The notes beneath the pieces were generated by a model that was not told where the DNA came from, made no database searches, and saw only the letters and a program-made list of their open reading frames with translations. From IMG/VR virus record IMGVR_UViG_3300038457_000284, positions 1 to 41,855 of that record: a stretch of DNA of 41,855 bases. The stretch is one strand, 5' to 3'. The translations under genes were made by a program, and so were the position numbers. Numbering within the stretch: the stretch's first letter is position 1; every line of letters starts with the position of its first letter. The stretch is from a virus. Positions 1 to 41,855 of this stretch are shown here, one piece after another.

Positions 1-435
1 TCATTTCCTCCCGCTCGACCCAAACCCTCCGTCCTTCCGCCTGCTCTCCGCCAGTTCCTCCACCACTTCCACCGGCGTCGTCAGCACAGGGTAGGGAATC
101 AGGTTGACCAGTTTGTCGCCGGCATGAATCTCGGCTGCCGTATCGCTAAGATTCTCCATCAGCACCCGAACCTCGCCGCGATATCCCGCGTCGATCACCC
201 CTCCGGTGCAGGTCAGCCGCCGTGCCGCCATCGAGGACTTGTCGCGCAGCAGAGCCCCCAGCGGCTCCCCCTCCGCCGTGGTCAGTTCGATCGCGATCCC
301 GGTCGCCACCACGGCGTTGCCGCGCCCCGCAATCGTCACCGCGGCACTCGCATAAAGGTCATACCCCAGGTCTTCGCCCGGATGTGCAATCGTCGGCGCC
401 TTGGCCGTCGCGGAGAGCAATTTAACTTTCAGCAT
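1..435 (-). CDS. dut: dUTPase (dUTP diphosphatase)
   Basis: Hydrolyses dUTP to dUMP and pyrophosphate, keeping uracil out of DNA; trimeric cytosolic enzyme. All five family motifs are visible in the 144 residues: PGEDLGYDLYA (I), RDKSSMA (II), GVIDAGYRGE (III, with the catalytic Asp), GDKLVNLI (IV) and the C-terminal GGFGSSG arm (V). The length is normal for a bacterial or phage trimeric dUTPase. A longer reading frame runs upstream to 675, but it only crosses the 36-bp repeats, so the ATG at 435 is chosen. A TGGTATATT extended -10 lies 6 nt before that ATG. The gene follows the tail-tip gene on the same strand, so it could be phage-borne; a host flanking gene is also possible. Confidence 0.93.
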   Translation of the reverse strand: MLKVKLLSATAKAPTIAHPGEDLGYDLYASAAVTIAGRGNAVVATGIAIELTTAEGEPLGALLRDKSSMAARRLTCTGGVIDAGYRGEVRVLMENLSDTAAEIHAGDKLVNLIPYPVLTTPVEVVEELAESRRKDGGFGSSGRK

Positions 436-441
436 TCGCTC

Positions 442-450
442 AATATACCA
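442..450 (-). promoter_or_regulatory. Candidate extended -10 promoter for dut
   Basis: On the minus strand the sequence TGGTATATT matches an extended -10 element (TGn plus TATAAT-like). It ends 6 nt before the dut ATG, so transcription would begin at or next to the start codon, giving a leaderless or nearly leaderless mRNA. No convincing -35 is visible because the upstream DNA is the GC-rich repeat block. Seen directly: the motif and spacing. Promoter function is inference. Confidence 0.4.
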
Positions 451-555
451 GCGCCAGCGGCCGGAGGGCCATCTGTCGGCCCGCCAGCGCCAGCAGCCGG
501 AGGGCCATCTGTCGGCCCGCCAGCGCCTGCGGCCGGAGGGCCATCTGTCGGCCCG
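448..555. repeat. Three tandem copies of a 36-bp GC-rich repeat
   Basis: Copies lie at 448-483, 484-519 and 520-555, differing at one or two positions each. Each unit contains CCGGAGGGCC and GTCGGCCC blocks that can pair partly with each other. The period is a multiple of three and no stop codon occurs, so several frames stay open across the array. This explains the long spurious reading frames here. The array sits directly upstream of the dut start, in the 243-bp gap between the tail-tip gene and dut. The rest of that gap holds a short inverted repeat (621-626 with 632-637) and a 10-bp palindrome CGTGTACACG (645-654). There are no spacers, so it is not a CRISPR array. Confidence 0.9.
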
Positions 556-678
556 TACCCGTCTCCGCAACGCCTTAATGTGGCTGCAGCCGTTCGGCTG
601 GACCGATCTGGGTCGTTTGGCTGGACTGGTGGTCCAGTAGAACTCGTGTACACGTCCGATATGCACCCTGTTCAACCC

Positions 679-3600
679 TCAACCCCTGCTCCAGTCAAAG
701 TCCACGGTAACGTCCTCAGATCCACCCCCGCTAGAGGTCGGATTGGACACGGTTATGGCGGCGCTGGCGGTCAGACTGGAATCGGCTACAGAGGTCGCCG
801 TGATGGTGTGACTTCCTGCCGTCGACGGGGAGGCATAAAGGCCCGTCGCATCGACCATTCCGACCGTGCTATTTCCACCCGCCACGCCGTCCACACTCCA
901 GGTCACGTCAGTGTCTGATTCTCCAACCACAGGGGCGCGGAATTGCTGGTATCCGACGCTAGCGATTAGCGTCGCGGCAGTGGGGGTAATGGTGATACCT
1001 GGAGCCGGTGATGACATCTCTGAGGAAACTATGCGCGCACCCCAGAAAATTCCGAAGACCATCGCGTCTCCATTCCAGGAGCCAATCGCTTGAGTAGTCA
1101 GCCCCGTTGCGTACGGGCCGGTCCATTTCATCCACAACTTATAAGAGGTATCGAGGTAACAAGAGGTCACTCCATCCACCTGCGAGCCAGAGACCCACGA
1201 GTAGCCGCCAAACGGTGCTTCGCCAGCAGCGGGAGTCCCTACTGTGCCAAGACTACGAGGCGAGGCAATTGTATTAATTTTTGTAGCGCTGGCGGCCACG
1301 GCAGGAACAGGCAATGTTTGTCCATGGGAGAGCCGCACCAGTCCGACGCCAAGGATACTCGAAGTAGTGTCAGCCACGGTCATCCATGAGCCGCCGGTTA
1401 CGTCTGTTACAGTGCACGCGCCGGAGTTGTTTTGCCATGCGAATACGAGCACCTGCGCGCGGCCGCTCCAGGTCGATCCGTCGGTTCCGACGAACTGCAT
1501 GTGTACCACGGAATCAACCCAGGTCTGGAAGCCGTGCGCAGACACAGGAGGTATCCAGTCACCAATGCCACCACTCCCCCAGTGACCCACCGGAGTATAG
1601 CCGCCATTGTCATAAGGCGAGCTAAACGTAAACATCTTGTCGGGGGTGAATCCTTCCGGCAACCCAAAGGCATCCCCATCCGGGACTATGCCCTGCCCGA
1701 AGCAGATGATCTCACCGTTCGACAAGGTAATGATCACATAGGTCATCGGCCCCACAGTGACAACCGTTCCATTGCTCCAAGCCAGCGCTGCGTAATTGAC
1801 CTCACCGCCCCATCTATTCACGCCGTCAGAGTACTGGAGAGTGGTACGAAGAGCCGCGTTTACGGAACACAACGGGATGGTAAGGAGTGGGCCATCCAGC
1901 TCCGGCAAGCTTCCACCTAAGATACCAGGCCCCGGATGGGTGCCAATCAGGTACCCTCGCGGGCTTGCCCAGCTCAACACATTTGCGGGGGGATAACCGA
2001 TGCTTGGAAGTGGGAAAGCAGAGCCGCTCGGGAGCGCGCCACTGATAAATGCTAAGCTTCCGCCGTCTATGGTTGCGCCACCAGTGTAACCCGACTCGTT
2101 ACCGGGATCGCTTCCAGGCACATCCACCCAGCCGGCCTCGGTGTTACTCGACGAGTCGTAGAGACACGCCTCGCTGTAGGGTCCGAGGATGATTTCCATT
2201 TCGAGCGAATCTTCGGCAGCGGTGCGTGTCATCACACCCTTGCTTAACGCCGAAGCACCGGAGGAGCGGATCGTCGCATCGATAAACTCGTAGTCACCCG
2301 CGTAAGGGACGTTTGCGGTTGTATCCAACGTGATCCGGTCGCCTGGCTTCAGTGCTGCGGCCAGGTTGCCATTCACATCGCGAGCAAAGAACGGAATTAC
2401 CACAGAGCCAGAAGGCGGAGTTACATAGGGTGCAACGTCCTGGCCGAGCGCGCGATCGCGCTCATACATCACAATGCGCGCTGTCTGGTCATAAGTAAGA
2501 ACGGAGAGATCCAACGTCTGAGAGACTTTCTTCTTCTGGGCAGCAATGCCGAGCCCAATAGCTCCGCGTGCAAGCTGGTTCTGGTTATGCTGAAACGCGG
2601 GTGCGCGCTCTTTAAATCGGGAGTAGATCAGTCCAATCGTTCCGCCGGCCGGTCCGTCAGTGGCGTAATTCGATCCCTTCCCGACGAGGGTCATGGTATA
2701 TACCTGAACTCCCGCAGCAATCTGATCTGCGGTGAGAGCAGGGACATAGCCCACCGCCCAGTAACCGTCGTAGGGTACACCTTCGCCGCCGATCACAATG
2801 TCGTCGTTTGCCTGACAGGGATGTCCAAGCTCGGTCGTAACGACCGGGTTCGTCCCGCCCGTGATAGAGGCAATCGTTGCGCAGGCCGGAATCAGCAGGT
2901 CGCGGAACTTTCCGATGAAACGGTTGGCGCTGGTGTGGAGCACCTCATCGCTCGGTTCAAACTTCTGCGTGTGGTCGCGCGAGATGATAAACGTGCTCGC
3001 CCGCGGCTGATCGCAGATGAGGTAGATCTTGCCCGCGTATTCATGCATGTGGCTGCGGCACACCAGCAGCATCTGTTCCAGGATGGCGTTCAGCGTGGCT
3101 GCCGAGGTGAAACAGTAGTTCCCGGTAAAGCGCCTTCTGCCGTTAGCCAGGAGCTGATCGAAGTAAATTGCCGACGCCGTGATCGATGGCCAATCAAAAC
3201 ACGCGGCCTCTGCGGCTGTCAGAGGGGTAGGCCCGTTATTTAGGTCGATGTTGTAATCGGGCTTTATTTTGCGGGCAAGACACGCATCGACAATATGCCA
3301 AGCCGGATTCGTGGTGAACGCATACCCGGTTTGGTTGCCGTTAGAATCGAAAAGCCGCACGCGGCGAGCGCGCCAGAGGCCAATCGGCGCGACATCGGCC
3401 CATTGCGATGGGTCGTTCTGGTGCAGAGAGCTATCGATGATGGGGTACTTGATCGAGAGCGCGTAATAAGCGATCCGGTTGTAAGTCAGAGGCTGGACGC
3501 CAGGAGGAAAGTTCTTCCACAACGAATCAACGCCCTGATCTGGCCCAACTGAGGCCGGAGCTAGTCCGGAGCCGATCACCGAGTCCGCTCCGCGATGGAA

Positions 3601-3900
3601 GTGGAACTGCCACGGGTTATCGGAGGGAGGCGTGTAGAGGGGAGGGTAGCTTGGGCTCCCTGTTTCCGAGGTGTAAGTCAGGACATCGTTGATCCACAGT
3701 TCATTGCAGCCATCCCACTCGCCTTCTCCTAGCCCCCAAAGACCGATACGGGTGAAATCCATATCGGAGGTTCCCGTGTTTTGTAACTGGGTATAGCCGA
3801 GGCGTTTTCCTGTGACCCACTGATAGCCGTAGGCCAGCGCAATCGGCGAGCCGCTGGTGTCTGCCGATGAGATCTGCTGAGTTGTGCTGGCGTTCGGCAC
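679..3900 (-). CDS. Tail tip / central hub protein (J-like) with C-terminal Ig-like domain
   Basis: At 1073 residues, and the last large gene of the tail cluster, this fits the receptor-contacting tail tip of a siphovirus. The N-terminal ~350 residues (IALAYGYQWVTGKR start, GLWGLGEGEWDG, then a section with AILEQMLLVCRSHMHEY and KIYLICDQ) resemble hub domains of phage tip proteins. The middle is Gly/Ser-rich beta-type sequence. The last ~110 residues carry a bacterial Ig-like (BIG2-type) unit with VTWSVDGVAGGNSTVG and ITATSVADSSL. That signature is common in secreted proteins of Acidobacteriota and would serve surface binding. The start is GTG at 3900 behind AGGAAGG, touching the stop of the preceding gene. 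The tip role follows from position and length; the Ig-like domain is seen directly. Confidence 0.78.
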   Translation of the reverse strand: MPNASTTQQISSADTSGSPIALAYGYQWVTGKRLGYTQLQNTGTSDMDFTRIGLWGLGEGEWDGCNELWINDVLTYTSETGSPSYPPLYTPPSDNPWQFHFHRGADSVIGSGLAPASVGPDQGVDSLWKNFPPGVQPLTYNRIAYYALSIKYPIIDSSLHQNDPSQWADVAPIGLWRARRVRLFDSNGNQTGYAFTTNPAWHIVDACLARKIKPDYNIDLNNGPTPLTAAEAACFDWPSITASAIYFDQLLANGRRRFTGNYCFTSAATLNAILEQMLLVCRSHMHEYAGKIYLICDQPRASTFIISRDHTQKFEPSDEVLHTSANRFIGKFRDLLIPACATIASITGGTNPVVTTELGHPCQANDDIVIGGEGVPYDGYWAVGYVPALTADQIAAGVQVYTMTLVGKGSNYATDGPAGGTIGLIYSRFKERAPAFQHNQNQLARGAIGLGIAAQKKKVSQTLDLSVLTYDQTARIVMYERDRALGQDVAPYVTPPSGSVVIPFFARDVNGNLAAALKPGDRITLDTTANVPYAGDYEFIDATIRSSGASALSKGVMTRTAAEDSLEMEIILGPYSEACLYDSSSNTEAGWVDVPGSDPGNESGYTGGATIDGGSLAFISGALPSGSAFPLPSIGYPPANVLSWASPRGYLIGTHPGPGILGGSLPELDGPLLTIPLCSVNAALRTTLQYSDGVNRWGGEVNYAALAWSNGTVVTVGPMTYVIITLSNGEIICFGQGIVPDGDAFGLPEGFTPDKMFTFSSPYDNGGYTPVGHWGSGGIGDWIPPVSAHGFQTWVDSVVHMQFVGTDGSTWSGRAQVLVFAWQNNSGACTVTDVTGGSWMTVADTTSSILGVGLVRLSHGQTLPVPAVAASATKINTIASPRSLGTVGTPAAGEAPFGGYSWVSGSQVDGVTSCYLDTSYKLWMKWTGPYATGLTTQAIGSWNGDAMVFGIFWGARIVSSEMSSPAPGITITPTAATLIASVGYQQFRAPVVGESDTDVTWSVDGVAGGNSTVGMVDATGLYASPSTAGSHTITATSVADSSLTASAAITVSNPTSSGGGSEDVTVDFDWSRG

Positions 3901-4592
3901 TATACCTTCCTCATGCGGTTGATTACTTTGCTAGAGACGGTTGCCGTCGCTTCCCCGTAGTTCTTCTCAAAGGTGTTGAGAATTCCCGTGTAACGCTCGA
4001 CCACCTGGCAGGTCTGGAAGCTCTGCTGACACGGCGTCTGTCCGGTGTTAACAATCCCGCAGCGCGCAGAAGCCCAATCCAGTTGGCAGCTTTCCGAATA
4101 ACTCATTGGCAAGCCGTCCACCTGAGAAGCATCCAGGGGGAGGCTGTTTCCCTTGATCTGCACCTCAGTATCATCCGCATGAGTAACGGTCAGCGTGCCA
4201 TGCATTTCGAATAACGCAGCCAGCGCGTCGGTCTGAAAGATACGGAAGACAAAGAAGGCACCTTCCAGCGCCGATCTTCTCGCAATGCGTTCAAAATCGC
4301 GCGCCATCGAGTCGCCGCTCACATTCTGAAGGGAAAACGAGCAGGTATCCGTCTGCAAGGAGCGGTAGATCTTGATCTCGCCGACTGAGTCGATCCACGG
4401 AAGATAGGACTGAACGCTCGGTACTACTCCGCCCACTGCAGGGGGAGGAATCACCGGAGGGATCGCATTCACGGCGCGGTCTGCCCAGTAATACTGATTG
4501 CCGTTGGTGTCCATCACATCGAGCAAATTCACCGGGGCGATGCCGGTCCTAGCGCCGCCTGTAGCCAAAATGGAGGAAGGAAAATTGATCAT
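3900..4592 (-). CDS. Cys-rich tail hub-associated protein (DUF2163 / phage BR0599-like)
   Basis: A 230-residue protein between the distal tail protein and the tip gene. Its C-terminal third has the Cys pattern of the BR0599-type family: SCQLDWASARCG, then PCQQSFQTCQVV and a following RYTG. The N-terminal part (IKIYRSLQTDTCSFSLQNVSG, then RIARRSALEGAFFVFRIF) fits the DUF2163 domain found in tail genes of siphoviruses and gene transfer agents. A longer frame begins at 4616, but the ATG at 4592 overlaps the upstream stop as ATGA, the coupling seen throughout this operon, and is preferred. The likely role is in the tail-tip complex, by position. Confidence 0.75.
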   Translation of the reverse strand: MINFPSSILATGGARTGIAPVNLLDVMDTNGNQYYWADRAVNAIPPVIPPPAVGGVVPSVQSYLPWIDSVGEIKIYRSLQTDTCSFSLQNVSGDSMARDFERIARRSALEGAFFVFRIFQTDALAALFEMHGTLTVTHADDTEVQIKGNSLPLDASQVDGLPMSYSESCQLDWASARCGIVNTGQTPCQQSFQTCQVVERYTGILNTFEKNYGEATATVSSKVINRMRKV

Positions 4593-5410
4593 CGCATTAC
4601 ATCCAAGAAGGCCCAACTCACGCCAGCAGCCGTCGCCGCCACATTCTTGGCGCCGGTTGCTATTACCTGCACGCGGTGGAAGTCGAGAAAAACCTGTTCA
4701 TTCACCAGCACCATCTGTGGGCCATCGTCGGCGGCGTTATAAAGGTCTAGGTTGGTTGCGATCTGAACTCCATCAAGTAGGACATTGACGAGCCCGAACT
4801 CCGGGCCTTTCTGCAACCAGAGGCGGAAGCCGTAGCCTTTGTATTCATACGTGGTAGAGTCGCCCGCGGTGCCAGAGCTATCGAGGGTGGAGTAGTGAAC
4901 GTTCCCGAGGACGCGTGCAGTTAGCGTCCATATCCCCGTTGTAGGGCAGAGCTTCTGATCGCCGAAATCATTGGAGACGAAAAAGCGGATGGAATCGTGG
5001 GTCCAGTTATTTGGGTACTGCAACATCGGAGCCTTTGGGATTTCCTCAAACGTGATCAGCTCCGCACTCCACTTTCCGTTTGCCGTCTCGACCGGGCTGA
5101 CCTCAGTGGTGAAGCGGCCCACATAATGCCGGCCACCTCCATCGTGGTCGATCACAGTAAAGAAGCCGTCCTCATATTGCTCGAAGTACCACTTGAGCCG
5201 CTGCACACAGGCCCAGGTGCGGTTGATCCAGGAGAGGGTAAACGAATGGCCGGTGTTCGAAGTCTCGCGCGTGTACGGCGATCCGCCGACAGCCTTCTTC
5301 AACCCGCGCGTGATCGGTCGCTTCCGGGTGAACCCATAGTTCGGATTCATCGTGTCGCCTAACGCGGGGTCATAGCCCTTGCACTTATTCAGGATGTCAG
5401 TTTGAGGCAT
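4589..5410 (-). CDS. Distal tail-like protein with carbohydrate-binding-like C-terminus
   Basis: This 273-residue protein lies directly after the tape measure, where siphoviruses encode the distal tail protein that links tube and tip. Residues ~40-135 (FTLSWINRTWACVQ, YFEQYEDGFFTVIDHDGGG, SAELITFEEIP) resemble the phage tail N-domain. Residues ~140-260 (IRFFVSNDFG, GYGFRLWLQKGPEFGLVNV, LDGVQIATNLDLY) look like a jelly-roll or carbohydrate-binding module, which suggests saccharide contact. It overlaps the end of the tape-measure gene by 14 nt and is coupled to the next gene by ATGA. The assignment rests on synteny and general sequence character. Confidence 0.65.
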   Translation of the reverse strand: MPQTDILNKCKGYDPALGDTMNPNYGFTRKRPITRGLKKAVGGSPYTRETSNTGHSFTLSWINRTWACVQRLKWYFEQYEDGFFTVIDHDGGGRHYVGRFTTEVSPVETANGKWSAELITFEEIPKAPMLQYPNNWTHDSIRFFVSNDFGDQKLCPTTGIWTLTARVLGNVHYSTLDSSGTAGDSTTYEYKGYGFRLWLQKGPEFGLVNVLLDGVQIATNLDLYNAADDGPQMVLVNEQVFLDFHRVQVIATGAKNVAATAAGVSWAFLDVMR

Positions 5411-8400
5411 CGCCCACCCCCGAGTACTCGGCTAAGCTCGCATTCAACGCCGCGCGGACGTGATGCTTGTTATCCATGAACATGCGCGCAGTGGTCTTCG
5501 AATCCAGCGACTGGAAGTTCATATTGACCGTGCGACCCCCGCCGCTCCCCGAGCGCGCGCTAGCCGATTGCATCGTGCTCTGGTAAGACTTTGCAACCTG
5601 ATCCATCGACGCTCCTGCATTCAGCGACTCCAACGCCGAGCGGTTCCGCGCCGCCACATTCGGCTTCACCATGAACTCGCCGATCTTCGCGTGCACCAGG
5701 CCCTCATCCGGCGAGGTGGCCAGGTTGCCGAAGTTATCGACCGCGCCGCCGGTGTGGTACTGCGCTGCCGACGCCGTGAACTGACTGCGCCCGGCAGTTT
5801 CCTCGCGGGTAAAGTTTGCCTGCGCACTCGATATGGCCGGCTTAATTGTGTCGCGATAATAGCTGCGTCCACCGAAGCCCATGGCCGAGGTGGTATGCAG
5901 CGCCTCGCCTTGCAGCGTGCTCATGTCCTGATAGGCGGACATGTAATCGAGGGTGCCCGTCGAGAAGGCGTGTGTGTCCTGGTCGATATGGGGCTTAACG
6001 TTCTTGTTGTAATACGTCTCGGCCGTGCTTCTTCCGCCGAAGCCCATGAAACCCATCACGCCGCCCGCGATCGCGCCCACCGCCGCGCCGTACGGGCCGC
6101 CCAGACTCATGCCGAGCTGCATTCCGCTCGCCGCGCCACCCAGTGCTCCAGTGACGCCGCCCTTGCCTGCGAACGCGCCATAGAGTCCCATCGCGCCCTG
6201 CACCGCGCCCGCCGCGCCAGGGCCAGAGGACGCGGAAGGGTCGCTCATGTCCACCTTCGTATTGTTGGACGAGGAGTAAGAGCCATCATCGACAGAAGTC
6301 GGGTGCGCAAACGCGCTCTTCGCTTGGCTATAAAGTCCTGCTGCTCCGCTGAGGTCGCCCATCGCCGCCATCGGCGAAGAAGGAGAGGAGTCCGCTCCAG
6401 CAAACGCTGCAGGGGAGCCGCCAATCTCAGCGTCGCGTTCACCGCCGCGAGTACTGCTGATGCCGGTGATAGCGCCGTCAAAGGTGGAAGCTGCGCCAGA
6501 GCCATGAGGAGAGGAAGAACGGCTGAAGCCGCCGCCTTCATAACCGGAGCCTCCGCCAGTTGTGCTGCCGCCCGCGCCCGTAATCGAAGCCGAGCCAATC
6601 TGAATTGTTGCTGTGCTGATCGAGAGCGAGCTTATGCCTGCTACATGCTCGGCAGCGGCCGCCGCGCCAGGCATATTCGGAATGTTTGGAACGCCACCGC
6701 CCGCGCCGTGCTTGCCCTTGCCGCTCCAGAGGCTGCTGAAGAGCGTGCCAGGGAATCCACCTTGCGACGTGCTATCCGCGCCCTGCGTATGCTGGCCGGG
6801 GAACTGCTTCTGCACCTGCATCAGCGCCGCCGCCGCAGACTCGGACATCATATGCGTGCCCAGGTTCTTGAAGTACGACTGGGGATTCTTAAACAAACCT
6901 TCGAGTTGGCCCGCGAGCTTGTCCTGCGTCTCCTTCGCCTGGGTGCGCAGCTCGGCGTTCAGGGTTTTACCGGCAGCAGCCACGCGACGGTCGTAATCGT
7001 CTTGAGAGATGAGCTGATCTTTCAACATCTGCCCATATCCACGCGTGCGCTCTGCGTACTGGTCGTACAGCTCTTGCGTCTTCTGCTGCTCGACAGGGAG
7101 AGAGCGACGGCGCGCCTCATCCTCAAGCTTGACGGTCTCATTCAGGTTCTTCGTGGTGAGGTCGAAGCCCTGCTTAGATGCGTCCGCGTTGACCTTCCCA
7201 ATTGCCGAGTTCAGCCCATCCGTTCCCTGAGCTCTCCGTGGGTCATTCGCCTTCAGGCCACCGTAAAGCTTGTCGTACTCCTTTGTGAGTTCAGCAACGT
7301 GGTTCCTCGTCTCCACCTGAATCCGCGCGAATCCCTGCTCCTGATGCGTGTTCCATCCATCCACCAACTGATTCAGGTGCTCGTAATAGGTTCCCTGCGT
7401 AGCCGCGTCTTCATTCGCGTGCTCGGTCGACAGAGCCCCGAGACGCTGCGGAAGCTGATGGATCTCGGAGGTTTTTCCGCTTGCGATCGCATCCCGAATT
7501 TCTTGGTTCTGCTTCAACTGAAATGCCGCGTCGGAATGGGCGAGTCCGGTCAGGCCGCCGGTCCGGGCTTCGTCCATTCTCTTCTGAGTCGCGCGCCCAG
7601 CTTCTTCCTCTTCGCGCTTCAGGTTCGCGTAGTAGCGCCGGTCGATGGCAGCGAGCGCAGCAGCGTTGGTGCCATGATGCAGGACGTATTCTTTGGCGGC
7701 TTGTTCTTTCTGCTGATAGGCGAGCCGGTCGCCGCGCACACCTGCGTTATCCGCTTCGGCTTGAAGGCGGGTAATCTCTTCGCTCTCGGTGCGGGCCAGT
7801 ATGGTCTTTTTCGCGCTTGCCTCTGCCTGCGCCGCCCGCGTAGCCGTGTCCGCCTCGGCCTTTCCTGCATCCTTGCTCGGGGTATTGCCATAGAGCGAGT
7901 CTTGGCGGCGCGCCCAGTCCTGATTTTCTTTGATGATCGCCTTCTGCTTCTCTAGCTCAGCGGTGATCTTCTGCTGCGGGCGTAGGGAACTATCTCCGGC
8001 GTGGTCCGCCTCAATTCCAGAGACCCTCTGCTTATGCTGCTCTTCGGCGAGCTTCAACCGGAGGGCGTCGGCAGCCGCGCGCTTTTTCTGTTCGTTATCC
8101 CGCGCCTCTTTGGCTGAAGAGATGTTCTCGAAATCGACCGCATCGCCCTGGAGCTGCTTATTGGCCTCGGTGTTATATTTTTCGGCTTCCTGCGTTGCCT
8201 GGCGCAGACGTGCAATCGTGGTCTCGATGGAATGAACGTTTCCGAACTCATCGTCTTTGTGCTTGGCTTGCTCGGCGTTGTACGCCTCCAACGCGCCGTT
8301 TACATTAAGGTGCGCGTTGTAGAACTCCTTCGCCTCGCGGATCGCCATGCCGAACATGCTGATTGCGGCAATGCCTATAAAAACGCCGCTCAGCGAAGAC

Positions 8401-8735
8401 ATGATGCCCATCAGCACTTGGCTGCCGGCAATCGCGGAAGCGAAGTAGCGCGGAGCGCGAAGGCCCAACTCTTGGAGTTCGAAGCGGGCGAGAGCGGACT
8501 TGTTCTTCAGCCGGTCCATCCCCGCCGCGGCCTGATCTGCGCCCGCAGCGGCTTTCCTTCCCGCAGCGGCTCCTTCGTTGCCCATCAGTCCCCAGCTCGC
8601 CGCGAGACCTTTTACCTCCGAATCAAGTCCCGCCACGGTGGCCGTCGTCTTCTTCAGCCCAGCGTCAATATTGCGAATGCCGGTCAGTGCTCCGGACTCA
8701 TCGACGCTCATCGTGATATTGACTAAGGAAGCCAT
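5397..8735 (-). CDS. Tail tape measure protein
   Basis: The longest gene of the window (1112 residues). It sets tail length by acting as a ruler inside the growing tube. Its composition is typical: an N-terminal region starting MASLVNITMSVDESGAL; a hydrophobic stretch around residues 105-150 (LMGIMSSLSGVFIGIAAIS); long charged coiled-coil-prone segments from ~150 to 640; and a Gly/Ala/Ser-rich region with a hydrophobic GALGGAASGMQLGMSLGG block near 900. At ~1.5 angstrom per residue a tail of roughly 165 nm is expected. It sits between the candidate chaperone genes and the distal tail gene. No lytic domain motif was recognised. Confidence 0.88.
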   Translation of the reverse strand: MASLVNITMSVDESGALTGIRNIDAGLKKTTATVAGLDSEVKGLAASWGLMGNEGAAAGRKAAAGADQAAAGMDRLKNKSALARFELQELGLRAPRYFASAIAGSQVLMGIMSSLSGVFIGIAAISMFGMAIREAKEFYNAHLNVNGALEAYNAEQAKHKDDEFGNVHSIETTIARLRQATQEAEKYNTEANKQLQGDAVDFENISSAKEARDNEQKKRAAADALRLKLAEEQHKQRVSGIEADHAGDSSLRPQQKITAELEKQKAIIKENQDWARRQDSLYGNTPSKDAGKAEADTATRAAQAEASAKKTILARTESEEITRLQAEADNAGVRGDRLAYQQKEQAAKEYVLHHGTNAAALAAIDRRYYANLKREEEEAGRATQKRMDEARTGGLTGLAHSDAAFQLKQNQEIRDAIASGKTSEIHQLPQRLGALSTEHANEDAATQGTYYEHLNQLVDGWNTHQEQGFARIQVETRNHVAELTKEYDKLYGGLKANDPRRAQGTDGLNSAIGKVNADASKQGFDLTTKNLNETVKLEDEARRRSLPVEQQKTQELYDQYAERTRGYGQMLKDQLISQDDYDRRVAAAGKTLNAELRTQAKETQDKLAGQLEGLFKNPQSYFKNLGTHMMSESAAAALMQVQKQFPGQHTQGADSTSQGGFPGTLFSSLWSGKGKHGAGGGVPNIPNMPGAAAAAEHVAGISSLSISTATIQIGSASITGAGGSTTGGGSGYEGGGFSRSSSPHGSGAASTFDGAITGISSTRGGERDAEIGGSPAAFAGADSSPSSPMAAMGDLSGAAGLYSQAKSAFAHPTSVDDGSYSSSNNTKVDMSDPSASSGPGAAGAVQGAMGLYGAFAGKGGVTGALGGAASGMQLGMSLGGPYGAAVGAIAGGVMGFMGFGGRSTAETYYNKNVKPHIDQDTHAFSTGTLDYMSAYQDMSTLQGEALHTTSAMGFGGRSYYRDTIKPAISSAQANFTREETAGRSQFTASAAQYHTGGAVDNFGNLATSPDEGLVHAKIGEFMVKPNVAARNRSALESLNAGASMDQVAKSYQSTMQSASARSGSGGGRTVNMNFQSLDSKTTARMFMDNKHHVRAALNASLAEYSGVGDASN

Positions 8736-9104
8736 CTAGCGGGAAATCTCCTTCATGCACTCACGGCAACAGAGCGCGGTTTCATCATTGGGCATTCCGC
8801 AGTGCGGACACGGCGGGTGGGTGCGCTGGAACTGATTGCGCGCGCGGCGCAGGACAAGAATTCCTGAGACCTCGTCTGCACTGAGCTGAATGCCAGGGAC
8901 AATCTCAAGCACCTGCTCCAGCCAAATAATGTGCTGAAGGAATACAAAACAGCCATCAGGCACAGTGCGAGGCGAGAGCAGTTTTTCTCTCGCCTCTTCG
9001 CGATCGTCCGGATGTGTGTCCCGGAGAATCTTCTCCGCCGTCCTGTATTCGTAACCTTCAATTAGGAACTCCCCGGCCGCACGCTCCAGCAGATCGCGAT
9101 CCAC
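8736..9104 (-). CDS. Small tail-cluster protein with C-terminal zinc ribbon, possible assembly chaperone
   Basis: A 122-residue protein immediately upstream of the tape measure, the slot usually held by the second tail-assembly chaperone. The first ~95 residues look helical and charged (ERAAGEFLIEGYEYRTAEKI). The C-terminus has a CPHCG...CCREC four-Cys cluster that should bind zinc. The start is GTG at 9104 preceded by AAGGGG. The stop abuts the tape-measure start. Unlike lambda G/GT, the upstream gene ends 12 nt before this start and no overlap exists, so there is no visible programmed frameshift. The chaperone role is a positional guess. Confidence 0.55.
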   Translation of the reverse strand: MDRDLLERAAGEFLIEGYEYRTAEKILRDTHPDDREEAREKLLSPRTVPDGCFVFLQHIIWLEQVLEIVPGIQLSADEVSGILVLRRARNQFQRTHPPCPHCGMPNDETALCCRECMKEISR

Positions 9105-9116
9105 GGCGTGCCCCTT

Positions 9117-9896
9117 TTAACGGATCGTTACTACGTCAGTGCCGCCGAATAGCGCCATTACGGATTCCGCCTTGTGGCATCCGTCCATCTCGCCATTGAT
9201 GGCATCGACGCCGGTAAGCGGGGTGCCGTTGACGGTGTAGCCATCCACGCCCGTGATCAGCTCGTCGTACATCACCATGGCGAATGCCGGCCGCGACGGA
9301 TAGATCGTGACTCCATCCTTGGCGGTACCGCGCACCCGAACCCGCGCCGACTCATAGTTCCAACGCTTGAGCTGCTCGATGCTCGGCTGCTTGAAGCGGT
9401 GAACCAGGCCGCGAATCAACTGCATCTTGCCCTCTGCGTTGGCGGACCAGAGCGCATCGATTTTGATCTCAGTGAATTCGGACAGCGGCGCATCTTCGTC
9501 TTGTTCTTGTGCGCCGACAGAGCAAAGCGCCCCGCCGACTCCCAGGCGATGGTTCAGCGGCAGCGCGGCGCGCCAGTTGGTTATCTGCGCTGCGCCAAAG
9601 TCACCGTACCCATCCACAGCGGTGACAACGCGCTCGACCAGGTCAAGCCGCGCGGTATCGTTTTCGAAGATCTGCTCGCGCTCGCCATCCACGTTGCGCG
9701 TCTGGTTGACCACAGCGCGGAAATAGCGGTCCCAGTCTTCCAGCCGGATGCGGCGTGTCTCGTACCGATAGAGGCGCGGTTCGCCTTTCGAGTTCTTACC
9801 CGCGAGGACAATGATGCGCGGGTGACTCAGCTCCAGACCTACAGGAGCCTTAGCCTCGGGCGCGGCTGCGGAGAGTTGCTCCTTACGCGCCGCCAT
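9117..9896 (-). CDS. Tail-cluster protein of unknown function (candidate tail assembly chaperone)
   Basis: A 259-residue protein encoded between the tail tube gene and the tape measure, where phages place assembly chaperones. No family was recognised with certainty. It begins with an Ala/Lys-rich leader, then IIVLAGKNSKGEPRLYRYE, a helical middle (RLDLVERVVTAVDGYGDFG), and ends in a beta-rich part (ARVRVRGTAKDGVTIYPSRP). It has no signal peptide or membrane segment. Its start codon overlaps the stop of the tube gene by one base. The length is greater than classical G-type chaperones, so a different tail role is possible. Confidence 0.5.
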   Translation of the reverse strand: MAARKEQLSAAAPEAKAPVGLELSHPRIIVLAGKNSKGEPRLYRYETRRIRLEDWDRYFRAVVNQTRNVDGEREQIFENDTARLDLVERVVTAVDGYGDFGAAQITNWRAALPLNHRLGVGGALCSVGAQEQDEDAPLSEFTEIKIDALWSANAEGKMQLIRGLVHRFKQPSIEQLKRWNYESARVRVRGTAKDGVTIYPSRPAFAMVMYDELITGVDGYTVNGTPLTGVDAINGEMDGCHKAESVMALFGGTDVVTIR

Positions 9897-10903
9897 TATT
9901 CGCTCACCAGGTAAGCAGCGGTTGTATTGATCACGATCGCGGTGCAGGCCGGGCTCGCGTCGGGCTTCAGGATCGAGTTCTGATCGAGCTCGATGGTGTA
10001 GCCCACGTACTTGTTCTGTTCGCCAAGGTCTGCCTTGGGCAAAACCACCAGCGGATAGTCGAGGTGGAGCGAGGCAGCGCCGGAGGCGATCGCAATCGAG
10101 ATCTCCAGGTTGGTCTGATTGTTCATCCAGTCGCGGATATCCGTCGAGCCATCGGCAGCGACGACGAGTTTCAGCTTGAGCGACGGATTGCCCCAGCGCA
10201 GGAACGCGGCATAGAGTCCGCCGCCCGGCACGCGGACTTCTTCAATCGCGTGATCGAAGGTCGCCTCCCAGCTCATCACACGCGGGAACATGCTGACCGG
10301 CGCGCCAGCGGGGCCGATTGACACGACAGCATCCGAGCCATAGAGGAACTGAGGATGATCGATGCGGGCCGGAACGCCGGCGACAATCGCACCATCCTGT
10401 GTTCTCCCGCTGCCCAGGAACGTAGCCTTCGAAGTGATCGAGCCTTTATCCGCTCCGCTCAACACGAGCTGGGTGAGCGCCATGTCCATGAACTTACGAT
10501 TCAGTCCGGAGGTGTCCTCGATGTAGAGGTTGGTGAGCGCCGCCGGGCCTGCCGATTCCAACATGCTCATTACATGCTGATGAGAGCCTGCAACAGCCGA
10601 GACCGTGTCCTGCCCCATCACGAGCGAGAGGAGCCATCCGGCGAGGAACTGATCGACGCGCTGGGTAAGCTCGCCGTTGGAGGCCCAGGCAGTCAGGCGC
10701 GTATCGGTAGCGAAGCCTGTGCCCTTGCCCGCATACTGCAGGTTGCTCTCCTGCGTAGGCTCGGTCTGGAAGAAGTTTGTGGTCTCCAGCATCGCGGTGT
10801 AGGTGAAATCGGCGTCCACCATCACTTCGGCCGGGGCCGCCTGGACTCCACAGCTGAGCACCAGGTTGCGCAACAGCGAGCGCTGGGAAATATATGTCGT
10901 CAT
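9896..10903 (-). CDS. Major tail (tube) protein, candidate
   Basis: A 335-residue protein at the position of the tail tube gene, after four head-tail joining genes and before the chaperone/tape-measure genes. It is beta-rich with sections such as ARIDHPQFLYGSDAVVSIG, MSWEATFDHAIEEVRVPGG and YVGYTIELDQNSI. These resemble the immunity-type beta sandwich of siphoviral tube proteins. The ATG at 10903 has an AGGAG ribosome site ~9 nt upstream. No separate sheath gene is present in the cluster, supporting a non-contractile tail. The assignment is by position and fold impression. Confidence 0.62.
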   Translation of the reverse strand: MTTYISQRSLLRNLVLSCGVQAAPAEVMVDADFTYTAMLETTNFFQTEPTQESNLQYAGKGTGFATDTRLTAWASNGELTQRVDQFLAGWLLSLVMGQDTVSAVAGSHQHVMSMLESAGPAALTNLYIEDTSGLNRKFMDMALTQLVLSGADKGSITSKATFLGSGRTQDGAIVAGVPARIDHPQFLYGSDAVVSIGPAGAPVSMFPRVMSWEATFDHAIEEVRVPGGGLYAAFLRWGNPSLKLKLVVAADGSTDIRDWMNNQTNLEISIAIASGAASLHLDYPLVVLPKADLGEQNKYVGYTIELDQNSILKPDASPACTAIVINTTAAYLVSE

Positions 10904-10915
10904 CGTGATCGCTCC

Positions 10916-11362
10916 TTAAAGCGGGTATTCGCGCATGGGGAAAACCATGCGGACGTAGTGAATTAAATAGTTGCCCTTCATCGCAAACTTCGGGCCATCG
11001 ACCTGCAGCGGGCCAGTCCAATCGAACTCACCGCCAAAGCGCCGGGTTGCGAATGGGTCAAACACTAAGCAGATGGCGTCAACCAAAGCCTGGAAGATCG
11101 GCTCGGAGACGCCATCCTGAAAGCTGTAATAACCGTTGATGATCACCTGCTGGGTGCGCGAGAGGGCCTGCGCCGTTTCGTCTGCCGAGGTCGAGCCCTC
11201 GCGGGTCACTTCCCAGGAGTGGATCCGCGTTCCGTCGCTGAAGCGCGATTTGAACGCCGCCTCGGTCGTAGGATTGCCGAGCATGTTGTAGACCGGGCCA
11301 ATTCCCGCGACCGTCGCCAACCGCGTAACCACCGCTGCCACCGCGCCCACGCCTCCGAGCAT
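10916..11362 (-). CDS. Head-tail joining / tail terminator-like protein
   Basis: A 148-residue protein between an HK97 gp10-like gene and the tube gene, the usual place of a tail terminator. It has a hydrophobic N-terminus (LGGVGAVAAVVTRLATVAGIG), then an alpha/beta domain with RIHSWEVTREGST and QQVIINGYYSF, and a C-terminal beta pair ending NYLIHYVRMVFPMREYPL. The final 'LIHYVRM' strand fits small terminator proteins. It overlaps the preceding stop by one base. Function is inferred from synteny. Confidence 0.55.
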   Translation of the reverse strand: MLGGVGAVAAVVTRLATVAGIGPVYNMLGNPTTEAAFKSRFSDGTRIHSWEVTREGSTSADETAQALSRTQQVIINGYYSFQDGVSEPIFQALVDAICLVFDPFATRRFGGEFDWTGPLQVDGPKFAMKGNYLIHYVRMVFPMREYPL

Positions 11363-11898
11363 CAGTGGCCTCCCTGCGCGAGAGCGGCCTGCATCGCCTG
11401 CGCGATTGCGTGTTCGAGGATCGGCCCCGCGAGCGGCTCCAGTTCGACCAGCGCGCGTGAGAACATCTCGTGCCCGCGCGAGCCGCGCTTCGCAATTGTC
11501 TTCGCGATGGCGAACGCTACTGATAGCGCCTGTTTCTCATCCTCGATACCGAGCTTCTTGTGCACCCAGAGCACCAGCGCCTCCGAGGGCGGCATGTGCG
11601 GCCGCGCGCCGGTCTCCACCGGGGCAGCGTAGAGATCCGCGCCGTTGACGTTACCCGCGCCGATCACCAGGCGCACGAGCGATTGCTCCTCGAAGACATG
11701 CGGCACGATTGAGGCCAACAGGTTTCCGATGAATACCGCTGGCGGCTGGCCGTCGTATGGCGCGGCGATGAAGTCCTGCACCAGGCGTTGCCCCTGAATG
11801 CCGATGACCTCCATGCCTGCCCTCGTGCCGGCCTTGACGGCGGCTTGCAGCTCCGGAGCCACCTGGTCCGCGCCGGTGATCTTTGCTGACGAGGTCAT
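11362..11898 (-). CDS. Head-tail connector protein (HK97 gp10-like), candidate
   Basis: A 178-residue protein. A longer frame extends to 11952, but the ATG at 11898 (MTSSAKITG) overlaps the stop of the gene before it as ATGA and is preferred. It contains an N-terminal helix (APELQAAVKAGTRAGMEVIG), a beta segment with DLYAAPVETGARPHMPP, and C-terminal helices (LAGPILEHAIAQAMQAAL). 'YA..VE.GTRPH' is a recurring signature of gp10-type and Mu-like virion morphogenesis proteins. It acts in joining the tail to the DNA-filled head, by family and position. Confidence 0.58.
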   Translation of the reverse strand: MTSSAKITGADQVAPELQAAVKAGTRAGMEVIGIQGQRLVQDFIAAPYDGQPPAVFIGNLLASIVPHVFEEQSLVRLVIGAGNVNGADLYAAPVETGARPHMPPSEALVLWVHKKLGIEDEKQALSVAFAIAKTIAKRGSRGHEMFSRALVELEPLAGPILEHAIAQAMQAALAQGGH

Positions 11899-12608
11899 CT
11901 GGAGTACTTTCCGTGGACCAGCCGGTCCACTCCGGAGTTCTGCTCCAGCCACTGATTGCCCATGGCGAGCGAAGGAGCAGCCTCGCCGCCGCCGCTGGTG
12001 TCGCTCTCCTCCACGCCCATGTGCGTGAAGTAACGCTTGCGGATCGCTTTCGCCAGGCTCAGATACTCCTGCGACTTCGAACGGTAGTTGACCACATCGG
12101 CCATGATCGACGGGTCGCCGGTCTGCACGTAGGTCGCGGCGAGCGACTCCAGCGCCAGTGACGAGGCGTAATCGACGAGCGCATAAAAGTCCTTGCCTGG
12201 AATCGTCGAACCATCCGCAGCGTGCGAAGCGGTCCAGAGCACCCGCATCGTATCCTCCGGACCAGGCGAATCGAAGTTGAGCGCAATGTGATAGCCGGTT
12301 GGCGTGCGATAGAGAAAGAGATCGGAGTCGAGCACGTACTGCGGAGGCATCTGCTCGATCGGGTACTCGATGCTGCGAATCACGGAGAAGAGCGGATCAA
12401 AGACCGCGACTTCAGCCGGGTCCACTGGTAGCGGAATCAGGTTCGTCCCGTTACCGGCGATATCCGAGACAATTTCAAGGGGAGCGTCCTTTGAGTAGCG
12501 ATTCACAATCGCAGCGATGGCGAAGGCATCCAGCGCGCCAAGCCGGTCAGCGCCGTCTTGCACGATGGACGGCATTGCAGTCGTGAAATCGCTGATCGCG
12601 TAAGGCAT
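11895..12608 (-). CDS. Head completion / adaptor protein (DUF1320-like, Mu gp36 position)
   Basis: A 237-residue protein in the first joining-gene position after the capsid genes. It begins MPYAISDFTTAMPSIVQDG, followed by a helical segment ALDAFAIAAIVNRYSKDAP and later helices with LALESLAATYVQTGDPS. These features fit the helical adaptor proteins (DUF1320 or related) that dock on the portal. The C-terminal tail is Gly/Ser-rich (SDTSGGGEAAPS). The ATG at 12608 follows an AGGAG site. Identity with DUF1320 is a judgement from sequence style and order. Confidence 0.52.
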   Translation of the reverse strand: MPYAISDFTTAMPSIVQDGADRLGALDAFAIAAIVNRYSKDAPLEIVSDIAGNGTNLIPLPVDPAEVAVFDPLFSVIRSIEYPIEQMPPQYVLDSDLFLYRTPTGYHIALNFDSPGPEDTMRVLWTASHAADGSTIPGKDFYALVDYASSLALESLAATYVQTGDPSIMADVVNYRSKSQEYLSLAKAIRKRYFTHMGVEESDTSGGGEAAPSLAMGNQWLEQNSGVDRLVHGKYSR

Positions 12609-12662
12609 CGCTCATTCTCCTAAAATTACAAGGTCCGGAAGCGCGGCCAGGACCAGGACGCT

Positions 12663-12695
12663 AGGCTCCGCACAGCCTATCGGGCTATTCAGCCC
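12663..12695. other. Two adjacent small hairpins in the 102-bp gap between capsid-region genes
   Basis: Within 12609-12710, AGGCT (12663-12667) pairs with AGCCT (12674-12678), and GGGCT (12682-12686) pairs with AGCCC (12691-12695). They lie between the candidate decoration gene and the adaptor gene, both read leftward. There is no T-run, so an intrinsic terminator is unlikely. They may stabilise or partition the late transcript, which is inference. Confidence 0.35.
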
Positions 12696-12710
12696 CGACG
12701 CGGCGTTTCG

Positions 12711-13103
12711 TTAAATGTCCACCTGAATCAAATCAAGTACGACGAATGCGGCTTTCGGCACAGTCGTCGCTGGTACCGCCATGACGTCGATTGTCACCAC
12801 GTCGCCGGGCTGAATCAGCGCGCCGCCGGGATATTGGTTGGAGCCACCAGATACGAGCATGTCCAGCGCTTTAGAAGCTGCGCCCTGGGCAATTGCGAGA
12901 TCGCCGGGGCCGGTCACATCGTTGCCATTGACCTTGACGCGAACCTCGGTGGACCCGGCGCCTGTGCCCGTGTCCGAGAGGCAGAGCTGGGCGCGGTGGA
13001 TACGGGCGTGATGCTGCGCGATATAGCTCACGACGCCATTGGCTACGGCCAGCGGCGCAGGAAGGGGAAGGGTTAAAGCGCTCTTTCGAAAACTATCCTG
13101 CAT
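12711..13103 (-). CDS. Small capsid-associated protein, candidate head decoration protein
   Basis: A 130-residue beta-rich protein encoded just after the major capsid gene, where many phages carry a decoration or cement protein. Features: APLAVANGVVSYIAQHHARI near the start; TEVRVKVNGNDVTGPGDLA in the middle; and IQPGDVVTIDVMAVP with a terminal LDLIQVDI strand. There are no Cys clusters or membrane segments. The repeated 'VKVNGNDV...GDVVTIDV' style suggests a beta sandwich. It follows the hairpin at 13129-13153, which may tune its expression relative to capsid. The function is a positional inference. Confidence 0.5.
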   Translation of the reverse strand: MQDSFRKSALTLPLPAPLAVANGVVSYIAQHHARIHRAQLCLSDTGTGAGSTEVRVKVNGNDVTGPGDLAIAQGAASKALDMLVSGGSNQYPGGALIQPGDVVTIDVMAVPATTVPKAAFVVLDLIQVDI

Positions 13104-13128
13104 CGGAGTCTGTCCTTTTTTTAAAGAG

Positions 13129-13153
13129 GAGGCAGGCGCGAAACGCCTGCCTC
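13129..13153 (-). terminator. Hairpin downstream of the major capsid gene (partial terminator/attenuator)
   Basis: A perfect 10-bp inverted repeat, GAGGCAGGCG (13129-13138) with CGCCTGCCTC (13144-13153), and a 5-nt loop. It lies 16 nt after the capsid-fusion stop on the minus strand. What follows it on that strand is CTCTTT and then an A-run, so the U-tract is weak. It may act as a leaky terminator or as a 3' mRNA stabiliser for the heavily expressed capsid gene. The hairpin is seen; the function is inferred. Confidence 0.55.
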
Positions 13154-13168
13154 GCTTATGCCGCGTTG

Positions 13169-15553
13169 CTATGCGTTGACGTTCTTGCCGATGCCACGGT
13201 AATCGATGATCGCCCCACCGAAGACGAACTTCACCTTGTACTGCAGCTCGTCGGCGGTGAATTGGGTGCCGATGGTGGGCTGGTTGGCAAGGAAGATTTG
13301 CGGCTGCTCGATCCCATCCAGGAAGCCGATCTCCAGGAAGGGAGCGTTCTCCTGCTTCGTGCCGTAGTACCAGTCGTTGGTATCGGTCAGTTTTTCGTTG
13401 ACGATGATCCGTTCATTGTTGACACCGAAGCGCTGGAAGAAGGCGTTGCTGCCGGCCGTGTTGGTCTGATTGATCTGGCGAGCGGTTGCCGCCTGTTGCG
13501 GCGGCACCATCAGCCAATCCATCGAGAGGCCCAGCGGTTCGCCCGAGTCCTTTTCCGTCTGGATCATCAGCGCGATCTCAGCGGCGATCAGCGCATCCTG
13601 GCTCAGAACTGCTGCGCCAAGATTGCTGTGACCGGCATTGAACCAGCTCACCGAGTCAACCTGGTACGCCGGGTTGGTGGCGAAGAAGCTGGTGATATAG
13701 CTGCGCAGCGTCTGGCGTCCGGCTCGCGCTAGGCGTCCAGGGAAGCGGGCGATCGCGCCGAGATCGTCATTGCGGATCGTCTCTTCCGAGACCGTGAGCA
13801 AGTTGCCGCGCTTTTGCACGGCATAGTTCACGCGTTCGTCGGTCGCGTACGCGGCTTCCGTGTAAGGCCCGGCTTCGGCCACGATCGGCAGCTCCGAGAA
13901 GTAACCTTCACGGACCCGGTCCTGCAGCTTGAAGTCTGCGATGTTGGCTTTGGTGTAGAGCATCTCCAGGCCGTCAATCGACAACTCTGCGTAATCCTGA
14001 AGCAGGCGCTTGGTCATCGAGTTCAACAGCAGGCTGGGGAAGTCGCCGGTGACGACAGCTTCGGACGCCAGCATGTGGCCGCTGAATCCGCCCGCATGAA
14101 GACGGCTGAGATCATGGTCGCCCGTGATCGTGATATACGCCTGGCGCAGTCCCTTGAAGGCCGGAACGCCCTTACCTGCGGCTTCCTTGACGCCCAGGGC
14201 ACATTCCATTGCCAGTTGTAGTTTATCGACCGAGTCGAGCCCGACGCTCACTCCGGCATGAATGCGGCCCACATCGGCAAAGGCGGCGAATGCATCCCGC
14301 GTGCCTTTGATCTCGGCGTCGATGACTGCATCGCCAAGGTTTGCCTCGGCAACTAGCGCCGACTCCAGATGGACGCGCGCGAGCTTCTCTGCTGGCTTGG
14401 GCAGCTTCGCCTCCACCAGCTTGGCCTCGATGCGGTTGCGCGACTGCACGCGCTGCGCATCCGCCAGCATGGTCGCGGCTTCGGCAGTGGTTTTCGCCTG
14501 CGTGGCTTGGACGGCGGGATCGACGGCGACAAGCGCCGCAGTGACTTCGGTGACGAGCGCCGGATATTCAGCTTCCGTCGCTATCGCAAATTTCAGACTC
14601 AGCCCGGCAGCGGTATCTGCGTTCTTCTTCCGCAGCGCTTCGAGCAGTGTGCGAAGAGTTTCCTTCATCGCGTTAGCTCCTATTTCGAAGACGCGCGCTT
14701 TCGATGCGCCGCCCTGGTTGATGGTGGATGGTTGAATTGCAGCGAGCTGCAACGCGTAAGCGTCGCTGCCCGCATGACTATTGGCGGCAAGGAACATTCC
14801 GCCCGCTCCGCCGCGAGCGCACAGATCCACGGAATAGAAATTCTCAAGACTCTCTGCTACCAGGCACGGCTTGTTGTCGATGACTCCGGACTTCCATCCG
14901 ATCAACGCCAACGCCGAGGTTCCAAAGAGATCGAGCTTTTTGTTCTTGCGGGCTTCGTTGAGCTTCGCGCTCAATTCCGTCTCGGCAGCAAAGAGGTTGA
15001 TATGAGCCAGTGCGCGCTGGCCATCGAAGCTGGCGCCATCGACCCATCCGGCAATACGCTCCGGATCGGACGCACCGGTAGGGTCAGGCCCGCGCTGATC
15101 GGGATGTCGGCGACCGAAAGGCTTACTTCCAGTTGCGAGCGACTCGGCCACCATCCTGACGAACTCGGGCGGATAGTAATGCGGAACAGCTTTTCCGCCT
15201 ACCGCTCCGCTTGCCCATCCAGCCTTCATCACCACAATGGGGAACCGATTGTCGGCGGCATCCGCTTCGCTCCCGATAAAGGCGCAGGCTTCCGCCACTG
15301 GAACGTAAGCGGTCGTGACCTTTTGCGCGTCGCCGAGCTTCGGCTCGTCACAGAGGAAGGTGTACGGGATGCGATAAAGTTCGCCATCAGGTCCGCGCGC
15401 AATCAGGTAATCGTCGAAGACCTCATAGACATAAGCGTAGTCGTTGCCGACGCAGGGGAACGCGGCTTGCACAAGCGTACTGAGGCGCGACCTCTGCTCA
15501 TCGAGCGAGAGGTCAGCCTCAGCGGCAATCAAACAAATTCGTTTCTGCTTCAC
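13169..15553 (-). CDS. Prohead protease - scaffold - major capsid protein fusion
   Basis: A single 794-residue reading frame appears to combine three head functions. Residues ~90-240 resemble the Mu gpI-type maturation protease (RIAGWVDGASFDGQRALAH, KLDLFGTSALALIG). Residues ~290-440 are Ala/Glu/Lys-rich and helical, like a scaffold (LRTLLEALRKKNAD, ARVHLESALVAEANLG). Residues ~480-794 look like an HK97-fold major capsid protein (PSLLLNSMTKRLLQDYAE, AGHSNLGAAVLSQDALI, DWYYGTKQENAPFLEIGFL, FGGAIIDYRG). The open frame continues to 15697, but GAGG lies 5 nt before the GTG at 15553, and that start clears the upstream stop. No stand-alone capsid gene exists elsewhere in the window, so this frame must supply it. 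Cleavage sites cannot be placed by eye. Confidence 0.75.
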   Translation of the reverse strand: MKQKRICLIAAEADLSLDEQRSRLSTLVQAAFPCVGNDYAYVYEVFDDYLIARGPDGELYRIPYTFLCDEPKLGDAQKVTTAYVPVAEACAFIGSEADAADNRFPIVVMKAGWASGAVGGKAVPHYYPPEFVRMVAESLATGSKPFGRRHPDQRGPDPTGASDPERIAGWVDGASFDGQRALAHINLFAAETELSAKLNEARKNKKLDLFGTSALALIGWKSGVIDNKPCLVAESLENFYSVDLCARGGAGGMFLAANSHAGSDAYALQLAAIQPSTINQGGASKARVFEIGANAMKETLRTLLEALRKKNADTAAGLSLKFAIATEAEYPALVTEVTAALVAVDPAVQATQAKTTAEAATMLADAQRVQSRNRIEAKLVEAKLPKPAEKLARVHLESALVAEANLGDAVIDAEIKGTRDAFAAFADVGRIHAGVSVGLDSVDKLQLAMECALGVKEAAGKGVPAFKGLRQAYITITGDHDLSRLHAGGFSGHMLASEAVVTGDFPSLLLNSMTKRLLQDYAELSIDGLEMLYTKANIADFKLQDRVREGYFSELPIVAEAGPYTEAAYATDERVNYAVQKRGNLLTVSEETIRNDDLGAIARFPGRLARAGRQTLRSYITSFFATNPAYQVDSVSWFNAGHSNLGAAVLSQDALIAAEIALMIQTEKDSGEPLGLSMDWLMVPPQQAATARQINQTNTAGSNAFFQRFGVNNERIIVNEKLTDTNDWYYGTKQENAPFLEIGFLDGIEQPQIFLANQPTIGTQFTADELQYKVKFVFGGAIIDYRGIGKNVNA

Positions 15554-15563
15554 GCGCACCTCG

Positions 15564-15926
15564 TTACCGGTTAACGTTCGTAACCGCCGGCTTAACAGCA
15601 GTCGCACCGGCAGCAGGAGCAGGAGCGGGCTTGGTGGGGAAGGAATATTTCTGGCCGTCCGTGGTGACGCAGTACGTGTTGCCGCCGCGCGTGCCACGAA
15701 TCAGAACCTGCCAATCCTGCAAGGCGACGATCTCTACCGCCGTGGTGGGAGCCGGGATGCTCAGCAGCTTGTTGGCAGCCTTCAACGCTGCGGAACGCTG
15801 GCTGCGCGCATCCTCAGGAAAGTCGCGCTGCGCCTGGGCCAATGCCTTGGCGTAGCTGGCGATCCATTGAGTCTGAATGTCATCCGGCAGGTGGGCCGGG
15901 GCCGAAGGTACGTTCTCGTTTGCCAT
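15564..15926 (-). CDS. ChaB-like small protein in the head gene cluster
   Basis: A 120-residue protein. Residues ~12-55 (LPDDIQTQWIASYAKALAQA then AALKAANKLL) match the ChaB-like helical domain pattern (LP..Q..W...Y..A...). A beta segment follows (VALQDWQVLIRGTRGGNTY), then an Ala/Pro-rich tail. ChaB domains occur in several phage structural clusters, with no agreed role. Its stop is only 10 nt from the GTG start of the capsid fusion, and the GAGG for that start lies in between, so the two are probably coupled. The upstream gap 15927-16081 (155 bp) shows nothing recognisable. Confidence 0.6.
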   Translation of the reverse strand: MANENVPSAPAHLPDDIQTQWIASYAKALAQAQRDFPEDARSQRSAALKAANKLLSIPAPTTAVEIVALQDWQVLIRGTRGGNTYCVTTDGQKYSFPTKPAPAPAAGATAVKPAVTNVNR

Positions 15927-16081
15927 CAGTTGATCCTCACAGTGCGCATCAAGTGCGGTACGAGAATCAGCTTAAAGTGGGAGGGCGCGATGCTCTGAGG
16001 GAGCCGCGCAGAGTGCGGAAGATGCGTTACTTTCCTTGATATTTGAAGGCAACCCTTCGGCGCGCCCGCTATTTATGCGGG

Positions 16082-16984
16082 TTAACCATGTATGGTTGTG
16101 ACCGATATTCCGTGGGACTTCAGGAACTCGCGCTCCTGGTCCGTAGCCTTCAGCGCTTCCGGCGGAAGCCATGGCCGATTGATGCAGTGGCAGTTGATCG
16201 TGTTCTCGGCAGATCCCGATGGGTCGCGCGGATACATCAACTCCTCGCCGCCGACGCGGAAAGGCTCGTCCACCTTCTGTGTCTGCCCATTCGCCAGCTC
16301 ATGCGTGAGGCGTGGCTTAAACGACGCCGGAAGGTGCATCCACTCCTTCCGCAGGTCCGAGTGACGCGTCACCAGGTCTTCCATGCGCGCCTGTGAGGCC
16401 AGCGAGTGCACCCGCATGGTTTCATTCATTGCGATGCACGAGGCGCGCTCGCCGATTTCCGAGAACAGCCCGGTGAACTCGCCGTCATTCAGCGCCGAAC
16501 CGATCTTCTTGATTAGGTCCGTGAGACTCCCCCCCCCCATGTAGGCGCGCTGAATTGCTCCGTTGATAGCGGTGGAGGCCTGCTGCGAGACGCCGGTGAT
16601 GAGGTCCGCCGTGTAGCCCTGGACAATCGAAAGCGCTTGGCGGTCGATCACCGGATGCACCAGCACAGATCCGGTACCGGCCGCCACAGCCGCGTCCACG
16701 GCCACCGATGTTTCGGTGTAAGCCTTCTGCTGGAGCGCGCCGATCCGCGCCGACGCCTGCTGTCCGAACTGGGCCGCCACGCGGTCAATCTGCGCCTTTA
16801 ATGCTTTCAGCCGTGCACTGGTATAGCTCGCCGGATCGGTGCGCGCAATGTCGGAGATCACCTCGCGGTTCATCTCCTCCAGGAGCGCGAGCACCGTCTG
16901 CTCCGCCTCGGGCGTCAATTGCTTCGCATCCGCCAGGAGCTGATCGAGCTTTTGCTTGTAGGCCAGTGCGTTCGATTCAGCCAT
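16082..16984 (-). CDS. Head morphogenesis / minor capsid protein (Mu F / SPP1 gp7-like)
   Basis: A 300-residue protein encoded right after the portal, the classic slot of Mu F/SPP1 gp7-type minor head proteins, which enter the prohead with the portal. The diagnostic C-terminal signature is present: RLTHELANGQTQKVDEPF, then EELMYPRDPSG and NTINCHCINR. The N-terminal half is helical (KQKLDQLLADAKQLTPEAE). A run of ten G on the coding strand encodes part of MGGGS near residue 150. The ATG overlaps the portal stop by one base. Confidence 0.82.
   Translation of the reverse strand: MAESNALAYKQKLDQLLADAKQLTPEAEQTVLALLEEMNREVISDIARTDPASYTSARLKALKAQIDRVAAQFGQQASARIGALQQKAYTETSVAVDAAVAAGTGSVLVHPVIDRQALSIVQGYTADLITGVSQQASTAINGAIQRAYMGGGSLTDLIKKIGSALNDGEFTGLFSEIGERASCIAMNETMRVHSLASQARMEDLVTRHSDLRKEWMHLPASFKPRLTHELANGQTQKVDEPFRVGGEELMYPRDPSGSAENTINCHCINRPWLPPEALKATDQEREFLKSHGISVTTIHG
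16529..16538 (-). repeat. Homopolymer of ten G (coding strand) inside the head morphogenesis gene
   Basis: Ten consecutive C on the plus strand, equal to G10 on the coding strand, encode Gly-Gly-Gly plus part of the flanking Met and Ser codons. Runs of this length are prone to replication or transcriptional slippage. A slip would frameshift the C-terminal half of the protein, including the INCHC signature. No other run of similar length was noticed in the window. Confidence 0.9.
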
Positions 16985-18576
16985 TACGCCTCCGCAACCG
17001 GGTCAACGGGAGCGTTCTGAGGATCAGGCTGTGCGACTGCCAGCTTCGGCGCGGGCAGCGCTGGAAGTTGTCCCTTCAGCGCGAGGGCGAGTTGCCCCTG
17101 CGAGAAGAGATCGCTCTGTGACTTTGCTCCGCGATCGGCCTTCTCCTTCTGCGCCAGGTCAAACTCTCCCTTGGAGTCGTCGATGTCTACGCCGATTTCG
17201 CCGAGCACGGTATGGAAGGCCCGCGCCGCCGTCTCATCGCGTATCCAGCCCTCGTCGACGCCCGTAGCCAGCGCGTTGGAGGTAGCCTGCAGCGTCGTCG
17301 CTCCCGCTTTAAGATCCTTGGACGCAAGCTCGGGGAACTCGATGCTGTAAGCCGGGTTGACCGTCTTCGGGAGCACTCCGGCCTCAATCGCCTTTTCGAT
17401 TACGAAGTCGAGCACGCGGGTCAGGCTCTCGCCGAGATGGTTTTGCCGGTCTCCAATCTTCTTTCCCGTCGGGCCGGACATCTCCTCGGCAATCGCTTTG
17501 TTCGCGTTCTCGCCATCGGCAAAGAACCAGGCGGGCAAGCCCGCGCCGCCCAGGCCGTAGAGCTTGACCATCTGCGCTCCGGCTGCCATGTCCTCACCTT
17601 TGAAGTCCGGCGTCTGCGCCTTGATCTCCACCTTCTCATTGGTGACCTGGACGCCGCCCTGCTTCGGCGGGTTCTTGGTCAGCTGGTCTTTGAACTTCTG
17701 GGTTTGCTTTTCGTCGGCGCCGGTGACGACGTAGTGCCACACGAACGAATTCAGAAAGCGGACCTTATCGGCGAAGTCGAAGATCATCTGGTCGAAGACA
17801 TCGATCCAGTCCGCCAGCGAGAACAGCTCGCTGAAGCCGCGGCTCGCCGACTTCGCTTTATTGATCGAGAAGTAGAAGCACTCGCCCTGTAGCGTTCCCC
17901 AGCCGGCATCGTTGGGATCGTCCACGCGGCGCACGATGTTCATTGGCGGTCCGAGCGTCTCGCCCACCTCTTTGCGGACGTGGACGGCGAAGGCGAAGCT
18001 GATGCCCACCTTAGCGTTCTGTGTCTTCATCTCCGCGAACTGGATGGTGTCGATGTTCATCGGGTCGATGTAGCCCAGCCGCACTTGGCCGCTTACCGGA
18101 TTCACTACCAGCGGAACGCAAAGCTCGCCGAAAGTCGTCAGCTCATCACACCACTCGCGGCAGGTCGAGTCCATGCGATTGATCTCGTCCTTCCAGAACG
18201 CGTCAATCACATCCTGCACGGCCGGGTCTTTGGCTGTGACGCGCACTCCTTTGCCCACCACGTAGCTGGTGATGATCTCGACGATCCGCTTGCCGAAGGG
18301 CGTGGTGACCCGTAGGAAGTAGCAGACCTGCAACATACGGTCATGCATCAGCGGATTCAGATCGCGCAGCGTGGCGGGCGAAGTGATACGGCGGAAGGCC
18401 GGATCTTCGGCATCGCCCGTCGTCAAGGTGAAGAGCTGCGGAGCAACCGCCTCAGCCGCCACAGCGACCGGCGCGGGCGGCAACGCCTGGCGCGCTTCAG
18501 TTAGGTTCAGGGGTGCCACTGCGGGATGCCGCTGATTTGCGAGCCACTCCACAATACGGTGCGGGATTAACGCCAT
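16984..18576 (-). CDS. Portal protein
   Basis: This 530-residue protein forms the dodecameric ring through which DNA enters the head. It follows the large terminase and precedes the F/gp7-like gene, the universal portal slot. Supporting segments are LNPLMHDRMLQVCYFLRVT near residue 85, a clip/stem region with WIDVFDQMIFDFADKVRFL, YGLGGAGLPAWFFADGENAN near 370, and ALAIEE-like helix AIAEEMSGPTGKKIGDRQ. The C-terminal ~80 residues are Lys/Gln/Pro-rich and probably disordered. It overlaps the terminase gene end by 10 nt. It is closer in style to SPP1-type than to Mu DUF935 portals, so exact family membership is open. Confidence 0.8.
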   Translation of the reverse strand: MALIPHRIVEWLANQRHPAVAPLNLTEARQALPPAPVAVAAEAVAPQLFTLTTGDAEDPAFRRITSPATLRDLNPLMHDRMLQVCYFLRVTTPFGKRIVEIITSYVVGKGVRVTAKDPAVQDVIDAFWKDEINRMDSTCREWCDELTTFGELCVPLVVNPVSGQVRLGYIDPMNIDTIQFAEMKTQNAKVGISFAFAVHVRKEVGETLGPPMNIVRRVDDPNDAGWGTLQGECFYFSINKAKSASRGFSELFSLADWIDVFDQMIFDFADKVRFLNSFVWHYVVTGADEKQTQKFKDQLTKNPPKQGGVQVTNEKVEIKAQTPDFKGEDMAAGAQMVKLYGLGGAGLPAWFFADGENANKAIAEEMSGPTGKKIGDRQNHLGESLTRVLDFVIEKAIEAGVLPKTVNPAYSIEFPELASKDLKAGATTLQATSNALATGVDEGWIRDETAARAFHTVLGEIGVDIDDSKGEFDLAQKEKADRGAKSQSDLFSQGQLALALKGQLPALPAPKLAVAQPDPQNAPVDPVAEA

Positions 18577-20207
18577 AAGGATCTCCTGTCGCGTTGTACA
18601 AAGTCTTGGGTCTGCTGGCGTCCGTTCAGTTCTTCCGAGACGCGCACACCCCGTGTTGCCTGTTCGCGTCCGCCCACCTGGACGTTGGAACTGGCGATGG
18701 CCGGCGCAAAGTTGAATTGCCTGGCGAGCTGGACGGCGCCCTGCAGCGCATCGGCCAAATCGTCTTTGATCTTGCCCAGGAAAAGAAGCTGGGAGATCAG
18801 CGTCTTCTGCGTTCCGTCCAGGCAGAAGCGGATGGTGCCGTTCTCGACAAGCGACGAGATCGAGGAGATGCGCAGGAACTTGTCCGTCAGGTTGGGGACG
18901 CCGACGATGTTGATGTAGCGGCCCGTCTCCCGGCTCTGCTCTTCCATCTCCTGCTTCAGCGCGTCCTGGTACGCCTGGTTCTCGATGCCAACAATTGATG
19001 GCCGCTCTTCGTCATAGCGGTCGAGGATGTGTTTCTTCTGCAGGGTGTAGGGGCATTTGATCTGCTCGGCACGATGCACCAGCAGGTAGCCTTTGGAATC
19101 CACTGCGAGCGTGACGCCTGCAAAGAAGTCCGCGCGCTTCTTCTGGCTGATTGCCGGATCGTAATAGGTGACCCGCATGAACGTCTCGCCTTGCAGCTCG
19201 CGCATCCGCATCTCTTCGCGGGTGAAGGCGTGAGCGAGTATCCACGATTCCTGAAAGACCTGTGTGTCTGCCGAGATCGGAAGGTTGCGGAATTCCTGAT
19301 TGAAGAACACCGAGCCGAGATCGAACTCCTTCAACCGCAGCGATGCGAGATTCCACTTCGCACTCCAGAGGACGGTCTCGGGATGCCACTCCTCATCGAC
19401 GGCTTGGTAGCGTTTTTTGATAAAGCGTTTGAACTTCTCCTCATCGAGCAGGTTCGAGAGAAACGAATCGAAGTGGAGGATGGTGCCGATGCAGAAGATC
19501 TGGCAATGCTTGCCCAGGTTCATCACCGTGCCCTTGAACCACTTGATCAGCTTTTCGCGGATCTCCGGGTTGTCAACGCCTTCTTCGTTTTCCAGATCGT
19601 CGAGGACCACCAGGTCCGGCCGGTACTGGCGATAACGTAATCCGCGCAAGCTCTGTCCGCCGCCGCGTGCCGCGATAGAGATTCCGGTCGAGGTGCGGCA
19701 ATCGTTGACGTCCCACTTCTTGTCGCCCTGCAGGTCGCCGAAGTCGGCGCGGAGCTCGGCGTTGGATTCGATCTCTTCCTTAATGGCAGCGAGCTGGAGC
19801 GCGGCCTGCGGTTGCGTGTCCGAGATGAGGACGATGAAGTGACGGAGCTTGTAGCAGATGCAGTAGAGCGGGAAGATCACCGATACGACAGTCGATTTGG
19901 CATGTTCGCGGGGAGCGGCAATGGCGGCGAACTGCTCGGTGAGCATGATCTGATACAGCTCACGATGAAAGGGCGCAGGCTCGATAAACTCGCCCGTCAC
20001 TGGATCGATCATGAAGTGGCGGAGATACTTCAGCGCGAAATCGGTAATTTGCCCCGCGAGATCCCAGGCTTTTGCGAGGACTTCTGGGGCTGTGGCTTGC
20101 TTGGGGCGCGCTTCTCCTGGGACACCTTCGAAGATGCTCCGGAGCTTCGCACCCGCCTCATCAAGCCGTTGACGCTTCGATTTGTTTTGCGAACGACTCT
20201 GCGCCAT
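18567..20207 (-). CDS. terL: Large terminase subunit (TerL, Mu gp28-like)
   Basis: A 546-residue packaging motor. The ATPase half has a Walker A variant APREHAKST (Lys104) and a Walker B LVVLDDLE (Asp203, with acidic residues following). The nuclease half has the RNase H-like acidic residues in YYDPAISQKK (Asp350), IVGIENQAYQDA (Glu409) and KDDLADALQ (Asp482/483/486). It cuts and pumps DNA into proheads; in transposable phages this is headful packaging beginning near one phage end. AGGAG lies ~8 nt before the ATG. The first 47 nt overlap the small-subunit gene, so the two are translationally linked. Confidence 0.9.
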   Translation of the reverse strand: MAQSRSQNKSKRQRLDEAGAKLRSIFEGVPGEARPKQATAPEVLAKAWDLAGQITDFALKYLRHFMIDPVTGEFIEPAPFHRELYQIMLTEQFAAIAAPREHAKSTVVSVIFPLYCICYKLRHFIVLISDTQPQAALQLAAIKEEIESNAELRADFGDLQGDKKWDVNDCRTSTGISIAARGGGQSLRGLRYRQYRPDLVVLDDLENEEGVDNPEIREKLIKWFKGTVMNLGKHCQIFCIGTILHFDSFLSNLLDEEKFKRFIKKRYQAVDEEWHPETVLWSAKWNLASLRLKEFDLGSVFFNQEFRNLPISADTQVFQESWILAHAFTREEMRMRELQGETFMRVTYYDPAISQKKRADFFAGVTLAVDSKGYLLVHRAEQIKCPYTLQKKHILDRYDEERPSIVGIENQAYQDALKQEMEEQSRETGRYINIVGVPNLTDKFLRISSISSLVENGTIRFCLDGTQKTLISQLLFLGKIKDDLADALQGAVQLARQFNFAPAIASSNVQVGGREQATRGVRVSEELNGRQQTQDFVQRDRRSLWR

Positions 20208-20871
20208 GGCTTAGCTCCTGGATCAACTCTTCACGGATGGGATCGATGACAGTGCGCAGCCCCTCGCGGGTGCGCAGCTTCTTCAGCACGTCCTGCGTGG
20301 CCAGCAGGTAGATCTCTCGGGGATCTCCGGCTTCTGCGGCTGCCCGCGCCCGCTCGGCATCGATCTTGGCCAGCTCGGCGTCCACCTTTTTCCCTTGGAT
20401 CGCCACCCGCTGAAAGCGCGTCATGGTCAGCCCAAGCTGATTGAGGAACTTTAGGAAGTTAATCTTGCTCTTCGGATCGATGTCCTTAGTGAAGGCAAAG
20501 ACCTGGTCGCGCATGGCGTTGACCACCATCTCGGAGCCGTTCTCGACGCCCGCCGCGCCCAGCTTCTCGGCGAAAGCTCGGGCCGTCTCGCTCTCTGCGA
20601 GGACCTCCTTGCGTACCTGCGCAACCCGCAGGTCGTACCACCGATGGAGATTCGTGTGCGGGATATAGAGATCAGGGAACTTCTCCAGGACGTTCGTCGG
20701 CAGGTCATCCCATTTCACCAGCGTCCGCGATAACTCCTCAAGCTGGGGCCACGTCTTTCCCTCGTTGCGCAGCTTAACGAGTTCGTCGCGCACTTCGATG
20801 GGAAGCAGGTCGATATTCAGCGGGCGATTGAGCTGGCGCGCCTCTCCCGTCTTTGGCCGCTGCTTCGCCAT
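20161..20871 (-). CDS. Small terminase-type subunit (DUF3486 / Mu gp27-like)
   Basis: A 236-residue helical protein directly before TerL. It begins with a short basic leader, then LPIEVRDELVKLRNEGKTWPQ and IPHTNLHRWYDLRVAQVRKE. This is the helix-turn-helix-like arrangement of the DUF3486 family, which occupies the gp27 position of Mu-like phages. A long helical section follows (KVDAELAKIDAERARAAAEA). The probable role is recognition of the phage pac end and stimulation of TerL. Its last 47 nt overlap TerL in another frame. Confidence 0.72.
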   Translation of the reverse strand: MAKQRPKTGEARQLNRPLNIDLLPIEVRDELVKLRNEGKTWPQLEELSRTLVKWDDLPTNVLEKFPDLYIPHTNLHRWYDLRVAQVRKEVLAESETARAFAEKLGAAGVENGSEMVVNAMRDQVFAFTKDIDPKSKINFLKFLNQLGLTMTRFQRVAIQGKKVDAELAKIDAERARAAAEAGDPREIYLLATQDVLKKLRTREGLRTVIDPIREELIQELSHGAESFAKQIEASTA

Positions 20872-21203
20872 TACAGCGCCACCGCAGGGTCGCGCTTCAC
20901 GCCAGGCGTACGTTCCACCTGGTCGCGTCCGGCTGCAGTCAGCTCGATCTTCACCAGGTAGACACGCCCGGTGTTCCAGTCGCGGCTCTCCTCGTAGCGC
21001 ACAAAGCCCCGATCCCTCATATCCTGGAGCAGGGTCACAATAGTGAAGACGCCGATCCGCTGATAGGCGAGCGACTGCAAGGCGTGCGTCAGGGCAATAT
21101 CGTCCATCCGCGACATCTGCGAGTCATGGCGTCCCTTCAGCAGCTTCAGGATGTCGCCCCGCATCTGGCGGGTCACTGCCGGATCAATCTCAACTTCGCT
21201 CAT
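20871..21203 (-). CDS. Winged-helix phage protein (VpaChn25_0724-like)
   Basis: A 110-residue protein with a winged-helix pattern: RGDILKLLKGRHDSQMSR, then LTHALQSLAYQRIGVFTIVT and GFVRYEESRDWNTGRVYLV, ending LTAAGRDQVE. Proteins of this type sit next to DUF3486 genes in Mu-like phages. A GTG in frame at 21206 is followed at once by the ATG at 21203, and the ATG overlaps the upstream stop (TGATG), so it is chosen. DNA binding is expected from the fold; the target is unknown. Confidence 0.6.
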   Translation of the reverse strand: MSEVEIDPAVTRQMRGDILKLLKGRHDSQMSRMDDIALTHALQSLAYQRIGVFTIVTLLQDMRDRGFVRYEESRDWNTGRVYLVKIELTAAGRDQVERTPGVKRDPAVAL

Positions 21204-21688
21204 CACGCGCTCGCCCCTTTCGCTAGTTCGTTCCTACCTAATTCCCGTTCGCCCAGCTTCTCGACCAACCGTTCCAGACAGTCGCTGTTGTGCTTCAACT
21301 GATTGGCAACCTCTCCCAATTGCATCCGCGTCCCGCGCGATTCCTGGGCGGTGAACGCCGAGAGGGTTTGAATCTCCTGGATCTGCCGGTCATCCTTCTC
21401 AGCGATCCGGCTCATGGCATCGGCCATCTGGCGCTGCGCCTGGACGCCATCGCGGAAGATCCCGATCCACTGATTCAGCAGCGGGGCGACCACAGCCAAC
21501 GCGAAGAACCAAAGAACAAACGACGGTCCCCAGGACTTCAACAGCTCCAAAGCCAGCACCGGCTGGGTATTGAAGAGCCGGAAGATGCCAAGCACAATCG
21601 CCATCGCCAGCGCGTAGACGCCCGGCACAAAGAGCTTACGCAGGACTGCCTGCGGGGAGAACGACTCCGTGGACTCGATCGCGCTCAT
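21203..21688 (-). CDS. Membrane protein with two TM segments and a coiled coil (DUF2730-like or holin-related)
   Basis: A 161-residue protein. Hydrophobic segments at ~17-38 (LFVPGVYALAMAIVLGIF) and ~52-72 (WGPSFVLWFFALAVVAPLL) are followed by a charged, Gln/Glu-rich coiled coil (AQRQMADAMSRIAEKDDRQI). In Mu-like phages the gene two steps before DUF3486 is usually DUF2730, a membrane plus coiled-coil protein; the location matches. A role as holin or spanin component is also possible, as it lies in the lysis neighbourhood. It is coupled by ATGA to the gene before it. Confidence 0.55.
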   Translation of the reverse strand: MSAIESTESFSPQAVLRKLFVPGVYALAMAIVLGIFRLFNTQPVLALELLKSWGPSFVLWFFALAVVAPLLNQWIGIFRDGVQAQRQMADAMSRIAEKDDRQIQEIQTLSAFTAQESRGTRMQLGEVANQLKHNSDCLERLVEKLGERELGRNELAKGASA

Positions 21689-22125
21689 GCCTTTGCGCCC
21701 GTGGCCGGCAGCGAAGCGTTACCCGTCGCCGAGCGTCCAGCAGTTGCGGCCTTAGCTTGCTCATCCTTAGCCACTGCGTCGAGATCCTCGCTACTCGGCA
21801 GCCCGGAGGCGACTGTGCCGACACAATCACGCACCATGGCTGCGTTGGTCAGCCTTGCGCCATCTTTGAGCATTTGAGTTACGTCCGAAGAGAATGTCGC
21901 GGTTTCACCCATCTTCATATCCACGGCAACCCGTCCGGCGTCCTGGATCGCCTGGAGGATCTCCGACTGATGCCGGTTGACCCGGTCGCCCAGTCCGACC
22001 ATGGCGCCTGCCTGGCAGATTGCCATCAGTCCCAAACTGGTCTGCCGGAGCCCGATCAGCCCGACTCCCACCAGAGCCAAAAGTCCGGCGGCGATATACG
22101 TCTTTTTACCCTTCAAAGCGTTCAT
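21685..22125 (-). CDS. Small membrane protein of the lysis region (possible holin)
   Basis: A 146-residue protein with a Lys-rich N-terminus (MNALKGKKTYIAAG) and one or two hydrophobic stretches within residues ~10-45 (LLALVGVGLIGLRQTSLG). A hydrophilic Ala/Asp-rich remainder follows. 'GKKTYI(A)A' plus a Gly-rich TM resembles small phage holin-like proteins that begin MLKGKKTYI. It lies in the same operon as the endolysin gene, which has no signal peptide and needs a pore. The long hydrophilic tail is unusual for a holin. Confidence 0.5.
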   Translation of the reverse strand: MNALKGKKTYIAAGLLALVGVGLIGLRQTSLGLMAICQAGAMVGLGDRVNRHQSEILQAIQDAGRVAVDMKMGETATFSSDVTQMLKDGARLTNAAMVRDCVGTVASGLPSSEDLDAVAKDEQAKAATAGRSATGNASLPATGAKA

Positions 22126-22276
22126 GACAACCTTTCACCCGATTTGGGCATCCTGAGCTGCTCTCTAACCCGGTCGCTTTGGCCCCTAGAATTCGTTCGT
22201 GAACTTCACACGTCGTTGGGTGGGCCCAATCCTCATCCCAAGATCCAGCGACGCGTCCTAGGCGTTTTTCCCGTTC

Positions 22277-22325
22277 TGGGACTTTGGCCGCCCCGGCGGT
22301 TTCTCCGGAGGCAACCAAAGTCCCA
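22277..22325. repeat. Perfect 11-bp inverted repeat with internal palindromes
   Basis: TGGGACTTTGG (22277-22287) pairs perfectly with CCAAAGTCCCA (22315-22325). The 27-nt interior itself holds CCGCC/GGCGG (22288-22299) and the palindrome CTCCGGAG. The whole could fold as a branched RNA or extrude as a cruciform. It lies in the 218-bp non-coding gap 22126-22343. A smaller hairpin TTGGG/CCCAA (22216-22229) is in the same gap. No U-tract flanks it on either strand, so simple termination is unlikely. Confidence 0.7.
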
Positions 22326-22343
22326 TCTCAGGGGGTTAACTTT

Positions 22344-22601
22344 TTAGGCTACGGGCTCGGCCGCCGGCTGGTGTTTTACCAGCGCGACTACCTCGTCGAT
22401 TGTGGCGGTTGCGATAGCGGCAGCCGATTGCGCCGCTGCACCATTGGAGGGCGATACAGCCGCAACGCCCGAGGCAACCGAGGCCAGGGCATCCGTCACG
22501 GCCTGCTTCTTATCGACGCCCGCCATGTCTTTGCATTCGGTCTCGATCCCCATGATCAGGGACGGTAAGAGGGACATAAACATTCCAAGAAAGCTCTTCA
22601 T
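22344..22601 (-). CDS. Small hypothetical protein downstream of the endolysin
   Basis: An 85-residue protein. It starts at the ATG at 22601, which overlaps the endolysin stop as ATGA. The N-terminus is hydrophobic with Met/Leu residues (MKSFLGMFMSLLPSLIMGI), followed by a helical Ala/Val-rich section (VTDALASVASGVAAVSPSNG, ATIDEVVALVKHQP). The layout resembles small phage proteins found beside endolysins whose role is unknown. A lysis-related membrane role is possible but not shown. Confidence 0.55.
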   Translation of the reverse strand: MKSFLGMFMSLLPSLIMGIETECKDMAGVDKKQAVTDALASVASGVAAVSPSNGAAAQSAAAIATATIDEVVALVKHQPAAEPVA

Positions 22602-23134
22602 GCTGCGATCTCCATTTTCTGCGCCACGGCCGGAGGCTCGGGCGGGTTGTCGTACTGGGTAAGGTTGAATTGATGAACCAGCTCCATCAGCCGGTCGTGG
22701 TAGTCCGTCAGGGTCGAGTAGGTGCACCCCTCCGGATGCTCTGGGGTCTTCGGTCCAAGCGCCCAGGCAAAGGCGTCCGGGTCGTGGGTACAAGCCATCG
22801 CCGCCGCGTAGTGCGGACGGCAGAGCAGTTGCGCGTGCGCCGTAAACGATTCTTCCGGCGTTGCGTACTGCGCGAAGCAAGCCTTCAGGGTTTCAAGGGT
22901 GTGGTTTTCTTCTTCCTGCGTATTGAATTCGCAGTAGTCGTGATCGGCGAGCTGGGCCTGGTTGGCCTTGATCCCGAAGCCGTTGTTGTAGATCTGCGCC
23001 AGCTTCGTTCTCCACCAACCGGATTCGAGCGCGCCCTGCGCGATGGTGATCGAGGCGGGAACGCCGGTGGCGATCATGCTCGCCTGCGCCGCCGGTATCG
23101 CCAGATCCAAGTAGTCCCGCTGATAATCCTGCAT
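22598..23134 (-). CDS. Endolysin, glucosaminidase (FlgJ-like) domain
   Basis: A 178-residue peptidoglycan hydrolase with one catalytic domain of the mannosyl-glycoprotein endo-beta-N-acetylglucosaminidase family. The family signature VPASITIAQGALESGWW contains the catalytic Glu37 and is followed by NNGFGIKA. The C-terminal half has FAQYATPEESFTAHAQLL and STLTDYHDRLMELV, typical of this fold. There is no signal peptide, so release needs a holin. The open frame reaches a TTG at 23179, but the ATG at 23134 has GGAG 7 nt upstream and is preferred. The 17-bp hairpin at 23157-23197 lies just ahead of this start. Confidence 0.85.
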   Translation of the reverse strand: MQDYQRDYLDLAIPAAQASMIATGVPASITIAQGALESGWWRTKLAQIYNNGFGIKANQAQLADHDYCEFNTQEEENHTLETLKACFAQYATPEESFTAHAQLLCRPHYAAAMACTHDPDAFAWALGPKTPEHPEGCTYSTLTDYHDRLMELVHQFNLTQYDNPPEPPAVAQKMEIAA

Positions 23135-23156
23135 CGTTGGCTCCAGACCGAAGGGC

Positions 23157-23197
23157 CAGCGCTGCGGCGCGATGGTCAAGATCGCGCCGCAGCGCTG
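23157..23197. repeat. Perfect 17-bp inverted repeat ahead of the endolysin gene
   Basis: The arm CAGCGCTGCGGCGCGAT (23157-23173) is repeated in inverted form at 23181-23197, with a 7-nt spacer GGTCAAG. The stem is GC-rich and perfect, and it ends 22 nt before the endolysin ATG at 23134. Neither strand has a U-tract after it. It could be an mRNA hairpin that restrains lysis-gene expression, a regulator-binding site at the head of the late operon, or a DNA-processing site. The 216-bp gap it lies in also has a hairpin CGCAGC/GCTGCG at 23296-23315. No clear promoter was recognised in the gap. Confidence 0.85.
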
Positions 23198-23350
23198 CTC
23201 TGGCGGACTCCATATACTCCTGCCAAATGAGATATACGAAGCCGTGACCGTTCAGGTCTGTGTGTAGTTCTAATGCGGGCGGGGAGTATGTATCGCGCAG
23301 CAAGCGGGGGCTGCGAAATGTGCGTTAAAAGGCGGGCAACTCGGAAGGCT

Positions 23351-23950
23351 TTAAGGGTGCCTTGGGAACATCGAGGGGCCGGGGCTCTCTTTACCCAGGA
23401 GTCCGCCTGCTTCATTAAACCTATAGGTGTGAGCTTTGGTCACAATAACGATTGCCGCCCCGTCCCTTTCGATACGCTCGATCATCGGAGCCCAGACATT
23501 AGAACGGAACAGAAGTGAAGCGGTGGCAAGCGAAAAAACAAAGAGTGTTGCGTCTAACGCGCGGGTTCGGCCCACCATCGTGTGATGGGCGGCGTAGCAA
23601 CAAGCAAGCTCACCTTGTATGTCAATACCTATAGAGGTAGGGCTGCCTGGAATTTCCGCCTTCATCACCACTCGCCCATCAGGCCATAAGGCCCACAGGC
23701 GCCCCGCGTCATTATCGGGGTCAACCCATTCAGAAAGTAATGCTACGCCATGGTTGGAGACCACTGCCCCCGCAACGTCCTTAAACTCCATTTCCCAACC
23801 CAGGGTTTCATCTTTTAGCATTAGCGCGCGGCTGCCGTGGGGTTTCCATCCAACGACGTAACGCCCATCAGTGGATAACGAGTGACTCCCAACAAACTTC
23901 CGGCTTGGGATGCTAAAGACACCGAAACTCATATCAACTATTTCCTTCAT
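23351..23950 (-). CDS. Unknown protein with beta-propeller-like repeats, in the repressor operon
   Basis: A 199-residue protein not recognised as a known family. Its sequence shows four loosely repeated strand blocks, as in a partial beta-propeller: SLSTDGRYVVGWKPHGS, GVALLSEWVDPDNDAGR, RLWALWPDGRVVMKAEI and IVIVTKAHTYRFNEAGG. It has no membrane segment. It begins 5 bp after the repressor stop, with AGGTGAGG ahead of the ATG, so it is probably cotranscribed with the repressor in the lysogen. A second ATG 18 nt further in is also possible. Composition is less GC-rich than the neighbours, suggesting separate origin. Candidate roles are superinfection exclusion or another lysogenic-conversion trait; this is inference. 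Confidence 0.6.
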   Translation of the reverse strand: MKEIVDMSFGVFSIPSRKFVGSHSLSTDGRYVVGWKPHGSRALMLKDETLGWEMEFKDVAGAVVSNHGVALLSEWVDPDNDAGRLWALWPDGRVVMKAEIPGSPTSIGIDIQGELACCYAAHHTMVGRTRALDATLFVFSLATASLLFRSNVWAPMIERIERDGAAIVIVTKAHTYRFNEAGGLLGKESPGPSMFPRHP

Positions 23951-23954
23951 AGCC

Positions 23955-24614
23955 TCACCTTTGCCTTACGATCCACCACTCGACGCGCCCGTCGATGCGC
24001 CAGCCAGGCGTAAATTCGATGGGTGCGTAGCGCGGGTTCTCCGACACGAGCATTAGTTTGTCCTCGTAAATACAGAGGCGTTTCACGATAACCCCGTGGT
24101 CATCGTGCTCCGCAGCGACCACCCTGCCGAGGAGTCTCTTCACATTCACATTCAATCGGTCCACGGCGGCGATGCTGCGGTCAGGGATTAGTGGCTCCAT
24201 ACTATCCCCCTGAATGCGAACGCAGACCATCTCGCCGTTGATCAAGTCAAGGGGAAGGCTCAACTTCCCCTCTGTCTCTTTGGTCTCATGGAGCGTTCCG
24301 CGCCCAGCGCCAGCGGGATAAGCCGAGAGAGGGACGGACTTGAACCCCGTATCTATGCGCGTTGCGCGCTTTGAGAGTATCGCCCCGCCAATCCCCGCTA
24401 ATCCCATCCATTCGCTTGCCTGCTCGGGCGGGCAGAGGCTCGCTATACGCATGTATAGCTCGGGGGACGGAGGGTAGGCCCCGCCCTCCCACTTAGACAC
24501 ACTGGACTGAGTGACGCCGAGGGCCTCGGCAAAGCGCGCCTGGTTCATAGACAACACACCTTTACGCAGCGAGCGCACCTTCTCGGCATACGGTGGCAGT
24601 TTATTTTTCGGCAC
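23955..24614 (-). CDS. Phage repressor, HTH plus LexA/S24-type self-cleaving peptidase
   Basis: A 219-residue CI/LexA-type repressor. Residues ~13-45 form an XRE helix-turn-helix (RFAEALGVTQSSVSKWEGG). A linker holds an Ala-Gly candidate cleavage site near residues 101-104 (PAGAGRG). The C-terminal peptidase has the nucleophile in VRIQGDSMEPLI (Ser138) and the general-base Lys178 in GVIVKRL. It should repress the early promoter and be inactivated through RecA on DNA damage. The frame extends to 24692, but the GTG at 24614 follows AAGAAGAAAGAG and leaves room for the promoter, so it is chosen. It is divergent from the early operon across 51 bp. Confidence 0.88.
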   Translation of the reverse strand: MPKNKLPPYAEKVRSLRKGVLSMNQARFAEALGVTQSSVSKWEGGAYPPSPELYMRIASLCPPEQASEWMGLAGIGGAILSKRATRIDTGFKSVPLSAYPAGAGRGTLHETKETEGKLSLPLDLINGEMVCVRIQGDSMEPLIPDRSIAAVDRLNVNVKRLLGRVVAAEHDDHGVIVKRLCIYEDKLMLVSENPRYAPIEFTPGWRIDGRVEWWIVRQR

Positions 24615-24630
24615 ACGCAACTCTTTCTTC

Positions 24631-24658
24631 TTGACAAGTATGGGAACTGGAATATTCT
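24631..24658 (+). promoter_or_regulatory. Early promoter and likely operator region
   Basis: TTGACA (24631-24636), a 16-bp spacer and TATTCT (24653-24658) give a strong sigma70-type promoter. The first early ATG lies 7 nt further on at 24666, so the transcript would be leaderless or nearly so. An 8-bp palindrome GAATATTC (24650-24657) covers the -10, and CTCATGAG (24663-24670) covers the start codon; both are operator candidates. On the minus strand, TTGTTT (24675-24680) with AATATT (24651-24656) at 18 bp is a possible facing repressor promoter. The promoter match is seen; the operator role is inferred. Confidence 0.65.
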
Positions 24659-24665
24659 TAGTCTC

Positions 24666-24917
24666 ATGAGTCAGAAACAAGCGCGTAAACAAACGACCCG
24701 TAGAAAGTCTACACCAGAGCGCAAGCCCGCCCGCCCTGCTGAGCTAACGAAAGCTCTCGAACACGTTGGCTTGTTCTCTCGGGTGGCAAAACGCGGGAGG
24801 TGGTCCCTGGGGCACGTCCTTCAAGTTGCCAAAGGGAAGCACCAGTCCCAGCTGGTGATTGATGCGATTGTCGCCGAGGTCCAGCGCATCGAGCAGGACG
24901 CGGAGAACGCCGCATGA
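24666..24917 (+). CDS. Small HTH-like early regulator, paralogue 1
   Basis: An 83-residue basic protein and the first gene of the early operon, in the position of Ner in Mu. The N-terminal ~30 residues are Lys/Arg-rich. The rest (GLFSRVAKRGRWSLGHVLQV, then VIDAIVAEVQRI) parallels the next gene closely, so the two are paralogues. 'S..HVL.VA.G...S' looks like the recognition helix of a small HTH. It probably represses or tunes the switch region. No ribosome site is visible; the start appears leaderless. Confidence 0.62.
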   Translation: MSQKQARKQTTRRKSTPERKPARPAELTKALEHVGLFSRVAKRGRWSLGHVLQVAKGKHQSQLVIDAIVAEVQRIEQDAENAA

Positions 24918-25177
24918 GCGCAACTATTTCCTCACGTCTTGATTTCTTTCACAGCGCCGAGTTCGTGGCAGCAGCAGCGCTACGCAAGCCATCCGTCCCC
25001 TCTGAGGTTGTCGCGGCCACGCGTATGATCGGCGTCTTTGAACGAATTGCGCGGCAGATGAAGAAGAGCCCCAGCCACGTCCTCCGCGTCGCTCATGGCG
25101 AGCGCCCGTCAAAGCAGATCATCGACGCCATTGTGAAGGAAGTCCGGCGCGTGCTTACGGAGGCAGACGCCGCATGA
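24914..25177 (+). CDS. Small HTH-like early regulator, paralogue 2
   Basis: An 87-residue protein coupled to the previous gene by ATGA. The C-terminal half (GVFERIARQMKKSPSHVLRV, then AHGERPSKQIIDAIV) aligns with the preceding protein over ~45 residues without gaps. This indicates tandem duplication followed by divergence. Its N-terminus is unrelated (SSRLDFFHSAEFVAAAAL). It is likely a second DNA-binding regulator of early transcription or transposition. The function is not established. Confidence 0.62.
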   Translation: MSATISSRLDFFHSAEFVAAAALRKPSVPSEVVAATRMIGVFERIARQMKKSPSHVLRVAHGERPSKQIIDAIVKEVRRVLTEADAA

Positions 25178-25371
25178 GAGTCCCTGTCAAGCAAGTACGA
25201 CTCATCCGCACCATCGCTTTCTGCTTCACGGAGGCGCGCATGTATCCAGGCCTCGTCCTCGACGTTATCGACGAGAGTCCGCGTGGGGTATGGGTTCTCT
25301 TCGAAGGCGAACGTTGCTTCCTGACGAATATCGCAGAGCCCTTTGACTACCGTGAGGCGGATATCGCATGA
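25174..25371 (+). CDS. Small hypothetical protein ahead of the transposase
   Basis: A 65-residue protein with no recognised family. The sequence suggests a small beta barrel (MYPGLVLDVIDESPRGVWVL, then FEGERCFLTNIAEPFDY), reminiscent of short DNA- or nucleotide-binding folds. It is coupled by ATGA on both sides, so it is part of the transposition operon. Confidence 0.55.
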   Translation: MRVPVKQVRLIRTIAFCFTEARMYPGLVLDVIDESPRGVWVLFEGERCFLTNIAEPFDYREADIA

Positions 25372-27428
25372 GCGCCCCGACTTTAGCTATGCAGGTATGT
25401 AGCTGGGCCACCGTGGAGGAAGTTCTTCGCGCCACGGGATGGACCGCCCGCTGGCTCTATAAGCAAGTTGAGGCGGGTAATATTGTCTCCCGCGAGTCGA
25501 AGCAGCGCGCGGCGAACGGACGCCCGGTCAAGCTCTATCTGACCTCATCGCTGCCGGAAGCGGCGCAACTAAAGCTCCTACCTCCGATGCCTGTCATTCT
25601 GCCGCCGGTGCCCCAGCAGGGCCTCTTTCCGCCCGCGCCGTCCGCCCTCGAATCCATACGCATCGTGTTGACCGATGAAGCGCAGATCAAGCAGGCGATG
25701 GAGCGCTGGGAGATCCTCCGCCAGGTGGCCGAGTACAGCTCCAACGCGGATCGTTACCGCGCCCTTCAGCTCCGCGACGGCAAGCCGGTCACCTCAGCGA
25801 CGCGCATGATCCTTTATCTCTGTGAGCAGCACAGCATCTCGCGGGCCACGCTCTTTACCTGGAAGCAGCGCTATATGGCGAAGGGCATCCCTGCCCTCGC
25901 CGATAAACCGCGTAAGGATAAGGGCAAGTCGCACTGGATGGAGCTGTACCCCGACGCCAAGACGATCTGCGCCGCCGAATACCTCAACAGCGGACGAAGC
26001 AAAGAGGCAGCCTACCAAGCCGTGATGCGTTGGTGGAGCGACAAGGGCTACGACCCGTCGAAGCTCCTGAGCTACGAAACCTGCCGCCGCTGGATTGAGT
26101 CCTCGGATATGCCCGCGCCGTTGAAGGTTCTCGCGCGTAACGGGGAATCAGCCCACAACGAGCGGATGCTTCCCTATCTCCGCCGCGCCTATACCGATAT
26201 CCTGCCGAATCAGATCATCGTCTCGGATCACATGATCCATGACCGCTTCGTCCGCAACGATTGCTTCGAGGGAATCCCCGAGAACGCGCAGATGCGCCTG
26301 CGCTTTACCTGCTGGATCGACATGCGCAGCCGCAAGTGCACGGGTTATTGCTGGACGCCCGAAGGCTCGTCGCGCTCCATCATCACCGCCTACCGCATGT
26401 CCGCCTTGCGCTTCGGCGACCCGCTCCAGGTGTACACCGATAATGGGCGCGATTACATCAAGTCCACAAAGAGCGGTGTGAAGTACGAGCGCGGCGCAAC
26501 CAACGATCAATTCCTCGCCGACGCCGAGTGGCTCGCCCAGGGCGCTCTCTACCGGATCGGCGTGCTGGTGCAGCACTGCATCAAGTACCACCCGCAGTCA
26601 AAACACATTGAGCGCTTCTTCCGCACTCTGCACATGCAACTGGACAGCATCGGCGAGCACTACACCACGGGCAATGCCTACAACCGTCCGGACGCCGCGA
26701 ATATCGCCATGGCCGAACACAAGAAGCTCCTTGTGATGGGGCGCGGCTATGACTCGCCGCTGATTCCCGCGAGCCTGCTGATCGAGGACGGCGTGAAGTG
26801 GCTCGAGCATATCTATAACAATACCCCGCATCGCGGCCTGGGCATGGAAGGCCTGAGTCCGAACCAGGTCTTCGACGCGTTGTATCCACCCGACCAGCGG
26901 CGCAAGGCTGATCCCCAGGTGATGGACCAGCTCCTCTTCAAGCGGGTGAAGCGCATCGTCGATTCCTGCGCCGTCTCGGTCGATGGCCACCGCTATGTTC
27001 CGGCCAGCCGCGAGTCTGCGGGCGCCATGTATCTGGCCAACCGATCCAGCGTGATCGTTGCTTACGACGAGAACGCTCCGGCTGAAGCAATCGCCACCGA
27101 CCTGGACGGCAACAAGATCGCCGACTTGAAGATTGAGGAACTCATGCCCCACTCCGCTGAGGCAAACCCTCGGATCGCCGAAAGTATGCAGCAACGGCGC
27201 GGCCTGCGCAACGCCATGAAAGACACCGAACGCGAGATCAAACGCCAGGCCAAGATGCTTGGCCACGTCTCGGCCGAGGACGCGGTGCGCAGACTTGAGC
27301 TTCCCCAGGTGGTCGGACTCCCGCTCTCCCAACGCGTGCCCGACCGGCCCGCACCCTCCAACCATGCCGTAGCCCCCGCATCAGCGGCAGAGATTGCTGA
27401 TGCAGCCATGAGGTTAATTCGCCAGTGA
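25368..27428 (+). CDS. DDE transposase (MuA-like)
   Basis: The 686-residue recombinase that joins phage ends to target DNA for integration and replicative transposition. The N-terminal ~60 residues hold a HTH (VEEVLRATGWTARWLYKQVE), and a second HTH lies near 145-170 (HSISRATLFTWKQRYM). The RNase H-like core carries the acidic triad: Asp287 in QIIVSDHMI, Asp358 in LQVYTDNGRD and Glu415 in SKHIERFFRT. A C-terminal beta barrel (VDSCAVSVDGHRYVPASRE) and a basic tail follow, as in Mu A. The length is close to Mu A (663). No other integrase is present in the window. ATGA overlap with the gene before; the downstream ATPase overlaps its stop. Confidence 0.92.
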   Translation: MSAPTLAMQVCSWATVEEVLRATGWTARWLYKQVEAGNIVSRESKQRAANGRPVKLYLTSSLPEAAQLKLLPPMPVILPPVPQQGLFPPAPSALESIRIVLTDEAQIKQAMERWEILRQVAEYSSNADRYRALQLRDGKPVTSATRMILYLCEQHSISRATLFTWKQRYMAKGIPALADKPRKDKGKSHWMELYPDAKTICAAEYLNSGRSKEAAYQAVMRWWSDKGYDPSKLLSYETCRRWIESSDMPAPLKVLARNGESAHNERMLPYLRRAYTDILPNQIIVSDHMIHDRFVRNDCFEGIPENAQMRLRFTCWIDMRSRKCTGYCWTPEGSSRSIITAYRMSALRFGDPLQVYTDNGRDYIKSTKSGVKYERGATNDQFLADAEWLAQGALYRIGVLVQHCIKYHPQSKHIERFFRTLHMQLDSIGEHYTTGNAYNRPDAANIAMAEHKKLLVMGRGYDSPLIPASLLIEDGVKWLEHIYNNTPHRGLGMEGLSPNQVFDALYPPDQRRKADPQVMDQLLFKRVKRIVDSCAVSVDGHRYVPASRESAGAMYLANRSSVIVAYDENAPAEAIATDLDGNKIADLKIEELMPHSAEANPRIAESMQQRRGLRNAMKDTEREIKRQAKMLGHVSAEDAVRRLELPQVVGLPLSQRVPDRPAPSNHAVAPASAAEIADAAMRLIRQ

Positions 27429-28429
27429 CCCCGTACGAGCCGGAAAGGAACCTCGAAAGCTTGAAGCCCGAAGCGGAGCAGAATGAGGCTGCGTGCAACG
27501 CGATCCGCGATTACATCTCGCTCAGCGGCCTGACCCTGACGATGTTCGCGAGCCGGATCAATTACTCCTACTCGGCGCTGCGCAACTTTCTCGACGGCAA
27601 ATATCACCAGGTGGCCGGCAGCGGCCGCAACATTCGCCTTGCCGCCGAGACCTTCATGCAGGCCAACCCCGTCGAGCCTCCAACGCAGATGCATGGCGAG
27701 CTCTACGAGACCGAGAATATCCGGCTGATCCGCAGCACGTTTCAGCAGATGACCCAGCCCGAGCCTATCGGAGGCATGATCTACGCGCCGCCAGGCAGCC
27801 AAAAGAGTTTCGGCCTGAAGTACTCCGTGGCGGAATTCAACCGCGCCGAGCTGCCCAAGAACGGCAGCGGACGCCGCGCCTATTACGTCTACTCCCGCGA
27901 TGAGATTCGCCCGCGCGACATGATGAAGCGCATTGCCGTCGCCTGTGGCAGCCCGGTCAGCAATAGCACTGATGACATGATCCGCGGTTTGGCGTGGACC
28001 TTCCGAACCCGCCGCGTGCTCCTGGTCATCGATGAGGCTCAGCACCTCTCCATCAAGTGCCTGGAGACGATCCGCGAGCTTAACGACCAGCCTCCCTGCT
28101 TCTCATTGTTGTTTGCTGGCTCGCACACGCTGAAGCAAACCCTCGACCGCTTCGCCGCCACGCTGGGCCAGCTCAACTCGCGCATCATCATCAAGCTCTC
28201 GCTGCCCGGCCTGGTGCGTACCGAGGCCGATGGCATCATCCGCCGCGAGCTCCACGCCGTGATCGCCAAGATGTCTGAGGCCGAGATCAAGGTGCTCGTC
28301 GACGAGTTGATCCGGCAGTCCACCGAGAAGGACATCTTTCAAGAAGGCCGCAAATACATCAACGTCCGCACCCTCACCAGCGTGCTCAACCGGATGAAGA
28401 TGCAGCTCGCCGCTCCGGAGTCGAAATGA
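27425..28429 (+). CDS. AAA+ transposition ATPase (MuB-like)
   Basis: A 334-residue target-selection ATPase. The N-terminal HTH (TMFASRINYSYSALRNFLDG) matches the domain order of Mu B. Walker A is atypical (APPGSQKS, residues 121-128, Lys127): Gln replaces the Gly normally before Lys. Walker B is RRVLLVIDEAQHL (Asp203, Glu204), and a sensor-1-like CFSLLFAGSH follows. Mu B-type proteins coat target DNA, deliver it to the transposase and give target immunity. GTG start, overlapping the transposase stop (GTGA); ATGA coupling to the next gene. Confidence 0.85.
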   Translation: MTPYEPERNLESLKPEAEQNEAACNAIRDYISLSGLTLTMFASRINYSYSALRNFLDGKYHQVAGSGRNIRLAAETFMQANPVEPPTQMHGELYETENIRLIRSTFQQMTQPEPIGGMIYAPPGSQKSFGLKYSVAEFNRAELPKNGSGRRAYYVYSRDEIRPRDMMKRIAVACGSPVSNSTDDMIRGLAWTFRTRRVLLVIDEAQHLSIKCLETIRELNDQPPCFSLLFAGSHTLKQTLDRFAATLGQLNSRIIIKLSLPGLVRTEADGIIRRELHAVIAKMSEAEIKVLVDELIRQSTEKDIFQEGRKYINVRTLTSVLNRMKMQLAAPESK

Positions 28430-28818
28430 CGACGCAAGAGATTTGCGCCCAGGTCCAGGCTCGGAGCGGGGCGTGCCGCTTCTGCGGATGCACGCGCAAC
28501 CGGGTGTGCTTACTGCCTGGGGGCAATACCTGCATCTGGACCGACAGCCGCAGCACCATCTGCTCAAACCCCGCGTGCCGCGCCAAATACCGGGCGCTCC
28601 AGATGCCGGCATTGCACGCGCTGATCTCCACCCGGTGCAAGTGCGGGCGCATCAAGAGTCGCCGCCGCGCCATCTGCGGCGTCTGCTGGAACCGGCTGCC
28701 GTGGCTGTTGTCGGCGCTGCTCTATGAGCCGATGGGTCGCGGCTTTGCTTGCTATTACAACGAAGCGCGCGAGGCGTTGAAGCTCCTCGCCGCGATGGAG
28801 GCGGATACGCAATGTTGA
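28426..28818 (+). CDS. Cys-rich zinc-binding protein
   Basis: A 130-residue early protein. It has a CRFCGCTRNRVC...CIW...CSNPAC cluster, like the N-terminal Cys domain found in various phage proteins, and a second pair CKCG...CGVCW further on. The C-terminal part is helical (YYNEAREALKLLAAMEA). At least two zinc sites are likely. It follows the ATPase by ATGA overlap. The function is unknown; nucleic-acid or protein binding is expected. Confidence 0.6.
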   Translation: MTTQEICAQVQARSGACRFCGCTRNRVCLLPGGNTCIWTDSRSTICSNPACRAKYRALQMPALHALISTRCKCGRIKSRRRAICGVCWNRLPWLLSALLYEPMGRGFACYYNEAREALKLLAAMEADTQC

Positions 28819-29006
28819 AGTTCTCGCTGGAGACCAACTTTCGCAACGTTAACGCCTGGATGCTCCGCACCGTCCGCCGTATTGGCCGTCATCCGCAGTT
28901 TTGTACATGGGAGGAATTGATATGCGACCTGTTTCTGATCCTGTTCGCAGCAGTCTTACTGACCTACATCGTCATGGCAGTGTTGAGGCGGTTGGAATGC
29001 GCATAG
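28812..29006 (+). CDS. Small single-pass membrane protein
   Basis: A 64-residue protein from the ATG at 28812, overlapping the previous gene by 7 nt. Residues 1-35 are polar (MLKFSLETNFRNVNAWML). One membrane helix follows (ICDLFLILFAAVLLTYIVMA), with a short Arg-rich tail. Small early membrane proteins of this type are often superinfection-exclusion or host-takeover factors; no specific role is visible. Confidence 0.55.
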   Translation: MLKFSLETNFRNVNAWMLRTVRRIGRHPQFCTWEELICDLFLILFAAVLLTYIVMAVLRRLECA

Positions 29007-29161
29007 CCTTCTCGATCTGCTGCGTCTTCTGGGGCTCGCTCGTGATCCTGCTTTACGGACTCCACGCGCACAGCTACCTTGTCGTCCTCTTTTTCGGCAT
29101 CGCGATCCTGCAGGCCATCCTGGCGCTCTCGTGTTCGAGGGCAGGAGGTCGCCGTGGGTAA
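28997..29161 (+). CDS. Small membrane protein, two hydrophobic helices
   Basis: A 54-residue protein from the ATG at 28997, overlapping the previous gene by 10 nt. Nearly all of it is hydrophobic: IAFSICCVFWGSLVILLYG, then YLVVLFFGIAILQAILAL, with a short basic tail. It forms a pair with the membrane protein just upstream. Another in-frame ATG at 28901 would lie deep inside the upstream gene and is not favoured. Confidence 0.5.
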   Translation: MRIAFSICCVFWGSLVILLYGLHAHSYLVVLFFGIAILQAILALSCSRAGGRRG

Positions 29162-29351
29162 CCCGAACTGGATGGGACTTCTCGTGCGCTTCGACGCTCT
29201 GCGAAACGTATCAGTCTTCAAAGTTCCGGGATTTGGAGGAACTCTCTCCATTCCCATTGAAAAAGAGGCCATAGAGCGCGGCGCTTGGGTCACACGTAAG
29301 GCGCTTCGTTTCCGGCGCTACGCCGCTCGCTACATCAGAGGAGGTCGCTAA
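29154..29351 (+). CDS. Small basic hypothetical protein
   Basis: A 65-residue protein starting at the GTG at 29154, with AGGAGG placed 5 nt upstream. Arg-rich C-terminus (ALRFRRYAARYIRGGR) and a beta-like middle (VSVFKVPGFGGTLSIPIEKE). There are no Cys residues and no membrane segment. A nucleic-acid-binding role would fit the charge, but no family was recognised. Confidence 0.5.
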   Translation: MGNPNWMGLLVRFDALRNVSVFKVPGFGGTLSIPIEKEAIERGAWVTRKALRFRRYAARYIRGGR

Positions 29352-29614
29352 TGGCCGTTGAATTCAACGACCGCCCGATCTGCACGATCTGCCGCACACA
29401 GAAGCAGCAGGTCAATCACTGGTGGCTCTTCGTCATCGGTTGCATGGGCGGCGAGATCCACATCGTCGCCTGGGATGACAGTATCGCCCGCCACGCCGAT
29501 GGCTGTGCCTGCGGCCAGGCTTGTGCCCATGCAGGACTTTCACGCTGGTTTGAAACCGGAACGCTGGACGCGCCTCGCGCCGCAGCCGCAACCGCAACCC
29601 AAGGAGAAAACTGA
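29351..29614 (+). CDS. Cys/His-containing small protein
   Basis: An 87-residue protein behind AGGAGG, overlapping the previous stop by one base. It contains CTICRT, a His-Trp-rich beta section (HWWLFVIGCMGGEIHIVAWD) and HADGCACGQACAHAG, which could form a zinc site. The C-terminus is Ala/Thr-rich. The unusual Cys/His arrangement does not match a named ribbon, and the function is unknown. Confidence 0.55.
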   Translation: MAVEFNDRPICTICRTQKQQVNHWWLFVIGCMGGEIHIVAWDDSIARHADGCACGQACAHAGLSRWFETGTLDAPRAAAATATQGEN

Positions 29615-30199
29615 ATGTCTGATACCGCCATTATTCCTACTACGCCTTTTCCGCCCTCGGCGATGGGTAACGCTGTGCTGCCGGCCCCTGGCGCAAGGCC
29701 CACGCCCGAGCAGATCGACGAGCTGGCAGCCAAGTACAACCTGGCGCGGCTTGTCTGCGAAGACACCGATGCCTGCTTTTCCGTGATCGAGGCCGAGGCG
29801 ATGGAGCTGGTGAAGCTCTTCGGCGTTGTGCCGCCGAATGCGGAGAACTCCCGCCGTCTGGAAGGCAAGCTCTCCGAGTTCACGGTGACCATCGGCAACA
29901 CCATCGACGAGGCGCGGGTGCAGGACGTGAAGGCCGCACTCGAAGCCAACGGCTACGGACACATCTTCCCCAACCTCTTCGCCCCGCGCATCCGTCACGA
30001 GCTGGTGAAGGACGCCGACGCCGCCATTCTCGCCGCCGGATTGAACAAGCGGCTCACCGAGAAGATCCAGGGTCTCTTCGGACGCTGTTTCGAGGCAAAG
30101 AAGAAGTCGCCCTCACTGAAGGTCAAACAGATCGTGGTCAAGCCTGCGAAAAAGCAGCGCGCACCTAAGGCACCTAAGGCGCAGAAAGGCGGCGAGTGA
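29615..30199 (+). CDS. Hypothetical early protein, helical with basic tail
   Basis: A 194-residue protein with an AAGGAG site 9 nt before the ATG. The core (ARLVCEDTDACFSVIEAEAM, LEGKLSEFTVTIGNTIDEAR, DADAAILAAGLNKRLTEKIQ) is helical. The last ~30 residues are Lys/Pro/Ala-rich, like a nucleic-acid-binding tail. The position among early genes after transposase/ATPase resembles that of host-nuclease inhibitors in Mu, but no Gam signature was recognised. The C-terminal coding end is part of a 22-bp direct repeat shared with the next gene. Confidence 0.55.
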   Translation: MSDTAIIPTTPFPPSAMGNAVLPAPGARPTPEQIDELAAKYNLARLVCEDTDACFSVIEAEAMELVKLFGVVPPNAENSRRLEGKLSEFTVTIGNTIDEARVQDVKAALEANGYGHIFPNLFAPRIRHELVKDADAAILAAGLNKRLTEKIQGLFGRCFEAKKKSPSLKVKQIVVKPAKKQRAPKAPKAQKGGE

Positions 30200-30204
30200 T
30201 GGCG
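30183..30204 (+). repeat. 22-bp direct repeat, copy 1 (copy 2 at 30473-30494)
   Basis: Twenty-two identical bases occur at 30183-30204 and 30473-30494, exactly 290 bp apart. Each copy spans a gene junction: the last codons (KGGE), the stop, the overlapping ATG and the next Ala codon. The unit between them is one complete gene (30199-30489). This is the footprint expected if a gene cassette were gained by, or could be lost by, recombination between the repeats. Confidence 0.9.
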
Positions 30205-30489
30205 GATCTCGAAATCACAGCAGTCGGCGTGGCTCACGTCACCGCGAAGATTCTCAACCTAACGCTGCGCGAACTTGCACTCCTGGGCAGCGTAATGCAG
30301 GACCATGAAATGGGTGCCCGTGATGGCGACTGCTCGCGTTGCCGAGGATCCGACGGCGCCTGCCCAGAATGCCAAGAACTAGCAGACCTTGCCCAGAAGA
30401 TCATCGACCTGGAATCCCTCGTTGCTTTCGGAGTGCTCGGAATCATTCAGATCGACCCAGCATTCGCGGCCAAGAAAGGCGGCGAGTGA
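30199..30489 (+). CDS. Small Cys-pair protein
   Basis: A 96-residue protein with a central DCSRCRGSDGACPECQELA, a four-Cys cluster like a DnaJ-type or other zinc ribbon. It is flanked by helices (LTLRELALLGSVMQDHEMG and QKIIDLESLVAFGVLGII). The start overlaps the previous stop (TGATG). The whole gene lies between two copies of a 22-bp direct repeat. The function is unknown. Confidence 0.58.
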   Translation: MADLEITAVGVAHVTAKILNLTLRELALLGSVMQDHEMGARDGDCSRCRGSDGACPECQELADLAQKIIDLESLVAFGVLGIIQIDPAFAAKKGGE

Positions 30490-30722
30490 TGGCGAAGATC
30501 GTAATCACGCTCGAAGACGTTCCAGGCAGCAGCTTCCCAGTGGTAGTGGAGATGGTTGGGACGCCTGGGTTTAACCCCATCGACCCAGACGGCTTAGAGT
30601 TGCTGACCACCGCGCAGCGCCTCGCGGTCTCCATCCTGGGCCATATCGCGGGCACCGGACGAATCACCGAGGCAACCGTTGACCGCGTCGCGGATGTGGT
30701 CATACCCGAGGCGGTGCAGTGA
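30489..30722 (+). CDS. Small hypothetical protein
   Basis: A 77-residue protein with no Cys. A beta-rich N-terminus (KIVITLEDVPGSSFPVVVEM) is followed by a helical part (LLTTAQRLAVSILGHIAGTG). The start codon overlaps the previous stop and is inside copy 2 of the 22-bp direct repeat. Its first residues (MAKIVIT) resemble those of the preceding protein (MADLEIT) only over the repeat region. No family recognised. Confidence 0.55.
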   Translation: MAKIVITLEDVPGSSFPVVVEMVGTPGFNPIDPDGLELLTTAQRLAVSILGHIAGTGRITEATVDRVADVVIPEAVQ

Positions 30723-30964
30723 TGGCCCATCCAGTCGATCATTACCCGCTCGCCGAAGGCGCGAGCTTGGTCGTAGCGGACCCGCCCATGCCTTGCACGC
30801 GCTGCCACACCTCCCGCGCCAGCTTCGTCAACCGCTATCTCTCTGGGCGGACGTTATGCGTTTTCTGCGATGCCGAGGTTTATCCCGACGATGCACCAGT
30901 TCCGCGCAAGCCTGCCGGATCAGCCGAACGCGAGTCCACTGCCAGCCGCAACGGAGCCGCGTGA
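30722..30964 (+). CDS. Small zinc-ribbon-like protein
   Basis: An 80-residue protein with CTRCHTSRASFVNRYLSGRT and CVFCDAE, a CxxC-(N)20-CxxC spacing as in treble-clef or ribbon domains. The C-terminal 25 residues are polar and probably disordered. One-base overlap with the previous stop. No function recognised. Confidence 0.55.
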   Translation: MAHPVDHYPLAEGASLVVADPPMPCTRCHTSRASFVNRYLSGRTLCVFCDAEVYPDDAPVPRKPAGSAERESTASRNGAA

Positions 30965-30965
30965 G

Positions 30966-31196
30966 ATGGCAGAGCCGCGCAGTGACGACGTATTTATCCG
31001 CTGCACCCGCAAGGAAGGGCACAGCTTTTCCAAGGCGAAGCGGATCGCACGGCGCATGAGGCGCACCTCCGACGACGTGGTAGTCGAGTACCACTGCGAT
31101 CACTGCAAGATGTGGCACGTCGGATCGATGGAACGGAAGAAGCAGGTACGGCAAGAGAAGAGAAGAGGACGCGATGAACGAACCGAACGCAGTTGA
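30966..31196 (+). CDS. Small Cys/His protein
   Basis: A 76-residue protein from the ATG at 30966, 1 nt past the previous stop. CTRKEGHSFSKAKRIAR is followed by VVEYHCDHCKMWHVGSM, a C..C..WH motif found in short phage zinc-binding proteins. The last 20 residues are Arg/Lys-rich. Its 3' end overlaps the next gene by 23 nt. Confidence 0.55.
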   Translation: MAEPRSDDVFIRCTRKEGHSFSKAKRIARRMRRTSDDVVVEYHCDHCKMWHVGSMERKKQVRQEKRRGRDERTERS

Positions 31197-31497
31197 TTTA
31201 GGGCAAGACAAGTTTGCGGTGAACTTCGACACGCTGGCCGATACGATCCGCGCCAGCGCCGAGCGCACCGAGCCCAGACGGTGTGCCAACGAGGAGTGCA
31301 ACGCGCCTCTCAACGCCTCCAACGTCGGTGAGCACTGCGGCCCTTGCAGGATGGCCGGATGGGCTGAAGGCTACGAAAGCAGCGAGTGCGCAACGCCGGG
31401 ATGCAGGGGACCACGCCTGGAATGCCGCGCGATCTGCGCGAAGTGTTTCAACGCTGAGAGAGTCGAGCGATCGCGACGCGGAAAGGGAAAGGCGTAG
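31174..31497 (+). CDS. Cys-rich protein with several zinc-binding pairs
   Basis: A 107-residue protein with GAGG 5 nt before the ATG. It contains CANEECN, HCGPCRMAG, CATPGCRGP and CRAICAKCF, which is enough for two zinc sites arranged as linked ribbons. The N-terminal 30 residues are polar helix. The C-terminus is basic (VERSRRGKGKA). The function is unknown; it is part of the early zinc-protein series. Confidence 0.58.
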   Translation: MNEPNAVDLGQDKFAVNFDTLADTIRASAERTEPRRCANEECNAPLNASNVGEHCGPCRMAGWAEGYESSECATPGCRGPRLECRAICAKCFNAERVERSRRGKGKA

Positions 31498-31499
31498 CG

Positions 31500-31739
31500 A
31501 TGGCGAAGAACGCGAAAGCTTACGAACTGATCTACGCCGCCGAGCCTGCCGGATCTCCGCTGCGGATGCAGTGTAAGCACTGCTCAGCCACGCCGGGACA
31601 GAAATGCAAGAAGGTGGCCGGCGGCTATATGACGGACATCTTCCACGATGCGCGCAATGCCGATTTCAAATTGCTTCGCGTGGCAGAAGAGAAGATGGCG
31701 CAGATGAACCGGGACTACGGAAAGGAGGTAACTCAATGA
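31500..31739 (+). CDS. Phage zinc-finger protein (C..C.A..G..C...FH..R type)
   Basis: A 79-residue protein with the order CKHCSATPGQKCKK and, further on, IFHDARNADF. This C..C..x..C..H..R layout is a recurring small phage zinc-finger type. A C-terminal helix follows (LLRVAEEKMAQMNRDYG). The gene's end overlaps the next start (ATGA). DNA or RNA binding is likely from the fold; the target is unknown. Confidence 0.62.
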   Translation: MAKNAKAYELIYAAEPAGSPLRMQCKHCSATPGQKCKKVAGGYMTDIFHDARNADFKLLRVAEEKMAQMNRDYGKEVTQ

Positions 31740-31990
31740 CCGCGACCATCCTCAATGCGCCAGAGAAGCCGGTTGATTTTATCGACGGGGAAACCTGGAA
31801 GCGAGCCCGCAAGCTCCTCCGCACGCGCTCTGCGATTGTGTTCGCGCGGCGCGCCTGCGGCGGCGTAATGATTCATGTCGATGCGTTGGAACGCGAACGC
31901 GTCACCCGTGGCCCCCGTATGGGGCGCGACTTCGACTCGGGAGACTGGTATGAGATCGATCTGCTTCAGATCTGCGAAGCGGGAGGGTAA
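31736..31990 (+). CDS. Small hypothetical protein
   Basis: An 84-residue protein behind AAGGAGG, coupled to the previous gene by ATGA. Alpha/beta character: WKRARKLLRTRSAIVFARRA, then GVMIHVDALERERVTRG and DWYEIDLLQICEAGG. There is no Cys cluster. No recognised family. Confidence 0.5.
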   Translation: MTATILNAPEKPVDFIDGETWKRARKLLRTRSAIVFARRACGGVMIHVDALERERVTRGPRMGRDFDSGDWYEIDLLQICEAGG

Positions 31991-31993
31991 GCG

Positions 31994-32443
31994 ATGCAAC
32001 AGCAGCAGTTCACCTTCGCGATGGACCCGGTGGGAGCCTTGGAGGCGCTCATCTGCCATCTTCTCTTCGGGAGTGGCGGAGCCTATCCGCTTCCTCCGAA
32101 AGAGCGCGAACTGCTGGCTGTGCTGCGTTATCACAAGGGCGTGGCCAACGCCCGCAAACTGGACGCGCTGGCCAGCACGCTCCAGGTATCGCCGCGCGAG
32201 GTGAAGTCGCTGGCCAAAGAGCTCACCGAGCGCTACGGGGTGCCGATCGGGGCGCGCCGCCAGCCGCCCTATGGATACTTCCTCTGCGTGACGCCGGAAG
32301 ACTACGCCGCCGCGCGCAGGCCGTACCTCAACGAAGTGCTCTCACTGCTGCGCAGACTGAAAGCACTCAACCCGGACCAGCGGTTGCTTGAGTTGTACGG
32401 GCAGCTTGAGCTGGCCATTCAACAGGAGAAGGAAATCGCGTGA
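31994..32443 (+). CDS. Winged-helix DNA-binding protein, candidate regulator
   Basis: A 149-residue protein with a winged-helix pattern: PKERELLAVLRYHKGVANAR, LDALASTLQVSPREVKSLAK, and a wing with ERYGVPIGARRQPPYGYFLC. A C-terminal helix pair follows (VLSLLRRLKALNPDQRLLEL). It could control the early-to-late transition, as no Mor/C homologue was recognised elsewhere. That role is inference; the fold assignment is from pattern. Confidence 0.58.
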   Translation: MQQQQFTFAMDPVGALEALICHLLFGSGGAYPLPPKERELLAVLRYHKGVANARKLDALASTLQVSPREVKSLAKELTERYGVPIGARRQPPYGYFLCVTPEDYAAARRPYLNEVLSLLRRLKALNPDQRLLELYGQLELAIQQEKEIA

Positions 32444-32748
32444 CCGGGCCCAGCAGTAAGCAGTGTAGGGTGTGTTCGTGCGGCTGCAACAAGCCGCTGG
32501 TGAAAAAGGATGGCTCGCCGGATTGGAGCCGCCGACGTTTCGCGGGGCGCGAATGCCTGGCGAAAGACAAATGCAACCGCGTGGCCAGCAAGCGCGCCAA
32601 GGCGGTGCAGCAACCGGGGCACCGGCTGATGGTGAATGGAGCCGAGGCTCGGGGCTGCAACGTATCCGACCTGGTCAAGGCGTTGCGTGAGCAGGGCTAC
32701 GACATCAAGATCATCCGCGCCAAGCGGGCGAAAGGGACAAAGGCATGA
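32440..32748 (+). CDS. Small Cys-rich basic protein
   Basis: A 102-residue protein with a GTG start overlapping the previous stop (GTGA). CRVCSCGCNKPLVKKDGSPD and CLAKDKCNR form a Cys cluster near the N-terminus. The rest is Lys/Arg-rich, with a short HTH-like stretch (CNVSDLVKALREQGYDIKII). DNA-binding is plausible; the function is unknown. Confidence 0.55.
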   Translation: MTGPSSKQCRVCSCGCNKPLVKKDGSPDWSRRRFAGRECLAKDKCNRVASKRAKAVQQPGHRLMVNGAEARGCNVSDLVKALREQGYDIKIIRAKRAKGTKA

Positions 32749-32975
32749 TCGTTCAAATGTTCGAACTCCACTGCAATGGCTGTGAAGTGCGCTTTGAAAT
32801 TTCCGTCGCCGAGGGCGTCTTTGGCGGCGGCGGCATCTTTGACTTCTCCATCACCTCACATTCCGATGTGCGCGCGATGGCCAAAAAGCGCGGCTGGGCG
32901 CGGAAGCGCTGTATGCATGCCTCCGCGCGCTGCGGGCCAAAGGACTACTGCCCGACCTGCAAGGGGAAACACTGA
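32745..32975 (+). CDS. Small zinc-binding protein
   Basis: A 76-residue protein coupled by ATGA. CNGCEVRFEISV at the N-terminus and CMHASARCGPKDYCPTCKGK at the C-terminus make up to six Cys plus His ligands. The centre has a Gly run (VFGGGGIFDF). One-base overlap with the next gene. No function recognised. Confidence 0.55.
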   Translation: MIVQMFELHCNGCEVRFEISVAEGVFGGGGIFDFSITSHSDVRAMAKKRGWARKRCMHASARCGPKDYCPTCKGKH

Positions 32976-33145
32976 TGGCAAAGCGTAGGAGCCGTTTTAC
33001 CCACGTACTCCGCGATGAAGAACGCCGCGCGGGCCAGTGGATGAAGAAGCGGCGCGAGCGCAGGGCCAAGCGCCTGGCGTGGCTTGCCCTGTGTTTGATC
33101 GCTGGAATAGCCATCGCGTTCGCCGCGTCGCTGGGGAAGCATTAA
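32975..33145 (+). CDS. Very small basic single-pass membrane protein
   Basis: A 56-residue frame: MAKRRSRFTHVLRDEERRAG, then an Arg/Lys-rich stretch, a hydrophobic helix (LAWLALCLIAGIAIAFAA) and SLGKH. The start overlaps the previous stop (TGATGG) and the stop overlaps the next start (TAATG). The tight coupling on both sides supports a real gene despite its size. Likely an inner-membrane protein of unknown role. Confidence 0.5.
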   Translation: MAKRRSRFTHVLRDEERRAGQWMKKRRERRAKRLAWLALCLIAGIAIAFAASLGKH

Positions 33146-33333
33146 TGGACGTGCTCGCTCCCTACATCTGCACCTGGTGCGGTGGAATGCGCGGGTACTG
33201 TCACCACTGCGGCGCGGCGGTGCACGCCGATGAGTTCTTCCCAGGTGTGGGCTGTGTGGTCTGTAACGAACGCGTGAGGTGGTCTTTGATTGACGCAAAA
33301 ATGAAACGCGAAGGAACTGAGGGGCTGCGATGA
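33145..33333 (+). CDS. Small double zinc-ribbon protein
   Basis: A 62-residue protein with CTWCGGMRGYCHHCGAAVH and CVVCNERVRW, that is CxxC, CxxC and CxxC within 45 residues. It overlaps the previous stop by one base and the dnaB start by four. The location immediately before the helicase gene suggests a replication accessory role, which is inference. Confidence 0.55.
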   Translation: MDVLAPYICTWCGGMRGYCHHCGAAVHADEFFPGVGCVVCNERVRWSLIDAKMKREGTEGLR

Positions 33334-34703
33334 GCCACACTGATCACTCTCTCGATCGCGGCCTTCCCGCCAGTCCGGAAGCCGAGCGCTCCATCCTAGG
33401 CGCGATCCTGCTCGACAACACGCTCCAGAACGAAGCGCTCTCGACGCTGCGCTCCGAGCATTTCTTCCTCGACTCGCACCGCCGCATCTATCAGCGCATC
33501 GCCGATCTCTCCGAGAGCAACCGGCCCATCGACATCGTCACCCTCACCGAGGAGCTGCTACGGCACAAGGAACTAGAATCCATCGGCGGCGCCGGATACC
33601 TGGCCTCGCTCACCGATGGCGTGCCGCGCCGCTCGTCGGTTGAGCATTACGTCCGCATCGTGCGCGACAAGGCGATCCTGCGCAACCTGATCCACGCCGC
33701 CAATGGCGTGATCTCGCAAGCCCTGGAGCAGGCCAGCACCGCCGCCGAAGTCATCGACGCGGCCGAGTCCAGCATCTTCAATATCTCCGACGAGCGCAGC
33801 GGACAGCAGCTTACCGATATCAAGACCATCGCGCTGGAGTCCTTCGGCGGCGATCTCGACAAGCTCTTTCAGCGCGGCGGCCGCATCACCGGCCTGGAGA
33901 CTTACTATCCCGATCTCGACGACATGACCAGCGGCTTCCAGAAGTCCGACCTGATCATCATCGCCGCGCGCCCCTCGATGGGAAAGACAGCCTTCGCCAT
34001 CAATATCGCCGAGAACGCCGCCATCCAGGGCGGCAAGTCTGTTGCCGTCTTCTCGCTGGAGATGGCCAAGGAAGCGCTGCTCAATCGCATGTTGTGTTCG
34101 CAGGCCCGCGTCGATGCCCATAAGATGCGCACCGGCTTCCTGCCTCGCGAAGACATGGGCAAGCTCGCCCGCGCCCTCGAAACGTTGACTGCAGCGCGGA
34201 TCTACATCGACGACACGGCCGGGATCTCGTTGACTGAGCTGAGGGCCAAGGCTCGCCGAAAGGCGATGGACAAAGAAGGACTCGACCTGGTCGTCGTCGA
34301 TTACCTGCAACTGATGTCTGCTTCCGCACCTGGTGGACGCCGTTATGAGAATCGCACTCAGGAAGTCTCGGCCATCTCGCGCGGCCTGAAGGCGATTGCG
34401 AAAGAGTTGAAGGTACCCGTGGTCGCGCTCTCGCAATTGAGCCGCGCTCCGGAGACGCGCGGCAAAGACACCGAGCCCAAGCTCAGCGATCTGCGCGAGT
34501 CCGGCTCCATCGAGCAGGACGCCGACATCGTCATGTTCCTCTATCGCCCCGAATACTACGACCGCGACAATCCCGAGCTGGAAGGCAAAGCGAAGCTGAT
34601 CGTCGCCAAGCAGCGCAACGGCCCCACGGACACCGTCCAACTCGCGTTCATTAAAGGCTCGACGCGCTTTGAAACGCTGACAAGAGAGGAGTGGCTCTCT
34701 TAA
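33330..34703 (+). CDS. dnaB: Replicative DNA helicase, DnaB family
   Basis: A 457-residue hexameric 5'-3' helicase of standard bacterial length. The N-terminal DnaB domain is intact (PASPEAERSILGAILLDN, IGGAGYLASLTDGVP). The RecA-like motor has Walker A ARPSMGKT (residues 213-220), H1a VAVFSLEMAKE, Walker B LVVVDYLQLM (Asp324), H3 VPVVALSQLSR with the conserved region RESGSIEQDADIVMFLYRP. It is closer to a chromosomal DnaB than to a trimmed phage helicase. Mu relies on host DnaB recruited by PriA-dependent restart, so an own helicase is unusual. The start is coupled by ATGA to the previous small zinc-protein gene. Confidence 0.92.
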   Translation: MSHTDHSLDRGLPASPEAERSILGAILLDNTLQNEALSTLRSEHFFLDSHRRIYQRIADLSESNRPIDIVTLTEELLRHKELESIGGAGYLASLTDGVPRRSSVEHYVRIVRDKAILRNLIHAANGVISQALEQASTAAEVIDAAESSIFNISDERSGQQLTDIKTIALESFGGDLDKLFQRGGRITGLETYYPDLDDMTSGFQKSDLIIIAARPSMGKTAFAINIAENAAIQGGKSVAVFSLEMAKEALLNRMLCSQARVDAHKMRTGFLPREDMGKLARALETLTAARIYIDDTAGISLTELRAKARRKAMDKEGLDLVVVDYLQLMSASAPGGRRYENRTQEVSAISRGLKAIAKELKVPVVALSQLSRAPETRGKDTEPKLSDLRESGSIEQDADIVMFLYRPEYYDRDNPELEGKAKLIVAKQRNGPTDTVQLAFIKGSTRFETLTREEWLS

Positions 34704-34945
34704 TGGCATGTGAGTGGGTCAAGTTCGGCGACACGATGGCGATTGTCTGCCACAGCGGCAAGCGCCGCAACTGGTGCGAGTTCTGCCACGAGCGCCCGGC
34801 CTCGAAGCTCTGCGATGGGACGGTGCTCGACAACAAAACCTGCGATGCCGCGATCTGCGAGGTTTGCGCTACCCACGGCGGCAAAGACATCGACTACTGC
34901 CCGATGCATAAGTGGCAGGCGAAGCAAGGAGCACTGTTCGCATGA
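34703..34945 (+). CDS. Small Cys-rich zinc-binding protein
   Basis: An 80-residue protein from the ATG at 34703, overlapping the helicase stop by one base. CHSGKRRNWCEFC, LCDGTVLDNKTCDAAICEVC and DYCPMHKW give eight Cys plus His, enough for two zinc ions. 'KLCDG..L..KTCDAAIC..C' recalls short phage proteins annotated only as hypothetical. Its 3' end overlaps the next gene by four bases. Confidence 0.58.
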   Translation: MACEWVKFGDTMAIVCHSGKRRNWCEFCHERPASKLCDGTVLDNKTCDAAICEVCATHGGKDIDYCPMHKWQAKQGALFA

Positions 34946-35118
34946 ACGAACCTAATAGTGACGTAACAGTAATCTCGATGCAGTCGCCCTATCCACTCAC
35001 CTTTGTTTGCTACGAGTGTAAGGACGGAAATCACAGGTTTTGTGTCGGCGTCCCATGTCACTGCAAATACTGCGAAGCAGCTATCAAGTTGTTACGGCCA
35101 GGCGAGGAAAAGAGATGA
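34942..35118 (+). CDS. Very small Cys-rich protein
   Basis: A 58-residue protein from the ATG at 34942, which overlaps the previous stop as ATGA. CYECKDGNHRFCVGVPCHCK and YCEAA hold six Cys and a His within 30 residues. The sequence resembles small actinophage and proteophage Cys-rich peptides of the form C..C..G.H..C.G..C.C..C. The function is unknown. Confidence 0.5.
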   Translation: MNEPNSDVTVISMQSPYPLTFVCYECKDGNHRFCVGVPCHCKYCEAAIKLLRPGEEKR

Positions 35119-35360
35119 GCCGCCGCCAGAAGCCGACGCAGCTCGCACTCTTCTCAGAGCTGGAAGCTTGCAGGAAGGAGTTGCCCCTGGGCTCCCCTGT
35201 CACGGTTGAAGGTGACTCTCGCAGCGGCCTGCGCATCTGGAACGGCCCCGCGTACTTTTCATGGAAGGGAAAGAGCCTCCTCGTCGTGTGGGTGCGCAAC
35301 CCCAACAATATGTATCCGCCCGAGATGGTGGAAGCTTCACGCGTGAGGATATCCGAATGA
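35115..35360 (+). CDS. Small hypothetical protein
   Basis: An 81-residue protein from the ATG at 35115 (overlap as ATGA). Beta-rich sequence without Cys pairs: ELPLGSPVTVEGDSRSGLRI, then YFSWKGKSLLVVWVRNP. Possibly a small SH3-like or OB-like barrel. The stop overlaps the following ATG at 35357, indicating continued coupling into the frameshifted gene. Confidence 0.52.
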   Translation: MSRRQKPTQLALFSELEACRKELPLGSPVTVEGDSRSGLRIWNGPAYFSWKGKSLLVVWVRNPNNMYPPEMVEASRVRISE

Positions 35361-35813
35361 GCCGCGAAGGTTTGGGGCGTTGTCATCACCATTGGCGAGA
35401 CTGAGTGGCATAACCTGCGGCGTACCTTTACTGCCGCGAGGAAAGGGGAATGTGCTCATAAGCGCATGCAATATATAGAGCACGGGGAGTTGGTCCTCTG
35501 TCTGGATTGCGAGAAGCAGCTCTCGGCGGTGTGGGCATTGCAACACTACTTCACCGAGCATTCGAGAGCGAGAGAGCAGCGCGAGGCTCAGATAGCACAA
35601 CTCAAAGCCGACGAGGAAAGATTGATAGTCCATCGGGCCGCGCTCGCCGTACAGGATGCGTGGAGAGCGCACAAATACGTGCCGACATGCCCGCATTGCC
35701 ACAAGGGTATCGGCGCTCCGGACGGATTCGGAAAGAGCCACACTCGCGAGAAAGAGAGCGCGCTCCCGCTGATTATGCGTCCGAACTTAACGCTCGTAGA
35801 GGAGCTGACATGA
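35357..35813 (+). pseudogene. Zinc-ribbon protein gene interrupted by an apparent +1 frameshift
   Basis: The ATG at 35357 overlaps the upstream stop as ATGA, like its neighbours, but its frame stops at 35404. One frame over, an open frame runs without a stop from 35361 to 35813. It reads VITIGETEWHNLRRTF before the first usable ATG at 35466, then CAHKR...CLDCEKQ and CPHCHKG (two CxxC pairs). Removing one base from the G run at 35374-35377 would join both parts into one ~151-residue protein beginning MSREGLG. It is therefore a recent frameshift, a sequence error, a programmed shift, or translation from an internal start. The last 115 residues are intact in any case. The stop overlaps the GemA-like start (ATGA). 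Confidence 0.6.
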
Positions 35814-36334
35814 TCAAGATCACCAAGGGCCAACTAACTCGCGTGCAGATTCTTTACGGCCAGTTCGCCGCGCGCTCACTCGACGCGGGCACAACGCGTG
35901 AGGCGCGGATCGCCTGGGCCAGTGAGCAGCTCGGCCGGAAGATCGCCAGCTTCAGCGAACTATCGAAGGACGATGCCACTAAGCTGATCGACATACTCCA
36001 GGGCGGACTCGGCATCGCGCCCACCAAGCCCAGCCGCCGCCCCCGCCGCGACGACAAAGCCGCAGGCACCGAGGGCCGTCATGACGGCGCGGCCAACATC
36101 AAGACGATGGCCACCGCAGAAGACGTAGAACGCATCCAGAACGCGTTGCAGCGCCTCGGATGGTCCGTGGCTCAGTACGAAGCCTGGCTGCGCTCAGCGC
36201 GCTCGCCACTGGCCCGCAAAGTGGGTAAGACGCGCATTGCCCCCACGGTTATCACCCTGAGGACGCGCTACGAGACCAACCGCGTGTGGTGGGCGCTCAA
36301 AGGGATGCTGACAGCGCGCGGCCTATGGAAGTAA
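35810..36334 (+). CDS. GemA-like regulatory protein (DUF1018 / Mu gp16 type)
   Basis: A 174-residue protein. Its N-terminal half (ITKGQLTRVQILYGQFAARS, REARIAWASEQLGRKIASFS, then KDDATKLIDILQ) has the helical pattern of GemA/gp16 proteins in Mu-like phages, which modulate host gene expression and DNA topology. A basic linker (PSRRPRRDD) leads to a second helical domain (TAEDVERIQNALQRLGWSVA). ATGA coupling with the gene before. The match is by pattern and gene context. Confidence 0.65.
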   Translation: MIKITKGQLTRVQILYGQFAARSLDAGTTREARIAWASEQLGRKIASFSELSKDDATKLIDILQGGLGIAPTKPSRRPRRDDKAAGTEGRHDGAANIKTMATAEDVERIQNALQRLGWSVAQYEAWLRSARSPLARKVGKTRIAPTVITLRTRYETNRVWWALKGMLTARGLWK

Positions 36335-36348
36335 CCAGAGAGGGAATT

Positions 36349-36540
36349 ATGAAGGTATCGTTACGACGTGAAGGCGAAAATATCCCCGAAGGACTGAGTG
36401 TGACACCAACTGCGAAGAACTGGTTTGTGCGCTTCCGGGAGGGCAACACAGTCACCAGGGTCATTCTTCCCCGGAGCCCAGGCACGGTCATGACGGTGGA
36501 CGAAATGACGATCACCTACGAAGGGAGCGCGCAGGCATGA
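36349..36540 (+). CDS. Small hypothetical protein
   Basis: A 63-residue protein. The ATG at 36349 follows GAGAGGGA at ~4 nt and is favoured over the ATG at 36325, which lies inside the upstream gene. All-beta character: KVSLRREGENIPEGLSVTPT, WFVRFREGNTVTRVILPRSP, TVDEMTITYEGS. Possibly a small antirepressor or inhibitor, but nothing specific is recognised. ATGA coupling to the next gene. Confidence 0.5.
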   Translation: MKVSLRREGENIPEGLSVTPTAKNWFVRFREGNTVTRVILPRSPGTVMTVDEMTITYEGSAQA

Positions 36541-36791
36541 GCGGCCCAACCTTTCGCATCCCCGAACAACTACTCTTGCCCTGGTCTCCGCAGAAGACGA
36601 TCTCGGTGCAGCGCGTCGCCGAGATGCTCGACTGCTCGCACGACACGGTGGCGCGCATGATCGAAGAGGGCGCGCTCACCGCCTACCGCCTGCGCGAGCG
36701 CTCGCCCTGGCGGGTGTACTATGACTCCGTGCTCGACTACCTGGACCGTGTCCACTCCGTGGCCGGCCTCGATCCCCGCTATCAGCGGTAA
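36537..36791 (+). CDS. Excisionase/MerR-type helix-turn-helix protein
   Basis: An 84-residue protein with an HTH_17-like domain: ISVQRVAEMLDCSHDTVARM, then IEEGALTAYRLRERSPWRVY and a C-terminal helix DSVLDYLDRVHSV. Such proteins bind DNA as excision or transcription factors. With no tyrosine integrase in the window, a transcriptional role in early or late control is more likely than directional excision. Confidence 0.68.
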   Translation: MSGPTFRIPEQLLLPWSPQKTISVQRVAEMLDCSHDTVARMIEEGALTAYRLRERSPWRVYYDSVLDYLDRVHSVAGLDPRYQR

Positions 36792-36805
36792 CCTGGAGAA
36801 TGCAC

Positions 36806-37045
36806 ATGGCAAGAACTTGGACAAACATCGGCGTTACTATCTTCGCAGTCGAATCATCGAACTCAGACTATGAGCTTATTGCACACGCGGCGAACCCCAC
36901 CCATGCACATATGATCTGTGCCGAACATAACCGGGAGATGGACAAAGTCATCACCCCCGCCCCGAAGCCGATTCCCTTCGATCCTCCCCGCTATTCCTTA
37001 GAAGGTGAATTTCCGATGTCGAAGCCCCGTAAAGCGCTAAAGTAA
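36806..37045 (+). CDS. Small hypothetical protein, end of the early operon
   Basis: A 79-residue protein. The ATG at 36806 has GGAGA ~7 nt upstream; another ATG two codons earlier is less well placed. Sequence: TIFAVESSNSDYELIAHAAN, then HMICAEHNREMDKVI, a Pro-rich section and a basic C-terminus (SKPRKALK). No family recognised. The 55 bp that follow before the next gene show no clear terminator. Confidence 0.5.
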   Translation: MARTWTNIGVTIFAVESSNSDYELIAHAANPTHAHMICAEHNREMDKVITPAPKPIPFDPPRYSLEGEFPMSKPRKALK

Positions 37046-37100
37046 CGCACTCTCCGCACGCCCCGCATTACATTCCGCGCGTCTGCCTTACGCTGCAGTC

Positions 37101-37772
37101 ATGCGCATCCGACCGCTGCCCCTTCTTGTCTTCATCCTCGCGCTGTTGACCTGCGCCCAGCACGCCTATGCGACCTGCACCGCGCCCACCGGCTACAGCA
37201 ACTTCACCTTCGTCAATCTGATGGATGGGGGCGCACCTCTCACTTCGGGACAACTCGCGGTCGTGGGCACAGGCTCCAGCGGAAATCCTGTCAACTACCA
37301 CATTGCCGCCTCCAGCGGCGGCGTGGGTGGCCTGGACGCCATTCCTGGGACGATTACCGATGGCGCGCTGAACGGATGCCTCTATCTGCCCGACTCTGCG
37401 CTATCCGGCATTCTCTACACCATCACGGTGCAGAATACCGGAGCGCTGAGCGCGCAAAACAACGTGGTCGATGTGACCGGCGTCTATGTCACCGGCGCGA
37501 ACTTCAGCTTCGACGCCTACGCCTTCCCCGGCAGCGCGGCGCAGCCCGCGACGCCGGATCAAATCTCGATCGGCACGGTGACCACCCTCGCGCCCGGCGC
37601 TTCGGCCACCGCGTCGATTACCGGATCGCCTCCGCTGATGCAGTTGAATCTCGGCATACCGCAAGGAGCTCCAGGCTCCGGCGGCGGCAGTGGTTACGCA
37701 TTCAGCGTCAACGGCACAACTATCAGCAGCTCGGTAAGCGGAGCTTTTTCGGTCAACGGGACGGTGATCTAA
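37101..37772 (+). CDS. Exported fibre-like protein with signal peptide
   Basis: A 223-residue protein. Residues 1-24 are a typical Sec signal (RIRPLPLLVFILALLTC, AYA before the mature start). The mature part resembles phage fibre/adaptor sequence: NFTFVNLMDGGAPLTSGQLA, DGALNGCLYLPDSALSGILY, then a fibre-like TASITGSPPLMQLNLGIPQG followed by a Gly/Ser linker. The C-terminus has AFSVNGT twice. No Shine-Dalgarno site precedes the ATG at 37101. Its stop overlaps the next ATG by one base, tying it to the large fibre gene. Signal peptides are unusual on virion proteins. Confidence 0.68.
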   Translation: MRIRPLPLLVFILALLTCAQHAYATCTAPTGYSNFTFVNLMDGGAPLTSGQLAVVGTGSSGNPVNYHIAASSGGVGGLDAIPGTITDGALNGCLYLPDSALSGILYTITVQNTGALSAQNNVVDVTGVYVTGANFSFDAYAFPGSAAQPATPDQISIGTVTTLAPGASATASITGSPPLMQLNLGIPQGAPGSGGGSGYAFSVNGTTISSSVSGAFSVNGTVI

Positions 37773-40420
37773 TGAAACGACTTCTCGCAGGGATACTCTT
37801 TTTGTTCTTCGCCGTCGTGATGCAGGCGCAGAACTTCAACGCCTCAGACACCACGCCAGCGGCCCCGACAGGCGGGTTTAACGTCCATTGGCAGAACGAC
37901 TCCAGCTCGCCGCGCAACTTCTCTGCCTACATTCCAGCCAGCACGTTTCTAGGTTATGGTCTGTTGACCACTAAGGGCGATCTTCTCGGTTTCGGGTCGG
38001 CTCCTGTTCGGTTTCCGGTCGGCGCTGATGGGTCGTGCATAGTCGCAGACTCAACGCAGGCGCTCGGTGTCAAGTGGAGTTCATCGTGCGGCGGCGGCGG
38101 CGGCGGGAGTTTCACGGCGGCGGGCGATCTTAGCGGATCGAGCACGACACAACAGGTCATCGGGCTCAAAGGCGTGGCTCTACCTCCCCTGGGCGCTGGC
38201 TACCTCCACTACAACGGAGGGTCATTTGTCTTCGACACTCCGTCAGGAAGCGGCGGCACAGCCGTTACACAAGCCCCCGGTGATACCAGCACCGATATAG
38301 CAACAGACCAATTTGTGATGTCCAATGCTGCAGTGGGCGCGGGCGGAGGCGTGTGGCAGCGCGCCGGTACAGTGATGACGGGTCTTGCCAGTGAGGGATA
38401 TGCGGCGCAGGAGCCCTCCGTGATCTACGAGGGGAGCCCGCAAATCCTTACCACTGACACCAGCGTTTTCAAGATGTGGTGGACGTGTGGATGGTCAACA
38501 GGGCAAGTCTGCTATGGAGAATCGCCGGATGGACTGACCTGGACGCGGTACTCGGGTAACCCGGTAATCGGCGGCGACCATGAACATGGTCACGTCATGA
38601 AAAACGGGAGCACCTATTACTACTATGGGGCCAACGCACCTCTGGGCGGATCGGCGTTCGATCAGTACACGTCAACGAATGGCGTTACCTGGACTCTCGC
38701 ACATTCCGCTGTTCTCTCTGTCGGAACCACGGGCGCATGGGATGGCACGGGGATGGGCAACATCAACGTGTGGGTCGAGGGCTCCACCTGGTACGCACTC
38801 TATGAGGCTTGCTGCACGAATGGCGATTGGGAGAGCGGACTGGCAACCTCCACGGACGGAGCGGGCGCGGTCTGGACAAAATACTCAGGCAATCCGATTC
38901 TCACCAGTTCAACGACTTCACGGAGCGACCCGCACGCCTACAAAATCGGCGGGACGTACTACACCTGGTTGCACAGTGGAGCGAACCCAGGAGGGCTGCC
39001 GACTGATATCTATTTCACCTCCACGACCAGCCTGACTTCGTGGACAGCGGCCGTCACGGACGTGTTCCCACGCGCGACATTTGATGAGGGCGCGAACAAC
39101 CCGAACGGTCAATTAGCCGATCCCGATTTACTGGAAGTGAACGGCAACACGTATATGTTCTATGACGCCGATCAGACACAGATTCCCGAGGCTGGTTATC
39201 CAGGCAACATCCACATCAAGCTTGCGATTGCTCCGATGACGATGGCCGCGCTAGTACAGACCAGGCAAGGAGCGGGCGCGGTGTTTGGTGGCTCCAACAC
39301 ACAGGCGAGTGGGAATATGGGCGCAGTACAGTTCAGCGCCCCTAGCATGGTGACGAGCTCCCCAGACTTCAACTGGAATCAAGTGGGTGATTGGCTACAG
39401 CTCACCGGAAATGCCAATACGAGCTACCCGAGTGTCAGCGGGGCTCCGTTGACGCTTGGTGTTTATGGTCAAGCTGGGCAAGACTACGGATACATTGCTT
39501 TTAACGGGAGGAACACAGCGGGAGGCTACACCGGAGCGACGCAAATATGCAACATTGCAACAAGTAACAGTTCTGGCGGGTGTAGCTTGAATATGTCTGC
39601 GACCAACGGGACCTCCACTCCTGCTTGGGGAATAGCGGGAGCTGCGACTCCATTCTGGAATTTCTTTTCACCTCTTGCCATCCCGCTAACCTTTTCAGCG
39701 TCGGGGACAGGCACTAAAGACACCGGGCTTTCTCGAACGGCTGCCGGATCAGTCGCGGTGGGGAACGGGACGGCAGGAGATGCTAGCGGCACCTTCACTG
39801 CAGACCAGTTCTGCCTTGGATCAGCGTGTATCACCACATGGCCTAGCGGGAGCGGGCCTGGGTACTTGGCTCTTACAGGTGGCACGATGACTGGGCCAAT
39901 AACTGCGCCGGATGGTTCGGCTTCCACACCAGAATATGGGTTTTCTTCTGGTGGCGGGCTGTGGGGACGTGGCGGATATACCACCTTGTTAAGCGGGGCG
40001 ACCAGTATATTCTTTGGAACCTCCGCGAATGCCTCGCAAGCCAGCATCGCAACTAGCGGCACTGGCACCTATGCGATGGGTTCAAACGGTGCAATCTCTT
40101 GGACGAATAGCGCCGGGAACGCTAATTCCAGTATGGACACAAGCACTTCTCGTTGCGCGGCAGGAATTGTTTGCATCGGGACAGGGGCATCAGGTAGCAC
40201 GTTAGGCGTTATCGAAGCCGCTGCCTTTCTTCCGGGCATACTCTACAGCGCAGCGGGAACCCCGGTGCCAACATGCGCCTCCGGAATCAAAGGGCTGACC
40301 GCAGTAGTCGGCGACGCGACCTCACCTACTTACATGGGAACCTACACAAGCGGCGGCGGCGTCACCGTTCCGGTTGTGTGTAGTTACAACGGCAGCGCCT
40401 ACGCGTGGCTGACCAATTAG
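37772..40420 (+). CDS. Exported tail-fibre-like protein with glycosidase-type beta-propeller
   Basis: An 882-residue protein. It begins with a Sec signal (KRLLAGILFLFFAVVMQA, cleavage expected before QNF). Residues ~65-185 carry fibre motifs familiar from phage tails: LTTKGDLLGFGSAPVRFPVG, VADSTQALGVKW and PGDTSTDIATDQFVMSNA. Residues ~190-490 resemble the five-bladed propeller of glycoside hydrolases such as GH43/GH32-related enzymes, with repeated blocks (KMWWTCGWSTGQVCYGESPD, GLTWTRYSGNPVIGG, VWTKYSGNPILTSS, ADPDLLEVNGNTYMFYDADQ). The C-terminal ~250 residues return to fibre type (LALTGGTMTGPITAPDG). A role in recognising or trimming host surface glycans is likely. Catalytic residues cannot be assigned by eye. 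Confidence 0.72.
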   Translation: MKRLLAGILFLFFAVVMQAQNFNASDTTPAAPTGGFNVHWQNDSSSPRNFSAYIPASTFLGYGLLTTKGDLLGFGSAPVRFPVGADGSCIVADSTQALGVKWSSSCGGGGGGSFTAAGDLSGSSTTQQVIGLKGVALPPLGAGYLHYNGGSFVFDTPSGSGGTAVTQAPGDTSTDIATDQFVMSNAAVGAGGGVWQRAGTVMTGLASEGYAAQEPSVIYEGSPQILTTDTSVFKMWWTCGWSTGQVCYGESPDGLTWTRYSGNPVIGGDHEHGHVMKNGSTYYYYGANAPLGGSAFDQYTSTNGVTWTLAHSAVLSVGTTGAWDGTGMGNINVWVEGSTWYALYEACCTNGDWESGLATSTDGAGAVWTKYSGNPILTSSTTSRSDPHAYKIGGTYYTWLHSGANPGGLPTDIYFTSTTSLTSWTAAVTDVFPRATFDEGANNPNGQLADPDLLEVNGNTYMFYDADQTQIPEAGYPGNIHIKLAIAPMTMAALVQTRQGAGAVFGGSNTQASGNMGAVQFSAPSMVTSSPDFNWNQVGDWLQLTGNANTSYPSVSGAPLTLGVYGQAGQDYGYIAFNGRNTAGGYTGATQICNIATSNSSGGCSLNMSATNGTSTPAWGIAGAATPFWNFFSPLAIPLTFSASGTGTKDTGLSRTAAGSVAVGNGTAGDASGTFTADQFCLGSACITTWPSGSGPGYLALTGGTMTGPITAPDGSASTPEYGFSSGGGLWGRGGYTTLLSGATSIFFGTSANASQASIATSGTGTYAMGSNGAISWTNSAGNANSSMDTSTSRCAAGIVCIGTGASGSTLGVIEAAAFLPGILYSAAGTPVPTCASGIKGLTAVVGDATSPTYMGTYTSGGGVTVPVVCSYNGSAYAWLTN

Positions 40421-40427
40421 GAGATTT

Positions 40428-40706
40428 ATGCGAACACTGTCAGCTGTCCTTTTGTTTAGCATCTTCACGTTTGCGGCTGTACCAACCGCTCCAACCGCTC
40501 CGACGATCACGCCCGAGATGCGGGCACAATACTGGCGAGCGCAAGCCGAAGCGATGGCGGCGGCGAAGCGTGCGGAAAACGCTAACACCAAACTGCAAGG
40601 TGCACAGGCTGAGATGGTGAAGGCTTGCGGCGATCTCCAGCTCATCGCTGGGCCGGATGGCGAGCCTACGTGCCAAGCGAAGCCAGAAGCAGCTAAGGCG
40701 AAGTAA
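40428..40706 (+). CDS. Small exported coiled-coil protein
   Basis: A 92-residue protein with AGGAG 5 nt before the ATG. Residues 1-18 form a signal sequence (RTLSAVLLFSIFTFAAVP), then a Thr/Ala/Pro linker, a charged helix (MRAQYWRAQAEAMAAAKRAE) and a Cys pair with CGDLQLIAGPDGEPTC. It follows the fibre gene by 7 nt and is cotranscribed. It could be a fibre partner or chaperone, or a periplasmic spanin-like protein. The function is open. Confidence 0.58.
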   Translation: MRTLSAVLLFSIFTFAAVPTAPTAPTITPEMRAQYWRAQAEAMAAAKRAENANTKLQGAQAEMVKACGDLQLIAGPDGEPTCQAKPEAAKAK

Positions 40707-40739
40707 CCGTCGGTGGGGGCTACGATGATGCGAGACTCG

Positions 40740-41855
40740 TTAAGCGTCGGCGGCGGCGGCAATCGCCATGGTCTGAGACCGATTCAATCGCTCGATGACC
40801 ACCGCTCCCAACGCCTGACCTGGCAATTCCACCAGTCTATAGGTGGCGTATGCGATGAGCGAAGAAACGCCCACGCACCCCACGAACTTCAGCGCCAGAT
40901 CGGCGGTTGCAATCGGAACAATGGGTCGCGCAAACACGCGGGCAGCGAAGTGCAGGACGGCGAAATGAACCAAGTAAAGTGAGAAGCTGAGCTTGCCAGT
41001 GAACACGGTCCAACGGTTGACGAGTATTCGAGTGGGGTAAATAGAAAGGCAATAGGCCATGCACGCAAAGCCTACAGAAAAGGAAACATTCTCAGGGATT
41101 CGCGTGGTGATGTGTTGTCCAACAACGACCAGCGCAGCAATGCCGAGCAGCGGGGTGGCAGCCGAAGCCGCGTCGTACTGGCGGTTTTGGACGCATCGAT
41201 ACAAAACCAGTCCGAGGCAAAAGACAGGCAACTGACTGGGCAAGAAGAGGTGGAGATATTCTCCCCACATTCGCGGGTCTCCGATGGGTCCAAAGGAGTG
41301 AAGCAGGCTCCCGGTGATAATGGCCAGCATTGTCGTAGCGAAGAACAGCCTGCAGGCGCGGCCGGCGGAATTGGTAAATCCCATGAGAAAAGGCAGGAGA
41401 ACGTAAAAGCTCATTTCGACCGCAATCGACCACCCACCAGGAACAGTGCTGTTGATCCATTGCGAATGAAATCCACTTACGAAGAAGACCGTCGAGGCGA
41501 TGTTTGCGGCGGTGACTCGGGGCGCGTCGCCGAGCCAGTAACGCGCGCCAAGACCGTCTTGCCACAAGTAGTAAGCCAGGGCGCAGTAATACAAGGGAGC
41601 AATGCGAAAGAATCGCCGGATGAAGAAGTTCCGCAAGGGCTCGCCGGCCCTTCCGTGCAGCGACATGGCAACGGTGAAAGCGCTCATCACAAAGAACAAC
41701 TGAACGCCCAAGGAACCATGATCCGCGATCCGCTGAACGGTACCCGGAAGCTGCGCGGTGATGAGAAATTGGGGGACGTGGACCAGCATTACCGCGAGAA
41801 CAGCCCAGCCGCGGAGTGCGTCCACGTAAGCATACTTTGTGGGCTCGGTTGCCAT
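40740..41855 (-). CDS. Membrane acyltransferase, acyltransferase-3 (OatA/OafA-like) family
   Basis: A 371-residue integral membrane protein. The family signature is at the N-terminus (YVDALRGWAVLAVMLVHVPQ) with the conserved Arg and His, followed by SLGVQLFFVMSAFTVAMSLH. About ten hydrophobic segments follow, including FVVSGFHSQWINSTVPGGWS with the motif near AVEMSFYVLLPFL. These enzymes O-acylate surface polysaccharides; phage-borne members change the host O-antigen and block rival phages. The ATG is at the last base of the window, so its ribosome site lies outside it, or at 7-11 if the ends join. It converges with the exported cassette across a 33-bp gap. Confidence 0.85.
   Translation of the reverse strand: MATEPTKYAYVDALRGWAVLAVMLVHVPQFLITAQLPGTVQRIADHGSLGVQLFFVMSAFTVAMSLHGRAGEPLRNFFIRRFFRIAPLYYCALAYYLWQDGLGARYWLGDAPRVTAANIASTVFFVSGFHSQWINSTVPGGWSIAVEMSFYVLLPFLMGFTNSAGRACRLFFATTMLAIITGSLLHSFGPIGDPRMWGEYLHLFLPSQLPVFCLGLVLYRCVQNRQYDAASAATPLLGIAALVVVGQHITTRIPENVSFSVGFACMAYCLSIYPTRILVNRWTVFTGKLSFSLYLVHFAVLHFAARVFARPIVPIATADLALKFVGCVGVSSLIAYATYRLVELPGQALGAVVIERLNRSQTMAIAAAADA

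Follow-up and report, generated by a model that had tools for sequence, protein, structure and literature searches.

A prophage cassette of fibre-like proteins with predicted Sec signal peptides, and a candidate class of exported phage fibres

The window analysed here is the whole of a 41,855-bp IMG/VR virus entry from a Mu-like phage of soil bacteria. Three adjacent genes, g1, g2 and g3, form a plus-strand cassette at the far end of the early arm of this prophage (Table 1); the MuA- and MuB-type early genes (25.4-28.4 kb) are on the plus strand as well. The minus strand carries a repressor, terminases, portal, head protease/capsid and a lambda J-like tail protein, so the cassette does lie opposite the structural genes, as the preliminary description had it. 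The g1 stop at 37772 is also the g2 start (a TAATG overlap), and g3 starts 8 bp past the g2 stop. This architecture can be read directly from the sequence. Converging on the cassette at the record edge is an acyltransferase-3 / O-acetyltransferase gene, either a phage moron or a host gene and possibly a serotype-conversion gene. A DnaB-type replicative helicase gene (33330-34703) has Acidobacteria DnaB as its nearest relatives (~52% identity), which indicates an acidobacterial host. The record starts exactly with a stop codon and ends (41855) exactly with a start codon; both ends coincide with gene ends, which makes trimming at gene boundaries probable. ORF 1-675, the first, reads as a dUTPase, and three 36-nt direct repeats lie at 448-555. 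Contig L007 (3300037240_000152) encodes a MuA that is 100% identical over residues 1-529 and is apparently the same phage in a second metagenome sample. Apart from L007 and the contig L003, almost nothing came up when g2, g3 or MuA was used to look for close relatives.

Table 1. Features of the cassette and selected genes of the window
Feature	Position	Strand	Remarks
g1, predicted exported N-terminal fibre-like protein, 223 aa	37101..37772	+	predicted SP 37101-37172
g1 minor-tail/collagen-like motif, res. 146-206	37536-37718	+	PHROG minor-tail families
g2, predicted exported chimeric fibre, 882 aa	37772..40420	+	predicted SP 37772-37828; 14 mature Cys, 7 local pairs
g2 ordinary phage-fibre N-terminal sequence, res. 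24-102, directly after SP	37841..38077	+	DTTPAAP..NVHWQ..SAYIP..TTKGDLL..VGADG..GVKW
g2 beta-propeller, GH43/GH32/GH130 type, res. 262-472	38555..39187	+	scores under Pfam cut-off
g2 C-terminal tip module, res. 835-882	40274..40417	+	invariant Cys pair C835, C870
g3, predicted small exported A/E/Q-rich protein, 92 aa	40428..40706	+	predicted SP; Cys pair (67, 82)
lambda J-like central tail fibre, the phage's ordinary candidate receptor-binding protein	679..3900	-	strand opposite cassette
acyltransferase-3 / O-acetyltransferase	40740..41855	-	converges on cassette; record edge

The usual assumption is that phage fibres are produced in the cytoplasm and mounted there. The preliminary description nevertheless assigned Sec-type signal peptides (SP) to three consecutive genes here, and we confirmed the three ORFs and predicted an SP in each. 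The calls come from a home-made score of the n-, h- and c-regions and are predictions. All three N-termini have a basic n-region, a hydrophobic core and a plausible SPI site, with cleavage predicted between MRIRPLPLLVFILALLTCAQHAYA and TC in g1, MKRLLAGILFLFFAVVMQA and QN in g2, and MRTLSAVLLFSIFTFA and AV in g3. The g1 score is the highest among all ORFs of the window, and g3 passes too; g2 has a typical h-region (mean hydropathy 3.4) and an imperfect -3 residue. We considered g1 as a lipoprotein (LLTC) and rejected this, the lipobox being imperfect and the SPI site AYA/TC preferred. By the same score, 12 of 149 non-adjacent ORFs in related phage loci are SP-like, and given this background of ~8%, three SPs in a row are unlikely by chance (~5e-4). 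Among adjacent ORFs the proportion is 6/25, against 12/149 for the non-adjacent ones (p 0.027), a weak sign in the same direction.

The claim that the first two genes contain phage fibre motifs held up. Residues 146-206 of g1 match the PHROG minor-tail families phrog_6614 (2.8e-6) and phrog_4120 (1.5e-4), and in L135 the g1 domain sits behind an SP, fused to a weak esterase-like domain and a g2-type tip module (35% identity, 8e-12). The motif is also present in acidobacterial secreted, collagen-like proteins; the g1 matches in 396 Acidobacteriota genomes were tried as relatives and discarded as host collagen-like secreted proteins with one motif in common. In g2, the matches are to minor tail proteins of Microbacterium phages (3e-5) for residues 24-102 and to Burkholderia phage Bm1 for residues 832-877. 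The mature g2 start resembles that of an SP-less fibre in L176 (5884-6729) that is coupled to a J-like gene, so g2 resembles an ordinary fibre that has had an export signal put in front. The g2 propeller scores 24.4 and 28.3 bits against Pfam PF04616 (GH43), short of the gathering score of 32.2, and the alignments at the GH43 catalytic acid/base residues are weak and partial. It has secreted cellular homologues in Acidobacteriota genomes; considered at one point as cassette relatives, these g2 matches turned out to be cellular secreted propeller enzymes. Structure prediction gave a pLDDT of 34 for the propeller, an unusable model, and 66 for the tip module, whose model had no fold match at E <= 0.001.

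A single homologue of g3 was found, in the unrelated phage contig L003 (7995-8276; 39% identity, E 1e-10), with both cysteines kept. It lies directly behind an SP-bearing fibre with an SGNH-esterase domain; the gene ahead of that fibre carries what we take, by inspection, to be a T7-like fibre N-terminus. Looked for elsewhere, the exact order of the three genes was not found; an SP-bearing fibre paired with g3 occurs once more, in L003. In 396 Acidobacteriota genomes g3 gave weak matches only, none convincing on inspection. In L152 and L153, SP-bearing fibre-like genes stand in a row ahead of a gene for a small exported coil-like protein, and in L152 an endolysin gene comes next. The resemblance to the window cassette is one of layout.

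The tip module is the last 48 residues of g2 (...PTCASG...DATSPTY...GGG...PVVC...NG...W). It had no matches among Pfam and NCBIfam models and is present in ~100 IMG/VR loci and in Bm1. A first scan returned 26 IMG/VR loci with a clear SP at the ORF start in nearly all; the module proteins of Bm1 and of a Methylobacterium plasmid also have an SP, and the g2 tip region is 61% identical over 94 aa to an SP protein in L133. Because one first-scan pattern contained Cys, we ran a second scan with patterns that did not require it, and this returned both Cys-pair and pair-less forms. Of the non-redundant relatives, the 20 in which both cysteines of the module are present all carry an SP; among the 28 lacking the pair, 4 do (Fisher ~1e-9). 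For the second scan by itself the figures are 12/12 and 4/27 (p ~5e-7); the counts were made after clustering and with the L293 start corrected, and the p-values are optimistic, the sequences being related. L297, the same protein as L151, has only a weak SP and is not in these counts; scored as SP-less, it would change p to ~7e-9. In the alignment of the pair-less modules, three residues are missing at the position of the first Cys, and Phe mostly stands in place of the second. L158 and BcepF1.012, which have no SP, have none or one of the module cysteines. Fibres found by the N-terminal motif alone scored as SP-bearing in 7 of 78 cases, some of them spurious. The co-occurrence of SP and Cys pair, and its recurrence across phages, are visible in the sequences themselves.

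Four SP fibres, L261, L265, L266 and L267, have the tip module without its Cys pair. We judge them presumably Bacteroidota-like; such lineages may use few disulfides, and the four proteins could serve as a natural control for them. In L138, a P22-like contig, the gene directly after the major capsid gene (5731-6141) encodes an exported 136-aa protein that is almost only the Cys tip module. We did not find the module in 392 acidobacterial genomes with a query that recovers 5/5 positive controls.

In disulfide-forming bacteria, exported proteins favour even cysteine numbers (PMC7678975). The mature cysteine count is even in 20/22 SP proteins versus 6/20 SP-less relatives. Both g1 (26, 93) and g3 have two mature cysteines, and the 14 of g2 fall into seven close pairs, nearer than random placement would give (p 2e-4). 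The SP thus co-varies with the Cys pair and with even Cys counts, which fits transfer to an oxidising compartment and disfavours the suggestion, made in the preliminary description, that the signals are uncleaved anchors. We infer Sec export, signal cleavage and disulfides from these patterns, which are strong comparative evidence, though not proof, that the SPs work and that the proteins are exported and fold with disulfides.

The genes of relatives are found in sipho-, podo- and myovirus-like contigs, among genes for tape measure, portal, capsid, connector, tail tube and baseplate or, in L136 and L152, beside lysis genes. Their positions within clusters are scattered: after the capsid gene in L138, after the tape measure in L135. 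The SP gene of Bm1 (60.1-63.1 kb) has small hypothetical genes around it and lies far from the annotated tail fibres and the fibre assembly protein (24.7-30.1 kb); the SP protein is therefore not the only fibre of Bm1. This protein is WVR18150.1, and its signal would be cut at VLA/QN. J has the same role in the window phage as these ordinary fibres in Bm1. The early-arm and acidobacterial setting first proposed thus describes the window, where the cassette does end the early arm, but is too narrow for the class, which is also found in structural clusters of various virion types and in the cultured phage Bm1 of Burkholderia. Hydrolase-like domains recur (the propeller in g2, SGNH in L003 and L135, a beta-helix in L154), and several members have no recognisable enzyme domain.

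These observations suggest fibre-type proteins redirected to the cell envelope, away from the virion. The Sec SP ahead of an ordinary fibre N-terminus would direct export and then be removed, and the mature chain would be locked by local disulfides, one of them at the C-terminal tip. g1 may be a separated N-terminal or collar part. The shaft, with its glycosidase-like propeller, and the tip would come from g2, and g3 would be a small exported partner. We consider the chances evenly balanced that this is a dedicated Sec-exported, disulfide-bonded fibre class spanning several virion types, whose export-specific tip arose from a cytoplasmic fibre tip by gain of the Cys pair, and which acts on the host envelope in trans or is added to virions only once the cell has lysed. 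Phage receptor-binding proteins would then have a second way of being deployed. Probably the exported fibres act on the envelope or surroundings of the infected cell and are not built into the virus in the usual way. From the periplasm, from the surface or after lysis, they could bind or trim host glycans; phage receptors would be masked or removed, so that the lysogen or infected cell would exclude related phages and progeny would not be trapped on debris. That Sec-exported fibres, some of them hydrolase-like, work on host envelope glycans in this manner is a tentative proposal to which we give somewhat less than an even chance, and receptor masking or stripping is offered as a hypothesis only. 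In favour of action at the envelope, the phages that carry such genes have ordinary fibres as well (J in the window phage, annotated tail fibres in Bm1), hydrolase-like domains recur and an O-acetyltransferase gene adjoins the cassette. Against it, many relatives are in structural clusters, which fits a virion part, and the fibre N-terminal domain is kept after the SP. No outer-membrane anchor is evident in the cassette proteins, which leaves surface display unexplained.

The ordinary fibre N-terminus and the many genes in late clusters make mounting after lysis the main rival: the fibres would be exported, oxidised in the periplasm and mounted on tails at lysis, yielding disulfide-hardened fibres. 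Without its signal g2 would start like the L176 fibre, and many relatives are in tail or head operons; yet Bm1 and the window phage already have ordinary fibres or J, and the scattered cluster positions look more like those of inserted cargo. To our knowledge no tailed phage assembles its fibres in this way, and we regard the idea as unlikely. Next in probability, and likewise unlikely, is an adhesin of lysogenic conversion, which would give the lysogen a new surface property (attachment, biofilm or glycan use) like the mosaic adhesive trimer (MAT) fibres of Bdellovibrio. Exported fibre-like proteins displayed on cells are known (PMC10769870), the g1 motif is common to acidobacterial secreted proteins and the cassette lies at a prophage end beside an acyltransferase. 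That the module was not found in the 392 acidobacterial genomes, by a query that found its controls, and the occurrence of relatives in late operons and in a phage isolate argue the other way.

We think it improbable that the proteins are secreted depolymerases only, that is, free hydrolases released at lysis to clear exopolysaccharide, with the fibre parts serving just for trimerisation. The propeller, SGNH and beta-helix domains would suit such enzymes, but the members without a recognisable enzyme domain would not, and catalysis by g2 is putative. Very improbable, finally, is a lack of export. On this reading the signals would be anchors that stay uncut, or wrongly read starts, on ordinary virion fibres; or else a misplaced prophage edge would have drawn in host genes. 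The SPs are predictions only and the record ends at gene ends, suggesting trimming; set against this are the co-occurrence of Cys pair and SP, the even Cys counts, and the homologues of g3 and of the module in phage contigs.

The exported fibre class thus appears to be real and recurrent. SP-bearing fibres with the Cys pair in many unrelated viruses back the initial view of the cassette as a candidate undescribed system, and the class is apparently undescribed: the literature searched, mostly papers available without subscription, gives no account of tail fibres with an SP as a group of their own. If the reading is right, the host envelope is one more destination to which phages send fibres that bind receptors or cut glycans. 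This could account for some cases of receptor masking and of superinfection exclusion, and many metagenome genes annotated 'tail fibre' would not encode virion receptor-binding proteins. The exported-fibre idea is open to test in a cultured phage, Bm1.

Ordinary tail fibres and minor tail proteins (L176, Microbacterium phages) have in common with the cassette the TTPAAP/TTKGDLL-type N-terminus, the PHROG minor-tail motif and the modular enzyme/tip layout. They have no SP and lie in the tail operon, whereas the cassette has an SP on g1, g2 and g3 and lies on the plus strand at the end of the early arm; some of its relatives, unlike the cassette, are inside tail operons. Tip-module relatives without an SP lack the Cys pair that g2 has. 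Fibre-borne depolymerases and esterases, such as Arthrobacter phage esterase/tail fibre proteins, likewise carry a hydrolase domain on a fibre (SGNH, as in L003), but cassette-type fibres differ by their SP and disulfide-type cysteines. The MAT fibres of Bdellovibrio bacteriovorus are exported and phage-fibre-like (PMC10769870). They and the cassette proteins are alike in features: both are phage-fibre-like with an SP and mosaic tips and act, or in the cassette's case would act, outside the cell. MAT fibres are chromosomal in the predator and many end in an S74 domain, whereas the cassette is phage-encoded, with a Cys-pair tip module. In MAT fibres a conserved beta-rich domain of ~130 aa directly follows the SP; in g2 a phage-fibre N-terminus stands there. 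T4 Spackle gp61.3 is a small exported phage protein with a cleaved SP and a periplasmic action (PMC7650644). It is comparable to g3 in size and in its SP, predicted for g3; Spackle inhibits the tail lysozyme gp5 and has no fibre partner.
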